From Tolypothrix bouteillei VB521301 (GTDB lineage: Bacteria > Cyanobacteriota > Cyanobacteriia > Cyanobacteriales > Nostocaceae): a DNA stretch of 64,000 bases. Below, piece after piece: positions 1 to 64,000 of the stretch (the stretch's first letter is position 1; each line of letters begins with the position of its first letter). Under the pieces are notes generated by a model, which saw only the letters and a list, made by a program, of their open reading frames with translations, was not told where the DNA came from and did no database searches. The position numbers were made by a program, and so were the translations under genes. The stretch covers positions 4,298,895 to 4,362,894 of the forward strand of contig NZ_JHEG04000001.1 in the NCBI RefSeq assembly GCF_000760695.4. Direction: 5' to 3'.

Positions 1-1
1 A

Positions 2-616
2 TATGCGATCGCCACATTGGGAGCTCTTGCCATGCAAGGAGGACCAACCTTTTGGATAGCAGGACATCGGCTGCACCACGCCCATACAGAGAACACAGAC
101 AAAGATCCTTACTCTTCCCGACGTGGTTTTTGGTGGAGCCACATGCTCTGGATATTGTATCCGCGATCCGAGTTTTTTGACCCCGAACATTACAAAAGAT
201 TCGCCCCAGAAATACAGCGCGATCCATATTATCGTTGGTTAGATCGTTACTTCTTACTGCTGCAAATACCTCTTGGTATCTTACTGTACGCTTTAGGAGG
301 TTGGAGTTTTATTATTTTCGGAGTTTTTCTCAGAGCTGTTGTGCTTTGGCACACCACCTGGCTCATTAATTCTGCAACCCACATCAGAGGTTACCGCAAT
401 TTCCAATTAGATGACAATTCTCGAAATCTTTGGTGGGCAGCAATTTTAACTTATGGAGAAGGTTGGCATAACAATCATCACGCTCACCCAAATGTTGCAA
501 AAGCTGGCTTGCATTGGTGGGAAATAGATATGACTTGGTGGGCAATTAAAGTTCTGCAAAATTTGGGATTAGCTACGAAAGTCAACCTATTTCCAAGATC
601 CAAAGCAGGAATTTAG
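2..616 (+). CDS. desC: Acyl-lipid/fatty-acid desaturase (delta-9 type), 3' part
   Basis: Membrane di-iron desaturase that puts a double bond into fatty acyl chains of membrane lipids. The frame is open at the left edge, so only about the last 204 residues are present. Two histidine boxes are visible: HRLHH near the left end, followed by AHTENTDKDPYS, and HNNHHAHP near the C-terminus. The first histidine box must lie outside the window. Hydrophobic segments sit between the boxes. The C-terminal stretch WWEIDMTWW...LQNLGLA is typical of cyanobacterial delta-9 desaturases. The family is clear; the exact desC paralogue (sn-1 or sn-2 specificity) is not settled. Confidence 0.88.
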   Translation, partial: YAIATLGALAMQGGPTFWIAGHRLHHAHTENTDKDPYSSRRGFWWSHMLWILYPRSEFFDPEHYKRFAPEIQRDPYYRWLDRYFLLLQIPLGILLYALGGWSFIIFGVFLRAVVLWHTTWLINSATHIRGYRNFQLDDNSRNLWWAAILTYGEGWHNNHHAHPNVAKAGLHWWEIDMTWWAIKVLQNLGLATKVNLFPRSKAGI

Positions 617-653
617 TCATTTAAGTTCCGATAATACAACCTCTACTCTTCTC

Positions 654-720
654 TTCGTGCTCTTTGCGTCTTCTTGGTTAAAAAATGTTTTTGAACCGCA
701 AAGACGCGAAGAAAGCAAAG
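654..720. repeat. Imperfect palindromic intergenic repeat
   Basis: The left arm (654-685, TTCGTGCTCTTTGCGTCTTC...) is the imperfect reverse complement of the right arm (688-720, GAACCGCAAAGACGCGAAG...). RNA from either strand would fold into a long hairpin. The element lies 3' of the desaturase gene. It resembles the AACCGCAAAGACGC-type dispersed repeats common in cyanobacteria. It may also act as a terminator, but there is no clear T-run. Confidence 0.55.
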
Positions 721-854
721 GTTAGATGTCGAAGCTCGGGCAGAATTTTCCTAATTTTTGAGCCACCTTGACAGAGCTAGTACACGAAGGCAGAAGTACG
801 ATGGCAGAGGGCAGAAGGCGCAAAAGCTTTAACTGTAAGCTTTTTCTGTGTCAC

Positions 855-906
855 TAATGGTTGCTTTATTTACGCCGTGCTGTACTAGGTAGGGCTAAAG
901 CCTACC
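855..906. repeat. Dispersed repeat, copy 1, with short hairpin
   Basis: TAATGGTTGCTTTATTTACG followed by a variable stretch and TGTACTA recurs at 32975-33007 (there TAATGGTCGCCTTATTTACG). This copy ends in a hairpin, GGTAGGGC-TAAA-GCCTACC. Together with the palindrome at 654-720 it fills most of the 336-base gap between the desaturase and the secreted-protein gene. No coding capacity was seen there. Confidence 0.45.
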
Positions 907-952
907 ATCTCACTTTAAACGTAGCCCATTATTCTAATGTTGGTGAGTAAGA

Positions 953-1357
953 TTAGAAACGACGGTAAGGCGATCGCCATCTGTAATAGTGTGGATATGA
1001 TGGGCGATCGTTAACAATTACAGGATTAATCACCGTTGAGTTTCTAATTTGAGGATTGACTAAAACAGGGTTAACAATCGTGGAGTCAATAATCTTGTGT
1101 CCTCCATAAGAGTATGGGTAATAACCCTGTGGGTATACGTTACTGTTGTATTTCGGTGGTAAACCTGTGGCGGGATTTACAGGTATAGGAGTTGAAATAG
1201 GGCTACCGTAAATATAATTACCAACAGTGGGGGCTTGAGGAACTACGTAAGTGTTACCACCATTGATGTCTACCCAATTTGCTGAAGCAGGAGCCGTTGT
1301 GAGTGCTACTACGGCTGCGATCGAGCCCAACCCAAGTAAACTTCGTTGCCAATACAT
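953..1357 (-). CDS. Secreted protein of unknown function with short repeats
   Basis: 134 residues. The N-terminus is a good signal peptide: a basic start, a hydrophobic run LLGLGSIAAVVALTT, and a probable cut after PASA. The mature part is rich in Asn, Pro, Tyr and Val. It has two copies of a motif of the form (D/N)ST(I/V)(V/I)NPV(L/I)VN, plus a related NPQIRN stretch between them. The C-terminus is basic and aromatic (YRWRSPYRRF). The signal peptide predicts export to the periplasm or beyond. No known domain was recognised. Its nearest neighbour is a truncated DUF4058 gene and no operon is apparent. Confidence 0.6.
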   Translation of the reverse strand: MYWQRSLLGLGSIAAVVALTTAPASANWVDINGGNTYVVPQAPTVGNYIYGSPISTPIPVNPATGLPPKYNSNVYPQGYYPYSYGGHKIIDSTIVNPVLVNPQIRNSTVINPVIVNDRPSYPHYYRWRSPYRRF

Positions 1358-1471
1358 AATTCTTAAGTGTTTTTTCTTAAATAAGAATATTTAATTAAGT
1401 ATATCATTTTTTGACAATATTGATAATGATACGTAGTTTGTCAGTCCTGAATGCGTTCTTCTCGTATTTCA

Positions 1472-1690
1472 TCAATGAAGGTTCTGCTGAACACTCAAGT
1501 CTGGTCTGCCAATAGCGATCGCCATATCGCCGCTCACCTTGTATACCCATTTGTCCGTGACTACCCGATATTTTGGTAACAATTTGGGAATCAAGTCTTT
1601 AGCTAGCGCCGCTATCAAGTGGTTGTGGAAATCTGACCAGTAATCTGATTGTTCGAGATAAGGGTTCATCCCAGGAAATGGGTTAGGCAT
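1472..1690 (-). pseudogene. DUF4058-family gene, truncated
   Basis: The 72-residue product starts MPNPFPGMNPYLEQSDYW and continues with SDFHNHLI and PKYRVVTDKWVY. This is the characteristic N-terminus of cyanobacterial DUF4058 proteins, which are usually about 250 residues. The reading frame stops soon after GRPDLSVQQN, where full-length members continue. Either a deletion or a frameshift removed the rest, and I could not recognise the missing C-terminal part downstream. The fragment is most likely non-functional. Confidence 0.6.
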
Positions 1691-1849
1691 ATTTCAACTC
1701 ACCGATCGCTGGTCACTATTTAAGATGCTAGCAAAACCTACATTGATATAGCTGATATAGCTATTGGCTGAAGAGCATCCCAGTCAGTAAAAAAATATGA
1801 CTCCCAATGGTCGCCACTGTTGGCAAAATAAAGACAGTGCCGATTTTTT

Positions 1850-2383
1850 GTGTGCAAAGTGAGTTCTGAAAGTTTAGAAATAGCTAAAATTAGGTATCAA
1901 GCTGGGAGAATTGCTTTTGAAAAAGGGCAATATCGGGAAGCTGTCGAACAACTCTCAAAAGCAAGCGACCTTCTAGCCCCCAATTCTCGTCTTGCTGGGG
2001 AGGTGAAACTTTGGCTTGTCACGGCTTATGAAGCAGCTGGGCGCTCCGAAGAAGCACTTGACCTTTGCGAACAACTCAAGCGCCATCCCCACCTGGAAAC
2101 CAGCAAGCAAGCGAAAGAATTACACTACATTCTCAAAGCGCCTAGGTTACAACGTCCGAAAGAATGGATGACTGAAATTCCCGATCTGGGTGCAATCGCT
2201 GATAATGAAACCAACACTCGATTCGCTGTCAAGCCTAGTTCTTCCCAAAGACAGATGCGTCCCGAGCCAGAATTTGTAGATCTCAGTCAGGTAAATACTA
2301 AAGACAATCGATTTATTTGGGTAGCTTTAATTGCGATCGGTTTAATCTTAGGTGGGCTGCTTTGGATGGGTTTGTCAGGTTAA
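1850..2383 (+). CDS. TPR-like protein with C-terminal membrane anchor
   Basis: 177 residues. Residues 8-95 form helical hairpins of the tetratricopeptide type (YQAGRIAFEKGQYREAVEQL; LWLVTAYEAAGRSEEALDLC). A linker follows, then one hydrophobic segment, FIWVALIAIGLILGGLLWM, at the very C-terminus. This predicts a tail-anchored membrane protein with its TPR part in the cytoplasm. The start is GTG at 1850 or GTG at 1859; neither has a clear ribosome binding site. It is probably a protein-interaction scaffold with unknown partner. The DUF3153 gene lies downstream on the same strand, separated by the vapBC-type pair. Confidence 0.7.
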   Translation: MCKVSSESLEIAKIRYQAGRIAFEKGQYREAVEQLSKASDLLAPNSRLAGEVKLWLVTAYEAAGRSEEALDLCEQLKRHPHLETSKQAKELHYILKAPRLQRPKEWMTEIPDLGAIADNETNTRFAVKPSSSQRQMRPEPEFVDLSQVNTKDNRFIWVALIAIGLILGGLLWMGLSG

Positions 2384-2596
2384 CTCGCAGGCAATTGAAC
2401 GCTTCATCTCTGGGTAATATGCAGATTCTAGTGGCTTATATCACCGCTTCAGCTATGCCCCCATATATAGCTAAGGAGCGATGTATATACTATCAATCTT
2501 AAAGTTTGCTCGAGATTTGAGAGTAGAAAAGAGAAAGATTTTAAAATGGTCTTATGCCTTACAATTAAGTAAGGCGCATTTGTAAGGCTTATTCCT

Positions 2597-2842
2597 ATGT
2601 CCATTGCGACAGTCACAATTAAAGGACAAGTTACTATTCCCAAGGAAATCCGAGATTACCTGAAACTAGATACTGGCAGCAAAATTGAATTTGTAGTCGA
2701 TGAAAATGGTGATGTCAAGATTGTGCCACTGAATGTCCCAATTGAAGCGTTGTCTGGATTTTTGCATCGTCCTGGTATGACGGCTGCAACAATAGAGGAC
2801 ATGGAAGCAGCGATCGCGGAGGGTGCGCGTGATTGGACTTGA
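2597..2842 (+). CDS. AbrB/MazE-type antitoxin (VapB-like)
   Basis: 81 residues. Residues 1-48 are a swapped-hairpin AbrB/SpoVT fold: TVTIKGQVTIPKEIRDYLKL, then GSKIEFVVDENGDVKIVPL. This part should bind the operon's own promoter. The C-terminal tail (GFLHRPGMTAATIEDMEAAIAEGA) is the kind of segment that wraps and blocks a PIN toxin. The stop overlaps the start of the toxin gene by 20 bases, which implies translational coupling. Together the two genes form a type II toxin-antitoxin module. Confidence 0.85.
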   Translation: MSIATVTIKGQVTIPKEIRDYLKLDTGSKIEFVVDENGDVKIVPLNVPIEALSGFLHRPGMTAATIEDMEAAIAEGARDWT

Positions 2843-3218
2843 TACGAATGTTCTAGTTCGCTATCTTACCAAAGATGACGTTAACCAATGGGAACAAGCG
2901 TCTCAAATCATTCAGGAAAATCAACCTTGTTTTATTGGCAATGTTGTCTTAAGCGAACTCGTGTGGGTTTTAAGAGGACGACCTTATCAATTTGGTAAAG
3001 ATGAAATCATTACTACGTTAGAGATGATATTGCAAAGCTCGGGCTTTGAATTTGAAAACCGTTCCATAGTGTATCAAGCATTACAACGAACCAAACAGGG
3101 ACGAGCTGATTTTTCGGACTATCTAATTGGAGCGATCGCTCAACATATGAGTTGTACTGAAACGGTAACTTTCGATCGAAAATTGCGAGGAGATAAAGGA
3201 TTTCGTTGCCTAACCTAA
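2823..3218 (+). CDS. PIN-domain ribonuclease toxin (VapC-like)
   Basis: 131 residues with GTG start. A PIN domain spans the whole length. The conserved acidic residues are visible: D7 in GLDTNVLVRYL, E45 in SELVWVL, D96 and D99 in ADFSDYLIGAIA, and D118 in TFDRKL. These coordinate the metal ions that cut RNA. Family members stop growth by cleaving specific RNAs until the antitoxin is restored. The start lies inside the antitoxin gene, so the two are co-translated. All catalytic residues are present, so the toxin is likely active. Confidence 0.87.
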   Translation: MRVIGLDTNVLVRYLTKDDVNQWEQASQIIQENQPCFIGNVVLSELVWVLRGRPYQFGKDEIITTLEMILQSSGFEFENRSIVYQALQRTKQGRADFSDYLIGAIAQHMSCTETVTFDRKLRGDKGFRCLT

Positions 3219-3246
3219 CTTATTGATTTTTGGAGAGCTTTATATT

Positions 3247-4107
3247 ATGAGATGGTCTATATTTCAAAATTATAACCGCAGATGCACGGCAAAGCACGCA
3301 GGAAAAGGAGACAATTATCGGCGTTCATCAACGTTTACCGTCGGTTCAAAATCATTCATTGTATGGGCTGTGCTGTTGATATCCTTATTTCTCTCAGGGT
3401 GTGTGAAGTACGATCTAGGTGTTAACTTTGACAATTCAAATCATGGCGAATTGGTGCAGCACATAAAATTAGAAGAACGGCTGCTCAGTTTCAGTGGCGA
3501 TTCTGTCTACGAATGGTTAAATAGCATAGAACGTCGCGCTCGGAAATTAGAAGGTAAAATACGACGGCTTTCCAAAGAGGAAATTTTTGTTTCCATCCCT
3601 TTCAGTAACGGTCAAGAATTACAAACCAAATTTAACGAATTTTTCCACCCTAATGGAACTCAAAAACCCGAAACAGGAACCAATGAGGCTAACGCAGAAC
3701 TGCCAAAAATTGAATCAAATATACTTCTGTTTCAAAACAATTTCTTACTCTTAGTAAGGAATCGGTTGATTTACGATTTGGATTTGCGATCGCTAGGTTT
3801 AATTTCCAGCAAAGGAGCTGTGCTATCTAATCCCGGTTCCATTCTCGACTTAGAATTTGGCTTAAACACTCCTTGGGGTGCAAGGACTGTAGAAAAGACA
3901 GAGAATGCGATCGTTCCAGAAAAGAACGGCAATCAACTTGTGTGGAGACTTAAGCCTGGAGAATTAAACCATATAGAAGTCGTGTTTTGGCTTCCAAGCC
4001 CTCTTGGTTTTGGGACACTATTCATTATTGTATTCGTACTGGCAGGGGTTTACCTGAGATACAGTTTTATGCCCGACCCTAGAGTTCAGTTTGCTTCAAA
4101 AGGTTAA
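3247..4107 (+). CDS. DUF3153-family lipoprotein/membrane protein
   Basis: 286 residues from the ATG at 3247, which has a GGAGAG ribosome binding site 9 bases upstream. A longer TTG start at 3223 is less likely. A hydrophobic segment ends in the lipobox LSGC, followed by VKYDLGVNFDNSNHGELVQHI, the signature of cyanobacterial DUF3153 proteins. A second hydrophobic segment (LGFGTLFIIVFVLAGVYLRY) lies near the C-terminus. The protein is therefore probably membrane-held by a lipid and a helix, with the domain outside the cytoplasm. The function of the family is unknown. About 45 residues precede the lipobox, which is long for a signal peptide. Confidence 0.75.
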   Translation: MRWSIFQNYNRRCTAKHAGKGDNYRRSSTFTVGSKSFIVWAVLLISLFLSGCVKYDLGVNFDNSNHGELVQHIKLEERLLSFSGDSVYEWLNSIERRARKLEGKIRRLSKEEIFVSIPFSNGQELQTKFNEFFHPNGTQKPETGTNEANAELPKIESNILLFQNNFLLLVRNRLIYDLDLRSLGLISSKGAVLSNPGSILDLEFGLNTPWGARTVEKTENAIVPEKNGNQLVWRLKPGELNHIEVVFWLPSPLGFGTLFIIVFVLAGVYLRYSFMPDPRVQFASKG

Positions 4108-4428
4108 TGGCTAATGGCTAATGGCTAATTGCTAATTGCTAATGGTGAGTTTAGTCCTGTAGGCGGTGAGACCATTGCTGTAGGCGGGTTTCCCGCCGCG
4201 CCCTGGCAACTGGCGTATAGCCCTTGCGGGCATAGCCTTCGGCATCGCGTAGCGTCTCCGTAAGGAGATACCCGGAGGGGTTTCCCGCGACCACCGGGAC
4301 TGGCGTATAGCCCTTACGGGCATAGCCTGCGGCAACGCGGAGCATGCGCTTTGCGCTTAGCGTCTGTGCTCCTGAGATAGGGCTATCAGCTAATAGCTAT
4401 TAGCTATTAGCTATTAGCTGATAGCACT
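4108..4428. repeat. STRR-like heptamer runs and hairpin repeats between convergent genes
   Basis: The gap between DUF3153 (+) and pdxH (-) is made of repeats. 4108-4143 is tandem GGCTAAT/TGCTAAT heptamers. 4170-4365 holds GC-rich short hairpins, with a direct repeat of ACTGGCGTATAGCCCTT(G/A)CGG at about 4208 and 4300. 4385-4425 is a palindromic run of AGCTATT units (CTATCAGCTAATAGC... back to GCTGATAG). Small reading frames across it are by-products of the repeat. The palindromic run could terminate both convergent genes. Confidence 0.7.
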
Positions 4429-5073
4429 CTATGGCGACAACCGTTCGATCTTCCAACTGCTATCATCTAAACGGGTATAGCGCAGGCGATCGTGCAGTCG
4501 ATTGGGGCGTCCCTGCCAAAATTCAATTTCTACGGGGATTGCTCGAAAGCCACCCCAATGTTGGGGGCGGGGAACTTCTTGGTTTTGATATTTGGTTTGA
4601 AGTTCCTCTATTCGTTGTTCGAGGACTGCTCGATTTTCTATCACCTCACTTTGATTGGAAGCCCATGCACCCAAGCGACTGTTGAGAGGACGGCTGTAAA
4701 AATATTCATCTGACTCTTTGTCTGAAATTTTTTCCACACTTCCAGATATGCGGACTTGGCGTTCTAGTTCTGCCCACCAAAAAACAAGAGACGCTTGGGG
4801 ATTTTCTGCTAGTTCCTGCCCTTTTTGGCTGTTGTAGTTTGTAAAGAATACAAAACCCCGATCGTCAAAACCTTTGAGCAATACCATTCTTGCAGATGGC
4901 TTCCCCTCTTGTGTCGTAGTTGCAAGAGTGACGGCATTTGGTTCTACAAGTTGGGCTGCTAATGTCTGGTCGAACCATCGTTTAAATTGTATAAAAGGAT
5001 TGGGGTCAACTTCAGTCTCGCTCAAACCTTGCAAGGTATAATCCTTCCTAAGGTCAGCAATATTTCTATCCAT
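4429..5073 (-). CDS. pdxH: Pyridoxamine 5'-phosphate oxidase
   Basis: FMN-dependent enzyme that oxidises pyridoxine/pyridoxamine 5'-phosphate to pyridoxal 5'-phosphate, the last step of vitamin B6 salvage. The 214 residues match the usual length. Family motifs are [19 protein letters not shown] with NSQKG (FMN and phosphate contacts), SRLGAWAS, and the C-terminal signature [12 protein letters not shown]. The first of two close ATGs (5079) has its AGGA directly against it. The second (5073) has it 8 bases away, so 5073 is preferred. It converges with DUF3153 across the repeat region. PLP made here would serve enzymes such as SpeA. Confidence 0.93.
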
Positions 5074-5150
5074 TGTCATCTTCCTGTATTAAACGGTCGG
5101 GAATGGGAGTTAACAGTGAGAAGCGATCCGTTAACCAAAGTAAAAATAAG

Positions 5151-6200
5151 ATGCGCCGTTCAGCCTCACTTCAACGTCTTTTAATATATGGTCTGAGCGG
5201 TCCAATTATCGCTCTCAATCTCTGGTTGTTGTATTTAATTTTTCGTTTATTTCAGCATCCCATCACTATTGTGAGCGTTGCAGCAATTTTGGCTTTTCTC
5301 CTGAACTATGCAGTCAAGTTCTTTGAACGTGCTGTCAACCGTCCTCAAGCGGTGACGATTGTGTTGCTGCTGACACTCACGCTTTTGATTGTTTTAGGTG
5401 TTACGCTCGTGCCAATAGTGATAGATCAAACTATTCAACTTTTAGATAGAATTCCAAATTGGTTGGCGACGAGTCAAGCCAATTTAGAGTCTTTTGAAGC
5501 TATAGCCAAAAAGCGACGTTTACCTTTAGATCTGAGAGTTGTTAGCAATCAAATCAATGCCAATATTCAAAGTATGGTTCAACAGCTTGCTTCTGCTGCT
5601 GTGGGATTCGCCGGGACAGTCTTGTCAGGATTGCTCGATGTGATATTGGTGGTTGTCTTGGCGTTCTATATGCTTCTGTATGGGGAACGCGTGTGGTTTG
5701 GCTTATTTAACCTTTTACCGGCTAATGTTCGAGTTCCATTAAGAACCTCTTTACAGCGTAACTTTCACTACTTTTTCCTCAGCCAACTTTTACTGGCAGT
5801 TTTTATGGGGGTCATTATGACTCCAATTTTCCTCATTCTCAAGGTTCCTTTTGCGCTGTTATTCGCTATAGTGATTGGCATATCGCAACTCATACCTTTT
5901 ATTGGGGCAACATTGGGTATTGGTTTGGTCACGTTTTTAGTTTTGTTACAAAACTGGTGGTTGGCAGTGCAAGTGGCTGTTGCTGCGATCGTTGTACAGC
6001 AAATCAAAGATAATTTACTCAGTCCCAAGCTACTTGGTGATTTTATCGGAGTCAATCCTATATGGATTTTTGTTGCTATTTTAATGGGTTTTGAAATTGC
6101 TGGTTTGTTAGGAACACTTGTTGCAGTCCCCATTGCCGGAACTATCAAAGGAACTTTTGATGCCATTGTCAACAGTACACCAGTGACCGATAACCAGTGA
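5151..6200 (+). CDS. AI-2E family transporter (membrane permease)
   Basis: 349 residues from the ATG at 5151 (MRRSASLQRLLIYGLSG), the start typical of cyanobacterial members. The frame is open upstream to a TTG overlapping pdxH. Hydrophobic segments occur near residues 15-60, 80-105 and 175-340, giving the usual seven to eight helices. A soluble stretch around residues 105-165 and the DNLLSPKLLGDFIGVNPIWI motif are hallmarks of the family. Members export varied small molecules or ions, and the name does not prove AI-2 transport. It is transcribed away from pdxH. Confidence 0.85.
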   Translation: MRRSASLQRLLIYGLSGPIIALNLWLLYLIFRLFQHPITIVSVAAILAFLLNYAVKFFERAVNRPQAVTIVLLLTLTLLIVLGVTLVPIVIDQTIQLLDRIPNWLATSQANLESFEAIAKKRRLPLDLRVVSNQINANIQSMVQQLASAAVGFAGTVLSGLLDVILVVVLAFYMLLYGERVWFGLFNLLPANVRVPLRTSLQRNFHYFFLSQLLLAVFMGVIMTPIFLILKVPFALLFAIVIGISQLIPFIGATLGIGLVTFLVLLQNWWLAVQVAVAAIVVQQIKDNLLSPKLLGDFIGVNPIWIFVAILMGFEIAGLLGTLVAVPIAGTIKGTFDAIVNSTPVTDNQ

Positions 6201-6451
6201 CAACAAGTCGTTTATTTTGGGCTCGTAAGGGGTATAAAAAAATAGTAGTATACTGGATTCCCAAAATGTTCTAACTATTAAACTCAAATCTAAACGAAGT
6301 ATTCTCACAGCGTTTTACTCTCTATGTACGGCACTAACCTTTTTGACATCGTTTAGATGATAATTTATACGGTAACTCAACTGCCAAAATGGTATGTGTA
6401 ATAATTTTCAGGGAAGCATCAAGCGATCGCAAAGGTAAAATTTGTTAATAA

Positions 6452-6515
6452 TTTAGTGGTTAGTCGTTAGTAGTTGTAACCACTAACCGCTAACCCCCAA
6501 CCACCAACCACCAAT
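6452..6515. repeat. Inverted STRR-type repeat upstream of scpA
   Basis: TTAGTGGTTAGTCGTTAG runs into AACCACTAACCGCTAAC, so the units face each other and can pair, followed by CCAACCACC units. This stops just before the scpA start codon and includes the region where its ribosome binding site would be expected. The rest of the 321-base gap (6201-6451) holds only AT-rich sequence and a HIP1 site. Confidence 0.55.
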
Positions 6516-6521
6516 CATTCA

Positions 6522-7340
6522 ATGGACGCTGCTGAGCTATTAGAAACAATTACGTTGCTCATTTACCAAGCTGAACAAGGGGAAATAGACCCTTGGGATG
6601 TCAAGGTGATTGAAGTGATCGATAGTTACTTAGAGCTCATGGCACCGGAAACTGCAACAAGAGGGTATGAAACTGATTTATCACAATCGGGTCAAGCTTT
6701 TTTGTCGGCATCAAAACTGGTCTTGTTCAAGGCAAATACTTTGATGCAGTTGCAAGCAGCAGTAGAGGAACAAGAAGCGACTGAAGAAGCTCTCTTGGAA
6801 AGCGAAGATGGAGCCACTTCTCACCACCAACGCTTGCCATTGGAACGTCATTTACGCCGTCGCCCTGCAGCTATGCCTCCACCGAAACGCCGTGTGACCT
6901 TGCAAGAACTTATAGAACAGTTGCAAGTTATGGCAAAACAGTTGCAGCTAGTGGAAAAAGCGAACAAGCCTGCTCGTACTCGACGCCAACCCAGCCTTCA
7001 ATCCATGAAAGCTGCTTTAGAATTGGCTCACCAGGAAAATCTGACAGAAGTGGCTTCGGAACTCGAGCAAGTTTTACGCCTGAGGACTCCAGAATTAAAT
7101 TTAGAGAAAAATTGGTTGAATTTAGAACAACTTGTGGAGTTATGGACCCTAGCAAAGCAACCGCAACAGAAGAATATCACAGAGCATTCCCACGAAAACC
7201 ATATGGTTAGTGTTTTTTGGGCATTACTACTGCTTTGTGCTCAGTCTAAAGTGGAGCTTGTTCAGGAAGAATTTTACCAAGACCTGAAAATCAGGTTGCT
7301 CACTGATTCATCAAGCACTATGGATATACCTTTAAATTAA
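6522..7340 (+). CDS. scpA: Segregation and condensation protein A
   Basis: ScpA is the kleisin that closes the SMC ring and, with ScpB, helps chromosome condensation and segregation. 272 residues, within the family range. The N-terminus (ELLETITLLIYQAEQGEIDPWDVKVIEVIDSYL) is the SMC-neck-binding part. A charged middle with RRRPAAMPPPKRRVTLQEL leads to a C-terminal winged helix around FWALLLLCAQSKVELVQEEFYQDL. No Shine-Dalgarno site is visible, because repeats occupy the leader. ScpB and SMC are not in this window. Confidence 0.88.
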   Translation: MDAAELLETITLLIYQAEQGEIDPWDVKVIEVIDSYLELMAPETATRGYETDLSQSGQAFLSASKLVLFKANTLMQLQAAVEEQEATEEALLESEDGATSHHQRLPLERHLRRRPAAMPPPKRRVTLQELIEQLQVMAKQLQLVEKANKPARTRRQPSLQSMKAALELAHQENLTEVASELEQVLRLRTPELNLEKNWLNLEQLVELWTLAKQPQQKNITEHSHENHMVSVFWALLLLCAQSKVELVQEEFYQDLKIRLLTDSSSTMDIPLN

Positions 7341-7706
7341 GGACATACAACATTGTCATATGAGGGTTCGCTATGATGTCTTCAGCAAACCTTAAAATCC
7401 AATTAAATTGGAAAAGTGACCAATGCAAATTATAAAGGATGAAGGATAAGGTCTGAAAGATGAAAAAATGTATAAAGTATCGAAGGTCTTAGCCGAGGTA
7501 TAAAATTTTCATACTTGGCACCTTGGATTTTATGCTTTTTTTATACTTCATACTTTACACTTCATATTTGTTTCCCATGTCTATAATGCTCTGAGGTACT
7601 GCAGTTGCACTCAGTGCTTTTAGGAATGACAAAAAAGCGGAAATACACTGATGATGAAGTATCAAATGATAACAGTAAATCGGCTTGTGGTTGAGGAATA
7701 AGATAT
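7341..7706. other. Intergenic region with inverted short repeats
   Basis: 366 bases with no gene. ATGAAAAAATGTATAAAGTA near 7459 is imperfectly complementary to CTTCATACTTTACACTTCAT near 7548, giving a possible hairpin 3' of scpA. AT-rich sequence then leads to the next gene, whose ATG at 7707 follows a GAGGA about 11 bases upstream. Promoter elements are not distinct enough to mark. Confidence 0.4.
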
Positions 7707-8879
7707 ATGAAAGCGATGATTCTCGCAGCAGGTAAAGGTACTCGTGTCCGTCCGATTACCTACACAATTCCCAAACCAATGATTCCTATCTTGCAAAAGC
7801 CAGTGATGGAATTCTTGCTGGAACTTTTACGCCAGCATGGGTTTGACCAAATTATGGTTAATGTCAGCCATTTAGCAGATGAAATAGAAAGTTATTTCCG
7901 CGATGGTCAACGGTTTGGCGTACAAATTGCCTATTCTTTTGAAGGTCGCATTGTTGACGGTACTCTTGTAGGAGAAGCCGTTGGATCTGCTGGAGGAATG
8001 CGGAAAATTCAGGATTTCTACCCATTTTTCGACGATACCTTTGTCGTATTATGCGGTGATGCTTTGATTGACCTAGACTTAACAGCAGCCGTAAAGTGGC
8101 ACAGAGAAAAGGGATCTATCGCCACCATCATTATGAAATCGGTTCCACAAGAAGAAGTTTCTAGCTATGGTGTCGTAGTTACAGATGAAGAAGGTCGGGT
8201 CAAGGCTTTCCAAGAAAAACCTAAGGTAGAAGAAGCTCTAAGCACGAATATTAACACGGGTATCTACATTTTTGAGCCAGAGATCTTTAATTATATTCCC
8301 TCGGGAGTAGAATATGACATTGGTAGCCAGCTCTTCCCAAAATTAGTTGAAGTGGGAGCTCCTTTCTACGCTATTCCAATGAACTTTGAATGGGTAGATA
8401 TTGGTAAAGTTCCAGATTACTGGCGAGCCGTTCGCGGTGTACTGTCTGGAGAAATCAAAAATGTCCAAATTCCGGGGCATCAAGTCGCTCCTGGCATTTA
8501 CACTGGCATGAATGTTGCTGTCAACTGGGATAAAGTGGATATCACGGGTCCAGTCTATATTGGCGGTATGACTCGAATTGAAGATGGTGCAAAAATCGTT
8601 GGTCCTACAATGATAGGTCCTAATTGCTGGGTGTGCAGTGGCGCAACAGTGGAAAATAGCGTCATCTTTGACTGGTCTCGATTGGGTCCGGGAGTCAGAC
8701 TCGTTGATAAATTGGTATACGGTCGTTACTGTGTGGACAAGACTGGAGCTACGATAGACGTGCAAGCAGCAGCTTTAGATTGGCTGATTACTGATGCGCG
8801 TCAAGAGCCACCATCCCATACTCCAGCAGAACGACAAGCGATCGCTGAATTGTTAGGAACGAACGCTCCTGTAACTTGA
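7707..8879 (+). CDS. Sugar-phosphate nucleotidyltransferase (mannose-1-phosphate guanylyltransferase-like)
   Basis: Joins a sugar 1-phosphate to a nucleotide triphosphate to give an activated sugar, e.g. GDP-mannose, for polysaccharide and glycolipid synthesis. 390 residues. The N-terminal Rossmann-like domain begins MILAAGKGTRVRPITYTIPK, the nucleotide-binding signature with a PKPM motif. VVLCGDALIDLDL supplies the metal-binding aspartate. From about residue 255 a left-handed beta-helix with hexapeptide-type repeats follows (VYIGGMTRIEDGAKIVGPTMIGPN). Substrate specificity cannot be read from the sequence, so the GDP-mannose label is a family guess. Confidence 0.85.
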   Translation: MKAMILAAGKGTRVRPITYTIPKPMIPILQKPVMEFLLELLRQHGFDQIMVNVSHLADEIESYFRDGQRFGVQIAYSFEGRIVDGTLVGEAVGSAGGMRKIQDFYPFFDDTFVVLCGDALIDLDLTAAVKWHREKGSIATIIMKSVPQEEVSSYGVVVTDEEGRVKAFQEKPKVEEALSTNINTGIYIFEPEIFNYIPSGVEYDIGSQLFPKLVEVGAPFYAIPMNFEWVDIGKVPDYWRAVRGVLSGEIKNVQIPGHQVAPGIYTGMNVAVNWDKVDITGPVYIGGMTRIEDGAKIVGPTMIGPNCWVCSGATVENSVIFDWSRLGPGVRLVDKLVYGRYCVDKTGATIDVQAAALDWLITDARQEPPSHTPAERQAIAELLGTNAPVT

Positions 8880-8882
8880 ATT

Positions 8883-8940
8883 GTTAGTGGTTAGTGGTCA
8901 GTGGTTAGTTATGTGTAAACCACTAACCACTAACCACTAA
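8883..8940. terminator. Inverted STRR repeat between convergent genes, possible two-way terminator
   Basis: GTTAGTGGTTAGTGGTCAGT... (8883-8908) is complementary to CCACTAACCACTAACCACTAA (8920-8940), with an 11-base loop. It sits between the nucleotidyltransferase gene and the 3' end of speA, overlapping the speA stop codon by a few bases. It is well placed to end transcription from both sides. Confidence 0.5.
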
Positions 8941-10952
8941 TTCGCCAAGTAAGTATATCTTCGTAAACTCTGTTCGTAAGTTTGTAACAATTTTTGAGAC
9001 TCTGCGAGAGTAATCCGATTTTCTATCAAAGCGTGCTCGCATCTCTGACGGATATTTTCCAGCATATCCTCAGAGTCATACTGTACGTAACTTACAACCT
9101 CGCTCATGGTGTCGCCTTTTACAACATGTTGGATTTGGTATCCCTTGGGTGTCAATTGAATGTGAACTGCGTTGGTATCACCAAAGAGGTTGTGTAAATT
9201 CCCCATAATTTCTTGGTAGGCTCCATTCAGGAACATACCCAAGTAGTATGAGTCTCCAGCCTTGAACTTGTGCAACTCCAAAACCGATTTGACATCTCGC
9301 AAGTCAATAAAACGATCTATTTTGCCATCGCTATCGCAGGTAAGGTCTGCGAGGATACCCCTTTGCGTTGGTTCTTCACCCAAGCGATGTATGGGCATAA
9401 TTGGGAATAATTGGTCGATTGCCCAGCAATCTGGTGCGGATTGAAACACGGAAAGATTGACGTAGTAAATGGAAGCCATAATTTTTTCGAGGTCTTCCAA
9501 CTCGTCGGGTACGTATTCCTGCTTGCGGGTGATCCCCAGAATTTTTTGACAGCAAGCCCAGTAGAGACGTTCTGCTTTGGCACGTTCTCTAAGACTTAAA
9601 ATACCTAATTTAAAGCGGCTGATTGCTTCTTCTTTAAATTGGGTGGCATCGTGGTAAAACTCTTGATAGTTCTCTTCGTTTAACGATTGATAGGTTTCCC
9701 ACATGTAGCTGATGATAGGCGACTCTCCTTCTTGGGGAGGCTCTGGTAGGTCACCGGGGACTTCGCTGGTACTGAGAACGTCAAAAATCAAAACAGATTG
9801 ATGAGATGCGATCGCACGTCCGCTTTCACTAATCAGTGTTGGTACGGAAAGATTTTTCTCCGCACAGGTATCTTTTAATTCAGCAACTATGTCATTTGCA
9901 TAATTCTGCATGTTATAGTTTTTTGAGGCGTAGAAGTTGGTTTGAGAACCGTCATAATCTACGCCCAAACCACCACCGACATCCAGGTATTTCATGTTTG
10001 CCCCTTGAGTAGCCAACTCTACGTAGATACGGCTGGCTTCTTGGATGGCATCTTTAATCACATGAATAGCAGAAATTTGCGAACCAATATGGAAATGAAG
10101 TAACTGCAAGGATTGCAACAAGTTAGCATCGCGTAACTTATCAACAGCTTGCATGATTTCTGGAATGGTCAGACCAAATTTAGCGCGATCTCCAGTGGAA
10201 GTTCCCCACCGTCCCATTCCTTGGGTGCTCAGTTTAGCTCTCACACCAACAATAGGTTCGATCCCCAACTGCTGGCTGACCTCAATAACGAGATCCACCT
10301 CTTCAACTTGTTCTAAAACGATGATCGGCGTTTGTCCGAGCCTTTGAGCCAGCATTGCCGTTTCGATGTATTCTCGGTCTTTGTAGCCATTGCAAACCAA
10401 CAGTGCGCCTGGGGTATCCAATAGAGCCAAAGCAATCATTAACTCTGGCTTGGAACCGGCTTCTAAACCAAACTGATGGGGTTTACCAAACCGCACTAAA
10501 TCTTCAATTAAATGCCGTTGCTGGTTGCACTTGACAGGAAATACACCACGGTAAACTCCAGGATAGTTATAACGAGCAATAGCTTTGGCGAAACAAGCGT
10601 TTAACCGTTCGATCCTGTCTTCCAAAATATCGGAAAACCGGATCAACAGGGGAAGCCCTAAATTACGCTGCTTGAGAGCATTAACCAGTTCGTATAAGTC
10701 CAGAGAACCACCGCGATCGCCCTTGGGGGAAACAGTGATGTGACCTGCAGCATTGATGGAAAAGTAGGGTTCACCCCAACCTTCTATCCGATAAAGTGCT
10801 TCGCTATCCTCTATTTTCCAGATGCGGGTTCCATCGGGATTGGTAGCCGTAGGTAGCAGTTTTTGTTGTTTTTGTGCTTTTATTTCGGCTTTGGTTGCAT
10901 TAGAGGGAGGTTTCACCACCTCGTCTGATGTAGTCGTTAAATCACCACGCAT
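8937..10952 (-). CDS. speA: Biosynthetic arginine decarboxylase
   Basis: PLP-dependent decarboxylase that turns arginine into agmatine, the first step of the plant-like/bacterial route to putrescine and other polyamines. 671 residues, the usual SpeA length. The PLP lysine is K141 in YRGVFPVKCNQQRHL. LHFHIGSQISAI and VGGGLGVDYDGS are the family's phosphate-binding and active-site motifs. The C-terminal beta domain carries ADLTCDSDGKIDRFI with the conserved C-D pair. About 40 residues of low-complexity Thr/Lys-rich N-terminus precede the core. It is divergent from ndk. Confidence 0.95.
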   Translation of the reverse strand: MRGDLTTTSDEVVKPPSNATKAEIKAQKQQKLLPTATNPDGTRIWKIEDSEALYRIEGWGEPYFSINAAGHITVSPKGDRGGSLDLYELVNALKQRNLGLPLLIRFSDILEDRIERLNACFAKAIARYNYPGVYRGVFPVKCNQQRHLIEDLVRFGKPHQFGLEAGSKPELMIALALLDTPGALLVCNGYKDREYIETAMLAQRLGQTPIIVLEQVEEVDLVIEVSQQLGIEPIVGVRAKLSTQGMGRWGTSTGDRAKFGLTIPEIMQAVDKLRDANLLQSLQLLHFHIGSQISAIHVIKDAIQEASRIYVELATQGANMKYLDVGGGLGVDYDGSQTNFYASKNYNMQNYANDIVAELKDTCAEKNLSVPTLISESGRAIASHQSVLIFDVLSTSEVPGDLPEPPQEGESPIISYMWETYQSLNEENYQEFYHDATQFKEEAISRFKLGILSLRERAKAERLYWACCQKILGITRKQEYVPDELEDLEKIMASIYYVNLSVFQSAPDCWAIDQLFPIMPIHRLGEEPTQRGILADLTCDSDGKIDRFIDLRDVKSVLELHKFKAGDSYYLGMFLNGAYQEIMGNLHNLFGDTNAVHIQLTPKGYQIQHVVKGDTMSEVVSYVQYDSEDMLENIRQRCEHALIENRITLAESQKLLQTYEQSLRRYTYLAN

Positions 10953-11068
10953 TTCTTTCCTGACCTTTTTGTTTCACCCACGAGAATACAATGTATCGCA
11001 TTCATCTCGAAGCGCACATGCATTTGGAGATACTTTCTGCGATAATTTCAGATTGTCCTTTGTCATTG

Positions 11069-11119
11069 GTCGAGTGTCATTTATTCTTGACTCAGTAAGA
11101 AGGTCAAATGACACTTGAC
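11069..11119. repeat. Inverted repeat in the speA-ndk intergenic region
   Basis: GTCGAGTGTCATTT (11069-11082) pairs with AAATGACACTTGAC (11106-11119) with one mismatch and a 23-base loop. It lies about 40 bases upstream of the ndk start, so it could affect the ndk leader, or be one more dispersed TGTCATTT-type repeat. Confidence 0.4.
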
Positions 11120-11160
11120 TCATGACCCATAACCAATTTACTTAATTTGAGGAGATAGCT

Positions 11161-11610
11161 TTGGAACGCACATTCTTAGCAATTAAGCCCGATGGCGTGC
11201 AGCGCGGACTCATTGGTGAAATCATCCGTCGCTTTGAGACTAAAGGCTTTACCCTCGTTGGTTTAAAGTTTGTAAAACCTTCCCGAGAATTAGCCGAACA
11301 ACATTACGACGTTCACAAAGAAAGACCTTTCTTTGGCAGCCTGGTGGAGTTTATCACTTCAGGCCCGGTTGTGGCGATGGTTTGGGAAGGAGAGGGCGTT
11401 GTCGCCGCAGCTAGAAAGGTGATTGGTGCAACAAATCCCTTAACAGCAGAACCAGGAACAATCCGAGGTGACTTCGGCATTAATATTGGTCGCAACCTCA
11501 TCCACGGTTCCGATGCTATTGAAACAGCACAACGGGAAATTTCCCTGTGGTTTAAGGAAGAAGAATTGGTTGCTTGGCAACCTCATTTGACACCTTGGTT
11601 GCACGAGTAA
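11161..11610 (+). CDS. ndk: Nucleoside diphosphate kinase
   Basis: Transfers the terminal phosphate from ATP to other nucleoside diphosphates through a phospho-histidine, which balances the NTP and dNTP pools. 149 residues, the standard length. [16 protein letters not shown] is the typical N-terminus. H115 in [10 protein letters not shown] is the catalytic histidine, and [16 protein letters not shown] is conserved. The start codon is TTG, supported by a GAGGAG ribosome binding site 6 bases upstream and by exact agreement with family N-termini. Confidence 0.96.
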
Positions 11611-11611
11611 C

Positions 11612-11660
11612 CCTCGTTCCCAGGCTCCGCCTGGGAATGCATTCTACGAGGCTCCGCCTC
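11612..11660. repeat. Double hairpin repeat after ndk
   Basis: TTCCCAGGCTCCGCCTGGGAA (11617-11637) is a perfect hairpin, followed by a second, GAGGCTCCGCCTC (11648-11660). It lies directly after the ndk stop codon. This block is a common dispersed element of cyanobacteria and may also end ndk transcription, although a T-run is missing. Confidence 0.55.
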
Positions 11661-11837
11661 ACGTAAGCCATCACCCCCAACTCCTATAGGGATAGGGGGC
11701 TTGTTGAGCTTACAAGACAGATAATTGATTTTTTGGAAATCTCTTGTTTGTACAACTCAATAAACTGTCAGCCAATCCTTGAGTTTCATAGATAACGTAA
11801 AGTTTTCTACTCGTGCAGAATTTACCATTCTCTATGG

Positions 11838-12572
11838 TTATTGTTGCACTTCAGTCTTTTCTGGTTCCTTGACTGTAGTTTCAGTTTCAGCATCTAAAAC
11901 TTTACGTTTGGAAAATCCCCAAGCCAAAATCAGGGCAATAGAAGTAATCATCACCCATTGTGGGGGTACAAAGGAGTCGTTCACAACTTTCAAAAACAAG
12001 CGCAAGCCCACCAAGGCTACTGTGATGTAACCAGCATCTTCCAAGTAGACGTATTCATTCAACCAACGAATAAACAGACCTGCCATAAAGCGTAGAGTCA
12101 CAACACCGATGGTAGTTCCTGTGAGCACCAACCAAGTTTCATTAGATACAGCGATCGCGGTGGTTACGCTATCAAGAGAAAATGCCAAATCTGTCAGGGC
12201 AATAACGGGGATCGCTTGCCATAAGGAATTGAACCGAGGACCGTGGTGTTGGTTATCTTCGCCTTCTTCAGAAGTAAAATGTTGGAATACCAGCCACAGT
12301 AGATAGGCTGCTCCCAACAATTCAAACTGCCAGAACTGTTGTACCCAGGTAGCAGTTAGCAATAACGTAATTCGCAAAACATAAGCAACAACTAAGCCAA
12401 TGTTCAGCGCCTGACGTTCGAGTTTCTGGTTCCCCAGTCCTTGAGCGATCGCTGCAAGAGCGATCGCGTTGTCTGCAGAGAGTACTGCCTCTAAAAAGAT
12501 GAGGAGCAGCAACACTATAGATGCTTCTAAGCTAGGATGAAAGTTGAGATAGTCAAATATTTGGTCTAGCAT
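11838..12572 (-). CDS. TerC-family integral membrane protein
   Basis: 244 residues from the ATG at 12572 (MLDQIFDYL); a TTG 21 bases further upstream is less likely. It has about seven transmembrane helices. The family signatures are LEAVLSADNAIALAAIAQGL in helix 1-2 and the related LTDLAFSLDSVTTAIAVS in the second half, whose acidic residues lie in the membrane and probably bind metal. TerC-family proteins are linked to metal-ion efflux (for example manganese) and, in cyanobacteria and plastids, to thylakoid membrane biogenesis. Which of these applies cannot be decided here. The gene is alone, convergent with ndk. Confidence 0.85.
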   Translation of the reverse strand: MLDQIFDYLNFHPSLEASIVLLLLIFLEAVLSADNAIALAAIAQGLGNQKLERQALNIGLVVAYVLRITLLLTATWVQQFWQFELLGAAYLLWLVFQHFTSEEGEDNQHHGPRFNSLWQAIPVIALTDLAFSLDSVTTAIAVSNETWLVLTGTTIGVVTLRFMAGLFIRWLNEYVYLEDAGYITVALVGLRLFLKVVNDSFVPPQWVMITSIALILAWGFSKRKVLDAETETTVKEPEKTEVQQ

Positions 12573-13039
12573 TCCTGTTTTCTCAAGCAGCAAAAATTAA
12601 AAGTTAACAGCAAAAGAGGACTTAATATACAAAACGTAACAAAAAGCTACTCTCTCCAGCTTAACCTGTAGTTGGTGAATTCCGGTCAACTTGTACCGAC
12701 ATTATTCTATACTTTGAGTTGGATGGCAACTCAGTTCAAGTATTATTTAATACAGACTTTGCTCCAATTGCCCTCAGAATGGAATTCTGGGGCTACACAA
12801 ACGAAGCCCGCCTGCGCGGGCTATTCTGTTTCTGCTGTCAATTATGATAGCGATCGCATTGCTGAATGTCTCTTTGCTACAAAGTAGATAGGCAGAAATA
12901 AACACGTTATATTACAAAATGTAAAGACACTTGAAACTTTAACCAATGACAAATGACAACCCTAACTAGTTAACTTTAATTGTAACGACCTACTTAGTTC
13001 AAGCTTATATTTAGGCACAACATTACTTAAAAATAACCA
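12573..13039. other. Intergenic region with one copy of an inverted repeat pair
   Basis: 467 bases without a supported gene. The only clear structure is the repeat copy at 12775-12822. A possible 71-codon frame at 12672-12887 crosses that repeat, has no ribosome binding site and no recognisable protein, so it is not called. Confidence 0.4.
12775..12822 (-). repeat. Dispersed hairpin repeat, copy A (inverted relative to copy B)
   Basis: CAGAATGGAATTCTGGGGCT...GCCCGCCTGCGCGGGCT. Read on the minus strand it gives a GCCCGC/GCGGGC hairpin, then TTCGTTTGTGTAGCC and GAATTC. Copy B at 13531-13579 has the same plan on the plus strand, so the two form an inverted pair about 0.7 kb apart around a toxin-antitoxin remnant. 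Confidence 0.55.
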
Positions 13040-13285
13040 ATGAAAGCAATTAAAATAATGGCAACTATTGATGAACACGGACAACTTACTTTAGATCGCC
13101 CCTTAGTAAGTGATAAAAACAGTCGCGTTGAAGTTATTGTCCTGATTCCAGAAGAAGTAGAAATCGAGGAAAATGATAAATCTAAGGAAGAGATTTTAGA
13201 AGATTTCCGTCAAGCTTGGCATGAGGCAATGACTGGACAAATAATTCCTGTTGCTCAACTTTGGGAAGGACTCGAGGATGTCTGA
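13040..13285 (+). CDS. Antitoxin-like protein of a RelE/ParE-type module
   Basis: 81 residues. A short beta-rich start (MKAIKIMATIDEHGQLTLDR) is followed by VEVIVLIPEEVE and a helical acidic tail (KEEILEDFRQAWHEAMTGQIIPVAQLWEGLE). This plan, and overlap with a RelE-like reading frame, is common for small cyanobacterial antitoxins. Its last 8 bases overlap the start of the toxin remnant at 13278. Because the toxin is broken, the protein may now be an orphan antitoxin. The family assignment rests on context and general resemblance. Confidence 0.65.
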   Translation: MKAIKIMATIDEHGQLTLDRPLVSDKNSRVEVIVLIPEEVEIEENDKSKEEILEDFRQAWHEAMTGQIIPVAQLWEGLEDV

Positions 13286-13428
13286 GCAATCCTTTATTCA
13301 AGTTGAAGCTGCGCCAATCTTCAACCGAAATCTACGTTCTCTCGCTAAGAAATATCGCAGCAGATGAAATTAGAAATATCATTACTGAGTACGAACAACG
13401 TACAATGGCAGAAGATAAAGAACCATAA
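13278..13428 (+). pseudogene. RelE/ParE-type toxin gene with internal deletion
   Basis: The first frame reads MSEQSFIQVEAAPIFNRNLRSLAKKYRS and stops at 13365. That is the typical N-terminus of a RelE-family toxin of about 110-120 residues. Immediately after it, in another frame (13357-13428), the DNA reads IAADEIRNIITEYEQ, which fits the usual C-terminal helix of the same family. The core with the catalytic residues is absent. The simplest explanation is a deletion of roughly 200 bases that also shifted the frame, leaving both ends of the gene. Confidence 0.72.
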
Positions 13429-13530
13429 ACAACTGTTGAAAATTGCCAAACCAAGAGAAAAAGAACCTGGAGCCTGCTTTTTTTGAATCGCGATCGCTTT
13501 CTCTAAAGATTGACGCAACGCCAGTTTCTC

Positions 13531-13579
13531 AAACCCACGTAGGTGGGTTTCGCCTGTACAGCCGCGAATTCTATTCGCT
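13531..13579 (+). repeat. Dispersed hairpin repeat, copy B
   Basis: AAACCCACGTAGGTGGGTTT is a hairpin, followed by CGCCTGTACAGCC and GCGAATTCTATTCGC, itself palindromic. It is the same element as copy A at 12775-12822 in the opposite orientation. It ends just before the 3' end of the giant STAND gene and may serve as its terminator. Confidence 0.5.
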
Positions 13580-13590
13580 AGCGAGATCTA

Positions 13591-16500
13591 TTACTCTCTC
13601 AACTTTTTCAACTCTTCTGTTGTAAAGGGATTTTTACCTGCAATTAAGGTATTAATCCAACGTTGACGCTGTGATTTGTACTTGGAATTATCAGTCCACT
13701 TGATAAAGGCTTGGAAATCTGCAACAGATCCTTTGCTATTACCAGTGAGCGCTCTAGCTAGCCCTCGGCTATCAAGAATACCTCCATCTTTTGGTGAAAG
13801 GGCAACTGCTTTTTCACAAGCAAACATGACATCTTTAGCAAACCCCCGCAAGCTACCATCCCAACAAAGAGAATTCCATTCCTTGGCAGAAATAGTTAAA
13901 GCAGGATCGAGTGTTTGAGCATCTTTGTAAAAAGCGAGCGCTTCTTTGAATTTATCCTGCTTTACCAGCGCTTCTCCTCGTATAAGAAAAATCACTGCTT
14001 TTGGATTCTTTTCTATAGCTTTTGTTTTTGGATTCAGATCGAGATTAGGAGACAGTTTCTGTGCTTTTGTTAACTGAACTAATGCTGCCTCAATGTCACC
14101 TTCTTGGGCAAGTTCTCTGCCCTGAGAAACCATAATAATTGGTACCGCTTTTTCCTCTGAATCAAACGTTAATTTGGAATTCCACGCTTTAGCTTTATTA
14201 AACTTAGCCACTGCATCCTCAAAATTTCCCTCAGTTGCTAATGCCTCACCTTGTTCTACTAAAGTCGATGCGGCGGCAATCCGGAGAGGCTTTGTTTGAC
14301 ATACATGGAGTTCTGCCAATGTCTCAGGATACCGAGGTAAATAATATTTGAGCCAATCGCACCCCAACACAAGTAAATTTTCCAGATCCAAGTTCCACAA
14401 TTTCACCGTCTTGTCCCAACTTGCAGAAGCAATCGTCTTGCCGTCGGGGCTGAAGCTGACGCTCACAACTGGAGCGGAATGCCCTTTGAAGGTTGTGAGT
14501 TCTCTGCCTGTGGTCTCCCAGAGTTTAACGGTGTTGTCCTTGCTTGCAGAAGCAATCGTCTTGCCGTCCGGGCTGAAGTTAACGCTTGAAATCCAACCTG
14601 AATGTCCTTTGAGGGTTTTGAGTTCTCTACCTGTGATATCCCAAAGTTTGATGGTGTTGTCCCAACTTGCAGAAGCAATCGTCTTGCCGTCGGGGCTGAA
14701 ACTGACGCTATAAACTGGAGCGGAATGCCCTTTGAGGGTTTTGAGTTCTTTGCCTGTGGTATCCCACAATTTCACCGTCTTGTCCAAACTTGCAGAAGCA
14801 ATCGTCTTGCCATCGGGGCTGAAACTGACGCTATAAACTGGAGCGGAATGCCCTTTGAGGGTTTTGAGTTCTTTGCCTGTGGTATCCCAGAGTTTGATGG
14901 TGTTGTCCTCACTTGCAGAAGCGATGGTCTTGCCATCGGGGCTGAAGCTGACGCTCACAATTGGAGCGGAATGCCCTTTGAGGGTCTTGAGTTCTCTACC
15001 TGTGGTATCCCAGAGTTTGACGGTGTTGTCCCTACTTGCAGAAGCAATCGTCTTGCCATCGGGGCTGAAGCTGACGCTATAAACTGGAGCGGAATGCCCT
15101 TTGAGGGTTTTGAGTTCTCTGCCTGCGGTATCCCAGAGTTTGACGGTATTGTCCCTACTTGTAGAAGCAATCGTCTTGCCATCGGGGCTGAAGCTGACGC
15201 TATAAACTGGAGCGGAATGCCCTTTGAGGGTTTTGAGTTCTCTACCTGTGGTATCCCAGAGTTTGACGGTGTTGTCCCAACTTGCAGAAGCAATTGTCTT
15301 GCCGTCGGGGCTGAAGCTGATGCTCGAAATATAGGCAGAATGCTCTTTGAGGGTTTTGAGTTCTCTGCCTGTGATATCCCAAAGTTTGATGGTGTTGTCC
15401 CAACTTGCAGAAGCAATCGTCTTGCCGTCGGGGCTGAAGCTGACACTAAAAACTTCGGCGGAATGCCCTTTGAGTGTTTTGAGTTCTTTGCCTGTGGTAT
15501 CCCAAAGTTTGACCGTGTTGTCACTACTTGCAGAAGCGATGGTCTTGCCGTCGGGGCTGAAGCTGACACTAAAAACTTCGGCGGAATGCCCTTTGAGGGT
15601 TTTGAGTTCTTTGCCTGTGGTATCCCAAAGTTTGACCGTGTTGTCACTACTTGCAGAAGCGATGGTCTTGCCGTCGGGGCTGAAGCTGACGCTATAAACC
15701 AAACCTGAATGCCCTTTAAGGGTTTTGAGTTCTTTGCCTGTGGTATCCCAAAGTTTGATAGTGTTGTCACTACTTGCAGAAGCGATAGTCTTGCCGTCGG
15801 GGCTAAAGCTGACGCTTGAAACATAAGCGGAATGCCCTTTGAGGGTTTTGAGTTCTTTGCCTGTGGTATCCCAAAGTTTGATAGTGTTGTCCTTACTTGC
15901 AGAAGCAATTGTCTTGCCATCAGGACTAAAGCTGACGCTCATAACTGGAGCGGAATGCCCTTTGAGGGTTTTGAGTTCTCTGCCTGTGTTATTATCCCAG
16001 AGTTTGACGGTGTTGTCCTCACTTGCAGAAGCAATGGTCTTGCCGTCGGGGCTGAAGCTGACGCTTATCACTGAAGCAGAATGCCCTTTAAGGGTTTTGA
16101 GTTCTCTGCCAAAAGACTCATACACTGCTTGCCGTAAAGCAACAACAACTCGATCGCGTGTATTGGCTTCCATCCACTTTGACCAAATTGTCTGTTGCAG
16201 TTTTTCTCCTGCTTTAATACTTTCTACCAAAGCTTCTTCTTGAAGAGTAGCTGTAAAAAGTGCTTCTGAAGAAGAAGCAAGAGCGCTAATTTGAGCATTT
16301 GTTTCACCAATGGTTGACTTGATTCCAAATGTCACAGCCACGGCTGTTAATGCCACCAATCCTACCCCTGTACCAAAGGCGATTCTTAATCGCTGTTTTA
16401 AAACTTGATTTAACTTTGCTTCTGCTAATTGGCGTTTTTGTTTTTCTCTTTCTAATTCTGCTAATAATTCCGCACCGCGTTGTTGGCGAATAAAAGATAC

Positions 16501-19140
16501 CAAATAATCATGAACGAGTTGATAGCGATCTGCTGGAGATTGCGGTATCAAGAAGACTATACCTGATGTCACTAAAATCTTTAAAACTAATTCTAATTTA
16601 TCAACCTTGGCTGCTAAAAATGCTAAAGTATCTGCTAATTCAGCATAGGTTTTTAACGGACGCGTATTATTTTCATCAGTTAGTAAATACAAGACTAATT
16701 GAGCAGCACGTTCATTTTCTTGTCCGCAATCTTTCACAACTTCGTCTAAGTATCTTTGGACTAGTTGTTCTTTTGGTCCTTGTTCCTGATACTGTTTTAA
16801 CTGAGTGATTTCTTCGGTTTCTAGTTGTGCCCCTACGACTTGTAACTCAATGGGACGAACTTCTCCTTCTTCTGCCGCTAAATCTCTTACTAATTCTTCA
16901 ATGAGTTCTGGTTCTAGAGAAGAACGTTGAGTTAAATTTTTAATAACCTTTCTCGCACCTTCAGGAGAAAAATTTCCAAAATAGTAGCGAATTCCTTTAT
17001 TCAAAATATCATTTTTTGTGACTTCTAAATTTGTAATGCGATCGCACTCCAATAAATAATGCAAATAATCTTCACGTAAAGCAATAATGACTTTCACATA
17101 GGGAATATCCCAACTATCCAAAGCAAGTTTCAAAAACTGCCAAAACTCTTTTCGTTGAGATGGTTGAGAACAGTTAAAGAAAAACTCTTCAAATTGGTCA
17201 AAAATGAGAATAGTTAAGAAATTGCGAGTTGCATTTTGCCGTAATTGTTGAAGAATCTTATGAATTAACCCCGATGACTCCGCCCCCAACTCCTCCCCAT
17301 GTCCACAGTTTTGGGGTGTTGTGTCACGAAGCACTTTACCCAATTCCTGTTTCCAATCACTGTAAAATCTGACTGTGACTGGCAAAGGAATCCGACTATC
17401 AATAGCAGGTAGATCGTGCAATGCGGGTACCAATCCTGCTGTCAGCAGCGAACTTTTTCCAACTCCAGAGGGACCATAAATCACAACTAATTTTTGGTCA
17501 TCTCGACTGATGCGATGGATTAATTGTTTAACGTCTTCTTCTCGCCCAGATGCAACAATTTCTTGAGCAATAGTTCCTTGCTGAGAGGTTGTTCCCACAG
17601 CATCACCGTACAATTGAGTTGAACCAACTGTTATCAAAGCAGGATGAATCACCTGTCGCTGAGATTGCAATCGCCCCGCACCAATGAAAGCGCGGAAACC
17701 ATATTGTTGCTCGATGGAACGTTTCTCTTGCTTGAGTTCAAATGCTTCTAAATATCTATGTTGTTGGTAGTGAAGCTCGGATAATGCATTTAATATCCGT
17801 ATGTAAAGCTGTGGGTTATAATCGGGCTTACATCCTTCCTTAGCTGTTTCTAAGTTGTGTAGCGCTGCTTGTACTTCGTTTTGATGATGATATTGGGCTT
17901 GAGAGATTAAAAATTGATACCAACTTTGATAATGTCGTTTGATATCACTTTCATTTGCTAGTTTTGCGATCGCTTGAAGTGCTCTGATTGCATACTGCTG
18001 AGTCTCTTCCCAATTAGATTTTCCCAGTCCAACTTCTGCAAGGGAAGCATAAGCATTTGCCAACCTGAGAGTATTGGGATATGTTGTGTGTAGTTCAATG
18101 GCAGTGTTAGCAACAGATTTTAATTCATCCCATTTTGCTAACTGTTGCAGCACTTCTCCCCAAGGATTGATAAATTGAGCCACTAAATCGGGACGGTTTG
18201 CATGCTGTAGGATTTGCACGCACCGTTGATAGTAATTTTCTGCTTGACGACACGCTGCTTCATACTCGGCTCGATGTAAAACCGCGTACCTTCGCCACCA
18301 TAACCCCAGGTGGAAGAGTACGCAGGCTTGTTGTTCTGTGTAAGGAGTGGGGGAGGGGGGAGAAAGTTCTACCATGTCCCCCATCTCTCCTCGCTGTTCC
18401 CAGAATGTAAGGCTTTGTTCGTAAAGTTGACGCGATCGCTCCATTTGACTTTTACTATAAGCATCGCGTCCTGAAATAAATTGCTGGCTGGCTTCTAATT
18501 CTGGTTCGGAGTAGCCCTGGCTGTGTAATTCTTCCAATGCTGATTCAATTTCAGCCGCATCCATTCCTATATTTAATGCAGTATTGTCTAAAAATCTGTC
18601 TCCACCTGTTTCTAATATTTTCGCAAATAACCCATCTACTTTTTTTTTAAGAACCTCAATTAAGTCTGTAGTCGAGATGGCAAATTTAATGGGTACGCCA
18701 GCATAAGTATAAAAATCGGGTGCCAGTTTTATAAACTTTTGCAGCACTAAATCGTTTATCCAGAAGACTACAGGAAATGAAAAGCTTTGGGGAAAATCAT
18801 CTCGCACTCGATTTATAGAAATCAACAAATCGTCAATGGCTGTGACTGACTGCAATCCCAGTACCATAATGGCATCTGTCACAGATAATCTATCGGTTGC
18901 CAACTGTGCATGAATAATTGAATATAGATTTTTTGCTGACTTATCTAAAGTTATTTCTAGTATTTGTAATTGAGAATTTTGCCGTAACTGTTCTATAATT
19001 TCTTCTTGCAAATGTGCGTAGTTACAGCGTACTAAAATTAGGGAAAAGCGACCTTGAGAACGAACGATCGCTCTTACAAGAGTCGCCAGCGATCGCTCAT
19101 TTTGCACGGAAATTTCTTCTGGATTTATCGGTTCGCTCAT
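13591..19140 (-). CDS. Giant STAND NTPase with TPRs, one membrane segment and 14 WD40 repeats
   Basis: 1849 residues. Order: residues 1-200, a P-loop-like fold without a clear Walker A but with PVVFWINDL resembling Walker B; about 225-480, TPR-like helices; about 540-900, a STAND NTPase (novel-STAND type) with GPSGVGKSS near 555-563 and LIFDQFEEFFF near 645; one membrane helix near 917-937 (FGTGVGLVALTAVAVTFGI); 1012-1587, 14 WD40 repeats of 41 residues, enough for two seven-bladed propellers; then LLVLGCDWLKYY and C-terminal TPRs. STAND proteins are signal-dependent switches that assemble after ligand binding. The start codon overlaps the stop of the upstream ATPase gene (ATGA), so the two are coupled. 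Basic residues before the helix put the NTPase in the cytoplasm and the propellers outside. Ligand and output are unknown. Confidence 0.88.
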   Translation of the reverse strand: MSEPINPEEISVQNERSLATLVRAIVRSQGRFSLILVRCNYAHLQEEIIEQLRQNSQLQILEITLDKSAKNLYSIIHAQLATDRLSVTDAIMVLGLQSVTAIDDLLISINRVRDDFPQSFSFPVVFWINDLVLQKFIKLAPDFYTYAGVPIKFAISTTDLIEVLKKKVDGLFAKILETGGDRFLDNTALNIGMDAAEIESALEELHSQGYSEPELEASQQFISGRDAYSKSQMERSRQLYEQSLTFWEQRGEMGDMVELSPPSPTPYTEQQACVLFHLGLWWRRYAVLHRAEYEAACRQAENYYQRCVQILQHANRPDLVAQFINPWGEVLQQLAKWDELKSVANTAIELHTTYPNTLRLANAYASLAEVGLGKSNWEETQQYAIRALQAIAKLANESDIKRHYQSWYQFLISQAQYHHQNEVQAALHNLETAKEGCKPDYNPQLYIRILNALSELHYQQHRYLEAFELKQEKRSIEQQYGFRAFIGAGRLQSQRQVIHPALITVGSTQLYGDAVGTTSQQGTIAQEIVASGREEDVKQLIHRISRDDQKLVVIYGPSGVGKSSLLTAGLVPALHDLPAIDSRIPLPVTVRFYSDWKQELGKVLRDTTPQNCGHGEELGAESSGLIHKILQQLRQNATRNFLTILIFDQFEEFFFNCSQPSQRKEFWQFLKLALDSWDIPYVKVIIALREDYLHYLLECDRITNLEVTKNDILNKGIRYYFGNFSPEGARKVIKNLTQRSSLEPELIEELVRDLAAEEGEVRPIELQVVGAQLETEEITQLKQYQEQGPKEQLVQRYLDEVVKDCGQENERAAQLVLYLLTDENNTRPLKTYAELADTLAFLAAKVDKLELVLKILVTSGIVFLIPQSPADRYQLVHDYLVSFIRQQRGAELLAELEREKQKRQLAEAKLNQVLKQRLRIAFGTGVGLVALTAVAVTFGIKSTIGETNAQISALASSSEALFTATLQEEALVESIKAGEKLQQTIWSKWMEANTRDRVVVALRQAVYESFGRELKTLKGHSASVISVSFSPDGKTIASASEDNTVKLWDNNTGRELKTLKGHSAPVMSVSFSPDGKTIASASKDNTIKLWDTTGKELKTLKGHSAYVSSVSFSPDGKTIASASSDNTIKLWDTTGKELKTLKGHSGLVYSVSFSPDGKTIASASSDNTVKLWDTTGKELKTLKGHSAEVFSVSFSPDGKTIASASSDNTVKLWDTTGKELKTLKGHSAEVFSVSFSPDGKTIASASWDNTIKLWDITGRELKTLKEHSAYISSISFSPDGKTIASASWDNTVKLWDTTGRELKTLKGHSAPVYSVSFSPDGKTIASTSRDNTVKLWDTAGRELKTLKGHSAPVYSVSFSPDGKTIASASRDNTVKLWDTTGRELKTLKGHSAPIVSVSFSPDGKTIASASEDNTIKLWDTTGKELKTLKGHSAPVYSVSFSPDGKTIASASLDKTVKLWDTTGKELKTLKGHSAPVYSVSFSPDGKTIASASWDNTIKLWDITGRELKTLKGHSGWISSVNFSPDGKTIASASKDNTVKLWETTGRELTTFKGHSAPVVSVSFSPDGKTIASASWDKTVKLWNLDLENLLVLGCDWLKYYLPRYPETLAELHVCQTKPLRIAAASTLVEQGEALATEGNFEDAVAKFNKAKAWNSKLTFDSEEKAVPIIMVSQGRELAQEGDIEAALVQLTKAQKLSPNLDLNPKTKAIEKNPKAVIFLIRGEALVKQDKFKEALAFYKDAQTLDPALTISAKEWNSLCWDGSLRGFAKDVMFACEKAVALSPKDGGILDSRGLARALTGNSKGSVADFQAFIKWTDNSKYKSQRQRWINTLIAGKNPFTTEELKKLRE
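14383..16105 (-). repeat. Tandem array of 14 WD40-coding repeats, about 123 bp each
   Basis: Fourteen in-frame units inside the STAND gene encode LKTLKGHS-x-x-SVSFSPDGKTIASAS-x-DNT(V/I)KLWDTTG(K/R)E. All are 41 residues except the first, which has one extra. Neighbouring units such as those at about 15418-15540 and 15541-15663 are nearly identical in DNA. Differences cluster at a few codons. Long open frames on the opposite strand and in other frames here are by-products of the repeat. Confidence 0.95.
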
Positions 19141-20447
19141 ACCTGAAATTGCTTGGCTTCTGCTAATACGGGATTAATACCAAACCAGCGTCCCTGTTTG
19201 TCCTGATATTCAAAGACAAATAAACTTCTTAATAAAGTTTGATAGTCATCTTCACCACTCACACTTTGCTGCTGAACGACTTGACGGAGCAATTCCCATT
19301 CATGTTTTGTAATAGATAACACCAAGCTTTCGCGGTATTCGCGGATGGAGTTTTCCAAACATTCTCGCGATAAAGGGGGATCTTCTGACTGAAGACAACT
19401 GTAGAGCAGCCCTAGTAAGTTTCGCACGTGACCCCCACTGCTTTGACAAAGCCTGTTTAAAGTATCGGGAGTATCGAAAACTTCTGCAATCAAACCCAAC
19501 CTCAATTCAGGGTTGACTGTGGGAAAAGCTCTTGCTAATACCATCTGTTGCAAAAGCTCTATACCTTCAGAGCACGGACTACCATCGCGTAACTGCACGG
19601 GAACCATCGGTAGTATCTTGGGACTCACTCCACCACCCAAACGATTTTTCATCGTCTCATACTCGTTAGAGAATACCAATGCTAGGGGTATTGTGTAAAC
19701 AACATGGCACTTCAGCTTGCGTAACTCTTCGCCGCGATCGACAAACAAGTGTTCTGGTTGCGATCGCTCTCGGTTTTTCGCCCTTGGATCGACTCGATCC
19801 AAATTATCTACAATCACCACCAACCCTTTCTTACCCTTATCTTTGAGTTCCTGGTTAGCACGAGTTAAGAATTCTTCATTCAGAGATTCCAAAATATTAT
19901 TAGTGCGAGGTTCTAGATATTGCCTTAACTGACTTCGCAAAAGAGGGCTATCTTTTGTTTTTGCGCTAATTTTAGCAATACCTACAGATAACTCCCCCGA
20001 AAGTTCTTTGGGAGTTTGTAAAAATTCATGAATTTCACCTAATAGTTTGGCAAAATATCCCGGTCTGAGTTTAATTCCTACTGCTTCTAAACTTTCACTC
20101 ACTGACCTAGCGATCGCCAGTAATATATCAGTAACATCTACATCAGCCATGTCTAGGTCTTGTGTGGACTCAAAATATACCACATGAAAACCTTGCTGTT
20201 TTAACTCTGCTTCCAACCGTCGCAACTCAGTCGATTTGCCACAACCAATATGACCGGTAAATAATTGGCAAGTTGGTTTATCTGGAGAAAGGCGTGTAAT
20301 CGTTCGTCCAAGTGCTTCAATCACTTTAGAACCGCGCACGGAAGCAAAGTCTATATAGTACTGCCTATCTTGAGGATTTGCCAAGACTAGAGTTCTGCTG
20401 GGGTTGCAACTGTCAAAAAATCTTTGCAAATCTAGTTTAAGTCGCAT
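19137..20447 (-). CDS. P-loop ATPase, partner of the STAND-WD40 protein
   Basis: 436 residues, no membrane segment. Walker A is GHIGCGKS at residues 65-72, and a Walker B-like LVVIVDNLDRVD is at about 209-220, followed by an arginine-rich stretch. The order resembles KAP/AAA-type and STAND-related ATPases. The N-terminal DLQRFFDSCNPSRTLVLANPQDRQYYIDFASVRG precedes the P-loop. The C-terminal third looks like a helical winged-helix bundle (NLLGLLYSCLQSED...ITKHEWELLRQVV). It overlaps the STAND gene by 4 bases, so the two proteins are probably made in fixed ratio and may act together. It may load or regulate its partner; this is inferred from gene order only. Confidence 0.8.
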   Translation of the reverse strand: MRLKLDLQRFFDSCNPSRTLVLANPQDRQYYIDFASVRGSKVIEALGRTITRLSPDKPTCQLFTGHIGCGKSTELRRLEAELKQQGFHVVYFESTQDLDMADVDVTDILLAIARSVSESLEAVGIKLRPGYFAKLLGEIHEFLQTPKELSGELSVGIAKISAKTKDSPLLRSQLRQYLEPRTNNILESLNEEFLTRANQELKDKGKKGLVVIVDNLDRVDPRAKNRERSQPEHLFVDRGEELRKLKCHVVYTIPLALVFSNEYETMKNRLGGGVSPKILPMVPVQLRDGSPCSEGIELLQQMVLARAFPTVNPELRLGLIAEVFDTPDTLNRLCQSSGGHVRNLLGLLYSCLQSEDPPLSRECLENSIREYRESLVLSITKHEWELLRQVVQQQSVSGEDDYQTLLRSLFVFEYQDKQGRWFGINPVLAEAKQFQV

Positions 20448-20589
20448 TCACCTGTCCTATCCGTAGATTTACTACTAGTTTGGCAGTAACTTCAGCTTTA
20501 TTTTCCCTTTTTCCGCAAATGTTTCTAAGTGAAGTATAAGTCAGCAGGTGCAAAGATTCGCGACTCTACAAAGTTGAGAATCGAACTAC

Positions 20590-21228
20590 CTAATTCTCTA
20601 GTTGGCAAATTGCTTTTAAAACCTGTGCTAGTAGAATACTGTGTTCAGATTGAATTAGGTTCAGTAATGGCATTAACTGATAGGTAGGGGGATTTCCTCG
20701 TTCGAGACGGACAAATTGATAACGACGACCGTTTGTTGCTAGTCCCCAAACTGATGATTGCTTTTCTAAGCTTTTAAAAGCGTAAGTCAGCAGTTGGGGT
20801 AAACCTTCGGCAACATCTACCGAACTGTTTTTTGTTTCTATTACCAAAATCCAAAATGTATTTGCAGTCTTTGCTTGAGTGTTGCTTACTGCTAAAATGT
20901 CCATCCGCCCTGTTATCTTTGTATCCTCATCTTCAATGGAGATAGCGATCGCATCTTCCATTGTCAAGCGAATAGGAACGTCATAAAATCCAGATAATCG
21001 CAACAGAGGAGCGAGAGCTAAAAATTTAACTAAACCTTCAGAAACTTTTCCAGCACTAAGGTAACGCTCAAAGTCGTTACTAATTCGTGATAAATCCTGC
21101 TGTTCCAACTCAGTCAGAGGCTCTAGAGTTAAATAGTTAGTAAATGAACCAATTGCTTCTTCTTGCAGTTTCAACAAGCGATGAACATCATTGAGAGATA
21201 AGTTACTGGCTTCTAGAGTTATTGGCAT
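20590..21228 (-). CDS. PD-(D/E)xK nuclease-like protein (HsdR N-terminal type)
   Basis: 212 residues. A restriction-endonuclease-like core is visible: E64 in KVSEGLVKFL, D110 in GRMDILAV, E131 and K133 in WILVIETKNSS, and Q145 in LPQLLTYAFK. These match the E, D, ExK and Q positions of type I restriction R-subunit N-terminal domains. No helicase follows, so the protein is a stand-alone nuclease-like domain with a helical N-terminus (SLNDVHRLLKLQEEAIG). It is on the same strand as the ATPase gene, 142 bases upstream, and could be part of that operon. Nuclease activity is a prediction. Confidence 0.68.
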   Translation of the reverse strand: MPITLEASNLSLNDVHRLLKLQEEAIGSFTNYLTLEPLTELEQQDLSRISNDFERYLSAGKVSEGLVKFLALAPLLRLSGFYDVPIRLTMEDAIAISIEDEDTKITGRMDILAVSNTQAKTANTFWILVIETKNSSVDVAEGLPQLLTYAFKSLEKQSSVWGLATNGRRYQFVRLERGNPPTYQLMPLLNLIQSEHSILLAQVLKAICQLEN

Positions 21229-21359
21229 AAGTATTAACCACGTTTTTTAGTACTAATGAACATATTGCAATATGAACAGTAACAACTTCTACGGAGGATG
21301 TCCAAAAAGTCACACCTGGTACTTCTTTCGGCAATTAGTGTCTGGCTCTGTTATGATAT

Positions 21360-21698
21360 TTAGCCTGAAAAATTATTGTCATCTTTTGGAGCAAGAGCAA
21401 TTTGATAACCTAATGCATCAAGAAATTCGATTAAAGTGTAAATCTCTGCTCCACTAGTTTCTGCAAGAATTTTATCTAGTTTTTCATAATGCTGTTTGGC
21501 AGTTTCTGAAAGATTATTTGCTTGTAGACGCGCCTCTATCACATCTTTTAGGGCTGAACCTAGCATTTCAAACCCAGCGCCATCTTCTTCTAATTCCAAG
21601 AAAGTTTGAATATAAGCAGCAGCCTCTTGGGGATCTTTAAGAGATGAAATCAAGTATTCACGGTAACTTCTACTTGCTGGTGCTTGTACGTTTTTCAT
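21360..21698 (-). CDS. Antitoxin of a HigBA-like module
   Basis: 112 residues from the ATG at 21698 (MKNVQAPASRSYREYLISSL). The frame is open further upstream, but that part lies inside the toxin gene. Motifs DPQEAAAYIQTFLELEEDG, LSETAKQHYEKLDKIL and LIEFLDALGYQIALAPK match the addiction-module antidote family, which has a helix-turn-helix in its C-terminal half. It should neutralise the toxin encoded just upstream and repress the operon. The toxin-first order and a 29-base overlap are typical of HigBA-type pairs. Confidence 0.75.
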   Translation of the reverse strand: MKNVQAPASRSYREYLISSLKDPQEAAAYIQTFLELEEDGAGFEMLGSALKDVIEARLQANNLSETAKQHYEKLDKILAETSGAEIYTLIEFLDALGYQIALAPKDDNNFSG

Positions 21699-22014
21699 AA
21701 TCTTTCCAGTATTCCCTAGCTTTGTTGATATCTTGTTCTTGAGTACTTTTATCTCCACCACAAAGAAGAAGTACGATTGTTGTTCCTATTTGTCCAAAAT
21801 ACACGCGGTATCCCGGACCATAATCCACTTTTAGTTCGCAAACTCCTTCTCCAACTGAACGATAATTTCCTAAATTGCCTGACTCTACTCGCTTCAGCCT
21901 GTTTCTGATTTTAGCTCTTGCTTGAATATCTCTCAAAGCTTCAAGCCATTCTGCAAAAGGGCTTCTCCCTTCTGAAGTGAGATAATCCTGAATTTCTCTT
22001 GGCTGTGCCTCCAT
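21670..22014 (-). CDS. RelE/HigB-type toxin (addiction module killer protein)
   Basis: 114 residues. RSPFAEWLEALRDIQARAKIRNRLKRVESGNLGNYRSVGEGV, ELKVDYGPGYRVYFGQ and LLLCGGDKSTQEQDINKAREYW are the hallmarks of the killer-protein branch of the RelE/ParE superfamily. Relatives cleave mRNA at the ribosome. The toxin gene comes first and overlaps the antitoxin gene. It lies upstream of the nuclease-like, ATPase and STAND genes on the same strand, separated from them by 131- and 142-base gaps. Confidence 0.82.
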   Translation of the reverse strand: MEAQPREIQDYLTSEGRSPFAEWLEALRDIQARAKIRNRLKRVESGNLGNYRSVGEGVCELKVDYGPGYRVYFGQIGTTIVLLLCGGDKSTQEQDINKAREYWKDYEKRTSTSK

Positions 22015-22214
22015 ACAATTATTCTATGATGCAGTTATAATTTGTCCTTGCACCCCAAACTCAAAAAACAAAATCCTTATTTGTAAAGTAGAGATATAGC
22101 ATACCAAGTCCCTACTCCGTTAATTTCCATACATCTTAACGAAAATCAACCATACTTCTGGTAATTTTGCGTACACAATAGTTTTGTGTTAGAACGCCAA
22201 TAACAAAAACGATC

Positions 22215-24185
22215 ATGTCGCAAATCACCATAGAATCAATCCTTCAAGAAAAGCGTTTGTTCCACCCCAGCCAGGAATTTTCTCAAAACGCTCACATCAA
22301 AAGTCTTGAAGACTACCAGCGCCTTTACGATCGCGCTAAGGCAGATCCTCAAACATTCTGGGCAGAGTTGGCTGAGCAGGAGTTGCACTGGTTCCAAAAG
22401 TGGGACACGGTGCTGGACTGGCAACCACCTTTTGCAAAGTGGTTTGTTGGAGGAAAAATTAATATTTCTTACAACTGTATTGACAGACACCTGACGACTT
22501 GGCGCAAAAATAAAGCGGCTATTATTTGGGAAGGGGAACCAGGAGACTCGCGCACTCTCACTTATGCCCAATTACATCGCGAAGTTTGCCAGTTTGCAAA
22601 TGTTCTGAAGCAGTTGGGTGTGAAAAAAGGAGATAGGGTTGGCGTTTATATGCCAATGATTCCTGAAGCAGCAATAGCAATGCTCGCTTGTGCCAGAATT
22701 GGGGCACCCCACAGTGTTGTTTTTGGCGGTTTTAGTGCAGAAGCATTGCGCGATCGCCTTGTGGATGCCCAAGCAAAAGTGGTCATCACGGCTGATGGTG
22801 GTTGGCGCAAGGATGCGATCGTTGCTCTTAAGGATCAAGTTGATAAAGCTTTGGCTGATGGGGCTGTTCCTTCAGTGGAAAACGTCCTCGTGGTGCAGCG
22901 TACCAACCAGCAAATTCACATGGAATCAGGACGAGACCATTGGTGGCATGAGTTACAAAAAGGTGTGTCTGCTGATTGTCCTGCCGAACCAATGGACAGC
23001 GAAGATATGCTGTTTATTCTCTATACTTCTGGTAGCACGGGTAAGCCAAAGGGTGTTGTTCATACCACTGCTGGTTATAACTTATACACCCATATGACTA
23101 CAAAATGGATCTTTGACTTGAAGGAGACCGATGTATATTGGTGTACCGCAGATGTAGGTTGGATTACAGGACACAGTTACATTGTCTACGGTCCTTTGTC
23201 GAACGGTGCAACAACGCTCATGTATGAAGGTGCTCCTCGTGCTTCCAATCCGGGCTGTACCTGGGATGTGATTGAAAAGTACGGTGTCAATATCTTTTAT
23301 ACCGCACCTACTGCTATTCGTGCCTTTATCAAAATGGGAGAACACCTACCTAAAGCACGCAATCTCTCCTCGTTGCGCTTGTTGGGAACTGTAGGCGAAC
23401 CAATTAACCCAGAAGCTTGGATGTGGTATCACAAAGTTATCGGTGGGGAACGCTGTCCGATTGTCGATACTTGGTGGCAAACGGAAACAGGTGGGATTAT
23501 GATTACACCGTTACCTGGTGCTATTCCCGCAAAACCTGGTTCTGCAACTCGTCCTTTCCCTGGAATCTTAGCTGATGTTGTGGATTTAGATGGCAACAAA
23601 GCAGGTGATAATGAAGGCGGTTACTTAATTGTCCGACATCCTTGGCCCGGTATGATGCGAACAATTTACGGCGATCCAGACCGTTTCCGCCGCACTTACT
23701 GGGAACACGTTCGCCTTCAAGATGGGCAATCTGTCTACTTTGCTGGCGATGGCGCAAGACGCGATGAAGACGGATATTTCTGGGTGATGGGGCGCGTTGA
23801 TGATGTGATTAATGTAGCAGGTCACCGCCTCGGGACAATGGAAATTGAATCGGCTCTCGTTTCCCATCCTGCAGTGGCTGAAGCGGCTGTTGTGGGTAAG
23901 CCAGATGAAGTGAAGGGAGAAGAGATTGTTGCTTTTGTAACTCTAGAAGGAGGGAGTACCGCAACAGAAGATTTGAGCAAAGAACTCAAGCAACACGTTG
24001 TTCGAGAAATTGGTGCGATCGCACGTCCGGGAGAAATCCGCTTTACCGATGCTTTGCCCAAAACTCGTTCTGGTAAGATTATGCGGCGATTGTTGCGGAA
24101 TCTAGCCGCAGGACAAGAAGTTTCTGGGGACACTTCTACTTTAGAGGATAGAGGTGTATTGGATAAGTTGCGGGAAGGCGCTTAG
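22215..24185 (+). CDS. acs: Acetyl-CoA synthetase
   Basis: Activates acetate to acetyl-CoA through acetyl-AMP, feeding lipid synthesis and acetate reuse. 656 residues, the standard length. Motifs: [16 protein letters not shown] (AMP-binding P-loop), [28 protein letters not shown], and [11 protein letters not shown] at the end with the catalytic lysine near residue 621. That lysine is the usual site of regulatory acetylation. Monocistronic: upstream is the divergent toxin gene, and downstream is a strong inverted repeat. Confidence 0.96.
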
Positions 24186-24192
24186 GAATTTT

Positions 24193-24268
24193 GAACCACA
24201 GCCTGTAGCGGATGAACGCAGATATTTTTCTTTTCTGTCTGCGTTTATCGGCAACAGGCTGCGGTTGC
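24193..24268. terminator. Long inverted repeat after acs
   Basis: The left arm at 24193-24223 (GAACCACAGCCTGTAGCGG...) and the right arm at 24237-24268 (...CAACAGGCTGCGGTTGC) pair over about 31 bases with few mismatches around a T-rich loop. It begins 8 bases after the acs stop codon. It could terminate acs. The arms also match the AACGCAGAT-type dispersed repeats of cyanobacteria, so it may be a small mobile hairpin. Confidence 0.55.
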
Positions 24269-24299
24269 AATATTAAAATAAAAATCAGATAGATGCCTG

Positions 24300-25124
24300 G
24301 TGAACCGTATGACTTCTGTCACTACACCAACCGACTCAGTGCTGAGTTTACCCGACCACACGCAATTGCCTGATTCCGACGGGACATTTGTGAAAAACTT
24401 ACAAGAACATCCTCAAAGTATTCTACTGACAGATTCGATTAAACCTGTTTTAGAAAAGCTGCATCCTGAGGGTCAGTATTGTATCGGTCAGGATTCTGGG
24501 ATTTACTGGCGGTTAATAGATCCCCCAGAGAGGGGCGCGGAATCACCGGACTGGTTTTATGTACCGAACGTACCGCCAACTTTGAATGGCAAAATGCGCC
24601 GTTCCTACGTTTTGTGGAAAGAATATGTTGCACCGTTAATTGCGATCGAATTTGTCTCTGGTGATGGGAGTGAAGAACGGGATAAAACTTCGCCATCACA
24701 AGGGGGAGAAGGGAAAGTTGGGAAATTTTGGGTTTACGAGCAAGCCATTCGTATTCCTTATTATGCAATTTATGAAGTAGAAAAAGCGGGGGTAGAAGTA
24801 TACCGTCTCGTAGGTAATGCCTATCAACTGATGAACAAAAATGAAAGGGGTCATTATGCCATTGCACCAATGGGAGTCGAGTTAGGAATTTGGCGAGGAT
24901 GGTATCAAAACGCAGAATTGCCGTGGTTGCGGTGGTGGGATGCTGAGGGAAATTTACTGCTCACAGGTGAAGAACGTGCTGAGGTTGAACAACAAAGGGC
25001 TGAGGTTGAACGACAAAGGGCTGAGGTTGAACGACAAAAGCGGGAGGAAATTGTAGAAAAATTGCGATCGCTTTCTCCGGAACAACTGAATGCATTAGGA
25101 ATTAATCCAGAGTTATTGGATTAG
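24300..25124 (+). CDS. Uma2-family (DUF820) putative endonuclease with coiled-coil tail
   Basis: 274 residues. The start is GTG at 24300 or ATG at 24309. The PD-(D/E)xK-like Uma2 core is seen in DWFYVPNVPP, APLIAIEFVSGDGSEERD, FWVYEQAIRIPYYAIYEV and VEVYRLVGNAYQLM. This family is hugely expanded in cyanobacteria, and its biological role is unclear. The C-terminus has a run of 7-residue repeats AEVE(Q/R)QR coded by nearly exact 21-bp units (about 24978-25040). It then has LRSLSPEQLNALGI, a tail seen in several cyanobacterial families. The repeat should form a coiled coil. Confidence 0.75.
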   Translation: MNRMTSVTTPTDSVLSLPDHTQLPDSDGTFVKNLQEHPQSILLTDSIKPVLEKLHPEGQYCIGQDSGIYWRLIDPPERGAESPDWFYVPNVPPTLNGKMRRSYVLWKEYVAPLIAIEFVSGDGSEERDKTSPSQGGEGKVGKFWVYEQAIRIPYYAIYEVEKAGVEVYRLVGNAYQLMNKNERGHYAIAPMGVELGIWRGWYQNAELPWLRWWDAEGNLLLTGEERAEVEQQRAEVERQRAEVERQKREEIVEKLRSLSPEQLNALGINPELLD

Positions 25125-25150
25125 CTGAAACTTCAGAAAGGAACCTCGAA

Positions 25151-25888
25151 ATGAAGATGTTGAAATTAGCAAAAGCAAAGCTAACAAGTGGAATTTGTAC
25201 GGGTGTATTTTTGACTTTTGCTTTGATTCCATCTTCTCTGGCTGCAAAGTCTGGTGGCGAATACCGACAATTAGGGCTGTTGTATCGCCAGCAAGGACGG
25301 TTTCCTGAAGCCATTGCAGCAATGCAAAAATCTGTGGAACTCGACCCAAAAAATATCATGGGACGCGTGAATTTGGGTTGGACGCAGCATTTAGCAGGTA
25401 GGGAAAAAGACGCAGCTATCTCTTTATGGCAAGCTATCTATCAAGAACCTTTGTTTGTTCCTGCGTACAATGCTTTGGGAATTGTTTATTTAGTTGATGG
25501 AAATGTACCAGTGGCAACATTAGTTCACGCTTGGGCTGCTATTCTCAAACCGAATAATGAAATTGCTTACTTTAATTTGAGTTTGTCTTGGCATCGTCTA
25601 CAAGTTTATAACCTTGCTATTATTTGTGCCGAACGTGCTGCTACTTTAGAGCCCAACAATCCTCATCCTTTGGTTGCTGCTGCGATCGCTTATTGGGATA
25701 ATGGCGATAAAGATGCAGCTAAACGGGTCTATGCAAAAGCTATTCAGTTGGATTCTAGATACCGCGATCGTTCTTTTTTAGGTCATCTCAAGCAAGCAGT
25801 ATTTAGCCAAGAGCAAATTAAAATAACAGAGCAAATACTGACTGCTATACAAAATCATCAGGAATTTAACCGATCGACTAGCAGCTAG
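25151..25888 (+). CDS. Exported TPR protein
   Basis: 245 residues. A signal peptide (MKMLKLAKAKL... then GVFLTFALIPSSLAA) leads to five or six tetratricopeptide repeats, e.g. YRQLGLLYRQQGRFPEAIAAMQ, NLGWTQHLAGREKDAAISL and YWDNGDKDAAKRVYAKAI. An AAAGGA ribosome binding site sits upstream of the ATG. The protein probably works as an interaction scaffold in the periplasm or thylakoid lumen. It follows the Uma2 gene by only 26 bases, which may be read-through co-transcription. Partner unknown. Confidence 0.78.
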   Translation: MKMLKLAKAKLTSGICTGVFLTFALIPSSLAAKSGGEYRQLGLLYRQQGRFPEAIAAMQKSVELDPKNIMGRVNLGWTQHLAGREKDAAISLWQAIYQEPLFVPAYNALGIVYLVDGNVPVATLVHAWAAILKPNNEIAYFNLSLSWHRLQVYNLAIICAERAATLEPNNPHPLVAAAIAYWDNGDKDAAKRVYAKAIQLDSRYRDRSFLGHLKQAVFSQEQIKITEQILTAIQNHQEFNRSTSS

Positions 25889-26005
25889 CCCCGACAAACT
25901 TTTAATCTTTCCCGTACTTGAGGCTGGGTATTGAGGTAATACCATTTTGGGTTTTAGATTTTAGATGCGTGGATTGGGAAAGTCGTGCTTAGACTGGATT
26001 TGTGC

Positions 26006-29000
26006 CTACCATCTGTCGCATTCTTTGTTCAATTTGGTATAATCTTTTAACCAGTTGCATCCCCGTACCAATAACCCATCCAATTCGTCAATGTGCCAAA
26101 TCAGCACTTCGTTCCCATGGGGAGATTGACTGGCGACTTGCGTGAGAATATATTTCCCATCTGGGCTAAAACTTGCTGCTGACGTAAACATAGATGAATA
26201 CTGAAATTGTGCAAGCTGCTTACCCGATATATCCCAAACACGAAAAGTTTTATCATTTGACGCTGTGGCAATGCGCTTACCATCTGGGCTAAATTTGGCA
26301 TCTGTAACAACATCTTGATGCGGTATTTCAACTAAGGGTCTACCAGAAGTATTCCAAATAATCACCCTATTGTCTGGGGAAGTAGTAATAATTAGTTTTC
26401 CATCTGGACTAAAGCTTGGGTTATAAATATTTTGATTTGCTTTGAATTCTGATAATTTTTGACCTGAAGTATTCCAAATTTTTGCTATATTTCCATCAGT
26501 CGTAACAATACGCTCTCCATCTTGGCTGAATTGAGCCCCCAAATAACTATTTTCACTTTCTGGAAATTCTACTATTTTTTCTCCTGCAATATTCCACAAA
26601 CTAGAGTAATTCTTACCGTCGTAATCAAACATAGCCATAATATATTTACTATTAAGACTCCAAGCAACCCCTCTGGCTGGAAATGTAGTTAGAAGCTTAC
26701 CATCCTTTGACCAAATCTTAGTTTTCCTATCTGTAGTTGTAGTTAAAATATACTTACCATTAGGGCTAAAAGCAGCGAATTCTAACTCTTTGTCATGTCC
26801 TGCAAGCAATAATAACTGTTTTCCAGATGTATTCCAAACACGAGCAGTTTTATCATTTGATGCTGTGACAATTAGTTTTCCATCAGGACTAAAATTAGCG
26901 CTACTCACTATACCTGAATGTCCTTGAAATCTTGCTAACTGCTTACCATATTTATCCCAAAGTAATACAGATTTCCAAGTAGGGGTAACAATGTATTTAC
27001 CATCAGGGCTCCAGCTTGCTCCCGTAATAGCATCTTTTGACTTAATAGTTACTTTATTGACTGGTATTCTATCGGATAGATTCCAGATACGAACAATTCT
27101 ATCGTGTCCAAAAGTAACAATATATTTGCCATCAGGGCTCCAACGAGGTCTTGTTTGATTTCCTGTCAGTTCGGTGAGTAAATTACCTGATAAATCCCAT
27201 CCTTTTACAACTTCATCTCTTATATCCCACACTTTTATAGTGTCATCAGTTGTAAAGAGTCTTTTTCCGTCTGGACTAAATCCTGCATCAACATTGAGTG
27301 CTTTCTCATTTTTTATTTCTCTAATAAGCCTACCAGACAAATCCCAAACAATCGTTTTTTCAGGTGTTGATACAAATACACGCTGGCTATCAGGACTAAA
27401 ACCAGCATCCATAATTTTCCATCGATCGCTTACTGGGAATCGGGCAATTTGCTTACCTGAAACATCCCAAATATAGGAATCATTAGAATTAGTTAAAATA
27501 TATTTTCCATTCGGACTCCAATAGGCACTTTTAACAGCCATGGTATCTCCTCTTAGAGTTACCAATAGCTGACCCGACATATTCCAAATACGAGCAGTCT
27601 TATCATCAGAAGCAGTAAGAATATATTTACCATCAGGGCTAAAACTGGCACTATTAACTCTATCTTGATGTTGAAGTTTTAGTAATAAATTACCAGACAA
27701 ATCCCAGATGTGAGCTATTTTGTCATCAGAATTGTTAACAAGAGGTTTTCCATCTGGACCTAGTGTTGGTAGCCTGTCAGAAGTAGTAATGACACGTTTT
27801 CCATCGGGGCTAAAGCTGGCGCTAGTTACATATTCTTGATGTTTAAGTATTGCTAACTGTTTACCCGAAGTATCCCATATCCGAGCAGTTTTATCCACAC
27901 TAGTGGTAAGAATATACTTTCCGTCTCGACTAAAATCAGCACTATTAACCTGTTCTTTATGTCCTCTAAGTTCTGCCATCAGCTTACCCGACAAATTCCA
28001 AATACGAGCGGTTTTATCTGCGGAAGTGGTGATAATAGACTTTCCATCATGGCTCCAGTTCACATTTGTAATAAAATCTTTATGAGCAACAAATTGCTTA
28101 AATTCACGGATATTATCGAGTATTGTTTGCAAGGCGAAAACTGGACTGGTTGCAGGATAGTTTTCGAGAGGACGTCCATCTTTTACTAGTTCTTTTAACC
28201 TTTGTCCTGCATCTACCGCTGTCACTAAAGATTCAATTTGTTTTGTTTTAAACTGTTGTAGCGCTACAAGCCCTGCGTGTTCTAATCTTGTTCCTTCCTG
28301 CGCTTCTCGTAATTGATGAGTTCCAGAGGCAAAAGCGATCGTTGCTCCAATAAGAGAACAAATAAGAACTCCACCACCGATACGAATTTGTCGTTTGGCT
28401 TGATGTTGTGCTTGGGTTAAAGTCTCGTTAGCTCGTGCTAAAATGCGACTTTCTTCTTCTTGAAATGCTAATGCAGTGGCTATTTCTTGTTTTTCAAATT
28501 CCTGGCTAGCAGTTAAAAACTGGTAATCCTGCTGATTTAAACTTTTATTAGCTGCCCAGTTTTTTGCATCTTCTAATGCTTTGCCACGCAATAATCTAGA
28601 ATTATCTTGACAGCTTGAAGCAAACCAAGCTGATAATGCTTCTGCATAAGGTCTAAAGAGTGCAAGTGATTTCTCTACCCAATTTAAATCAAAAACACTA
28701 GCATAAATACGGTTATAAACCCTTAAAGCTCCCTGCTGTTCTACAACCAATCCGGATAGGCGTAATTCTATTTGTTCTGGGCTATCAGAAGCGGGAATTT
28801 GTCCTAATTGTAAAATTTGCTGATATAACCCAAGTAATGCGACTGTATTATGCTTGCTCATCAAAATTCTATCTTTGATGGTTTTTAAATGGGGCGGTTC
28901 GTCAAGGGATTCCCAGTTTTCAATGATTTGCTTTCTAACAGTATTCTCCACCCATTCAGCTTCTGTAATTTTTCCTTTTGCTCTCAGCGAATCATAATGA

Positions 29001-29782
29001 ATATAGTTATGAGAAATTACTAACAAATCGCATAATTTTTGTGTAAGTAACGGTTGTCCTCCAGTCCACGCTAAAACTTCTTGCAAAATAGCTTGTGGAT
29101 TTTCCATCCCTTTTAACCCTGATGCTAAAGGTGCGATTTCGTGTATTTGAAAACCTTTGAGTTGAATTGCACGACCTATATTAAAGGGTGTTCTTACTTT
29201 ATCTGCGATTAAATCGCTTGGTGTTGCTACTCCAAGCAGGACAAAAGTAATTCTATTAAATTCGCTATTAAGATTGCGTTTTTCATAACAACTCCTAATC
29301 CAAGCAAAAAAATCATCTTTCTCAAATTTTAGGCTTAAAATACTATCAATCTCATCAATAAAAATAACTATTTTGCTCTTAATTTTCTCTAACAAAAAAG
29401 TTTCCACAAATATATCTAATCGCTGTATGGGCGATAATTCGCAGTTTTCTCTCCACCATGTTCTAATAAATTCACTGGGGTTAGCTATTTCAAAGTTGGC
29501 AACCAATGTATAAACAATACCCGCATACCACTGTTCCGGGTTTATATCTTTACTACCGCGTCCGGAAATATCAATTGTAGTACAAGCGATTCCTTCAGCT
29601 TGCAGTCGCTTGATTGTGCGAACTTGCAAGCTGGTTTTACCCATTTGTCGGGAATTAAAAATATAACAAAAATTTCCAGCTTTTAATTCATTGTAAAGGT
29701 CAGAGTCTGCCTGTCTAACTACGTAACTGGGAGCATCTTCTGTAAGGCTTCCACCAACTTTATAGGAAAAATTATTTTTCAT
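26006..29782 (-). CDS. AAA-like NTPase with one membrane segment and about 16 WD40 repeats
   Basis: 1258 residues. Residues 1-380 are the AAA-like (AAA_35-type) NTPase common in cyanobacteria, with NSRQMGKTS at 43-51 and IVIFIDEIDSIL at 138-149. A helical linker, a membrane helix near 466-485 and GTRLEHAGLVALQQF follow. From about 560, some 16 divergent WD40 blades of the type FSPDGKYILTASDDKTARIWN fill the rest. It ends LLVRGCNWLKDY, the same tail motif as in the 1849-residue STAND protein. The basic side of the membrane helix suggests NTPase inside and propellers outside. Unlike the other protein, its blades have diverged. A single gene, probably a sensor; ligand unknown. Confidence 0.85.
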   Translation of the reverse strand: MKNNFSYKVGGSLTEDAPSYVVRQADSDLYNELKAGNFCYIFNSRQMGKTSLQVRTIKRLQAEGIACTTIDISGRGSKDINPEQWYAGIVYTLVANFEIANPSEFIRTWWRENCELSPIQRLDIFVETFLLEKIKSKIVIFIDEIDSILSLKFEKDDFFAWIRSCYEKRNLNSEFNRITFVLLGVATPSDLIADKVRTPFNIGRAIQLKGFQIHEIAPLASGLKGMENPQAILQEVLAWTGGQPLLTQKLCDLLVISHNYIHYDSLRAKGKITEAEWVENTVRKQIIENWESLDEPPHLKTIKDRILMSKHNTVALLGLYQQILQLGQIPASDSPEQIELRLSGLVVEQQGALRVYNRIYASVFDLNWVEKSLALFRPYAEALSAWFASSCQDNSRLLRGKALEDAKNWAANKSLNQQDYQFLTASQEFEKQEIATALAFQEEESRILARANETLTQAQHQAKRQIRIGGGVLICSLIGATIAFASGTHQLREAQEGTRLEHAGLVALQQFKTKQIESLVTAVDAGQRLKELVKDGRPLENYPATSPVFALQTILDNIREFKQFVAHKDFITNVNWSHDGKSIITTSADKTARIWNLSGKLMAELRGHKEQVNSADFSRDGKYILTTSVDKTARIWDTSGKQLAILKHQEYVTSASFSPDGKRVITTSDRLPTLGPDGKPLVNNSDDKIAHIWDLSGNLLLKLQHQDRVNSASFSPDGKYILTASDDKTARIWNMSGQLLVTLRGDTMAVKSAYWSPNGKYILTNSNDSYIWDVSGKQIARFPVSDRWKIMDAGFSPDSQRVFVSTPEKTIVWDLSGRLIREIKNEKALNVDAGFSPDGKRLFTTDDTIKVWDIRDEVVKGWDLSGNLLTELTGNQTRPRWSPDGKYIVTFGHDRIVRIWNLSDRIPVNKVTIKSKDAITGASWSPDGKYIVTPTWKSVLLWDKYGKQLARFQGHSGIVSSANFSPDGKLIVTASNDKTARVWNTSGKQLLLLAGHDKELEFAAFSPNGKYILTTTTDRKTKIWSKDGKLLTTFPARGVAWSLNSKYIMAMFDYDGKNYSSLWNIAGEKIVEFPESENSYLGAQFSQDGERIVTTDGNIAKIWNTSGQKLSEFKANQNIYNPSFSPDGKLIITTSPDNRVIIWNTSGRPLVEIPHQDVVTDAKFSPDGKRIATASNDKTFRVWDISGKQLAQFQYSSMFTSAASFSPDGKYILTQVASQSPHGNEVLIWHIDELDGLLVRGCNWLKDYTKLNKECDRW

Positions 29783-29996
29783 TCTCTAACTCAGCCTACT
29801 AATGACTTGAAGTTGTATTTTGAAATTGTTACAAAAAAAGTTTGTGGGTTCTTTAAAAGCGCAGCGTAAAGCACCACTATATCAGTCCGTGTAGGAGTTA
29901 CAAACACCTCTTTTTTGTCCTCCTTGTTTAGATCTGAAATAGGATTGCTATATATAATTGGGTACGTAACGGCAAATACGTCACCTACCCTACAAT

Positions 29997-30668
29997 CTAT
30001 TTCGATCGCTCGTTTAGTTTTGATAATTCATTTGTTACTTCCTCCAACATCTGTTGATATCGAGGATCTTGGAAACCACTTCCGAAAGACCCCTGTAAAT
30101 ATTCCTGAAGCAATTTTTCTGCTGCTTTATAATCTGCGATCGCACTTTCTCTATTTCCTAAATCCCGGTACATATTCCCTCAGAAAAAGTAGGCATCAGC
30201 AGAAGAAGCAGTTCCACTAATGAATTGAGTCAAATCTGAAATTGCTTTCTGTTTTTCACCTAACTTTTCATAAGCCCTAGCCCTGTTCCAGTAGGCAACA
30301 TCACTAAAACCCAATCTACCTGTATTTTGCCTAATGACTTCAGTATAATCTTCTACTGCAGCTTTATAATTCCCAATTGCAGCATAAGCATTTGCACGAT
30401 GATAATAAGGTTCTTCAGCTTGTGGATTGAGCCGAATTGCTTCGGTGAAAGAAGAAACTGCAGCTTGTGAGTTTTTTTCGCACTCCTGTTGAAAATGTCC
30501 CATGCTTGTGAAGTCAGCTACTGTATTAAGATATAGTGGCTTAAGAGATTTGCAGGCATCTGAATTCTCAGAGGCTAGGATTGGTGTAATCATTGGCATT
30601 GAAAAACCTAGCAGCAGAATAGATGATGCACAAGCTAATAAAGAAGGTATGGGTAAGGCAAATTTCAT
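29997..30668 (-). pseudogene. Exported TPR protein gene interrupted by an in-frame TGA
   Basis: The first part (30180-30668) codes 162 residues with a signal peptide and TPRs (YYHRANAYAAIGNYKAAVEDYTEVI; YWNRARAYEKLGEKQKAISDL), ending ADAYFF at a TGA. The same frame then continues without a gap: GNMYRDLGNRESAIADYKAAEKLL and so on to a stop at 29997. A full-length protein would have 223 residues, and the TGA sits in the middle of a TPR, where arginine (CGA) would fit. So one C-to-T change explains the break. A shortened but stable product remains possible, as does a sequencing error. Confidence 0.75.
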
Positions 30669-30873
30669 AATTGTGTAATCCAGACGGGGTTTCGGTTAAA
30701 GTAGAACTAGTGTTTGCAGGTTGCACCTCGAACCTTATTGCTACTAATCCCATGTAACCTTGACAGCACTTGAGTTCGCATAGGAGTATATCGAGTACGT
30801 ATCGACTTTGTAATGAGATTGAAGATTTTACAATTTTGCCAAATCAATAAATCTAGCAGTTGTCATCTCAGAA

Positions 30874-32211
30874 ATGCCACGTTCAGTTAGAGTACGTTCT
30901 GAATTCATAACAGAGGTAAAGTCGGCGCTACCGCGTAATGGATACATTCGTCAAACCGATTTAGCTGAATATTTGCAAATATCTCAGTCTACTATCAGTA
31001 GTTTTCTTAATGGCAGACCTGTTGATTACCTTAATTTTCGAGAAATCTGTCGGGCTTTAGGGCTAGAATGGCAAGATATTGCTGACTTAACTACTGATTT
31101 AACGGTGGAAAGTGGAAAAGATGTATTTTTATCACCATTAGCACGCACCATAGAGGAAAATCACAAAGAAACTCAAGAAATATCTTCATCCCAATCTCTA
31201 GAGCATCCATCCGGGCTAGTACCATTAGATTCGCCATTTTATATCAAGCGTTCCCCAATCGAAGAACGATGTAACGAACAAATTCACAAACCTGGTGCCT
31301 TAATTAGGATTAAAGCACCCAGACAAATGGGGAAAACTTCTCTTTTGGCAAGAATTATTGATAAATCGCATTCTCAAGGAGACTGTGCCGTCATATTGGA
31401 TTTCCAACTTGCAGCACAGCAAATTTTTGTCAATTCAGATAAATTTTTTCGGTGGTTTTGTGCAAGTGTTGGTTTAGCTTTAAATATCCCGAATCAAATT
31501 GATGAATATTGGGATTTAGCAGAAATTGTGGGTAGCAGTATGGCGTGTAAAGCTTATTTTGAAGAGTATTTACTACCAACAATTAATAAACCGCTAACCC
31601 TTGGTTTAGATGAGGTTGATAAAGTTTTTGAATATTCAGAAATTTATCGAGATTTTTTTGGGCTGCTACGCGCTTTACACGAAGAAGGCAAACGGCGAGA
31701 AATTTGGAAAAAACTGCGATTGGTCATTGTACATTCTACAGAAGTTTACGTACCTCTTGATATTAATCAATCTCCATTTAATGTAGGTCTATCTGTAGAA
31801 TTGCCAGAATTTAACAATCAACAGATTTTAGATTTAGTTCAGAGGTATCAACTCGATTGGGATGAAACCGAAGCTGACAAATTAATGATGCTAGTGGGTG
31901 GACATCCATTTTTAGTGCGTCTTACCCTTTATCACATTGCCAATAGAAATGTGACTTTAACCCAGATACTAGAAAATCCTACGAGTTCATCAAGTATTTA
32001 TGCAGAGCATTTACGTCGCCAAACTTTAATTCTGACGCAACAACCGGAATTAGCAGATGCGATGAAAGATGTAGTTCACAATAACTCTACCAAAATATCG
32101 ACAATCAATAAATTTAAATTACATAGTATAGGACTGGTCAAATTGCAAGGAGATAACGTATTACCACGCTGCAATTTATATCGTCACTATTTACAAATAT
32201 ATTGGTCTTAA
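30874..32211 (+). CDS. HTH-AAA-like NTPase
   Basis: 445 residues. Residues 15-72 form an XRE/Cro-like helix-turn-helix (YIRQTDLAEYLQISQSTISSFLNGRPV, then FREICRALGLEWQDIA). A linker leads to an AAA_35-type NTPase with KAPRQMGKTSLLAR near 147-160 and LTLGLDEVDKVFE near 246-258. The C-terminal part (LPEFNNQQILDLVQRY, LVGGHPFLVRLTLYHI) is the usual helical extension. The HTH may bind DNA or serve as a protein adaptor, as such N-terminal domains often do in cyanobacterial NTPases. It is divergent from the broken TPR gene. Confidence 0.8.
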   Translation: MPRSVRVRSEFITEVKSALPRNGYIRQTDLAEYLQISQSTISSFLNGRPVDYLNFREICRALGLEWQDIADLTTDLTVESGKDVFLSPLARTIEENHKETQEISSSQSLEHPSGLVPLDSPFYIKRSPIEERCNEQIHKPGALIRIKAPRQMGKTSLLARIIDKSHSQGDCAVILDFQLAAQQIFVNSDKFFRWFCASVGLALNIPNQIDEYWDLAEIVGSSMACKAYFEEYLLPTINKPLTLGLDEVDKVFEYSEIYRDFFGLLRALHEEGKRREIWKKLRLVIVHSTEVYVPLDINQSPFNVGLSVELPEFNNQQILDLVQRYQLDWDETEADKLMMLVGGHPFLVRLTLYHIANRNVTLTQILENPTSSSSIYAEHLRRQTLILTQQPELADAMKDVVHNNSTKISTINKFKLHSIGLVKLQGDNVLPRCNLYRHYLQIYWS

Positions 32212-32266
32212 ACAGTAAAACGGACGAAACTTTCCCTCCCTTTACAAGGGTAGAATAACAGCTGAA

Positions 32267-32848
32267 TTATTTACTGATTGGAGCGTTTAAAGTTACATCT
32301 TCATAGATTGCTGCTATAGGACAACGAAAATCAACGCTTGCTAAATGCACTTCTTCGTCTTTTTCAAACGGAATAAGTTCCCAACGACCTTGCTGATTGC
32401 GACGGAAACACTCTACAGCCATTGCGTCTTGGGAAATAAGGACATATTCTTGAAGTGTTTCTAGATGTCGGTAGTTAGCAAACTTTTTACCTCTGTCTAA
32501 TGCTTCTGTTGAATCCGAAAGTACTTCTACAATCAAGCAAGGAAACTTTTTCAAGTATTCAAACTCTCTATCTCTAGCATCACAAGTGACCATCACATCA
32601 GGATAGTAGTAGCAATTTAAGGCTTCAATTTGTGCTTTCATATCAAATGCGTAAACACGACAACCTGTACCCCGGAGATGATTTCGTAAGAGAAATGATA
32701 AGTTTAGACTGATGGTAACGTGAGCATCACTTGCTCCTGCCATTGCAAAGACTTGCCCATCAATATACTCGTGTTTGATCTGACTGGATTTCTCAGCTTC
32801 TAAATATTCTTCTGGTGAAATATAGTATTCAAGTCTGCTAGTAACCAT
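32267..32848 (-). CDS. Uma2-family (DUF820) putative endonuclease
   Basis: 193 residues, full family length. Visible motifs: YISPEEYLEAEKSSQIKHEYIDGQVFAMAG, YYYPDVMVTCD, FPCLIVEVLSDSTEALDRGKKF and YRHLETLQEYVLIS. The D, E and K positions of the PD-(D/E)xK fold fit PDVM and VEVLS...RGKK. Biological role is uncertain; many copies exist per genome. A lone gene convergent with the HTH-NTPase gene. Confidence 0.87.
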   Translation of the reverse strand: MVTSRLEYYISPEEYLEAEKSSQIKHEYIDGQVFAMAGASDAHVTISLNLSFLLRNHLRGTGCRVYAFDMKAQIEALNCYYYPDVMVTCDARDREFEYLKKFPCLIVEVLSDSTEALDRGKKFANYRHLETLQEYVLISQDAMAVECFRRNQQGRWELIPFEKDEEVHLASVDFRCPIAAIYEDVTLNAPISK

Positions 32849-33004
32849 CTCAGTACTTTATTTATCGTAATTTAGTAATCATTATAAACCGATCGCACTA
32901 TGACATGAAGGCTGAAGTCTGAAGGCTAAAGGATGAAAGTAAAGGCTGGCACCGTCAACTTTCGCGTGATTTATAATGGTCGCCTTATTTACGCTGACTT
33001 GTAC
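32849..33004. other. First part of a 658-base gene-free region, including dispersed repeat copy 2
   Basis: TAATGGTCGCCTTATTTACG...TGTACTA near 32975-33007 is the second copy of the repeat at 855. The stretch before it has GAAGGCTGAAGTCTGAAGGC-type short repeats. No gene is seen in 32849-33506; separate entries describe the other elements there. Confidence 0.4.
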
Positions 33005-33102
33005 TATAGCAATCCTATTTAATTTGTAAAAGACACGTAGGGTGGGCATTGCCCACTTTAGAATGCTGAAAATTTTTTATAAATGGCTTAGCATTGCTAT
33101 AG
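33005..33102. repeat. MITE-like element with 10-bp terminal inverted repeats
   Basis: CTATAGCAAT at the left end and ATTGCTATAG at the right end are perfect inverted repeats bounding 98 bases. The inside contains a short hairpin, GTGGGCATTGCCCAC. The layout is that of a miniature inverted-repeat element; no transposase is present in the window. Confidence 0.45.
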
Positions 33103-33190
33103 GATCTAAAAAAGAGATAATAATTGAGCCGAATAGAACTTGCAGCTAGGGAACAGCAAAAAATAAATTATCCCAAATCAGAAATCAACG

Positions 33191-33219
33191 TGTAGGGGCG
33201 CAATGCCTTGCGCCCTTAC
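33191..33219. repeat. Hairpin repeat GTAGGGGCGCAA/TTGCGCCC
   Basis: GTAGGGGCGCAA and TTGCGCCCTTAC pair across a 4-base loop. A run of seven Ts follows 20 bases later. This is a widely dispersed cyanobacterial hairpin type. No gene close upstream on the plus strand makes it an obvious terminator. Confidence 0.45.
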
Positions 33220-33299
33220 GATGGGATGATTTTTTTATTGGAAGTCCCCCAGACAAACAAAGCCAAGCTATTAGCTGAAATTACCCAGTTGTTTAAGCT

Positions 33300-33506
33300 T
33301 CACAATCCAAAATCCGTAAATCCAAAATCCGTAAATCCAAAATCGGTCAATCCAAAATCTAAAATCCAAAATCCGTAAATCCAAAATCGGTCAATCTAAA
33401 ATCTAAAATCTAAAATCCAAAATCGGTCAATCCAAAATCTAAAATCTAAAATCCAAAATCCAAAATCGGTCAATCCAAAATCTAAAATCTAAAATTCAAA
33501 ATTCTA
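33300..33506. repeat. Short tandem repeats AAATCCAAAATC / AAATCGGTC
   Basis: About 200 bases made of irregular 7- to 15-base units (AATCCAAAATCC, GTAAATCCAAAATC, GGTCAATCCAAAATC). Unit spacing is too short and too regular for a CRISPR array. It ends at the 3' end of the MFS gene. Just upstream, 33225-33300 reads as a short coding-like stretch (EVPQTNKAKLLAEITQLFK) that may be a gene remnant, but no family was recognised. Confidence 0.6.
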
Positions 33507-35114
33507 TTAATGCGCTACAGCCCCACCCGTCGGCTTAACTTTTTTAATAAATAAAATCGCAATCCCACTCAACAATAAAGCAATACCAATAAAATAGAAA
33601 CAATCGTTAAAAGCCATAACAAAAGCTTCACGACGCACAATCTTATCAATGGCAGCTATTGCTTGGTTTTGTGCTGTCTCTAAATCCACACCGCCACGAT
33701 TGGCAAAATATTGAGCGAGCTGGTTAATTCGCTCTTGAGTTGCAGAACTATATATAGACACCGACTCCCCCAATCTATTGGAATGAAATTGTTCTCTATT
33801 AGTTAATAAAGTTGCTAATGCTGCAATTCCTACAGAACCACCTAAATTCCGCATCATATTGAATAAACCACTTGCAGAACCAGCATCTTTAGGGTTTAAT
33901 CCTGCAGTAGCGATTGAAGTTAACGGTACCATAATCAGTGGTTGTCCCATGGCACGCACAAGTTGCGACCATCGCAATTGATCTAGCCCTGTTTGATAAG
34001 TCATCCTAGCGTTCATAAAGACACTTATAGAAAACAAAGCTACACCTACAGCCACCATTAACCGCACATCAATACGTTGCATAAGCTTGGGTATAAAGGG
34101 AATAATAAATAATTGAGGAATTCCCGCCCAAATGAGAACTTCACCGATTTGCAGGGCATTGTATCCTTGAATTTGGGCGAGATAGAGTGGCAAAATATAA
34201 ATTGACCCGTACAATCCCACACCTAAAGAAACATTGACAACACTTGCTAATCCAAAGTTACGATATCGTACCAGTCTTAAATTAATAAACGGTTGTTTGC
34301 GAGTTAATTCAATCCAAAAGAATAACGCCACAAAAATTGCTGCTATGATACTTAGGCGGACAATCAAGGCTGAGCTAAACCAATCTTTCCGACTCCCTTC
34401 TTCTAGCACAATTTGCAGTGAACCCAAACCAATTGCCATGGAAACAATTCCCAACCAATCACCTTGCTTGAGCAATTGTAGTTGGGGACGTTCTTGTTTA
34501 ATTCCATACCACACCCCAGCCAGCATTAACAAACCGGGAAAGACATTTATATAAAAGCTATACTGCCAGCTGTAATTTTCTGTTAACCAACCACCTAATG
34601 TTGGACCAATAGATGGTGCAAAAACTGCTGTAAGTCCAAAAGCAGCCAGACCGATGGGTTGTTTGGATGGAGGCAAATATGTTAGTACAACGGCCATAGC
34701 CGTGGGAATTAACACTCCTCCAGTGAAACCTTGTAAGGCTCGGAAAACAATCATAGAGTTGAGATTCCACGCCCAAGCACAAGTTATGGAAAATAAGATA
34801 AATAGGGCAGTGTTAACTAATAAATACCGTCGTAGGGAAAAGACACGAGACAGCCATCCCGTGAGGGGTATCACTACAATTTCTGCCACAAGATACGCCG
34901 TAGAAATCCAAGAACCTTCTTCTAGAGTTGCTCCTAAAGTTGCCTGGATTTCTTGTAAAGAAGCATTGGTAATCTGAATATCCAGTACTGCCATAAAAGC
35001 ACCAAGCATACTGGCTAATACGCCTATCCAGGTTCTTAAGGGGATTTGTTGATTGGAGGGAGATTTGGTAGAACCCCGATTGCCTCCATTGCCAACTGCA
35101 TTTGTATTAGTCAC
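33507..35114 (-). CDS. DHA2-type MFS drug/proton antiporter (EmrB/QacA family)
   Basis: 535 residues with 14 hydrophobic segments. The N-terminal FMAVLDIQITNASLQEIQATLG is the DHA2 helix-1 motif, and GWLSRVFSLRRYLL follows in loop 2-3. AFGLTAVFAPSIGPTLGGWL is the antiporter motif C of helix 5. Such pumps push drugs or lipophilic compounds out against a proton gradient, and pair with an EmrA-type adaptor, here two genes upstream. Gaps to the next MFS gene are 32 bases, so the set marR-adaptor-MFS-MFS looks like one operon. Substrate unknown. Confidence 0.87.
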   Translation of the reverse strand: MTNTNAVGNGGNRGSTKSPSNQQIPLRTWIGVLASMLGAFMAVLDIQITNASLQEIQATLGATLEEGSWISTAYLVAEIVVIPLTGWLSRVFSLRRYLLVNTALFILFSITCAWAWNLNSMIVFRALQGFTGGVLIPTAMAVVLTYLPPSKQPIGLAAFGLTAVFAPSIGPTLGGWLTENYSWQYSFYINVFPGLLMLAGVWYGIKQERPQLQLLKQGDWLGIVSMAIGLGSLQIVLEEGSRKDWFSSALIVRLSIIAAIFVALFFWIELTRKQPFINLRLVRYRNFGLASVVNVSLGVGLYGSIYILPLYLAQIQGYNALQIGEVLIWAGIPQLFIIPFIPKLMQRIDVRLMVAVGVALFSISVFMNARMTYQTGLDQLRWSQLVRAMGQPLIMVPLTSIATAGLNPKDAGSASGLFNMMRNLGGSVGIAALATLLTNREQFHSNRLGESVSIYSSATQERINQLAQYFANRGGVDLETAQNQAIAAIDKIVRREAFVMAFNDCFYFIGIALLLSGIAILFIKKVKPTGGAVAH

Positions 35115-35146
35115 AGCAGGACTCCAGAGATTTTTTGAAAATTGAA

Positions 35147-36424
35147 TTATTGTTTGGCACTGACTGCAATACCTTTTTCAATAAAAATTGGGTGAACCAA
35201 TTTCCTTAAAGCGGGTAACTGTTTGGCAAAATATATGGAACCTAAGATACAAACTATACCATCAATAATTAAAGTTGTAGGAGCACCGATTTGACGAGCT
35301 AATGCACCTCCTACTAAATTACCAAAGGGGATTGTGCCTAAAAATGACATTGTGTATAAGCTCATGACTCGTCCGCGCATATTTTCCCGAACAATAGTCT
35401 GTAGAACTGTGTTGCTACTGGCAATTTGAATAATTGTCCCCAAACCAACGAACAGCATTGTTAGCAACGAAATTGGAAGTATGCGCGAGAAGGCAAAGGC
35501 AATTAACCCAATCCCTAAAACAGTCGGACCTAAAACAATCAGTTTTCCAAGCCCTATGACGGTTTTTCGCGTTGCTAGATAAATACCACCACTTAATGCT
35601 CCAACTCCCGAACCAGCCATTAAGAAACCTAAAGTTTCTGCACCACCTTTAAGAATTTCTTCTGCAAACACTGGGGCAAGAACAGTATATTGCATTCCAA
35701 AAAAGCTGACTAAAGCTGATATTAGTAAAATAGCTCGAATGGGTGGAAAACCAAAAGCATAAGCAAATCCTTCTTTGATTTCTACTAAAGGATTGCCATG
35801 AGTTGCCGTCATCCTTAAAGGCTTAATTTTCATTGCCAGTAAAGCTATAATGACTGCAATATAACTCAACCCATCAATGAGAAAACAGTAAGCAGTCCCA
35901 ACTCTGGCAATTAGCAATCCTCCAATCGCCGGACCAATTAACCTCGCTCCATTAAACATGGTTGAGTTAATGGCAATAGCATTGGCTAAATCGTCTCTAC
36001 GTTCCACTAACTCCGGTACAAATGCTTGTCTGGCTGGTGCATCAAAGGCATTAATAAATCCTTGAAACAAACTTAGAGCAATAATGTGCCAAATTTGGAT
36101 AGTACCGGTAAATGCTAAGAGCGCTAATGCCAAAGACTGTATCATTGCCAGTACTTGCGTACCGATGAGAGTGTGATGACGGGAAAAGCGATCGACAAAT
36201 ACCCCACCAAAAGGAGTTAGAAAAAAGCTAGGAATTTGACTGGTAAAGCCGACAACACCTAACATAAAAGCGGAGTTTGTTAGATCGTAAACCAGCCAAA
36301 TTGTAGCTAGTTGAGTCATCCAAGACCCAATTAAAGAAATGCCTTGTCCGGTAAAAAATAATTGGTAGTTTCTTGACTTTAATGCAGGTGGCAGTAATTT
36401 GCCTATGGGCGATCGCGTATTCAT
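35147..36424 (-). CDS. MFS transporter (EntS/DUF894-like)
   Basis: 425 residues, 12 hydrophobic segments. The start FRALKSRNYQLFF-like PPALKSRNYQLFFTGQGISLIGSW is the signature of the EntS-like MFS branch, followed by GGVFVDRFSRHHTL and QGFINAFDAPARQAFVPEL. Members export siderophores or other compounds. It lies between the adaptor and the DHA2 pump genes on the same strand. Having two different MFS pumps in one EmrAB-type operon is unusual, and the substrate is unknown. Confidence 0.85.
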   Translation of the reverse strand: MNTRSPIGKLLPPALKSRNYQLFFTGQGISLIGSWMTQLATIWLVYDLTNSAFMLGVVGFTSQIPSFFLTPFGGVFVDRFSRHHTLIGTQVLAMIQSLALALLAFTGTIQIWHIIALSLFQGFINAFDAPARQAFVPELVERRDDLANAIAINSTMFNGARLIGPAIGGLLIARVGTAYCFLIDGLSYIAVIIALLAMKIKPLRMTATHGNPLVEIKEGFAYAFGFPPIRAILLISALVSFFGMQYTVLAPVFAEEILKGGAETLGFLMAGSGVGALSGGIYLATRKTVIGLGKLIVLGPTVLGIGLIAFAFSRILPISLLTMLFVGLGTIIQIASSNTVLQTIVRENMRGRVMSLYTMSFLGTIPFGNLVGGALARQIGAPTTLIIDGIVCILGSIYFAKQLPALRKLVHPIFIEKGIAVSAKQ

Positions 36425-36524
36425 ACAAGGGTTGTTTTATACCTGTCTTGTCTCTTCATAAATATCATCAGACTCTCACCCTAGCCCCTCCCTAAGGGAA
36501 GATATGAATGATGAATGCTGAATG

Positions 36525-36572
36525 CTCGAACCTTCAATTCATAATTCATAATTCATAATTCATAATTCATAA
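36525..36572. repeat. Tandem AATTCAT repeat
   Basis: AATTCATAATTCATAATTCAT and so on: a 10-base period (AATTCATAAT) repeated about four times, ending at the stop codon of the adaptor gene. It is preceded by GAATGATGAATGCTGAATGC repeats. It fills the gap between the adaptor and the MFS gene, so it must be transcribed if these form one operon. Confidence 0.55.
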
Positions 36573-38090
36573 TTATTTCACTGTTACGCTAACGTCTGCA
36601 GACATTCCTGGCGTAATTCGTGCTTCATAGCCTTTTATACTTTTTGGCTCGAAAACAATTTTGACAGGAACGCGCTGCACAATTTTAGTAAAGTTACCTG
36701 TGGCGTTATCTGGTGGTAAAAGGGCAAATTGAGCACCTGAAGCAGGAGAAATACTATCAACATGACCCACAAAAGTATGATGGGGAAATGCATCTAGCTT
36801 AATTTCTACTTCTTGTCCCGGCTTCATGTCTTCTAATTGGGTTTCTTTAAAGTTGGCTACGAGCCAATATTCGTTGCTCACAATCGCCATCAGTGGCGTA
36901 CCTGCTTGTATCCGGTTCCCAACTTCTACCGTTTTGCGCCCTATGTGTCCGCTCGCAGGAGCCGTGATGTTGGTGTAAGACAGCTGCAATTGAGCATCTT
37001 TCAAAGATGCTTCTGTTTGGGCTATGGCTGCTTTTGCGGCTTCAAACTGGCTGCGGTTGACTGTAGTTTGTTTTCCACTTGCAGTCGCTTGTTGCAAGCC
37101 TCCCTTCGATGCGGCTAATTTCGCTTGGGCGCTGACAACGCCTTCTTGCGCTTGTGCTAGTTGAGATTGTGCTTTGGCTACGCCAACTCTTGCTGCTGCG
37201 AGTCTCGCTTGTGCTTGTTGCACTGCTTGAGTAGCCGCGCTCTTCTGTGCGGAAGCAACATCATAGGCTGCTTTTGCTGTATCTAATTGTTGGCGAGCAA
37301 TTGCGCCTTGTTGATATAAGGTGTTGTAACGGTTGTAATCAGCTTGGGCTTTCTGTAAATTCGCATCTGCTTGTGCTACCTGTGCTTGGGCTGTGGGAAC
37401 TCCTGCTTCAGCGACTTTGACTTCTGCTTGTGCTGCAGGAATTCCTGCTTGGGCTTCTTGCACTGCTGCAGTAGCAGTGGAAATCGCTGCTAATGCTCCA
37501 CTCACATCTCCTTGTGCTTGAGTGGTTTTAGCTGTGGTTGTTTCTGAAGCCAGAGCAATGTTTGCTTGTGCGGCTTCTGCTTGACGGCGGGCATTTTGTA
37601 ATGCTGCGGTTGCTTGCTGCACTTTGCTCTGATAATCTCGGGGATCGAGTTTTACTAACAATTGTCCCGGTTGCACTAACTGGTTGTCATTCACCAGAAC
37701 TTGACTGACTGTTCCGGGAATACGACTGCTAACTTGGTGAATGTGTCCTGCTACTTGGGCGTTGTCTGTTTCTTGATGGCTGGACGCATACTGCCACCAT
37801 CGATAACCAAAACCGCTTGCTGCGATCGCACCCACACCCAATGCTGCCAATATCAATCCCATTGGCTTCTTCTGTTTTGAGTTTTCTGGTGGTTGCGGTA
37901 CGGTTTCTTGATTTTCTTCTTCTAATGGAGTATTGACACTCTTTTCTGGAATCAGTACTGCGGTTTCTTCATTTGCAGTTTTATCTGCTGTCGCGGCTTC
38001 GAGTGTCTCTAGATCTTTGACGAGTTCTGGTTCTAAAACTACTGTTTTATGTCCGTTACGTCTGTTTCCGTTATCGTTTGTGAGTTTCAT
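36573..38090 (-). CDS. HlyD/EmrA-type membrane fusion (adaptor) protein
   Basis: 505 residues. A cytoplasmic N-terminal stretch of about 75 residues is acidic and Glu/Pro-rich. One membrane helix follows (MGLILAALGVGAIAASGFGYRWW). Then come the biotinyl-lipoyl half (VSSRIPGTVSQVLVNDNQLV), a very long Ala/Gln-rich coiled-coil hairpin (about 160-360, EAAQANIALA..., TAQAQVAQADANLQKAQ), the second lipoyl half (ITAPASGHIGRKTVEVGN) and the beta barrel. It bridges an inner-membrane pump to the outer membrane. Two probable MarR sites lie 49 and 84 bases upstream of its start. Confidence 0.88.
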   Translation of the reverse strand: MKLTNDNGNRRNGHKTVVLEPELVKDLETLEAATADKTANEETAVLIPEKSVNTPLEEENQETVPQPPENSKQKKPMGLILAALGVGAIAASGFGYRWWQYASSHQETDNAQVAGHIHQVSSRIPGTVSQVLVNDNQLVQPGQLLVKLDPRDYQSKVQQATAALQNARRQAEAAQANIALASETTTAKTTQAQGDVSGALAAISTATAAVQEAQAGIPAAQAEVKVAEAGVPTAQAQVAQADANLQKAQADYNRYNTLYQQGAIARQQLDTAKAAYDVASAQKSAATQAVQQAQARLAAARVGVAKAQSQLAQAQEGVVSAQAKLAASKGGLQQATASGKQTTVNRSQFEAAKAAIAQTEASLKDAQLQLSYTNITAPASGHIGRKTVEVGNRIQAGTPLMAIVSNEYWLVANFKETQLEDMKPGQEVEIKLDAFPHHTFVGHVDSISPASGAQFALLPPDNATGNFTKIVQRVPVKIVFEPKSIKGYEARITPGMSADVSVTVK

Positions 38091-38138
38091 GATGACTGGG
38101 CTTCCCTGATAGATTGAAAGTAAATTTTTGTAAATTGC

Positions 38139-38155
38139 TTAGAGTACGTAATATT
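38139..38155. promoter_or_regulatory. Probable MarR operator, site 1 (adaptor promoter)
   Basis: TTAGAGTACGTAATATT, one of three near-identical 17-base sites. It contains the palindromic core TACGTA. It lies 49 bases upstream of the adaptor start codon. Confidence 0.6.
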
Positions 38156-38173
38156 TGCTTAGAGCTTGTTTAT

Positions 38174-38190
38174 TTAGAATACGTAATATC
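38174..38190. promoter_or_regulatory. Probable MarR operator, site 2 (adaptor promoter)
   Basis: TTAGAATACGTAATATC, 35 bases from site 1 start to start, in the gap between marR and the adaptor gene. The spacing is close to three helical turns, so bound dimers could sit on the same face. Confidence 0.6.
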
Positions 38191-38236
38191 TTAAAAGAAA
38201 AATTTAAATCTGGTATCACCCATTCAGGTGATTCTT

Positions 38237-38704
38237 TTATGAAAGATTGTCAATTGCCTTACTCAGTAATTGGGAAAATAACTCGCGATCGGCGTAGGAA
38301 ATACCGCGCATCGCTTGCTCGCGAATTTCAACTGCTATAGGTGGTAACACAGTTTCGAGTTCCTTACCTGCGTCGGTTAACCAGATGCGCCAGATGCGGC
38401 GATCGCGAGAATCGCGTTCTCGACGAATCAATTTTCTTTCCTCCATTCTATCCAGGACACCAGTTAACGTACCGCCGACTTGTTGTAGTTTATCCCCTAT
38501 ACTAGAAGTCGGTAAACCGTCTTCTTCCCACAGACAACACAGAACAACCCAATGAAAGGGTGTCAAGCCAAACGGTTCCAAATGTTCTGTAAACTTGCGA
38601 GCAAGGAGTTGTGAAAGAAGTTTAATGCGGTAGCCCGTGCCATAGGGAGCACGAACTTGCTGCCAAGACGCCAAATCTTGAGAATTATGTGGTTTGGGAA
38701 CCAT
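38237..38704 (-). CDS. MarR-family transcriptional regulator
   Basis: 155 residues from the ATG at 38704; a TTG two codons upstream is less likely. The winged helix is plain: FHWVVLCCLWEEDGLPTSSIGDKLQQVGGTLTGVLDRMEE, with the wing LIRRERDSRDRRIWRIWLTDAGKEL. MarR proteins repress efflux genes and release DNA on binding a small phenolic or similar ligand. The gene heads the efflux operon. One site of the shared 17-base type lies 11 bases upstream of its own start and two lie before the next gene, which fits autorepression plus control of the pump. Confidence 0.9.
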   Translation of the reverse strand: MVPKPHNSQDLASWQQVRAPYGTGYRIKLLSQLLARKFTEHLEPFGLTPFHWVVLCCLWEEDGLPTSSIGDKLQQVGGTLTGVLDRMEERKLIRRERDSRDRRIWRIWLTDAGKELETVLPPIAVEIREQAMRGISYADRELFSQLLSKAIDNLS

Positions 38705-38714
38705 ACTCAATTAT

Positions 38715-38731
38715 TTAGTGTACGTAATATT
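38715..38731. promoter_or_regulatory. Probable MarR operator, site 3 (marR promoter)
   Basis: TTAGTGTACGTAATATT directly upstream of the marR start codon. It matches the two sites at 38139 and 38174 at all but a few positions. Binding here would block transcription start or early elongation of marR. Confidence 0.6.
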
Positions 38732-38777
38732 ATTTTGCCATATTATCATTAATTAGCAAAAGCTAGAAAGAGGATGC

Positions 38778-39692
38778 TTACCCTTTCCCACTACGCTTGT
38801 CAATCATATCAGCCAATAAAGCAAACATACCCAGTTGAGTAGCAGCAACAAAGAGAATCAAAGTACGCTCGGTTAAATCGCGTCTAATAAAGATATCTTG
38901 ACAAAGTGTAATCAGAAAAGCTGCGAAAAACAACCCAGCAACAGGTAAAAAGACACGTAATGGAGCAAAATACACTCCTACACGCAGAATGAGTTGCACA
39001 AAACGTAAAGTATCTTGAACGGGTTTGATCTTGCTCTTACCAACCCGATGATGGTAGTCAATCGGGACATAATGAACGATGTAGTGATTGGTGAGCATCG
39101 CCAGTGTAATGGTGGTAGTAAAGCTGAAGGTATCAGGTAGGATATTTAAAAATTCCTCAACAATGCTTTTACGGAACACCCTTAACCCACTATTCAAGTC
39201 AGGAATGCTCGTCATGGAAATCCATTCTGCAAAACGGACTAAAAACCACTTTGGGATTTTACGGAGATTTGAGTACGTGACATTGTTCCCTATTCTAGCT
39301 CCAACAACCATATCAGCCTGGTTAGTAAGAGCTACTAGTTCTGGAATCCGCTCGTTAGGATAAGTCCCATCAGCATCAGTAATGACAATCAGGGGATACT
39401 TAGCTTGACGAATTCCTGATTTTAAAGCTGCACCATACCCCCGATTTCTGATATGTTCTATGATACGAATATCACTGTGGGAGCTTAAAATATCACCAGT
39501 CTCATCTGTAGAGCCATCGTTAACCACAATAATTTCGTACTGACAGCGAGCTAAGTTAAGGGTACGGTGCAAATTACTTAATGTTGCTGCAATACTTTTT
39601 TCTTCGTTATATACAGGCAGAACAAGCGAAAAAGCTGGACATACAGATTGTGTAACTTGAGAATCTTTACCTATTTGCGTGTCTGACTGCAT
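38778..39692 (-). CDS. GT2 glycosyltransferase, dolichol/undecaprenyl-phosphate sugar synthase type
   Basis: 304 residues. The GT-A domain has SLVLPVYNEEKSIAATL, EIIVVNDGSTDETGDIL, NRGYGAALKSGI and the metal-binding ITDADGTYP. Two membrane helices at the C-terminus (FLPVAGLFFAAFLITL; LFVAATQLGMFALL) anchor it. Family members transfer a sugar from a nucleotide donor to a polyprenyl phosphate. The product is used by GT-C enzymes; the GT39-type gene at 44291 could be a user. The sugar cannot be read from the sequence. Confidence 0.88.
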   Translation of the reverse strand: MQSDTQIGKDSQVTQSVCPAFSLVLPVYNEEKSIAATLSNLHRTLNLARCQYEIIVVNDGSTDETGDILSSHSDIRIIEHIRNRGYGAALKSGIRQAKYPLIVITDADGTYPNERIPELVALTNQADMVVGARIGNNVTYSNLRKIPKWFLVRFAEWISMTSIPDLNSGLRVFRKSIVEEFLNILPDTFSFTTTITLAMLTNHYIVHYVPIDYHHRVGKSKIKPVQDTLRFVQLILRVGVYFAPLRVFLPVAGLFFAAFLITLCQDIFIRRDLTERTLILFVAATQLGMFALLADMIDKRSGKG

Positions 39693-39930
39693 AATGATTT
39701 CTGAAAAGCACTATGTATATAACTTTGTTCATTTAAGCATAGGAAAAGCTAATTCGATAGTCAACAGAAGTATGAAGCCCAGCCCTTAAATTAATTTAGA
39801 GAGCTTGAAAGAACTCCAAAAAGCATTGATTTTCCTCTCCAGATTTATCTGTATCTGTTATCTTTTATTAGATCGAGAATGAAACATTTTTTTTTCATCC
39901 TTTATCCTTCATCCTTTATCCTTTGCAAAA

Positions 39931-41688
39931 ATGGCAGTGACTGACACGTATTATCCATTTACCGCTTTAACTAAAAAAACGAAAATTTCTACAATTTTTT
40001 GGTTGACTCTCAGTATAGCTGTGGCAACTGTTTATAGTGTAATTGCTGTCTTACCAACCTTTCAACATCAATATATCATTCAAGATGATGCCAGACAACA
40101 TATTTTTTGGATGCAACGATTTATCGATAATCAATTGTTTCCCAAAGATTTAATAGCCGATTATTTTGAATCCATTGCACCACACGGTTACAAAGCTTTT
40201 TATCAAATACTAGCAGTAGCAGGCATTAACCCAATTTTAGTTAGCAAGATTTTACCAGTCTTGCTGGGTATTATGACAACTGTGTATTGCTTTGGTATTT
40301 GTGTAGAAATCTTGCCAATACCACTCACGGGTTTTCTCGGTACGTTGATACTGAATCAAAGTTTATGGTTGGGAGACGATATCATTTCAGCAACATCTAG
40401 AGCTTTTTTATATCCTTTTTTCTTTGCATTGGCTTACTATCTACTAAAACGTTCGTTATTGCCATGCCTTGTATTTCTAGCACTGCTGGGCTTATTTTAT
40501 CCTGGGTTTGTGCTGATATCTATTGGCGTTTTAATTTTGCCAATTTTTAAGTTTGACAATGGTTTACTGCGATTATCTAGAGAACCTAGCGATTATTGGT
40601 TTTGCGGATTGGGGATAGTGGTTGGATTCGGAAGCCTCCTCCCTTATTTTTTGAATGCTTCGCCATTTGGTTCCTTGATCTCTGTGAAAGAAGCCAGAAC
40701 ATTACCGGAGTTTCTTTCATCAGGAAGAATGAGCTTTTTTCATGATGACAATCCATGGCGCTTTTGGTTGAGTGCAAGCCGTGCTGGGTTGAGAATATCG
40801 TTTAATCCATCGATAGTTTTTCTAGGAGTGTTTTTACCTCTGTTATTGCGATTGAAATCTCGTTTCCCACTCGCCCAACAGGTAAGTAAGAATATTTATC
40901 TACTGATTCATCTAATAATTACTTCCTTATTTTTATTTTTTGCAGCTCATATTCTGCTGTTCAAACTGTATCTTCCAAGCCGATTTACAGTTCATAGTTC
41001 TAAAATTGTTCTAGCTTTAACTACTGCGATCGCACTCACGTTAATATTAGATGCCATTCTTACCACAAATCGGAAACGCAAACTTTTAGCAATATTTTTA
41101 ATATTGATAATCAGTATATTTACTGTTTTTTATCCCAATATTTTCTGGAAAAATAAGTTTCCAACTAAGAGTTATGTAATAGGTCAAACAACAGGGTTAT
41201 ATCAATTTCTTCAACAATCTCCTAAAGATACAATTATCGCATCTTTGGTAGGAGAAGCTAACAACATACCTAGTTTTGCTCAACGTCCTATTCTAGTTGG
41301 TAATGAGTATGCAATTGCCTACCATGTTGGTTATTACCGCCAATTTCGTCAGCGATTAGCTGATTTAGTTCGCGCTCATTACAGTTTTGATCTAGCAGAT
41401 GCCCAAAATTTGATTAAAAAATATGGTGTAGATTTCTTCTTAATAGATACAAGGAAAACAGTGTTTTCTCCCGAATACATAACAAACACAAAATGGTTGC
41501 GGCAGTACCTATCACCAAAATTGCCAGATGATATGCTAGCAAAATTGATGAGAGAAACATTAGAGAGTTTGCAAAAAGGAACAGTTCCCGCTTTATCTAA
41601 AGTGGTGCAAGATTGTACTGCGTTTAATGCTGGAGAATCAATATTGTTAGACGCGGGATGTGTTGCCAAAAAAAAGAATTCTGATTAA
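39931..41688 (+). CDS. Multi-pass membrane protein, possible GT-C-type transferase
   Basis: 585 residues with about 11-12 hydrophobic segments. After helix 1 comes IIQDDARQHIFWMQRFIDN, an acidic pair in the first external loop, as in many GT-C sugar transferases. A soluble C-terminal domain (about 420-585) follows the last helix and has a cysteine pair (DCTAFNAGESILLDAGC). It resembles uncharacterised cyanobacterial membrane proteins. The assignment to GT-C is by topology only. It lies between the GT2 gene and the TPM gene, with which it overlaps or nearly touches. Confidence 0.65.
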   Translation: MAVTDTYYPFTALTKKTKISTIFWLTLSIAVATVYSVIAVLPTFQHQYIIQDDARQHIFWMQRFIDNQLFPKDLIADYFESIAPHGYKAFYQILAVAGINPILVSKILPVLLGIMTTVYCFGICVEILPIPLTGFLGTLILNQSLWLGDDIISATSRAFLYPFFFALAYYLLKRSLLPCLVFLALLGLFYPGFVLISIGVLILPIFKFDNGLLRLSREPSDYWFCGLGIVVGFGSLLPYFLNASPFGSLISVKEARTLPEFLSSGRMSFFHDDNPWRFWLSASRAGLRISFNPSIVFLGVFLPLLLRLKSRFPLAQQVSKNIYLLIHLIITSLFLFFAAHILLFKLYLPSRFTVHSSKIVLALTTAIALTLILDAILTTNRKRKLLAIFLILIISIFTVFYPNIFWKNKFPTKSYVIGQTTGLYQFLQQSPKDTIIASLVGEANNIPSFAQRPILVGNEYAIAYHVGYYRQFRQRLADLVRAHYSFDLADAQNLIKKYGVDFFLIDTRKTVFSPEYITNTKWLRQYLSPKLPDDMLAKLMRETLESLQKGTVPALSKVVQDCTAFNAGESILLDAGCVAKKKNSD

Positions 41689-41707
41689 TAGCAATTCTAT
41701 CAAAAAG

Positions 41708-42841
41708 ATGTTTAAAAAAGCTCTGTCGTTAGCTTTAAAGTGTACTTTAATTTGCTTTGTGCTTTGCTGTATTTCTGTACCCGCACAAGCTATTACTATC
41801 CGAGAAGTTCCCAACCCTCATTTATACAATCAAGGTTGGGTGACAGATATGGCAAATTTACTCAACCCGGAAACCGAAGAGCAGTTGAATCAAGTTCTAT
41901 CTGATTTGGAGAAAAAAACGGGAAATGAAATAGCTGTGGTGACAGTCACAGAAACAGCGCCTAGTTCCAGCCCAAAGCAGTTTGCAAGAGACCTTTTTTA
42001 TCGCTGGGGACTTGGCAAAAACGGAAAAACCTACGGTGTGTTATTTTTAATTTCTAAAAATGACCGCAGAGTAGAAATTAAAACTGGCGTAGGAACTCCA
42101 TCAGTTTTACCTAACAGGCGTGTTAAGGAAATTATTGAGTTAGAAATCATTCCTCAATTTAAATTAGGGGAATTTTCTTCAGGGATAGTTGCGGGAACAC
42201 AAGCACTTGTTTCTTCTTTATCAGATCAGAAATCTCTTTATCTGGAGGATATTGCTGAGTACCATCCAGAAGCAATTTTCTTTGGATTGATAGGAGTTGC
42301 TGTCATAGGAAGTGCGATCGCGATCGCACTAGCTCTCCGCCATCCTTTACTTGCACCCAATGGTCGTTCTCGGGTGTACAAAACTGAAAAAGATGAAGTA
42401 GCAAAATGCACTCAATGCCGACAGCCCATGACAAAAATAGACTCATTATCACTGATTTCTTACCTTAGCAAACCAGAGCAAGCTGCTCAAACATTAGGTA
42501 GCGTTAGTTTTGAGGGATGGCGGTGTCCAAAATGTTATCCCAACCCTACTGAAACAGGAGTTCACATACGTGCTTATGCACCTAAGAATCGTCAATTTAC
42601 TATGTGTCCCACCTGTAAGGAATTGACAGTAGAACGTACATCACAGATTTTGCAAAGAGCCACTACAGCCAACAAAGGTCAAAAAATAGTGACTGAAAAA
42701 TGCTATTGTTGCGACTATTACAAGGCAGATGTCATAACAATACCTGCAATTAGTTCGGATTACTCTAGTGGTTTTGATGGTGGAGGTGGTAGTTCCGGCG
42801 GTGACTCTGGAGGTGGAGGTGGAGATGGCGGTAGCTGGTAG
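41708..42841 (+). CDS. TPM-domain protein with zinc-ribbon-like cysteines and Gly/Ser tail
   Basis: 377 residues from the ATG at 41708; an earlier TTG would overlap the previous gene. A signal peptide (LSLALKCTLICFVLCCISVPAQA) is followed by a TPM domain (WVTDMANLLNPETEEQLNQVL, TGNEIAVVTV, KTYGVLFLISKNDRRVEIKTG), linked in plants to photosystem II repair. A membrane helix lies near 196-218. Behind it are CxxC pairs (CTQC, CPKC, CPTC, CYCC) that could bind zinc, and a tail of Gly and Ser ending GGSW. The tail is shared with the YgcG branch. The combination predicts an exported TPM domain and a cytoplasmic cysteine-rich part. Confidence 0.8.
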   Translation: MFKKALSLALKCTLICFVLCCISVPAQAITIREVPNPHLYNQGWVTDMANLLNPETEEQLNQVLSDLEKKTGNEIAVVTVTETAPSSSPKQFARDLFYRWGLGKNGKTYGVLFLISKNDRRVEIKTGVGTPSVLPNRRVKEIIELEIIPQFKLGEFSSGIVAGTQALVSSLSDQKSLYLEDIAEYHPEAIFFGLIGVAVIGSAIAIALALRHPLLAPNGRSRVYKTEKDEVAKCTQCRQPMTKIDSLSLISYLSKPEQAAQTLGSVSFEGWRCPKCYPNPTETGVHIRAYAPKNRQFTMCPTCKELTVERTSQILQRATTANKGQKIVTEKCYCCDYYKADVITIPAISSDYSSGFDGGGGSSGGDSGGGGGDGGSW

Positions 42842-42900
42842 GTAAAATGAGAGCAGATAAATTTCTGTAAGTGAAAGCGTCAGTAACCACAAGGGGTTCC

Positions 42901-43467
42901 ATGCAGTCAGCCACCACCTATCCAGTCCGTTGGACAACTTATGACTTGGAAATTTTTGAGGGCGATCGCGTCAATCGCTACGAAATTATTGACGGAGAAT
43001 TGTTTGTGACCAGAGCACCCGATTGGAAGCATCAAGCTGTTTGCATCAATATTGGAACTGTACTGAAGCTATGGTCGGATGAGAGTGGTTTGGGTCAACC
43101 TGCAGTTACCCCAGGGATTGTTTTTTCAGAATCAGATAATGTCATCCCCGATATTGTTTGGGTAAGTCAGGAACGTTTGGAAAGATTGCTAGATGAAGCA
43201 GGACATCTCACAGCTGCGCCGGAGTTGGTCGTTGAAGTTTTATCTCCAGGTAAAGCAAATGAAAGACGGGACAGAGAAGCCAAGCTAAAGTTGTACTCAG
43301 TGCAGGGCGTTCATGAATATTGGATTGTGAACCTTAAAGACCAAACAGTTGAGATTTACCGCCGTCAGAATGCGGTGCTAAAGCTTATAGTTACCCTATA
43401 TCAACAGGATGAGCTAACCAGCCCAATATTACCTGGTTTTAGCTGCTTAGTCAGCAAGTTTTTTTAG
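42901..43467 (+). CDS. Uma2-family (DUF820) putative endonuclease
   Basis: 188 residues from the ATG at 42901, which has an AAGGGG site close upstream; GTG 42871 is an alternative. Motifs: WTTYDLEIFEGDRVNRYEIIDGELFV, VIPDIVWVSQERLERLL, APELVVEVLSPGKANERRDREAKLKLY and GVHEYWIVN. The D...E-x-x...K pattern of the PD-(D/E)xK fold is intact. Third Uma2 member in the window; role uncertain. Follows the TPM gene by about 60 bases. Confidence 0.87.
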   Translation: MQSATTYPVRWTTYDLEIFEGDRVNRYEIIDGELFVTRAPDWKHQAVCINIGTVLKLWSDESGLGQPAVTPGIVFSESDNVIPDIVWVSQERLERLLDEAGHLTAAPELVVEVLSPGKANERRDREAKLKLYSVQGVHEYWIVNLKDQTVEIYRRQNAVLKLIVTLYQQDELTSPILPGFSCLVSKFF

Positions 43468-43482
43468 TTTTGGCTTTTGTCC

Positions 43483-44271
43483 TCAGCCCTCAGCTTTTTT
43501 TTTCAGTAAGACTCTACTAACAATCAGAATAACAAGAGCGATCGCTAAAACTATTGCCAAATTTCTGACAGTTGCTTTATCCCAATTTTTAACACCAACA
43601 GCAACCAATGCCCAAATAGTAACCCCCGTATAAGCGCTGTCTTGATGCTGAATGGCGATCGCTGTAGCAACAACCGCTGCTACTATCAACAAAATCGACG
43701 TCCATACTTCCGCAGAAATTCCCCCTCCATCCCAATTTTGGGCATACAAAGCGCAAGCCACATTCACAATTTTAGCTACACTAATCCATCCCAGATAAAT
43801 ACTAATAGGAAAGTGTACGCACCACTTTTTGATACGAGATACAGGATGTTTACCAATGTCCAATTGCACGTAGGCAAAAATTAGGGGTAGCAGAATCCCT
43901 AACATTGCGACTGCTGAAAGCAAAAAGAGTCTACCTAGAAAAAGATATACCCAAATACTTTGTGCTAAACTGGCAACGACCAGTAAATAACCTATATTGC
44001 GTAAATCTTGGTCTTGTTTTTGATTGGGAAGAAATTGATAAACTGCAAAGGCAAACAAACCTAGATAGATCAAACCCCATATTGCAAAGGCATAGTTAGC
44101 AGGAATAATGAGAACATTTTTAAATAATGTATTAGAAATTTCACCAATACTTAGCCCATTGAGTGGAAAGATATTAGAGATAACATTCACTACAAAAGCG
44201 GTCAAGATCGCAACTAGTGTAAGAAGTTGACGAAGAAAATCACGGTCTAATCGGAAGTTAGACTGCTGCAT
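43483..44271 (-). CDS. TspO/MBR-like tryptophan-rich membrane protein
   Basis: 262 residues with seven or more hydrophobic segments. PANYAFAIWGLIYLGLFAFAVYQ and SIWVYLFL resemble the tryptophan-rich helices of TspO/MBR family proteins, but this is longer than classical five-helix TspO (about 160 residues). Relatives of this longer type are annotated as TspO-like in cyanobacteria. TspO proteins bind porphyrins and tetrapyrrole breakdown products. Whether this one does is unknown. The C-terminus is basic (VLLKKKAEG). It is just downstream of the GT39-type gene on the same strand, 19 bases away. Confidence 0.7.
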   Translation of the reverse strand: MQQSNFRLDRDFLRQLLTLVAILTAFVVNVISNIFPLNGLSIGEISNTLFKNVLIIPANYAFAIWGLIYLGLFAFAVYQFLPNQKQDQDLRNIGYLLVVASLAQSIWVYLFLGRLFLLSAVAMLGILLPLIFAYVQLDIGKHPVSRIKKWCVHFPISIYLGWISVAKIVNVACALYAQNWDGGGISAEVWTSILLIVAAVVATAIAIQHQDSAYTGVTIWALVAVGVKNWDKATVRNLAIVLAIALVILIVSRVLLKKKAEG

Positions 44272-44290
44272 AGTTTTGTTTCAACAATAG

Positions 44291-46039
44291 CTATTTTTCT
44301 TTTAGCTTATCTTTATTCAGAAGTTGAATTAGATTTACCTTTTGCACGGTACCCAAAATACGATAAGGCTGAGATACTGAAGTCATATTTTTTGTAGGAA
44401 TCCAAGCGTAGCTAGCAGCCGGAAGTTCAGAAACTTTTTGTACCTTCTGTCCGTGATGGGGGGTGTAGAAATTAAGCAAAACAGCAATTTTGCCACCCGT
44501 TTGGACAAAATGAACGGGTGAAGAAGACAAAACTTGAGCAATCTCAGGTTGACGAATAAAAGATTTCAAATCTGGGTTATAGTCGCCTATGATACCAGTA
44601 CTACCAGCGACAGCCAAAGTCAACCAAGCAGGAATTAACCACCCTGCGATCCAATAGCGAACTGTGAAATACTTTTGACCGTAATGGTAACGAGCAATCC
44701 AAATTGCAGGCAAAATCAGCCAACCCATTCCCAATACCAATACCATAGCAGCGTACTTGCGAACTTCTGCATCACCGATAGTAAAAGCCACAACACCTGC
44801 TATTAAGAGTACAACACCCAATCCACCAAAGGTATAACTGAGATTGCGGGCTAGGGAAGAGGGGGGAACTCGGGGTCCCCTCTGGGGATAGGGGGGAAGG
44901 GGGAGAGAGGGAGAGGGGGGGATTCTCTGCGTAGTTTGTCTCGTTCCTTTGTCAGGCTCCGTGACTAATCGAAAATTAGTATATCCTTTACCCAACCAAT
45001 TCAAACCAACAGCAGCCAGTAAAGCGATGAACGGATAGAGGGCGAGACTGTAGTGAGGTAAGCGAGTCGGGAAAAGAGTCAGTTCCACTAATAAAGTGAG
45101 AGGAAAACCAACAAGGATGAGATGGTGGCGAGGAACGGGACGGCGCATAACTACGCCCAAGCCCAGAAGACTCACAAAAAACCAGGGAAATGCTCGCACT
45201 GGTAAATTCCAGAAATAAAACTCCAACCCGTTATTATTCCGTTCGCCAGAACTTAAATTAATCACAAAATTGATTAATTCTACAAAACTGTTTTTACCAT
45301 AGTGTTGAAAGTTGAGCCAAAGCCAGATCCCAGTAGGAATTAAACCCACGGTAAATCCCAAGTACAACATTGGGTTGCTCAGATGACGATGTCGGCGATG
45401 CTCCCAAATTAGGTAAGGTAGCAAAGCAACGATAGGTAAGACAATCATGAAGCTTCTGACTAAGAAGCCCAAACCAAAACTTAAACCAGCAAGAAAACTC
45501 CAACTAAAGCGGGATCGGGGATGTAATTCTGCTTTTAAGAAAGACCAAATAGCCAAAAGTACCAAGAAAATCGTAGGTACATCCGGTGTACCCAAACGAC
45601 TGTACTGCAACCAGAGGAATTCGACACTTAAAATCGCAGCAGCTAACCAAGCCACTTTTTTCCCTAAGAGAATTTTGCCGATCTCATATAAAAGTAGTAC
45701 GCTCAGGATTCCCGCGATCGCACTTGGCAATCGCACGCTAGTTTCATGAATTCCGAACAAAGTATAGGCACTGGCTATTAACCAGTAGGGACCTGGGGTT
45801 TTGTGGTGGGGCGTTGACCATGGATGTATCCAGTCTCCTGACTCTAGCATGAAACGCGATCGCCAAGCATAAAGCCCTTCATCGTGTGCCATCAAGCTAT
45901 CTTGTCCTGAGTTCAAGAACAGTAGCGGAAGTGTCCAAATTAACAAGCTTATATAAGGTAAACTCGGTAAAAACTCGATGAAAACCCTCTTTCGAGCAAC
46001 AGACTGTGTTTTAAATAACATTGAATCAAAATCAGCCAA
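44291..46039 (-). CDS. GT39/ArnT-type membrane glycosyltransferase
   Basis: 582 residues. About 12 membrane helices; the first external loop holds AHDEGLYAWRSRFMLESGDWI, with the catalytic Asp-Glu pair of the PMT/ArnT family. These enzymes move a sugar from a polyprenyl phosphate donor to lipid or protein outside the cytoplasm. The donor could come from the GT2 gene at 38778. About residues 363-390 are a Pro/Ser-rich stretch (PPSPSLPLPPYPQRGPR) encoded by a G-rich microsatellite, absent from most relatives. The C-terminal soluble part carries WIPTKNMTS. Confidence 0.85.
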   Translation of the reverse strand: MADFDSMLFKTQSVARKRVFIEFLPSLPYISLLIWTLPLLFLNSGQDSLMAHDEGLYAWRSRFMLESGDWIHPWSTPHHKTPGPYWLIASAYTLFGIHETSVRLPSAIAGILSVLLLYEIGKILLGKKVAWLAAAILSVEFLWLQYSRLGTPDVPTIFLVLLAIWSFLKAELHPRSRFSWSFLAGLSFGLGFLVRSFMIVLPIVALLPYLIWEHRRHRHLSNPMLYLGFTVGLIPTGIWLWLNFQHYGKNSFVELINFVINLSSGERNNNGLEFYFWNLPVRAFPWFFVSLLGLGVVMRRPVPRHHLILVGFPLTLLVELTLFPTRLPHYSLALYPFIALLAAVGLNWLGKGYTNFRLVTEPDKGTRQTTQRIPPSPSLPLPPYPQRGPRVPPSSLARNLSYTFGGLGVVLLIAGVVAFTIGDAEVRKYAAMVLVLGMGWLILPAIWIARYHYGQKYFTVRYWIAGWLIPAWLTLAVAGSTGIIGDYNPDLKSFIRQPEIAQVLSSSPVHFVQTGGKIAVLLNFYTPHHGQKVQKVSELPAASYAWIPTKNMTSVSQPYRILGTVQKVNLIQLLNKDKLKEK

Positions 46040-46138
46040 ATCTTTGTTTGGCTCCTTTAGTTTTTGTATCTATTTATAGAATACGTATTGTGGTATCAAA
46101 ATTGTTCCACACATAATAACTGACTTGAAAAAACATTT

Positions 46139-46786
46139 ATGCCATTAAAACCAGAGCAACGTGACAAGCTAGACAGTACAGATGACAAGCTGTTTTATGA
46201 ATACCCCCGCTTCGTGACTCACGTGGATGAAGGTTTTATTCAACAGCTGAGTGAGTTGTACCGCGAGCGACTCAAACCCAACACCCGCATCTTTGACATG
46301 ATGAGTAGTTGGGTCTCCCATCTCCCAGAAGAGATGGAATTTGACCATGTAGAAGGACATGGGCTGAATGCTGAGGAACTACAACGCAATCCACGGTTAA
46401 ATCATTACTTCGTACAGAATCTCAACGAAAATCCCCAACTTCCTTTACCAGATGCAAATTTTGATGCTGTACTCAACTGTGTTTCCGTCCAGTACTTACA
46501 ATATCCAGAGGCAATTTTTTCAGAAATTCACCGCATTCTGAAACCGGGTGGTGTAGCAATTGTCAGCTTTTCCAACCGAATGTTTTTCCAAAAAGCAATT
46601 CAAGCATGGCGCGAGGGTAATGAAGCGAGTCGCGTTGCACTAGTAAAAAGTTACTTCTCTTCTGTACCGGGCTTTTCCCCTCCAGAAGTGATTGCACGCC
46701 AGTCAACAGCTCCCAATCTACTACAGTGGCTCGGTGTTGGAGGGGGAGATCCATTCTACGCTGTCATAGCATATCGCAATAATTAA
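46139..46786 (+). CDS. SAM-dependent methyltransferase
   Basis: 215 residues. A class I methyltransferase core is seen: RIFDMMSSWVSHLP (motif I region, lacking the classical GxGxG), LPLPDANFDAVLNCVSVQYL (motif IV) and EIHRILKPGGVAIVSFSNRMF (post-motif). Substrate unknown. The N-terminus reads DDKLFYEYPRFVTHVDEGFIQQL, typical of small cyanobacterial members. Divergent from the GT39-type gene. Confidence 0.83.
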   Translation: MPLKPEQRDKLDSTDDKLFYEYPRFVTHVDEGFIQQLSELYRERLKPNTRIFDMMSSWVSHLPEEMEFDHVEGHGLNAEELQRNPRLNHYFVQNLNENPQLPLPDANFDAVLNCVSVQYLQYPEAIFSEIHRILKPGGVAIVSFSNRMFFQKAIQAWREGNEASRVALVKSYFSSVPGFSPPEVIARQSTAPNLLQWLGVGGGDPFYAVIAYRNN

Positions 46787-46959
46787 AAATAAAGGGGTAT
46801 TGGGTTTTCCCCCAACCCTTAACCCCTAATCCCCAATCCCTCGTTCCTACCTTAGGGTAGTTGTCCTCAAAAGTTATTAGAAAGTAAATTTTTCAGGTAA
46901 ACACTACAAGAACGCAGATAATTAATTGCTTGTAGGTTAAGCATATGGAGGAGGCAAAG

Positions 46960-47472
46960 ATGATGTTCCCTCGTGTCCGTAGAGTATTAGTTGCTTTATT
47001 GTTATGTTTGTTACTATTTACAACGGGGTGTGCAACGAAAGCCCCCGGACGATTCGATCAAGTACAGCAAGAAAGTAGCAAGCAAAAAAGCGGTCAAGCT
47101 GTTGCTAAAGAAGCAACTCAAGGTAGCGAATTTAACAAATTCTTCCCATCCGCCGGTGCGGGTTACCAACGAATCTTCACCCAAGAGAAAAAAGGCTTCG
47201 CTGAGGCTAAGTTGAAGCAAAACGGTAAAGATATAGCAATGTTAGCTGTTTCTGATACAACGAGTGTTCCTGGTTCGGCTGCTACCTACTCAAATAGCAC
47301 CACAAAAATAGCCGGTTATCCCGCTCGTCAATTGGGGAATACTCAAACATCAGTATTAGTTAACAATCGCTATCAAGTTAAAGTAATTTCCCGTGACCCG
47401 TCATTCACAGCTAGCGATCGCGAAGCATGGATACAAAAGTTTAACCTTGATGGTTTGGCAAAACTGAAATGA
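46960..47472 (+). CDS. Lipoprotein of unknown function
   Basis: 170 residues. The start at 46960 is preferred because GGAGGAG lies 6-7 bases upstream; the longer start at 46945 would put that site inside the gene. The signal peptide ends in the lipobox TTGC (LLLFTTGCATKAPG), so the protein is lipid-anchored. The mature part is soluble, with FNKFFPSAGAGYQRIFTQEKKGFAEAKL and TKIAGYPARQLGNTQTSVLV. No domain recognised. It comes before the unknown 295-residue gene on the same strand. Confidence 0.7.
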   Translation: MMFPRVRRVLVALLLCLLLFTTGCATKAPGRFDQVQQESSKQKSGQAVAKEATQGSEFNKFFPSAGAGYQRIFTQEKKGFAEAKLKQNGKDIAMLAVSDTTSVPGSAATYSNSTTKIAGYPARQLGNTQTSVLVNNRYQVKVISRDPSFTASDREAWIQKFNLDGLAKLK

Positions 47473-47575
47473 GGCTGATGGCTAATAGCTAATGGCTGAT
47501 GGCTGGTGGCTGATAACTGATGACACTATGAACGATTAGCAATTAGCAATTAGCAATTAGCAATTAACAAAACTA
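47473..47575. repeat. STRR-like repeats GGCTGAT/AATTAGC
   Basis: GGCTGATGGCTAATAGCTAATGGCTGAT and, after a short gap, tandem AGCAATT heptamers (about 47538-47568). Placed between two same-strand genes. A ribosome binding site AAGGAG follows at about 47585. Confidence 0.55.
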
Positions 47576-47596
47576 CATAACAACAAGGAGTGTTTC

Positions 47597-48484
47597 GTGG
47601 CTAAACCGATTTTTGAACTGGTTGATGAACTACCAACCGGCGGTTTGACAGTGTCAATGTTGAATTCGCTCGATTTCGTGGCTCCGGGTCAATGGCAGAA
47701 TGTGGTTGGATTTGTCAATACCATCAAAACTGTAACTGGCGAAACTGATGACAGCTTAATTCAAGCGATTGGTGAAAGAGCAATTTATCTCTACAACGAT
47801 CGCTCTCAAGGATACCAACGCGCAATGTGGCTCTATCAAACTGTTGACAGCACAGATAGAGCCCTTGGTGCAGCAGCATTGGCAAATAAAGTCGGTGAAA
47901 AAATTCCTCTTTTTGGTTTTCTCAACAAAGTGACTCCCAAATCTGATAGAGCCCAAACTATTGATTTATGTCTAAAGTTAGTTGCTGAGTTGGTGGCTTT
48001 CTGCCAAATTAACGGGATTCCCGGAGATAGTATTGGAGATTTTGTTGCTTCTTTGGGTGAATATAGTGGTGAGTCACTGATTCGCATGGTTGCTTTAGTT
48101 TGTGTAGATGGCTTACTACCTCTTGGTCCGGACTTTATTAGTAGTGCATTATCTAGCATTAGCCAAACAAACCCCCAAGAATTGGAACAGAATGCTACTT
48201 ACCAAAACATTCAAGACGCAATTCCCGGTGGTGATTCTCGCGGAAAACTGAACTTTATTGGAGAAAGCTTTGACTCCGTCAAGGGTTGGATGAGCGGTTT
48301 GGTTGCTTCTAATGGCTTGACACCACAAAAGGTTGCTCGCAACTTGCAAAGCTTCCTTGATGTTGCGGATGACAATCTGGACTATTTAGCTGCATTCCTG
48401 GATGTTTCAACCAACTACTACGAGCATACAGGGACGCAAACATTAGCACGCCGTCTCATTGAACGAGCATTTGCTGAAATTTAA
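47597..48484 (+). CDS. Conserved protein of unknown function
   Basis: 295 residues with GTG start, supported by AAGGAG 6 bases upstream. Mostly helical, no signal peptide or membrane segment. Recognisable stretches are VDELPTGGLTVSMLNSLDFVAPGQW, AIGERAIYLYNDRSQGYQRAMWLYQTVD and FLDVADDNLDYLAAFLDVSTNYYEHTGTQTLARRLIE. It looks like a cyanobacterial family without assigned function. Soluble, probably cytoplasmic. Confidence 0.65.
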   Translation: MAKPIFELVDELPTGGLTVSMLNSLDFVAPGQWQNVVGFVNTIKTVTGETDDSLIQAIGERAIYLYNDRSQGYQRAMWLYQTVDSTDRALGAAALANKVGEKIPLFGFLNKVTPKSDRAQTIDLCLKLVAELVAFCQINGIPGDSIGDFVASLGEYSGESLIRMVALVCVDGLLPLGPDFISSALSSISQTNPQELEQNATYQNIQDAIPGGDSRGKLNFIGESFDSVKGWMSGLVASNGLTPQKVARNLQSFLDVADDNLDYLAAFLDVSTNYYEHTGTQTLARRLIERAFAEI

Positions 48485-48606
48485 TTCTTCCAAAAAGTCA
48501 CCTGAAATCAACCCAATGGCTGGTTTTTAAACCCCTGTTAGTTACGTATATTTATACAGGTGATGTGCTTGTTCTTTTTCCGTGAAGGCACGGCAACGCC
48601 GTGCCC

Positions 48607-49344
48607 TTACTTAGGTAATTTGAGTCCTTGTACTATGACAGGCATATGAGGTTCAAAATTCCGGAAATTTTCTAGTTTGTCAAACTTTCCTGTTGTTGAG
48701 GCTGTATCGAAGGCAGTTGTCATCACATAAAGGGCTTTACCGTCAAAGGCAACATAACCGCGATGTTCTTCATGAGATCCACCTTGTTTTTTCAGCCCTG
48801 CAAATCCATAATACACTCCTTTGAGTTGACCGACTTGTACTGTTTGAGGGGGCTGGGATGAGAAGGTAATTTTGTTACCATACTCTTTGTTACGATCTTT
48901 TGCCAAAATACTATAGCGCTCAGAGGTCCAAAGCTTCAGTGCTGAGGTTACCTGGTTTTGGTTCTTCGGGTCTTGGTAATCTATTTTGGAATTTGCTGGA
49001 AGACCAGCCTGTACCAACATTTTTTGAAAATTCGGTAGTTTGTCCAAAGTATAAACACCCATCTCAACCGTACCCAAAACTTTTTCTTGCGAAGATACAC
49101 AGAGTAAAGGTGCAGTTCCCTCACATGGTGAAACACTCCAGCCTGATGGAGCGCTCGTTTTTCCTAAGATTGTCTTCCAGATATTGCTTTGAGTTGCTTG
49201 TGAGTTAGCAGCAGTTGCTTGTACAACTGTAGGTTGCTGCAATTTACGATTGGCAGAAAATTTAGAGAAAGCTTGTATCAAGCCAAGTGGTGTTAATACT
49301 GAAACGACAAGAGCACCAAAGAGAACGTGATAGAGTCTCAACAT
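48607..49344 (-). CDS. Protein of unknown function with N-terminal membrane anchor
   Basis: 245 residues from the ATG at 49344 (MLRLYHVLFGALVVSVLTPLG). The open frame extends upstream, but there it reads through an AAATCCAAAAT-type repeat (IQNPKSKIV), so that part is not real protein. One N-terminal helix would anchor it, with the rest outside the cytoplasm. GWSVSPCEGTAPLLCVSSQEK has two cysteines that could pair. The C-terminal part reads GQLKGVYYGFAGLKKQGG and FRNFEPHMPVIVQGLKLP. No family recognised. Confidence 0.62.
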   Translation of the reverse strand: MLRLYHVLFGALVVSVLTPLGLIQAFSKFSANRKLQQPTVVQATAANSQATQSNIWKTILGKTSAPSGWSVSPCEGTAPLLCVSSQEKVLGTVEMGVYTLDKLPNFQKMLVQAGLPANSKIDYQDPKNQNQVTSALKLWTSERYSILAKDRNKEYGNKITFSSQPPQTVQVGQLKGVYYGFAGLKKQGGSHEEHRGYVAFDGKALYVMTTAFDTASTTGKFDKLENFRNFEPHMPVIVQGLKLPK

Positions 49345-49585
49345 AAGTTTTATCAATAGAATTCGTCTTACTATTTTGGATTTAGGATTTTGTATTGAAA
49401 AAGCCCGAACTGGGCTTCGTTCCAAGCAACTATCTTTTACCTACCTGTTTCCAAGCGGTATTAGGTAGCAGAAACCATTATCCGCAAGCTTTGTGGATAT
49501 CTTATGAAGATTCAGCTATTTCTTCTTATGTTCCGATTGGCTATTTGCCGATTTAGAGATTAGTCCCCATTCCTCCCGTCATCAG

Positions 49586-50284
49586 CTATTTCGGACAGGT
49601 TTTATTAGCAAAATCGCACTGATAAATGTAAGGCTCTTGCCAACTTAAAGGAATTTCTAGTAAGTCTCTTGTACCCGTTATACCTTGTCCGATAAACAGT
49701 AACAAGGCAACGCAATTTAAAATTGTGTGGACTGTGCGCCAACGATTCGATCTATCTTTATAGATATCAGGAACAATTGCTAAAGAAAAAATCATGAGCA
49801 AAGCAGCAGTTATTCCGTAGTAGTAATGAGACCAGTACCATTCATTGTCACGGCGAAAGACTCCATCCTGATAGCCAAGAATAACTATACCCGCACCAGT
49901 TAAAGTAGCAAAGACTCCCCGCCATAGTGGTTGCTTGACACGATACAGGAAGACTAAAGAGGTAATTGTAACCGCAAACATTATAAGAATAAAAGCAACT
50001 TGGAAAGCATCTTTACTCCACAATTGATTTTTAATAATGTTTTTCCCAATTGGATAAGCAAGCCCTATCAACACCAATCCTACAACTGCGCCTGTCAGCC
50101 AATTGCCAAGCTGTCTGTGTTCTACTCCCACTACAGGTGGAATCTTGCTTTTCTGTGAATTTTTGGATTCCAGGCGTCGCTGACGTGTTTGCCATGCAAA
50201 GTTAACTACCATGCCAATCAGAGGAAATACGAAAAAGACTGCGATCGCTGGATGGACAAGACCAAGAAAATCTGCTAACTCCAT
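49586..50284 (-). CDS. DUF4079-like membrane protein
   Basis: 232 residues, about six hydrophobic segments. The N-terminus LVHPAIAVFFVFPLIGMVVNFAWQTRQRR resembles DUF4079-type proteins of cyanobacteria, and WRTVHTILNCVALLLFIGQGITGTRDLLEIPLSW is similar in kind. Conserved histidines in the helices (HP near the start, TVHT) suggest a heme- or electron-transfer-linked membrane protein, but that is not shown. Two cysteines end the protein (QCDFANKTC). Confidence 0.6.
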   Translation of the reverse strand: MELADFLGLVHPAIAVFFVFPLIGMVVNFAWQTRQRRLESKNSQKSKIPPVVGVEHRQLGNWLTGAVVGLVLIGLAYPIGKNIIKNQLWSKDAFQVAFILIMFAVTITSLVFLYRVKQPLWRGVFATLTGAGIVILGYQDGVFRRDNEWYWSHYYYGITAALLMIFSLAIVPDIYKDRSNRWRTVHTILNCVALLLFIGQGITGTRDLLEIPLSWQEPYIYQCDFANKTCPK

Positions 50285-50864
50285 AGAATACCTTTTTACA
50301 CAAACCTGTTGAGGGCAAACACTCTAATTTCGTTTTTTTTTGCAATCATAAAACACACCCTATTGTGTATTCAGCTACTTTAAGGGGAGCGATGGCAAAG
50401 CGTAAGCTACGTAGGGCTTATCGAGTACCGCTCCTCAAATTTCTTGCTAAGCTTACTTTAAACCGTATTTTCAGCAGTTAAATGAATGCAGCCTGAGAAT
50501 TTTTGAGAAATACTCTAATGCTTTTTCAACCTAGGGCTCTAGCATATCCTTACAATTAATGAATTAGACCAAAAGATTCAAAGAGTGGATTTTTCATAGC
50601 GTCCCCATCCTGGTAAGTCATTTATCGATTTTTGTTGCATATTCTTTGTAATTTGTTGTAAAGTATATCAAATATTTACAATTGTATTGCACTCAAGAAT
50701 TAACCACACTTGACCAAGCGTAAAGTCGTACAAGCTCCAAAACTGTGTTTATGGAAAAAAAAGAAGTTGATTCACAAGTATGGGGACTAACGGGTCACTA
50801 GTTACTGGTTGGCGATCGCTTATAATAGGTCACTCCTCACTGGTCATTGTTAGGGTATTTCAAA
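50285..50864. other. Intergenic region of 580 bases
   Basis: Divergent promoters are expected here. At 50389-50437 GGGGAGCG and CGCTCCTC are inverted ends of a hairpin-type dispersed repeat. Otherwise the region is AT-rich and without a recognisable gene, riboswitch or RNA gene. Confidence 0.35.
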
Positions 50865-53135
50865 ATGATAATTACAAAATTGAGTAAATACAGCCTCCAA
50901 CTCGTTCGCCAGAGAGGTTTCCAAATCCACACTGTTACATTTTTTTTATTAAGCATCTTTGTCTTATTTAGTGCTGTCATTGCAGCCTGGTTTGCAGGCG
51001 ATGAGGTAATCACTCATATTTTTGCCAAGATTTATGAATGGCAAAAGTACCCGCCAACCTGGTTACAAGTACCAATGGTACCAAAGCAGTATTTACTAGC
51101 ACCCACTGTGTTGCTATTGTTATCTGTTTTGGCGATCGTAAAAATTTCTCCCCAACCTCAAGCTTGGTCTCGAAGGTTTGTGGTAGGAGTTCTGCTGTGC
51201 TTGACCTTGCGTTACATTGTGTGGCGCTCGCTTTCCACGCTCAATTTAGCCAATCCCCTCGTAGGCGTTTTTAGCTTGGGGCTATTCTTTTTTGAAATGT
51301 TCGCGCTCCTGAATACAATTATTCAGTTGTTTCTAATGCTTAATGTCAAAGATCGCCGTCAGGAAGCAACTAGAAAATCGATCGCTGTTATTCAAGGAAT
51401 CTTTACACCATCTGTTGATATTTTGATACCAACCTATAATGAACCCGTTTTTATTTTGCGGCGTACAATTATTGGTTGCCAAGCACTAGAATACACTAAT
51501 AAAAAAATCTATATTCTGGATGATACTAAACGTCCGGAAATGAAAAAATTAGCTGAAGAATTAGGATGTGAATGTATAACACGTTCTGATAATAAATATG
51601 CCAAAGCGGGAAATTTAAATCATGCTATAGCTCAAACTGATGGCGAACTCATTGTTGTTTTTGATGCAGATTTTGTACCGACTAAAAATTTTCTTACCCG
51701 CACAGTTGGCTTTTTTCAAGATGAAAACACAGCACTCGTGCAAACACCTCAAAGTTTTTATAATGCCGATCCTATATCCCGCAACCTTGGTTTAGAAAAT
51801 ATTCTCACTCCAGACGAAGAAGGATTTTACCGTCAACTTCAACCCATTCGTGATGCAGCAGGGAGCGTAGTTTGTTGTGGGACTTCCTTTATTGTTCGAC
51901 GCAGCGCATTAGAAAGTGTCGGTGGGTTCGTGACAGATTCCTTAAGCGAAGACTATTTCACGGGAATAAGTCTTTCTGCAAAAGGCTACAATTTAATTTA
52001 TCTCAACGAACAATTGAGTGCAGGTTTAGCGGCGGAAAACATAAGTGCTTACGTAACTCAGCGAATGCGTTGGGCGCGGGGTACATTGCAAGCATTTTTT
52101 ATTAAATCCAATCCTTTAACAATTCCCGGACTGACTTTCATTCAACGATTGGGTCATTTGGAAGGATTGTTGAACCATTCTAGCAGTATTGCGCGTGTTT
52201 ATTTCCTCTTGATACCACTTGCCTATTTATTTTTAGGTGTCATTCCCATTCATGCAACCGCAGTCGAAATTATATATTTCTACTTACCTGTTTATATAAT
52301 AAATTTTGCAGTTTTTTCTTGGTTGAATTATCGCTCGCGCTCTGCTTTACTATCAGATATTTATTCTCTAATTTTGTGTTTTCCCCTTGCATTAAATCAG
52401 ATAAAAGTGATGTTGAATCCTTTTGCTAGAGGATTTAAAGTCACGCCAAAAGGAAAAACAATTTATAGATACTACTACAACTGGCAATTGGCAATTCCTC
52501 TGATTATTTTATTCATTGCTACCGCCTTTGGCTTGTGTTGCAATTTAACAATGTTTGTGACAGGTAGTTCTTGGACTACAACAGTCCCACCAGAACTAGA
52601 TTTACAAGTCAAAGGTATCAGCTTGGGTTGGTATTGGAGCGCTTATAATTTAATAACAATTGCTATTTCTCTTCTGGTATTACTGGATGCACCTAAATTA
52701 GACACATATGAATGGTTTGATTTAAGACGGGTTCTTCGCTTACATTTTGGAGAGCGAAACCTTTGGGGAGTATCCAGAATGATTTCAGAAGGAGGGATAG
52801 AAGTTGCTCTCAATCAGAAACCTCCCTTTGATTTAGTTGAAAATAGACCTGTAAAAGTAGAAATTGTCGAAGAAAACTTACTGCTAGATGCACGAGTTGA
52901 GTGGATTGGGTTGAAAAATGAATTTCCGACCGTGAGAGTTAGGTTTGAATCAGTCAGCTTACTCCAACAACGCCGCCTTGTGGAAATGTTATTTTGTCGT
53001 CCCGGACAGTGGAAGCGCAACAACGTACCGGGAGAGTTGGGTTCTTTGCTGTTGATATTGAAAATTTTGTTAAGACCGCGCATTCTTTTTAATAGAAAAG
53101 TCGATCGCACTCCGCTTGCTGTTGCTAAGATTTGA
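50865..53135 (+). CDS. Cellulose-synthase-like glycosyltransferase with PilZ-like C-terminus
   Basis: 756 residues from the ATG at 50865; a TTG at 50847 is possible. Membrane helices flank a GT2 domain with PTYNEPVFILRRTIIGC, FDADFVPTKNFL (DxD), SLSEDYFTG and QRMRWARGTLQAF (QxxRW). This is the BcsA-type order: processive polymerisation and export of a beta-glucan. The C-terminal PilZ-like domain starts near residue 621 with RRVLR, but the second half of the c-di-GMP motif reads MISEGG where D/NxSxxG is expected. No bcsB-like or hydrolase gene adjoins it. Confidence 0.85.
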   Translation: MIITKLSKYSLQLVRQRGFQIHTVTFFLLSIFVLFSAVIAAWFAGDEVITHIFAKIYEWQKYPPTWLQVPMVPKQYLLAPTVLLLLSVLAIVKISPQPQAWSRRFVVGVLLCLTLRYIVWRSLSTLNLANPLVGVFSLGLFFFEMFALLNTIIQLFLMLNVKDRRQEATRKSIAVIQGIFTPSVDILIPTYNEPVFILRRTIIGCQALEYTNKKIYILDDTKRPEMKKLAEELGCECITRSDNKYAKAGNLNHAIAQTDGELIVVFDADFVPTKNFLTRTVGFFQDENTALVQTPQSFYNADPISRNLGLENILTPDEEGFYRQLQPIRDAAGSVVCCGTSFIVRRSALESVGGFVTDSLSEDYFTGISLSAKGYNLIYLNEQLSAGLAAENISAYVTQRMRWARGTLQAFFIKSNPLTIPGLTFIQRLGHLEGLLNHSSSIARVYFLLIPLAYLFLGVIPIHATAVEIIYFYLPVYIINFAVFSWLNYRSRSALLSDIYSLILCFPLALNQIKVMLNPFARGFKVTPKGKTIYRYYYNWQLAIPLIILFIATAFGLCCNLTMFVTGSSWTTTVPPELDLQVKGISLGWYWSAYNLITIAISLLVLLDAPKLDTYEWFDLRRVLRLHFGERNLWGVSRMISEGGIEVALNQKPPFDLVENRPVKVEIVEENLLLDARVEWIGLKNEFPTVRVRFESVSLLQQRRLVEMLFCRPGQWKRNNVPGELGSLLLILKILLRPRILFNRKVDRTPLAVAKI

Positions 53136-53231
53136 ATCCAGAGAACAGTGATGCTGACGGTAGAGGGAACATCCAAATTTTGAAAAAATACAGGCGATTG
53201 GAATTGTAAAGAATATTAATCCAGAATAATA

Positions 53232-55388
53232 TTACCTCTTACCTCTACACCGCCAGGTTATCTTTACAAGACGAATTTCATCAAAACTATAGCGATCGCC
53301 AAGATACTCTTTAATAGGTGTTAGAGGAACATCTCCTAAAATTTCCAATACTTGTAAAATTTTTTGCTGCTTCTCTACACTAACCAATAAATTTAAATCT
53401 ATTGGCTGCTTCTTCTCAATGAGATTGCAAAGGTGATCGATAATGGTTCTTGGGCGAAGGTTGCGTTTTTTCGCAATTTCTGCAACACTCAAACCTTGCT
53501 GGTGCAATTGCAATGTTTGTAGTTCTGTCCCTATAGGTAATTCGTCAGACGGTGTAGAATTCAGTTTCTTTTCCAGCAAACCTTGTTTTTGATGGTAAGC
53601 ACGAATTGCTGCTAGAAATTGGTCTCCGTATTGCGAGACTTTATGACTGGCTACCCCAGAAAGTTTACTAAATTCTAATAAACTTTTAGGTTGGCTCTGT
53701 GCCATTAATCTTAATGTAGAGTCAGAAAAGATGACGTAAGGTGCTACAGATTGAGCATCTGCAATTTGTTTGCGAAGCGATCGCAATTTTTGCAACAGTA
53801 AATCCACCTCTGCTGCTTTTGCATCCCTATCTGTTAAGGGTACTCTTTGTGCGACTGGAATAGCAACAGTCACTGTTCGCTGTCGGCGCATTATTTCCCA
53901 ACTTAAGGCATTTAGTTTTAAGACTGCGTAACCATCACTTGTTTGTTCTAAAAAACCTTTATGCAACAAAGAACGCCCTAGCATTCGCCATTCATCTAAA
54001 CCTCTATCTTTACCAATCCCATAAGTGGAGAGTTTATCGTGTCCGTTTTGGATAATTTTCTGTGTTTTTGCACCTCGCAACACATCTATAATATGACCCA
54101 TTCCATACTTTTCTTTGCATCGAGCCACACAAGATAAAAATTTCATGGCTTCGATAGTCCAATCTTGCTCTGGCTTGGGATACCGACAGTTATCGCAATT
54201 TCCACAATTGCCTGCAAACCTTTCTCCAAAGTAACCCAATTGAATTGTTCGGCGGCAAACTGTTCCTTCAGCATAATCTATCATTTGCCGCAGTTGTTGT
54301 TTGGCAATCAATTGTTCTTGAGGGTCGGTTTTTTGATTGATACTCCACTCTATAGTTTTGACATCACTAAAGTTATAAAAAAGCAGACAGCGAGATGTTT
54401 CTCCATCTCTTCCCGCCCTACCTGATTCTTGATAATAACTTTCTATGTTGCGGGGTAAATCAAAGTGAACCACAAACCGGACATCTGGTTTATTAATTCC
54501 CATCCCAAAGGCAATTGTTGCTACGATAACGCGCACGTCATCGCGAATAAACCGAGTTTGATTTTGATTGCGTTCTTCATCAGTTAATCCAGCATGATAT
54601 GGTAAGGCAGCAATTTTCTCATGCTGGAGTTTTAGAGTCAGTTCATCAACTTTTTTGCGGGTTAAGCAATAGATGATTCCCGAACCATCTGTTTCTCGAA
54701 TCAGTTCCAACAATTCTGCGTAAGCAGATTTTGTTTTAGAACGGACTTCGTAGTAAAGGTTGGTGCGGTTAAAGCTAGAAATGTGGATGTTGGGTTGGTT
54801 TAACCCTAATTGTTGGATGATATCAGCGCGGACGCGATCGGTTGCTGTCGCAGTTAGGGCGGAGACAGGTATATCTGGGTAGCGTTGGCGTAATAACTTA
54901 AGTTGGCGGTACTCCGGGCGAAAGTCATGTCCCCACTCAGAAACACAATGCGCTTCGTCAATTGCAAAGGCAGAAATACCAACTTTGTGATGGACAAGAT
55001 CGAGTAAAGGCAGAAATCTTTCGCTGACCAGACGTTCTGGCGCAACGTAGAGTAGTTTTATCTTACCTTGGAGCAGGGCTTCTTCACGCGATCGCACCTG
55101 ATAGGCATTGAGGCTGCTGTTTAGGAAGGTTGCAGAAACACCGTTATTTCGCAATGCTTCCACTTGGTCTTGCATCAAAGCTATAAGTGGCGACACAACA
55201 ACAGTGACACCTTTTTTCAAGAGTGCGGGAAGTTGAAAACACAACGATTTTCCCCCACCAGTGGGCATAACGATCAGTAAATCCCGATTTAAGAGCGCTT
55301 GTTCGATGATTTGCCGTTGTCCGAGGCGGAAGGTGTCATAACCAAAGTGGTGTTTTAGCGCTTGTTCTAAAGTGGGAGACTGATACAT
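53232..55388 (-). CDS. recQ: ATP-dependent DNA helicase RecQ
   Basis: 718 residues. Unwinds DNA 3'-to-5' in recombination and fork repair. Motifs in order: FRLGQRQIIEQALLNRDLLIVMPTGGGKS (motifs 0 and I), FAIDEAHCVSEWGHDFRPEY (DEAH plus the aromatic loop), TIAFGMGINKPDVRFVVHFD and QESGRAGRDGE (motif VI). The zinc-binding cysteines CRRTIQLGYFGERFAGNCGNCDNC, the RQC winged helix and an HRDC domain (LRSLRKQIADAQSVAPYVIFSD) follow. The last about 90 residues form an extra helix-turn-helix-like module (GLSVAEIAKKRNLRPRTIIDHL), as in long RecQs. A decayed partial copy lies about 0.9 kb upstream at 56231. Confidence 0.94.
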   Translation of the reverse strand: MYQSPTLEQALKHHFGYDTFRLGQRQIIEQALLNRDLLIVMPTGGGKSLCFQLPALLKKGVTVVVSPLIALMQDQVEALRNNGVSATFLNSSLNAYQVRSREEALLQGKIKLLYVAPERLVSERFLPLLDLVHHKVGISAFAIDEAHCVSEWGHDFRPEYRQLKLLRQRYPDIPVSALTATATDRVRADIIQQLGLNQPNIHISSFNRTNLYYEVRSKTKSAYAELLELIRETDGSGIIYCLTRKKVDELTLKLQHEKIAALPYHAGLTDEERNQNQTRFIRDDVRVIVATIAFGMGINKPDVRFVVHFDLPRNIESYYQESGRAGRDGETSRCLLFYNFSDVKTIEWSINQKTDPQEQLIAKQQLRQMIDYAEGTVCRRTIQLGYFGERFAGNCGNCDNCRYPKPEQDWTIEAMKFLSCVARCKEKYGMGHIIDVLRGAKTQKIIQNGHDKLSTYGIGKDRGLDEWRMLGRSLLHKGFLEQTSDGYAVLKLNALSWEIMRRQRTVTVAIPVAQRVPLTDRDAKAAEVDLLLQKLRSLRKQIADAQSVAPYVIFSDSTLRLMAQSQPKSLLEFSKLSGVASHKVSQYGDQFLAAIRAYHQKQGLLEKKLNSTPSDELPIGTELQTLQLHQQGLSVAEIAKKRNLRPRTIIDHLCNLIEKKQPIDLNLLVSVEKQQKILQVLEILGDVPLTPIKEYLGDRYSFDEIRLVKITWRCRGKR

Positions 55389-55472
55389 AAATCGCTTTCT
55401 TACAAAAAAGGCATCTTGCCTGCACGCTAATTGTAACTAATCACAGCCCAGGAAGAGAAGCTACAGTACATA

Positions 55473-55886
55473 TTACCTTGTCTGTGATTTTGGATTTTTG
55501 CCTCTTTCCAAAGCTTTTGATGTTGATGGTGAAGGCTCAAACGGCTTTTGAAGGATTTCAATAATTGTCTTAATAACTTCATTCATTTTTTCGTCCTTCA
55601 ATCTGCCCATTTGCTTAATGACGTTACTTTTGTCAACTGTCGCGATGATATTAGGGCGAATAAAGCAAGGGCTTAAGTTTAGTTTACCAATCCTGAAGTC
55701 TTGGTCTTCCAACTTAATTTCATAGTCTCTGCCCGGTTTACTGGTGATAGGACAGACCATGATATTGTTACTATCTGATTCTGCTATTATCAAGGCAGGT
55801 CTTCTCTTAGTGGCAGATGCATCTGAAAATGGAAAAGGTACTGAGATAACATCGCCTTTGCCTAAATTTTCTATAGATCCTTCCAC
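55473..55886 (-). CDS. MazF/PemK-type ribonuclease toxin
   Basis: 137 residues from a GTG at 55886 (GTG GAA GGA TCT), 16 bases inside the end of the antitoxin gene. Motifs: GDVISVPFPFSDASATKRRPALII (arginine of the active site region), IMVCPITSKPGRDYEIKL (conserved serine/threonine) and LSPCFIRPNIIATVDKSNVI. MazF toxins cut mRNA at short sequence motifs. The tail (FEPSPSTSKALERGKNPKS) is basic and low in complexity. It overlaps the upstream antitoxin gene, so translation is probably coupled. Confidence 0.82.
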   Translation of the reverse strand: MEGSIENLGKGDVISVPFPFSDASATKRRPALIIAESDSNNIMVCPITSKPGRDYEIKLEDQDFRIGKLNLSPCFIRPNIIATVDKSNVIKQMGRLKDEKMNEVIKTIIEILQKPFEPSPSTSKALERGKNPKSQTR

Positions 55887-56152
55887 GCTTCGTCTTCCTC
55901 TGGAGTGAGCCAAACTTTGTTAAGTGATGACTCACTCAACTCAAGAAAATCTTTTACTAGTGTTTGAGAATTGTCGTTATCATCAGACAACAAATTCTTA
56001 ACTTTTTCTAGTGGGAGTCCAGTTAGCTTTGTTACTAGAGCTAAATCAATACCTTCCCTCAACATATTGAGTGCAACCTGGGTTAATCCCTGCTGCAAAC
56101 CTTGCTCCCAAGCTTCGCGTAACGTTTTAGGTTGAATTGCAAAGTCATGCAT
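55871..56152 (-). CDS. Antitoxin partner of the MazF-type toxin, with an Rpn-tail-like first half
   Basis: 93 residues. The first half (LREAWEQGLQQGLTQVALNMLREGIDLALVTKLTGLPLEKVKNLL) looks like the C-terminal tail of cyanobacterial Rpn/PD-(D/E)xK transposase-like proteins. It could act as a small helix-turn-helix. The second half (FLELSESSLNKVWLTPEEDEAWKDL) is the acidic tail common to cyanobacterial MazF antitoxins. The gene precedes the toxin by a 16-base overlap. The pairing with MazF is clear from context; the first-half match rests on motif resemblance alone. Confidence 0.68.
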   Translation of the reverse strand: MHDFAIQPKTLREAWEQGLQQGLTQVALNMLREGIDLALVTKLTGLPLEKVKNLLSDDNDNSQTLVKDFLELSESSLNKVWLTPEEDEAWKDL

Positions 56153-56230
56153 GATTGTCAGTGTATTGCGATATGTTTCAATAATACTTGGTTACTGTGG
56201 CGATTAGCTTATTTCCTGTCTCAAACATTT

Positions 56231-56346
56231 CTTCACGTGTTTAATAGCCGAGCGCACTTGATAGACATTGAGACTACTACTTAAGGGTGTTGCAAAAACA
56301 CCGTTATTTCGCGATGCTTCCACTTGGTTTTGCATTAAAGCTATAA
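56231..56346 (-). pseudogene. Partial, decayed copy of recQ
   Basis: GATAGACATTGAGACTACTA and the following bases up to ACCGTTATTTCGCGATGCTT... match the recQ gene at about 55080-55189 with roughly ten to twenty differences. In the recQ frame it reads approximately LIALMQNQVEASRNNGVFATP. Only this part of helicase domain 1 is present. It is a duplicated fragment, not a functional gene. Confidence 0.72.
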
Positions 56347-56362
56347 GGTTAACCAGCTTAAC

Positions 56363-56560
56363 CTACTTAGTTATAGAGTCGTACAAGCTAGCATATCCAG
56401 AGTTTTCCAACAGTTTTTGACCTTCAGCAGTTAGCAGCAAATTTGCGTATGCTTCTCCTGCTTGTCGAGCTGGGTGCTCCTCTTTTACAATCACATATAA
56501 CTTACGAAGAAGAGGGTATCGCTTGCTGCGAAACACTTCAACATCCACATCAATTGACAA
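56363..56560 (-). pseudogene. C-terminal remnant of a phosphate-type periplasmic binding protein
   Basis: 65 residues: RSKRYPLLRKLYVIVKEEHPA followed by GEAYANLLLTAEGQKLLENSGY. This is the C-terminal end of PstS-like substrate-binding proteins, where the chain normally is over 300 residues. The N-terminal 80 per cent of the gene and its signal peptide are missing. It abuts the recQ fragment. Not expected to be functional. Confidence 0.7.
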
Positions 56561-56699
56561 CTGATACTAAGATGCTCCTACTGCAATCCTAAATTGCTTA
56601 AACTCTAGTATGTAGTACTCAAGCTCACCAGATTGAAAAACACAGGACTACCAACTTTCCCCTATTATTAAGGTGTAAAGTAAAGAGCGATCGCCACTT

Positions 56700-56984
56700 A
56701 TGCCCAAAGCAATCTGGAATGGTGCTGTTATAGCCGAAAGCAATGACACTGTAGTTGTGGAAGGCAACCATTACTTCCCCCCGAGCGCAGTCAATAAGGA
56801 ATACTTTAAGGAAAGCGACACCCATACAACTTGCCCTTGGAAGGGTGTTGCTAGTTACTACAGCATTGAAGTTGACGGACAACTTAATAAGGATGCTGCT
56901 TGGTACTATCCTAGTGCTAAGGATAAGGCAAAGAATATTGAAGGTTATATTGCCTTTTGGAGAGGGGTTAAGGTTGAATCATAG
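56700..56984 (+). CDS. DUF427-family protein
   Basis: 94 residues. MPKAIWNGAVIAESNDTVVVEGNHYFPPSAV, then THTTCPWKGVASYYSIEV and AWYYPSAKDKAKNIEGYIAFWRGVKVE make up a complete DUF427 domain. The family has no established function; it is small, soluble and widespread. No ribosome binding site stands out upstream of the ATG. Transcribed away from the decayed-gene region at 56.2 kb. Confidence 0.88.
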   Translation: MPKAIWNGAVIAESNDTVVVEGNHYFPPSAVNKEYFKESDTHTTCPWKGVASYYSIEVDGQLNKDAAWYYPSAKDKAKNIEGYIAFWRGVKVES

Positions 56985-57161
56985 TCAAAATCCGCAATTT
57001 TGACTGTTCTGGAGTTGAGTGACTTCCAAATAAAAAATACCCTATCTACATTCATAGTAGGATGGGCTCTCAGCCCGTCCTAATATATTAGACGGGCAGA
57101 ATTTCATGCAATCTTTCTGGCTTAATTTTGTATAAAAGTTACAAAAATAATAAGCTCAAGC
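56985..57161. other. Short intergenic region with a hairpin
   Basis: GGATGGGCTCTCAGCCCGTCC at about 57060-57080 forms a short hairpin, followed by an imperfect second copy of GACGGGC. It lies between convergent genes (DUF427 and the RHH-Mop gene) and may terminate both. Confidence 0.35.
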
Positions 57162-57611
57162 TTATTCGCTTGCAATCACAATATCATTAGACTTGATTAC
57201 GGCATAAGCCTCTTTACCCTCTGTCAGTTCCAACTCATCTGCTGATACTCGGGTGATAATTGAGGTAAGTTCAACTTTATGAACAATCTCTAGTGTAACC
57301 TCAGTATTTACGGCTCCTGTAATAACTCGTTTGACAACTCCTTTTAAAATATTTCGAGAGCTGACTTTTAAAGGTTTTTTCTGACCTACAACATCTATCT
57401 TAGGGCTGACTTCACTACCCCAAGCATCGTCTTTTCCCCGACGCTGAGTTGGTCGTGATGTTGATACAGAAGACTGTTCGTTGAGACTCCGCACTAATTC
57501 CCGCAAAATTTCTGTTTTGGTGCGCTGAGACTGTTGGCAAAATTCCTCTAAAATCTTTCTCTCCTCCTCGGAGGTTTGAAACGTAATCCATCCTTGTTCT
57601 TTTCTTGGCAT
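57162..57611 (-). CDS. RHH-type plus Mop (TOBE) domain fusion, predicted molybdate-responsive regulator
   Basis: 149 residues. Residues 1-48 look like a ribbon-helix-helix/CopG-type DNA-binding unit (GWITFQTSEEERKILEEFCQQSQRTKTEILRELVRSL). A charged linker follows. Residues 80-149 are a Mop/TOBE domain (SSRNILKGVVKRVITGAVNTEVTLEI, then ELTEGKEAYAVIKSNDIVIA), which binds molybdate or tungstate in ModE and molbindins. The pair suggests a small analogue of ModE. A perfect 7-base inverted repeat lies directly upstream of its start. The binding site and ligand are predictions. Confidence 0.78.
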   Translation of the reverse strand: MPRKEQGWITFQTSEEERKILEEFCQQSQRTKTEILRELVRSLNEQSSVSTSRPTQRRGKDDAWGSEVSPKIDVVGQKKPLKVSSRNILKGVVKRVITGAVNTEVTLEIVHKVELTSIITRVSADELELTEGKEAYAVIKSNDIVIASE

Positions 57612-57615
57612 ATTT

Positions 57616-57634
57616 TTACCAAATTAGTTGGTAA
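57616..57634. promoter_or_regulatory. Inverted repeat at the start of the RHH-Mop gene, likely operator
   Basis: TTACCAA-ATTAG-TTGGTAA: two perfect 7-base arms with a 5-base spacer, ending 4 bases before the ATG at 57611. In this position the bound protein would cover the leader and ribosome binding site. The spacing suits a ribbon-helix-helix dimer, so autorepression is a natural guess. Confidence 0.55.
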
Positions 57635-57813
57635 TTGAGACCGATGTTGATACGATCCTACCAAGCACAAATACGTTTGAACAAGAAAACTTTCTTTTAC
57701 TTTTCGTTATGGTAGGTTGGGTTAAATAAAGTGTAACCCAACCAGACGTAGAATTTCTATTGAAGATAATTAGCACCTAAAGCCCCAATTTTTACTCAAT
57801 CTCAATCTGCCAC

Positions 57814-58167
57814 TTATACTTCATCCATCCCAACTTCCCAAGGAACTCCCTTGTCTGTAGGGGGACACAAGCGGATTTTGGCACTATTAGAAAATAGTTT
57901 TAATTTTTTAAAAATATCGGGAACAACATTCGCGATATGCCAGTAACTTTCTAAGTCATAGCAGATAATGAGCAGCGTTAATGTACCAGCGTTAATTGTG
58001 AAATACCAGTGACAACTCGACAACAAAAATCGCATTATCGGACCGCAAGCTTTGTAAAACTTCTGGCAAATGGTTTCTTCTAGCTGTCTGTGAAGCAACA
58101 CATCAAGGTGTATGCTTCGCGATGGCTGATCGTCTGGGGGAAGAGGAGGAAGAAAGAATTTACCCAT
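57814..58167 (-). CDS. Conserved small protein of unknown function
   Basis: 117 residues. No signal peptide or membrane helix. Notable stretches: RSIHLDVLLHRQLEETICQKFYKACGPIMRFLLSSCHWYFTINA and IRLCPPTDKGVPWEVGMDEV. It has several cysteines and tryptophans. The protein seems to be a cyanobacterial type, but no domain is recognised. It is isolated by 200-300 base gaps on both sides. Confidence 0.6.
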   Translation of the reverse strand: MGKFFLPPLPPDDQPSRSIHLDVLLHRQLEETICQKFYKACGPIMRFLLSSCHWYFTINAGTLTLLIICYDLESYWHIANVVPDIFKKLKLFSNSAKIRLCPPTDKGVPWEVGMDEV

Positions 58168-58464
58168 TAAATAAGTCCTCCTAAAAAACAGGATACCGTT
58201 CCCCTACTTTGCACTTTATTTTCTGGAATGTGGACTTTTCTCTAGGTTTTTTTCCAAATTCAAAAGTAAAAATTTAAATTTAAAATCAAAAATTTACAAT
58301 TAAATAATAATACCTAAATAGATAGCTTTGGTGATACAAAATCAGTAGGTAAAATAAAAAATAAAACTATAGTCGCGAGGTGTAAATTGTCTGTATTTAG
58401 CTGGTAGTACTGTAGGGCGGGAAAATACCGCCCTACGTATATTTCAGCATAGCTGCCCTCTTCG
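58168..58464. other. AT-rich intergenic region
   Basis: 297 bases with A-rich runs and no recognisable gene. The only structure is the hairpin at 58412-58436. Confidence 0.35.
58412..58436. terminator. Hairpin downstream of the lyase-like gene
   Basis: GTAGGGCGG and CCGCCCTAC are perfect 9-base arms around a 7-base loop, 28 bases after the stop codon of the minus-strand gene at 58465. No T-run follows, so it is only a possible terminator and may be a dispersed repeat. Confidence 0.4.
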
Positions 58465-59004
58465 CTAATCTATTCTCTTTTCCAAATACTGACCGATCAT
58501 AACTTGTTCGCCTGCACGAGAGATAATTGACTGACGCGTGCGGTATTTGCTACCTATCAGCTTTAACTCTTCCTCAAATACTGAACCGTTGTACTCTGTT
58601 CTCAGACATAAAGTTTTGGGGTTTGGGAAGTGATATTCAGCAGTAATGGGCTTCGTTGTTGCAAAACCGCGATCGCGATACAAAATGTTTCCCAATGCAC
58701 CAAACAGCGTTGAACCATTAGACTCTTTCCTTCCTGTCGCGGAATTGGCACTTTCCCAAGTGACTTCAGCACCACATCTCAAACTAACTGTTTCTGGCAA
58801 ATCGTGCATTTGAGCTAGTTTTTGCAATTCCTCGCATCCTGGGGTTAAAAACTTTATAGTAATTATACTTACGACTTCTTTGGTTTCTCCATTCGGTAGT
58901 GTGTAGTAACGCCGTTCGGACCGCCACATCCCAACTGATTCTTGGAAAAAGTCAATCAATAAAGATTCATCAGAGCTTTGTGCAAGTTTAAGTAGTGCTG
59001 TCAC
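58465..59004 (-). CDS. CpcS/CpeS-family phycobiliprotein lyase-like protein
   Basis: 179 residues with GTG start. The lipocalin-type beta barrel of the chromophore lyases is suggested by LLIDFFQESVGMWRSERRYY, ESNGSTLFGALGNILYRDRGFATTKPITAEYHF and KYRTRQSIISRAGEQVMIGQYLEKR. Members attach phycocyanobilin to cysteines of phycobiliprotein subunits (allophycocyanin, phycocyanin). The C-terminal QxMIGQYLExR ending is typical of one cyanobacterial subgroup. Which subunit it serves is not shown, and the symbol is left open. Presence of this gene supports a phycobilisome-containing host. Confidence 0.78.
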   Translation of the reverse strand: MTALLKLAQSSDESLLIDFFQESVGMWRSERRYYTLPNGETKEVVSIITIKFLTPGCEELQKLAQMHDLPETVSLRCGAEVTWESANSATGRKESNGSTLFGALGNILYRDRGFATTKPITAEYHFPNPKTLCLRTEYNGSVFEEELKLIGSKYRTRQSIISRAGEQVMIGQYLEKRID

Positions 59005-59500
59005 TAGTAGTCTTCCTCTCTAATATTAAGTTTCATCATCAAGTGTTGGGATTGAATACACTATGTGTGTCTCAAATACCAGATTTCTTGATTTTTTTTA
59101 ATATTACCTACAGATTTAGGAGAATAGCTGATAGCTTTGCTACAATAGCAAAAATCAGTATTCTCGCTTTTTTAACAACTCTCTTAAGTTAGATCTTTTG
59201 CATTCTGGTGTAGATTCCACAGTCTGAGATGGTTTAGATTGAGAGGAACAGACTGATATGAGGCGAAGTCTTGACTTTAGGTAGATCTGATAAAAATTTA
59301 ACAATTGTTATAATTTAATTAAGAAACTTCAGGCAATTTATGTAACTAAAAATAAAAACAAGTCAGTGAAATTGCGGTCGTTTAAAGAATGACTGTAGTC
59401 GAAGCTGCTAGAGTGTCATAACATATATTTACTTAGAGTATAAACTTTTAGAAAATAAAACTAATGGGAGCAGTAAACTACCCAAGTAGGAGCAATGTCA
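59005..59500. other. Gap upstream of the RND adaptor gene
   Basis: 496 bases, AT-rich, no supported gene. A 65-codon frame at 58995-59192 begins inside the lyase gene's leader and has no ribosome binding site or recognisable protein. Divergent promoters for the lyase and adaptor genes must lie here, but no distinct elements can be marked. Confidence 0.35.
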
Positions 59501-60916
59501 ATGCTTTTGGAAGGAAATAAAATACGGAAAAGAACACACCAGCAAATATGTACGGTTGTCAGAAAATTACAACAGCCAAACATCACCTCCATGCCAAAAC
59601 AAGTGAATCGGAAAAACGTTTTGATTGCTTCAATACTAAGTGTAGGACTGCTGACAGCAGGTTGTGGTTCGTTGCCAAAAGAATCAGCTGAGGCTCAGTC
59701 ACGGAGTCCGGGAAACAATCAAAGAGGTGGAGGTGCAGTCCCTGTGGATGTAGCAACAGCTCGAACGGGATTGCTGCGTCAAGAACCGGAGTATACGGGA
59801 ACGACTGTACCCTTCCGGACTGTATCGCTGCGATCGCGAGTAGAAGGACAGCTTTTGGCACTAAACGTAGATGTAGGCGATCGCGTCAATCAAGGACAAG
59901 CGATCGGACAAGTAGATGATGCTCTGTTAAGAACCACTCAAAATCAAGCAGAAGCAGAATTAGCAGCTTTGAGATCGGAAGTCGCAAGAGTAAAAGCACA
60001 AGTGAGCAATGCGCGTGCTGAAGTTGAAAGATCCAGAGCACAACTACAACAAGCACAAGTCGATTCCCAAAGACAGCAGAAATTATTAAAAGAGGGAGCG
60101 ATTTCACAACAAGCAGCCGAACAAGCAAGTACTCAAGCCAGAACAACATCTCAAGTCCTTCGCGCCGCACAAGAGCAAGTCCGTACAGAGCAAGAAGCAT
60201 TAGGCGCAGCCCAAGGTAGAGTTGTTGCACAACAAGCAGTGCTTGCAGAAGCAAAAGAACGCCGTTCCTATGCAAGGCTTATCTCTCCCATTAACGGAGC
60301 CGTGTTAGAAAAGGTGACAGAACCGGGAAATTTTCTTCAAGCCGGTAATGAAGTTTTGAGAATAGGCGACTTCAGTCGCGTCAAAATTGAAGTTCAAGTT
60401 TCTGAATTAGAACTGGCAAAAATTCGGGTAGGACAATCTGTAAAAGTTCGCTTAGATGCTTTTCCAGATCGAACCTATATTGGACAAGTCACGCGTATTT
60501 CTCCCGCCGCAGATAGGACAGCTCGTCTGATACCTGTAGAAGTCGTGATACCAAACGGTGACGGTAGAATTGGCAGTGGCTTACTAGCAAGAGCTAATTT
60601 TGAAACTCAAGCACAAGCTAGAGTGCTTGTCCCCGAGACAGCCTTGGGGGCGAGAGGGGGAGAGGGGGAGAAGGGAAGAAGGGGAGAACAAAATTCTCCA
60701 TCTCCTACCAATAGCCAAGGAACAATATTTGTGGTGACAGAAGCAGGCAAAAAACCAATAGTAACAGCTAGAGCAGTAACGCTAGGGGAAAAAGCTGATG
60801 GCAAAGTAGAAATATTATCAGGCTTGCAACCAGGAGAAAGATTTGTGGCTCGCAGTGGTAGACCGTTAAAAGATGGCGCGGCTGTCAGACTTTCAATCCT
60901 TTCAGAGAAACAATAG
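59501..60916 (+). CDS. RND efflux adaptor (membrane fusion protein), HlyD/AcrA type
   Basis: 471 residues from the ATG at 59501, 8 bases after AGGAG; ATG 59495 is too close to it and ATG 59591 has no site. A lipobox occurs at LLTAGCGS, so the mature protein is lipid-anchored in the periplasm. Lipoyl (TVPFRTVSLRSRVEGQLLALNV), long coiled-coil hairpin (ARVKAQVSNARAEVERSRAQLQQ...) and barrel domains (ISPAADRTARLIPVEVVI) follow. The stretch RGGEGEKGRRGEQNSPSP (about 383-400) is coded by a GGGGGAGA microsatellite. It is followed 83 bases later by the RND pump gene. Confidence 0.9.
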   Translation: MLLEGNKIRKRTHQQICTVVRKLQQPNITSMPKQVNRKNVLIASILSVGLLTAGCGSLPKESAEAQSRSPGNNQRGGGAVPVDVATARTGLLRQEPEYTGTTVPFRTVSLRSRVEGQLLALNVDVGDRVNQGQAIGQVDDALLRTTQNQAEAELAALRSEVARVKAQVSNARAEVERSRAQLQQAQVDSQRQQKLLKEGAISQQAAEQASTQARTTSQVLRAAQEQVRTEQEALGAAQGRVVAQQAVLAEAKERRSYARLISPINGAVLEKVTEPGNFLQAGNEVLRIGDFSRVKIEVQVSELELAKIRVGQSVKVRLDAFPDRTYIGQVTRISPAADRTARLIPVEVVIPNGDGRIGSGLLARANFETQAQARVLVPETALGARGGEGEKGRRGEQNSPSPTNSQGTIFVVTEAGKKPIVTARAVTLGEKADGKVEILSGLQPGERFVARSGRPLKDGAAVRLSILSEKQ

Positions 60917-60999
60917 TCATTAGCCCCGAACGAATAAAATGGGCATTGAGTTTTACTCCACTCCCTATTCTCAAGAACATTAGCACCCGGCATTGACTT

Positions 61000-63900
61000 A
61001 TGCAGCAGGTACAGCAAAGTAGCGGATTTAGTGTTAGCGCCATATCGATCCGTCAGCATATCGGTACACTCATGCTGACGCTAGCAGTTATTGTTTTAGG
61101 TGTCTTTTTTATCATCAAGCTGCCAGTGGATTTGCTGCCTTCAATTACCTATCCTCGAATTGGCGTAAGATTGGAAGCACCTGGAGTTTCACCAGAAGTC
61201 GCAATTGATGAAATCACCAGACCTTTAGAAGAAGCTTTTTCTGCAACTGAAGGTGTTATTCAAGTCTATTCCCAAACGCGAGAAGGACAAGTCAATGTGG
61301 ATTTGTACTTTCAGCCCGGTGGAAATATTGACCAAGCCCTCAACGATGCAACAGCAGCTTTTAACAGATCCAGAAGTGGTTTACCAGACACCATAGAAGA
61401 ACCTCGTATCTTCAAAGTCGATCCTTCTCAGTTACCAGTTTATGAATTTGCACTCACTTCACCTTCTTTAAGTGGTGTTGATTTGCGTGTATTTGCTGAT
61501 GAAGAATTAGCCCGCGAACTCAGTGTTGTACCGGGTGTAGCTGGAGTCGATGTCTCAGGAGGTCTTCAAGAAGAAATTAGCGTCAATGTTGATTTAGACC
61601 GATTGCAGGCTTTGGGTGTAGGTTTAACTGATGTTTTAGACGAACTAAGGAACCGCAACCAAGACATTTCTGGTGGTCGCATCTTGGGGCGAGATACAGA
61701 ACCGCTCACCCGAACTGTTGGACGGTTTAAAACAGCTGACGAAATCAAAAACATATTATTTGAGGTTTCCGCTTCTTCCTCTTCCGCTTCTTCCTCTTCC
61801 ACTTCTTCGGTTTCCGCTTCTTCCTCTTCCGCCTCTTCCTCTGTCCCAAACAAGCGGGTGTACTTGCGAGATTTTGCTGAAGTCGTAGATGGTTCGGAAC
61901 AACAGCGTATTTTCGTATTACTGAATGGTCAAGAGTCGGTGAAAGTAAGCGTTCAGAAGCAGCCAGACGCCAACACAATTGAGGTTGTGGATGGAGTCAA
62001 AAAGCGACTCGAACAACTCAGGCAATCCGGTTTGATTCAAGAAGGAACAGTTATCACACCAACTTTAGATGAGTCTCGATTCATTCGCAACTCTATTTCT
62101 AACGTCACGAGTTCTGGATTAATTGGATCGTTGCTAGCTGCGATCGCAGTATTACTCTTCCTGGGATCTGTACGTCAAACTTTTATCATCGTTGCAGCAA
62201 TTCCCCTAGCAACACTCGCTGCCATTATTTTTATGGGATTATTTGGCTTATCCCTCAACGTTTTTAGTTTGGGTGGTTTGGCGCTCGGTGTAGGTATTGT
62301 GGTGGATAACTCCATCGTGATGTTAGAGAATATTGCCGAAGGCGCTGGTATGACGCCTGGAAAAAATTCCACCTCTCGTTTGAGTCAACAACAACTGATT
62401 GACCGTTCGGAACAAAGCAGTCGGGAAGTAGAATCGGCGTTAATTGCGTCCACAAGTACCAACTTAGTAGCAGTCTTGCCCTTTTTGCTCATTGGGGGCT
62501 TTATCTCATTACTATTTAATGAGTTGATTCTAACCATTAGCTTTTCTGTCGCTGCTTCTATTTTGATTGCGGTCACTGTAGTACCGATGCTTGCGTCCCG
62601 AATGCTAGCATGGCGGTGGTCGAGTCGTCTCACCGAGTTTTGGTTTCTCAAAGAATTCAATCGTCGGTTTGAGGCTGCAACCAGAGGATACAGTAGCTTC
62701 TTAACTCAAGTCTTGCGCCATCGGTTGTTGGTTATTGGGCTTGCTATCCTAGTTTTTGGTGGTAGTAGTTTGTGGATGGCTCCTCAAATTCCTCAAGAAA
62801 TTCTACCTCGAATCAATACCGGACAAGCCAATTTAAACGCTCAATTTCCCCCCGGTACGCCGTTAGAAACAAACCGTAAGGTTATGGCTGCGGTTGATAA
62901 TATTCTTCTCAAGCAATCAGAAACGGATTATGTTTTCTCCACATCAGGAGGTGCTCTGTTTGGTACGAATACCAGTGAAAATCCCTTGCGGGGTTCTAGC
63001 ACCATTACCTTGAAATCCGGTACGGATGTCGAAGCATATGTTGAGCGAGTCACAGCTGAGTTTGAAAAGCTGAATTTAGCAGGAATCCGTTTGCGTCTGA
63101 GTCCCGGTCAAGTAAGAGGATTAATTCTTAGTAACTCTCCGGTGCGAGGGGCAGATGTTGATGTTATTTTGCAGGGAACTGATGCTGAAACTCTGCAAAG
63201 AGCAGGGCGTCAGGTATTGGCTGCTATGGAAGATCGAGTGACCGCAGCTAGATTCCGTCCCGATGCAGACCCCCGTCAGCCAGAGATACAGATTCGTCCT
63301 GATTGGGAACGAGTAGCGGCTGTAGGGTTGACAACACAAGAAATTGGAGACACGATTCAGACTGCTATTGAAGGAAGTGTACCAACTCAGTTGCAACGGG
63401 GAAACCGTTTGGTGGATGTACGGGTGCAGTTGAATGAAGAATCCGTGCGATCGACATCTCAATTATCGCGATTGCCATTATTTATTGAAAATAATCGCCA
63501 AGTGCGTTTGAGTGACGTTGCCAATATCGTCCAAGGTGAAGCACCAGGAGAAATTCAACGAATTAACCAGCGCCAAGTTGTGATTTTAGCAGGGAATTTG
63601 GCTGAGGGTGCAAGTCTTAGTGAAGCACTCACACAAGTCAACAATGTATTAAACAGTTTACAGTTGCCTGAAGGTGTCACTGTATTACCCAGTTCTGCAA
63701 CAGAATCAAACAAGCAATTACAAGACTCACTCAAATTGTTGGGTGGATTGGCTGCTTTTCTTGTATTTGTGGTCATGGCTGTGCAATACAATTCACTAGT
63801 CGATCCACTAGTGATTATGTTTACAATACCGCTAGCACTTGCAGGAGGTATTTTCGGTCTTTACATTACTAAGACTGCCATCGGAGCTACAGTCATAGTT

Positions 63901-64000
63901 GGAGCCGTGTTGCTTGTGGGTATTGTAGTCAACAACGCCATCATTATGGTGGAATTGGCAAATCAAATCCGCGAAAGAGAAGGAGTTGACCGTCAAACTG
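61000..64000 (+). CDS. RND multidrug efflux pump (AcrB/HAE1 family), 5' part
   Basis: The frame is open from the ATG at 61000 to the right edge, 1000 codons; the end is outside the window. Features: MLTLAVIVLGVFFIIKLPVDLLPSITYPRIGVRLEAPGVSPE (helix 1 and start of the porter domain), LIGSLLAAIAVLLFLGSVRQTFIIVAAIPLATLAAIIF and GVGIVVDNSIVMLENI (helix 4, with the conserved acidic residue of the proton relay). A second set of helices begins near 63735. Residues about 256-284 form a Ser/Ala-rich insertion inside the periplasmic docking/porter region. Proton-driven efflux with the adaptor encoded just upstream. Confidence 0.9.
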   Translation, partial: MQQVQQSSGFSVSAISIRQHIGTLMLTLAVIVLGVFFIIKLPVDLLPSITYPRIGVRLEAPGVSPEVAIDEITRPLEEAFSATEGVIQVYSQTREGQVNVDLYFQPGGNIDQALNDATAAFNRSRSGLPDTIEEPRIFKVDPSQLPVYEFALTSPSLSGVDLRVFADEELARELSVVPGVAGVDVSGGLQEEISVNVDLDRLQALGVGLTDVLDELRNRNQDISGGRILGRDTEPLTRTVGRFKTADEIKNILFEVSASSSSASSSSTSSVSASSSSASSSVPNKRVYLRDFAEVVDGSEQQRIFVLLNGQESVKVSVQKQPDANTIEVVDGVKKRLEQLRQSGLIQEGTVITPTLDESRFIRNSISNVTSSGLIGSLLAAIAVLLFLGSVRQTFIIVAAIPLATLAAIIFMGLFGLSLNVFSLGGLALGVGIVVDNSIVMLENIAEGAGMTPGKNSTSRLSQQQLIDRSEQSSREVESALIASTSTNLVAVLPFLLIGGFISLLFNELILTISFSVAASILIAVTVVPMLASRMLAWRWSSRLTEFWFLKEFNRRFEAATRGYSSFLTQVLRHRLLVIGLAILVFGGSSLWMAPQIPQEILPRINTGQANLNAQFPPGTPLETNRKVMAAVDNILLKQSETDYVFSTSGGALFGTNTSENPLRGSSTITLKSGTDVEAYVERVTAEFEKLNLAGIRLRLSPGQVRGLILSNSPVRGADVDVILQGTDAETLQRAGRQVLAAMEDRVTAARFRPDADPRQPEIQIRPDWERVAAVGLTTQEIGDTIQTAIEGSVPTQLQRGNRLVDVRVQLNEESVRSTSQLSRLPLFIENNRQVRLSDVANIVQGEAPGEIQRINQRQVVILAGNLAEGASLSEALTQVNNVLNSLQLPEGVTVLPSSATESNKQLQDSLKLLGGLAAFLVFVVMAVQYNSLVDPLVIMFTIPLALAGGIFGLYITKTAIGATVIVGAVLLVGIVVNNAIIMVELANQIREREGVDRQT

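Follow-up and report, generated by a model that had tools for sequence, protein, structure and literature searches.

Avs and bacterial NACHT proteins are single-gene STAND immune receptors, built from a central STAND NTPase and a C-terminal repeat sensor. Receptors of this type are touched on in the available part of PMC10907252. The predicted nSTAND2 system consists of two adjacent genes, one for an active STAND-type ATPase and the other for a partner without nucleotide motifs that carries variable modules; according to the accessible text of Kaur et al. 2021 (PMC8195603), STAND modules can be recognised in both products, most of the outputs are GT4 or HEPN, and a hetero-multimer is predicted. 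Highly repetitive prokaryotic WD40 proteins are described, in the available text of Hu et al. 2017 (PMC5587647), as common in cyanobacteria, with near-identical repeats and diversity at interaction hotspot sites. Judged by the available portions of these sources, the nSTAND2 system is the closest precedent for the two-gene unit analysed here.

We studied this unit in a window of 64,000 nucleotides, the whole stretch of DNA analysed, from Tolypothrix bouteillei VB521301. An earlier note on the same DNA had reported a 436-residue ATPase with the motif GHIGCGKS and an 1849-residue protein, the start of one gene and the stop of the other sharing four bases. Both genes and their positions were confirmed by the ORF calls, which add that the pair lies on the minus strand, a detail absent from that claim (Table 1). 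The ATPase sequence also contains a Walker-B-like GLVVIVDNLD. Structure modelling predicted an NTPase, a helical part and a winged-helix-like C-terminus, as in AAA+ proteins of the ORC/STAND type, and this modelled fold together with the P-loop of the clade places the protein among the STAND/ORC-type AAA+ ATPases. The whole ATPase scored 31.2 bits against the KAP NTPase family of Pfam (cut-off 20), which assigns it to that family by gathering score. Its sequence gave no match below E 0.16 to solved structures and no clear match in PADLOC-DB 2.0.0, where the best scores were 24.5 bits for PDC-S20 and 24.2 bits for mad8.

Table 1. Features of the two-gene unit, in window coordinates
Feature	Position	Strand	Basis
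436-aa P-loop ATPase	19137..20447	-	predicted ORC/STAND type AAA+ fold
Walker A GHIGCGKS of the ATPase, residues 65-72	20232..20255	-	sequence; nearly all columns invariant in alignment A1
ATGA overlap of partner start and ATPase stop	19137..19140	-	sequence
1849-aa partner protein	13591..19140	-	ORF and domain scans
N-domain, residues ~10-170	18631..19113	-	no Pfam match there; alignment A2; structure model
Helical TPR-like region, residues ~190-480	17701..18573	-	TPR_12 28.4 bits, just below cut-off 30.1; model and TPR fold matches
Strongly conserved stretch YGFRAFIGAGRL ahead of the NTPase, residues 480-491	17668..17703	-	(nearly) invariant columns, alignment A3
nSTAND1 NTPase, residues ~530-885	16486..17553	-	PF20703, 91.0 bits vs cut-off 27.1
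Predicted single TM segment, residues ~920-938	16327..16383	-	hydropathy 2.02
14 WD40 repeats, residues ~1011-1586	14383..16110	-	PF00400, 14 stretches; repeat comparison
C-terminal TPR region, residues ~1590-1849	13594..14373	-	TPR_2 51.4 bits vs cut-off 27

The partner protein was resolved into an N-terminal domain (N-domain), a TPR region, an nSTAND1 NTPase, a predicted transmembrane (TM) helix, the WD40 repeats and a second TPR region, in this order. The NTPase belongs to nSTAND1 by its PF20703 score and by the P-loop GPSGVGKS at residues 556-563. Two weaker hydropathy segments, at 91 and 849, fall inside folded domains; a TM segment comparable to the predicted one was found in 107 of 128 partners, with an excess of K/R on its N-terminal side in 93 of the 107. 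Consecutive PF00400 repeats above the cut-off identify a WD40 repeat protein, and 13 of the repeats, of 41 aa each, share 85% mean identity and differ chiefly at repeat positions 13, 15 and 31. No catalytic effector domain was found in the window partner: Pfam gave no effector family in residues 1-560, and the Pfam lists, complete for residues 1-560, 561-980 and 1590-1849, contain neither GT4 nor HEPN. In PADLOC-DB 2.0.0 no clear match to the big protein was obtained outside the WD40 repeats; HEAT-ARM_XIII reached 186.9 bits, aligning best within the WD40 part at 1420-1588, TPR reached 22.9, and mad3 and LmuB reached 13.4 and 12.2 at the P-loop.

The N-domain, of about 170 aa, has an alpha/beta structure without a Walker A motif (alignment A2, model), and its residue C39 is invariant and N40 nearly so (alignment A2); R113 and P123-W127 are conserved as well. 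A Pfam scan matched no family to this stretch. Kinship in sequence to a solved structure was unsupported (best E 0.1), and a fold search with the 560-aa N-terminal model returned a match list filled by TPR proteins. The model places strands at 34-38, 60-64, 90-94 and 124-128, and its order of elements is compatible with a P-loop fold; the N-domain is possibly such a fold that lost its nucleotide site. This reading as an inactive ATPase fold rests on the element order of the model and not on a match, because hhalign (0.2%) gives no support for sequence kinship between the N-domain and the ATPase.

The Tolypothrix genome holds four such ATPases (one listed as two fragments), and the other three also precede a homologous big protein. 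Counted from the first start codon, the two genes overlap by 4 nt in the window and at L013 and by 25 nt at L012, and are separated by 363 nt at L011. The partner lies directly downstream at 15 of 16 named loci, and the contig of the 16th stops 198 bases past the ATPase gene; the ATPase of L029 is split across two ORFs. When every first-look candidate was scored in 11 genomes, which all belong to the 16 named records and were picked for holding the ATPase, an N-domain was located just downstream of 30 of the 33 main-family ATPases. The same arrangement was seen in a 292-genome cyanobacterial scan for 101/128 main-family ATPases among the matches listed, up to 150 per list and with a set maximum of candidates scored in each genome, the main and sister subfamilies being separated at a gap in the bit scores. 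For the other 27 listed ATPases no N-domain was listed, and 14 of these loci were opened: nine had no N-domain nearby, and four of these nine make up the aroE group, whose genomes hold an N-domain at another, unlinked place. For the sister subfamily, a weak N-domain match was found directly downstream in all six loci opened, and TPR arrays in all three partners scanned. Its pairing is shown mainly by these opened loci, because sister rows are unlinked or only partly linked among the matches listed (0/22 in the 292-genome scan; 15/26 for sister and other more distant rows) and in the 11-genome count (0/6). A third subfamily, taken as the rows that score more than 240 bits with A7, was linked in 33 of 37 listed cases, and two of the other four lie at contig ends; this count of third and distant rows covers 37 and 26 ATPase rows and 52 N-domain rows, with main-family and many weak or partial rows excluded. 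The third-subfamily N-domain is homologous to that of the window (hhalign 98.9%, E 1.6e-17). Chance neighbourhood is rejected by the counts for the named loci, the 11 genomes, the listed main family and the listed third subfamily; the pairing is old and genuine and spans three ATPase subfamilies. The outcome that the earlier note had named as fatal to its proposal, an ATPase usually alone or beside unrelated genes, occurred neither at the named loci nor in the 11 genomes.

The part behind the N-domain differs between copies, as seen by Pfam on some partners (matches listed, often the best 25) and by eye for other tails. Other partner forms are the N-domain alone, TPR and kinase-receiver-WD40. 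At two loci the ATPase is present twice and a single partner contains two N-domains; a second ATPase fused to TIR was seen alongside a second N-domain, and TIR fusion of one ATPase was found in two loci. Because N-domain pairing persists in subfamilies with TPR partners, the constant unit is the ATPase with the N-domain, and STAND-WD40 is one swappable output. A two-part device, as first proposed, is likely, but the giant STAND-WD40 protein is rejected as its constant partner, since the tails vary while the N-domain stays. The N-domain heads different signalling modules and therefore may be a plug-in switch with exchangeable outputs.

Reading from sequence, we propose with a probability of about 0.65 that the products of the two genes form a dedicated molecular switch with two parts, a STAND/ORC-type ATPase and an adaptor, which would drive variable outputs. 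The ATPase would bind the N-domain of its neighbour, and its ADP/ATP state would hold or release the protein carrying that domain. The output in the window would be the TPR-nSTAND1-WD40 protein, probably membrane-anchored; its WD40 rings, with their few variable positions, would sense a ligand, whereupon the nSTAND1 NTPase would probably build the partner and the ATPase into one signalling ring. For some copies, the fusion of an ATPase to TIR in two relatives points to an output of NAD cleavage, cell death or defence.

Distances were correlated over 39 pairs. For this and the further distance comparisons, we set aside short fragments, nearly identical rows and loci that lacked either part. N-domain distances correlate more strongly with those of the ATPase (r=0.70) than with those of nSTAND1 in their own chain (r=0.45), the value for ATPase and nSTAND1 being 0.55. 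The partial correlation of ATPase and N-domain given nSTAND1 was 0.61, which was reached by 0/2000 permutations, with the 39 pairs not phylogenetically independent. The true partner had a median rank of 2 of 76. Unlinked ATPase/N-domain pairs gave r of 0.43, 0.47 and 0.74, compared with 0.11-0.25 for mismatched controls, in 3/3 genomes tested (G255, with two unlinked N-domains, and genomes not represented by both parts being excluded), and they match less tightly than linked ones (0.66-0.79). At the double loci, the correlations favoured A1-N1 and A2-N2 in 8/8 comparisons but were weak (0.07-0.36), and raw nearest neighbours disagree with them. Correlated distances can stem from co-inheritance alone, and gene order and correlated distance make up most of the evidence; ATGA overlaps, moreover, are frequent in bacteria. 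All this would suit operon hitch-hiking, that is, genes co-transcribed and co-inherited without mutual action. We nevertheless regard it as improbable, since three ATPase subfamilies that differ in their outputs all show the pairing, two loci have doubled the ATPase as well as the N-domain, unlinked pairs still match, and the N-domain follows the ATPase more closely than its own polypeptide.

The function of the pair could also lie in growth, division or stress instead of defence, as an NTPase-gated scaffold reading an internal or envelope signal. The main-family loci L011, L093, L098, L104, L113 and L114 (five families, one in another order) share the same divergent position beside ftsQ-ftsZ, L161 (Okeania) has the pair beside ftsQ, where the locus ends, and a further group, L094-L097, adjoins or nears aroE. 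These stable places favour such a role, as do the housekeeping neighbours of the own-genome copies (acs; by eye, petC-petA and a metal transporter) and the absence of any ATPase match at E 1e-5 among phage records. We still consider it unlikely, though worth serious attention, in view of the TIR fusions, the diversified WD40 repeats, one relative standing third in a MoxR-vWA cluster, and nine plasmid records with relatives, some of which lie with genes of recombinase, toxin-antitoxin and NACHT type. The nearness to nucleases or defence genes raised in the earlier note did not hold in general: mobile or defence-type neighbours occur in some plasmid copies, and little of this kind was seen in the chromosomal loci opened, with flanks mostly judged by eye. 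The cluster at L091 (MoxR-like AAA, vWA and an ATPase behind about 244 aa, in a row) and plasmid locus L155, where an annotated MoxR adjoins an SAV_2336 N-terminal domain protein with a C-terminal 25%-identical ATPase, would suit an origin of the ATPase in MoxR-vWA type ternary conflict systems, with the window pair a broken-off remnant. This origin is very improbable: just these two loci show the association, the six window neighbours scanned contain neither MoxR nor vWA, and the L091 ATPase looks like a recruit because it nests among N-domain-paired ATPases. Least credible is a TnsC/ORC-like DNA-bound ATPase acting in transposition or replication. TnsC and ORC/Cdc6 do rank with CED-4 and plant NLRs among the fold matches of the ATPase model, and genes resembling transposases or TnpB are found close to L097 (by eye), L151 and L153 (annotated); however, inspection by eye of the loci opened showed no such gene that stays with the pair from locus to locus, and the partners are TPR/STAND/WD40 proteins.

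Giant proteins of the nSTAND1-WD40 and TPR kinds occur several to a genome in many filamentous cyanobacteria, and often bear just the label 'hypothetical' or 'WD40 repeat protein'. If each giant protein answers to a dedicated ATPase via one adaptor, the two-part switch would give a handle on their switching. A search of open-licence PMC text found no description of the ATPase and N-domain pair. More tentatively, at somewhat less than even odds, the pair might reflect an undescribed signalling code, in which an adaptor of about 170 aa without a nucleotide site is a universal dock for CED-4-like ATPases, and the outputs attached to it are swapped (nothing, TPR, nSTAND1-WD40, CHASE2, kinase-receiver and, among more distantly related adaptors, CHAT). 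Several insulated ATPase-adaptor channels would then run in one cell, as a bacterial apoptosome-like platform with switch and sensor on separate polypeptides. The link of the giant proteins to dedicated ATPases, if real, would also reveal a two-gene way of building NLR-like receptors, in which cognate pairs stay separate within a cell, and a defence versus a division or growth role of such devices in multicellular bacteria would become testable.

Compared with CED-4 and NLR cores, the core here is a small protein on its own, with no sensor or effector attached, TIR-fused copies excepted. The window partner resembles the Avs/NACHT single-gene receptors in its central STAND NTPase with a C-terminal repeat sensor, and differs in having a separate ATPase gene as constant companion and no N-terminal effector family (Pfam, residues 1-560). 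As in the highly repetitive WD40 proteins, its near-identical repeats vary at few sites; the available text of PMC5587647 describes neither the ATPase partner nor the N-domain. With the MoxR-vWA ternary conflict systems (VMAP, iSTAND, beta-propeller), as far as the accessible part of Kaur et al. 2020 (PMC7159879) goes, the unit shares an NTPase, a partner and variable domains, as well as multicellular hosts, putatively inactive STAND components and TPR and beta-propeller parts, whereas MoxR and vWA genes adjoin two relatives and none of the window neighbours scanned. In common with nSTAND2, within the available text, it is a unit of two adjacent genes, one for a presumably active STAND-type ATPase and one for a partner that lacks Walker motifs and carries variable modules, and a hetero-multimer is predicted. 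It departs from that system in an N-domain without a sequence match to the ATPase or Pfam, in outputs that are nSTAND1-WD40, TPR, kinase or nothing, with neither GT4 nor HEPN in the window partner outside WD40, and in its many ATPase/N-domain copies in stable chromosomal places.

We found that the ATPase and the large protein are encoded by two genes that overlap in the window, with toxin–antitoxin-type genes on both sides. The ATPase scored above the Pfam cut-offs for ATPase_2, KAP_NTPase and AAA_22. Its partner showed, in order, weak TPR, nSTAND1 (PF20703), WD40 and TPR matches, and no Pfam family matched its first ~180 residues, which carry the N-domain.

The ATPase gene, its partner gene and flanking features in the window
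Feature	Position	Strand	Remark
ATPase gene	20447-19137	minus	ends in ATGA
Large partner gene	19140-13591	minus	start shares ATGA with the ATPase end
Weak HSDR_N + PD-(D/E)XK-like ORF, 212 aa	20590-21228	minus	142 nt upstream of ATPase
RelE/ParE-type toxin, overlapping a weak antidote-like ORF	21360-22014		upstream of the pair; TIGR02683, 128.9 bits
RelN-family antitoxin	13040-13285	plus	NF050107, 120.4 bits; just past the end of the large gene

The N-domain lay directly downstream of the ATPase, on the same strand, at 15 of 16 named loci from Calothrix, Spirulina, Okeania, Oculatella and Desulfobacterales/Desulfococcaceae records, and the contig of the sixteenth ends. Among 292 cyanobacterial genomes, 67 carried the N-domain, 65 the ATPase and 64 both. 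When all candidates were scored in 11 named-record genomes, 30 of 33 full-length main-family ATPases and 34 of 47 N-domain rows were linked, as were 0 of 6 sister-family rows by the main N-domain model. The pair of the earlier note, which had read the ATPase and a giant STAND-WD40 protein as a two-part recognition device, is real, conserved and more general than claimed.

Among the matches listed, an N-domain followed within 3 kb in 101 of 128 main-family and 0 of 22 sister-family rows. Fourteen of the 27 partnerless main-family loci in that set were opened: the partner was present after all in four (L092, L098, L100, L102), one (L093) was at a contig end, and four were aroE-group ATPases (L094-L097; aroE the next gene in three) with an unlinked N-domain protein in their genomes. 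No N-domain partner was seen in the other five (L091, L099, L101, L103, L104). At all six opened sister loci (L105-L110), the next downstream gene gave a weak N-domain match, and the three sister partners scanned with Pfam all carried TPR arrays. In the distant third subfamily, an N-domain lay downstream in 33 of 37 rows above 240 bits among the matches listed, two of the four unlinked rows being at contig ends; sister and other rows in the same comparison were linked in 15 of 26. The third-subfamily N-domain is homologous to that of the window (hhalign 98.9%, E 1.6e-17).

The constant part of the ATPase's partner is the N-domain; the giant STAND-WD40 protein is not, as what stands behind the N-domain varies between copies. 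TPR-nSTAND1-WD40 was the commonest tail among listed main-family partners. Other tails were TPR-nSTAND1 without WD40 (L020, L021, L028), TPR arrays, found in those sister and third-subfamily partners that were scanned, and TPR followed by a histidine kinase and receiver, both recognised by eye, and then WD40 (L025); in L023 and L024, of the kinase-receiver-WD40 type, the N-domain is a separate ORF. At the level of single protein sequences, CHASE2 (P0218) and, in relatives of the third N-domain, CHAT or NB-ARC also occur. At L111-L114 the N-domain (156-163 aa) stands bare. Genome G233 encodes the ATPase with a bare N-domain (L112), and an N-domain-nSTAND1-WD40 protein elsewhere (L129); G051 appears similar, with a second N-domain frame of 1358 aa.

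The 9.95-Mb, two-contig genome of the window's own strain holds four ATPases of this family, one listed as two fragments in the search table, and five N-domains. Opening the loci gave four pairs: the window, L011 (363-nt gap), L012 (25-nt overlap) and L013 (ATGA overlap). The fifth N-domain is a stand-alone 176-aa ORF with no linked ATPase (L014:7006-7536; G000:C1:957014-957445). Lone unlinked N-domain ORFs of 153-204 aa also occur in other genomes, 24 in all among the matches listed, some with internal stops, as if decaying. Proteins of ~690-770 aa partly matching the third-subfamily N-domain, possibly orthologues of one another, were seen here (G000:C1:2414382-2414603) and in about a dozen other genomes.

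Across 39 linked pairs, distance correlations were 0.70 for ATPase and N-domain, 0.55 for ATPase and nSTAND1, and 0.45 for N-domain and nSTAND1, which share one polypeptide; partial correlations were 0.61 (ATPase, N-domain) versus 0.36 (ATPase, nSTAND1). Residual profiles of 76 reference pairs gave a median of 0.81 for true partners versus -0.07 for mismatches, the true partner having a median rank of second and being among the five best matches in 58 of 76 cases, although these counts are not independent events because the pairs are related by descent. Unlinked ATPases and N-domains of G099, G039 and G129 correlated at 0.43, 0.47 and 0.74, compared with 0.11-0.25 in controls crossing unlinked with linked copies and 0.66-0.79 among linked copies. 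Two double loci, L092 (a relative of the same family) and L151 (plasmid4 of Calothrix sp. NIES-4101), encode ATPase 1, a TIR-fused ATPase 2 (PF13676, 110 and 116 bits) and a single partner protein in which two N-domains are combined with nSTAND1. In trees judged by eye, first and second copies have different nearest rows, and these differences match. All 8 comparisons of the correlation test favoured A1-N1 and A2-N2, though weakly, and raw nearest neighbours disagree; we regard cognate matching as suggestive.

The large protein of the window contains thirteen 41-aa WD40 repeats (mean identity 85%), most variable at positions 13, 15 and 31, which presumably match the named WD40 hotspot positions. 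In 81 partners with at least six repeats, these positions had a mean entropy of 2.03 bits versus 0.94 elsewhere, with columns 8 and 12 more variable than 15 and all three positions within the top eight columns in only 43. For highly repetitive WD40 proteins, variable sites are stated to be interaction hotspots (PMC5587647). In 107 of 128 partners a TM-like segment separates the NTPase from the WD40 part, and in 93 of the 107 the side preceding it is richer in K/R, which suggests an extracytoplasmic WD40 part. This topology is not an obvious fit for the kinase-receiver variant L025.

The six scanned neighbours in the window were the four flanking ORFs tabulated, TerC and acetate-CoA ligase. Elsewhere, the ATPase is divergent to ftsQ, with ftsZ where the locus reaches, at L011, L093, L098, L104, L113, L114 and L161, which span distant cyanobacterial families (only a bare N-domain follows at L113 and L114); other main-family loci have aroE adjoining or near. 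No phage record matched the ATPase in a phage-record search. Nine plasmid records held relatives, two at about 25% identity, and five were opened. Among the four closer relatives, L152 itself lies between two integrases. Nearby genes were HicAB, NACHT and zeta-toxin (L152), transposase, phage integrase and TIR-type genes (L151), TnpB (L153), and CHAT and DNA-methyltransferase genes (L154). Mobility and defence company therefore exist: the proximity to defence genes raised in the earlier note holds for some plasmid copies and is not the rule.

Several unusual architectures were also observed. L091:469-4609 holds three consecutive genes, for a MoxR-like ATPase, a vWA protein and a 674-aa protein with this ATPase C-terminal. 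In Calothrix PCC 7716 (L156:1300-4131) and NIES-4105 (L157:1564-4416), 943- and 950-aa proteins carry another P-loop domain and, by eye, a TPR-like stretch before this ATPase, and adjoin a 420-aa nSTAND1-like protein. Near the plasmid double locus, L151:981-4430 encodes a WD40 protein that also has Ras/Roc-like and TIR domains.

Taken together, we infer that the ATPase and N-domain unit acts as a switch. Our literature search found no paper describing this pair. The nearest idea is the predicted two-gene nSTAND2 system, in which an active STAND protein is paired with an inactive one and the effectors vary (Kaur et al. 2021, PMC8195603); the ATPase and N-domain unit differs from it in the partner domain and in the outputs.
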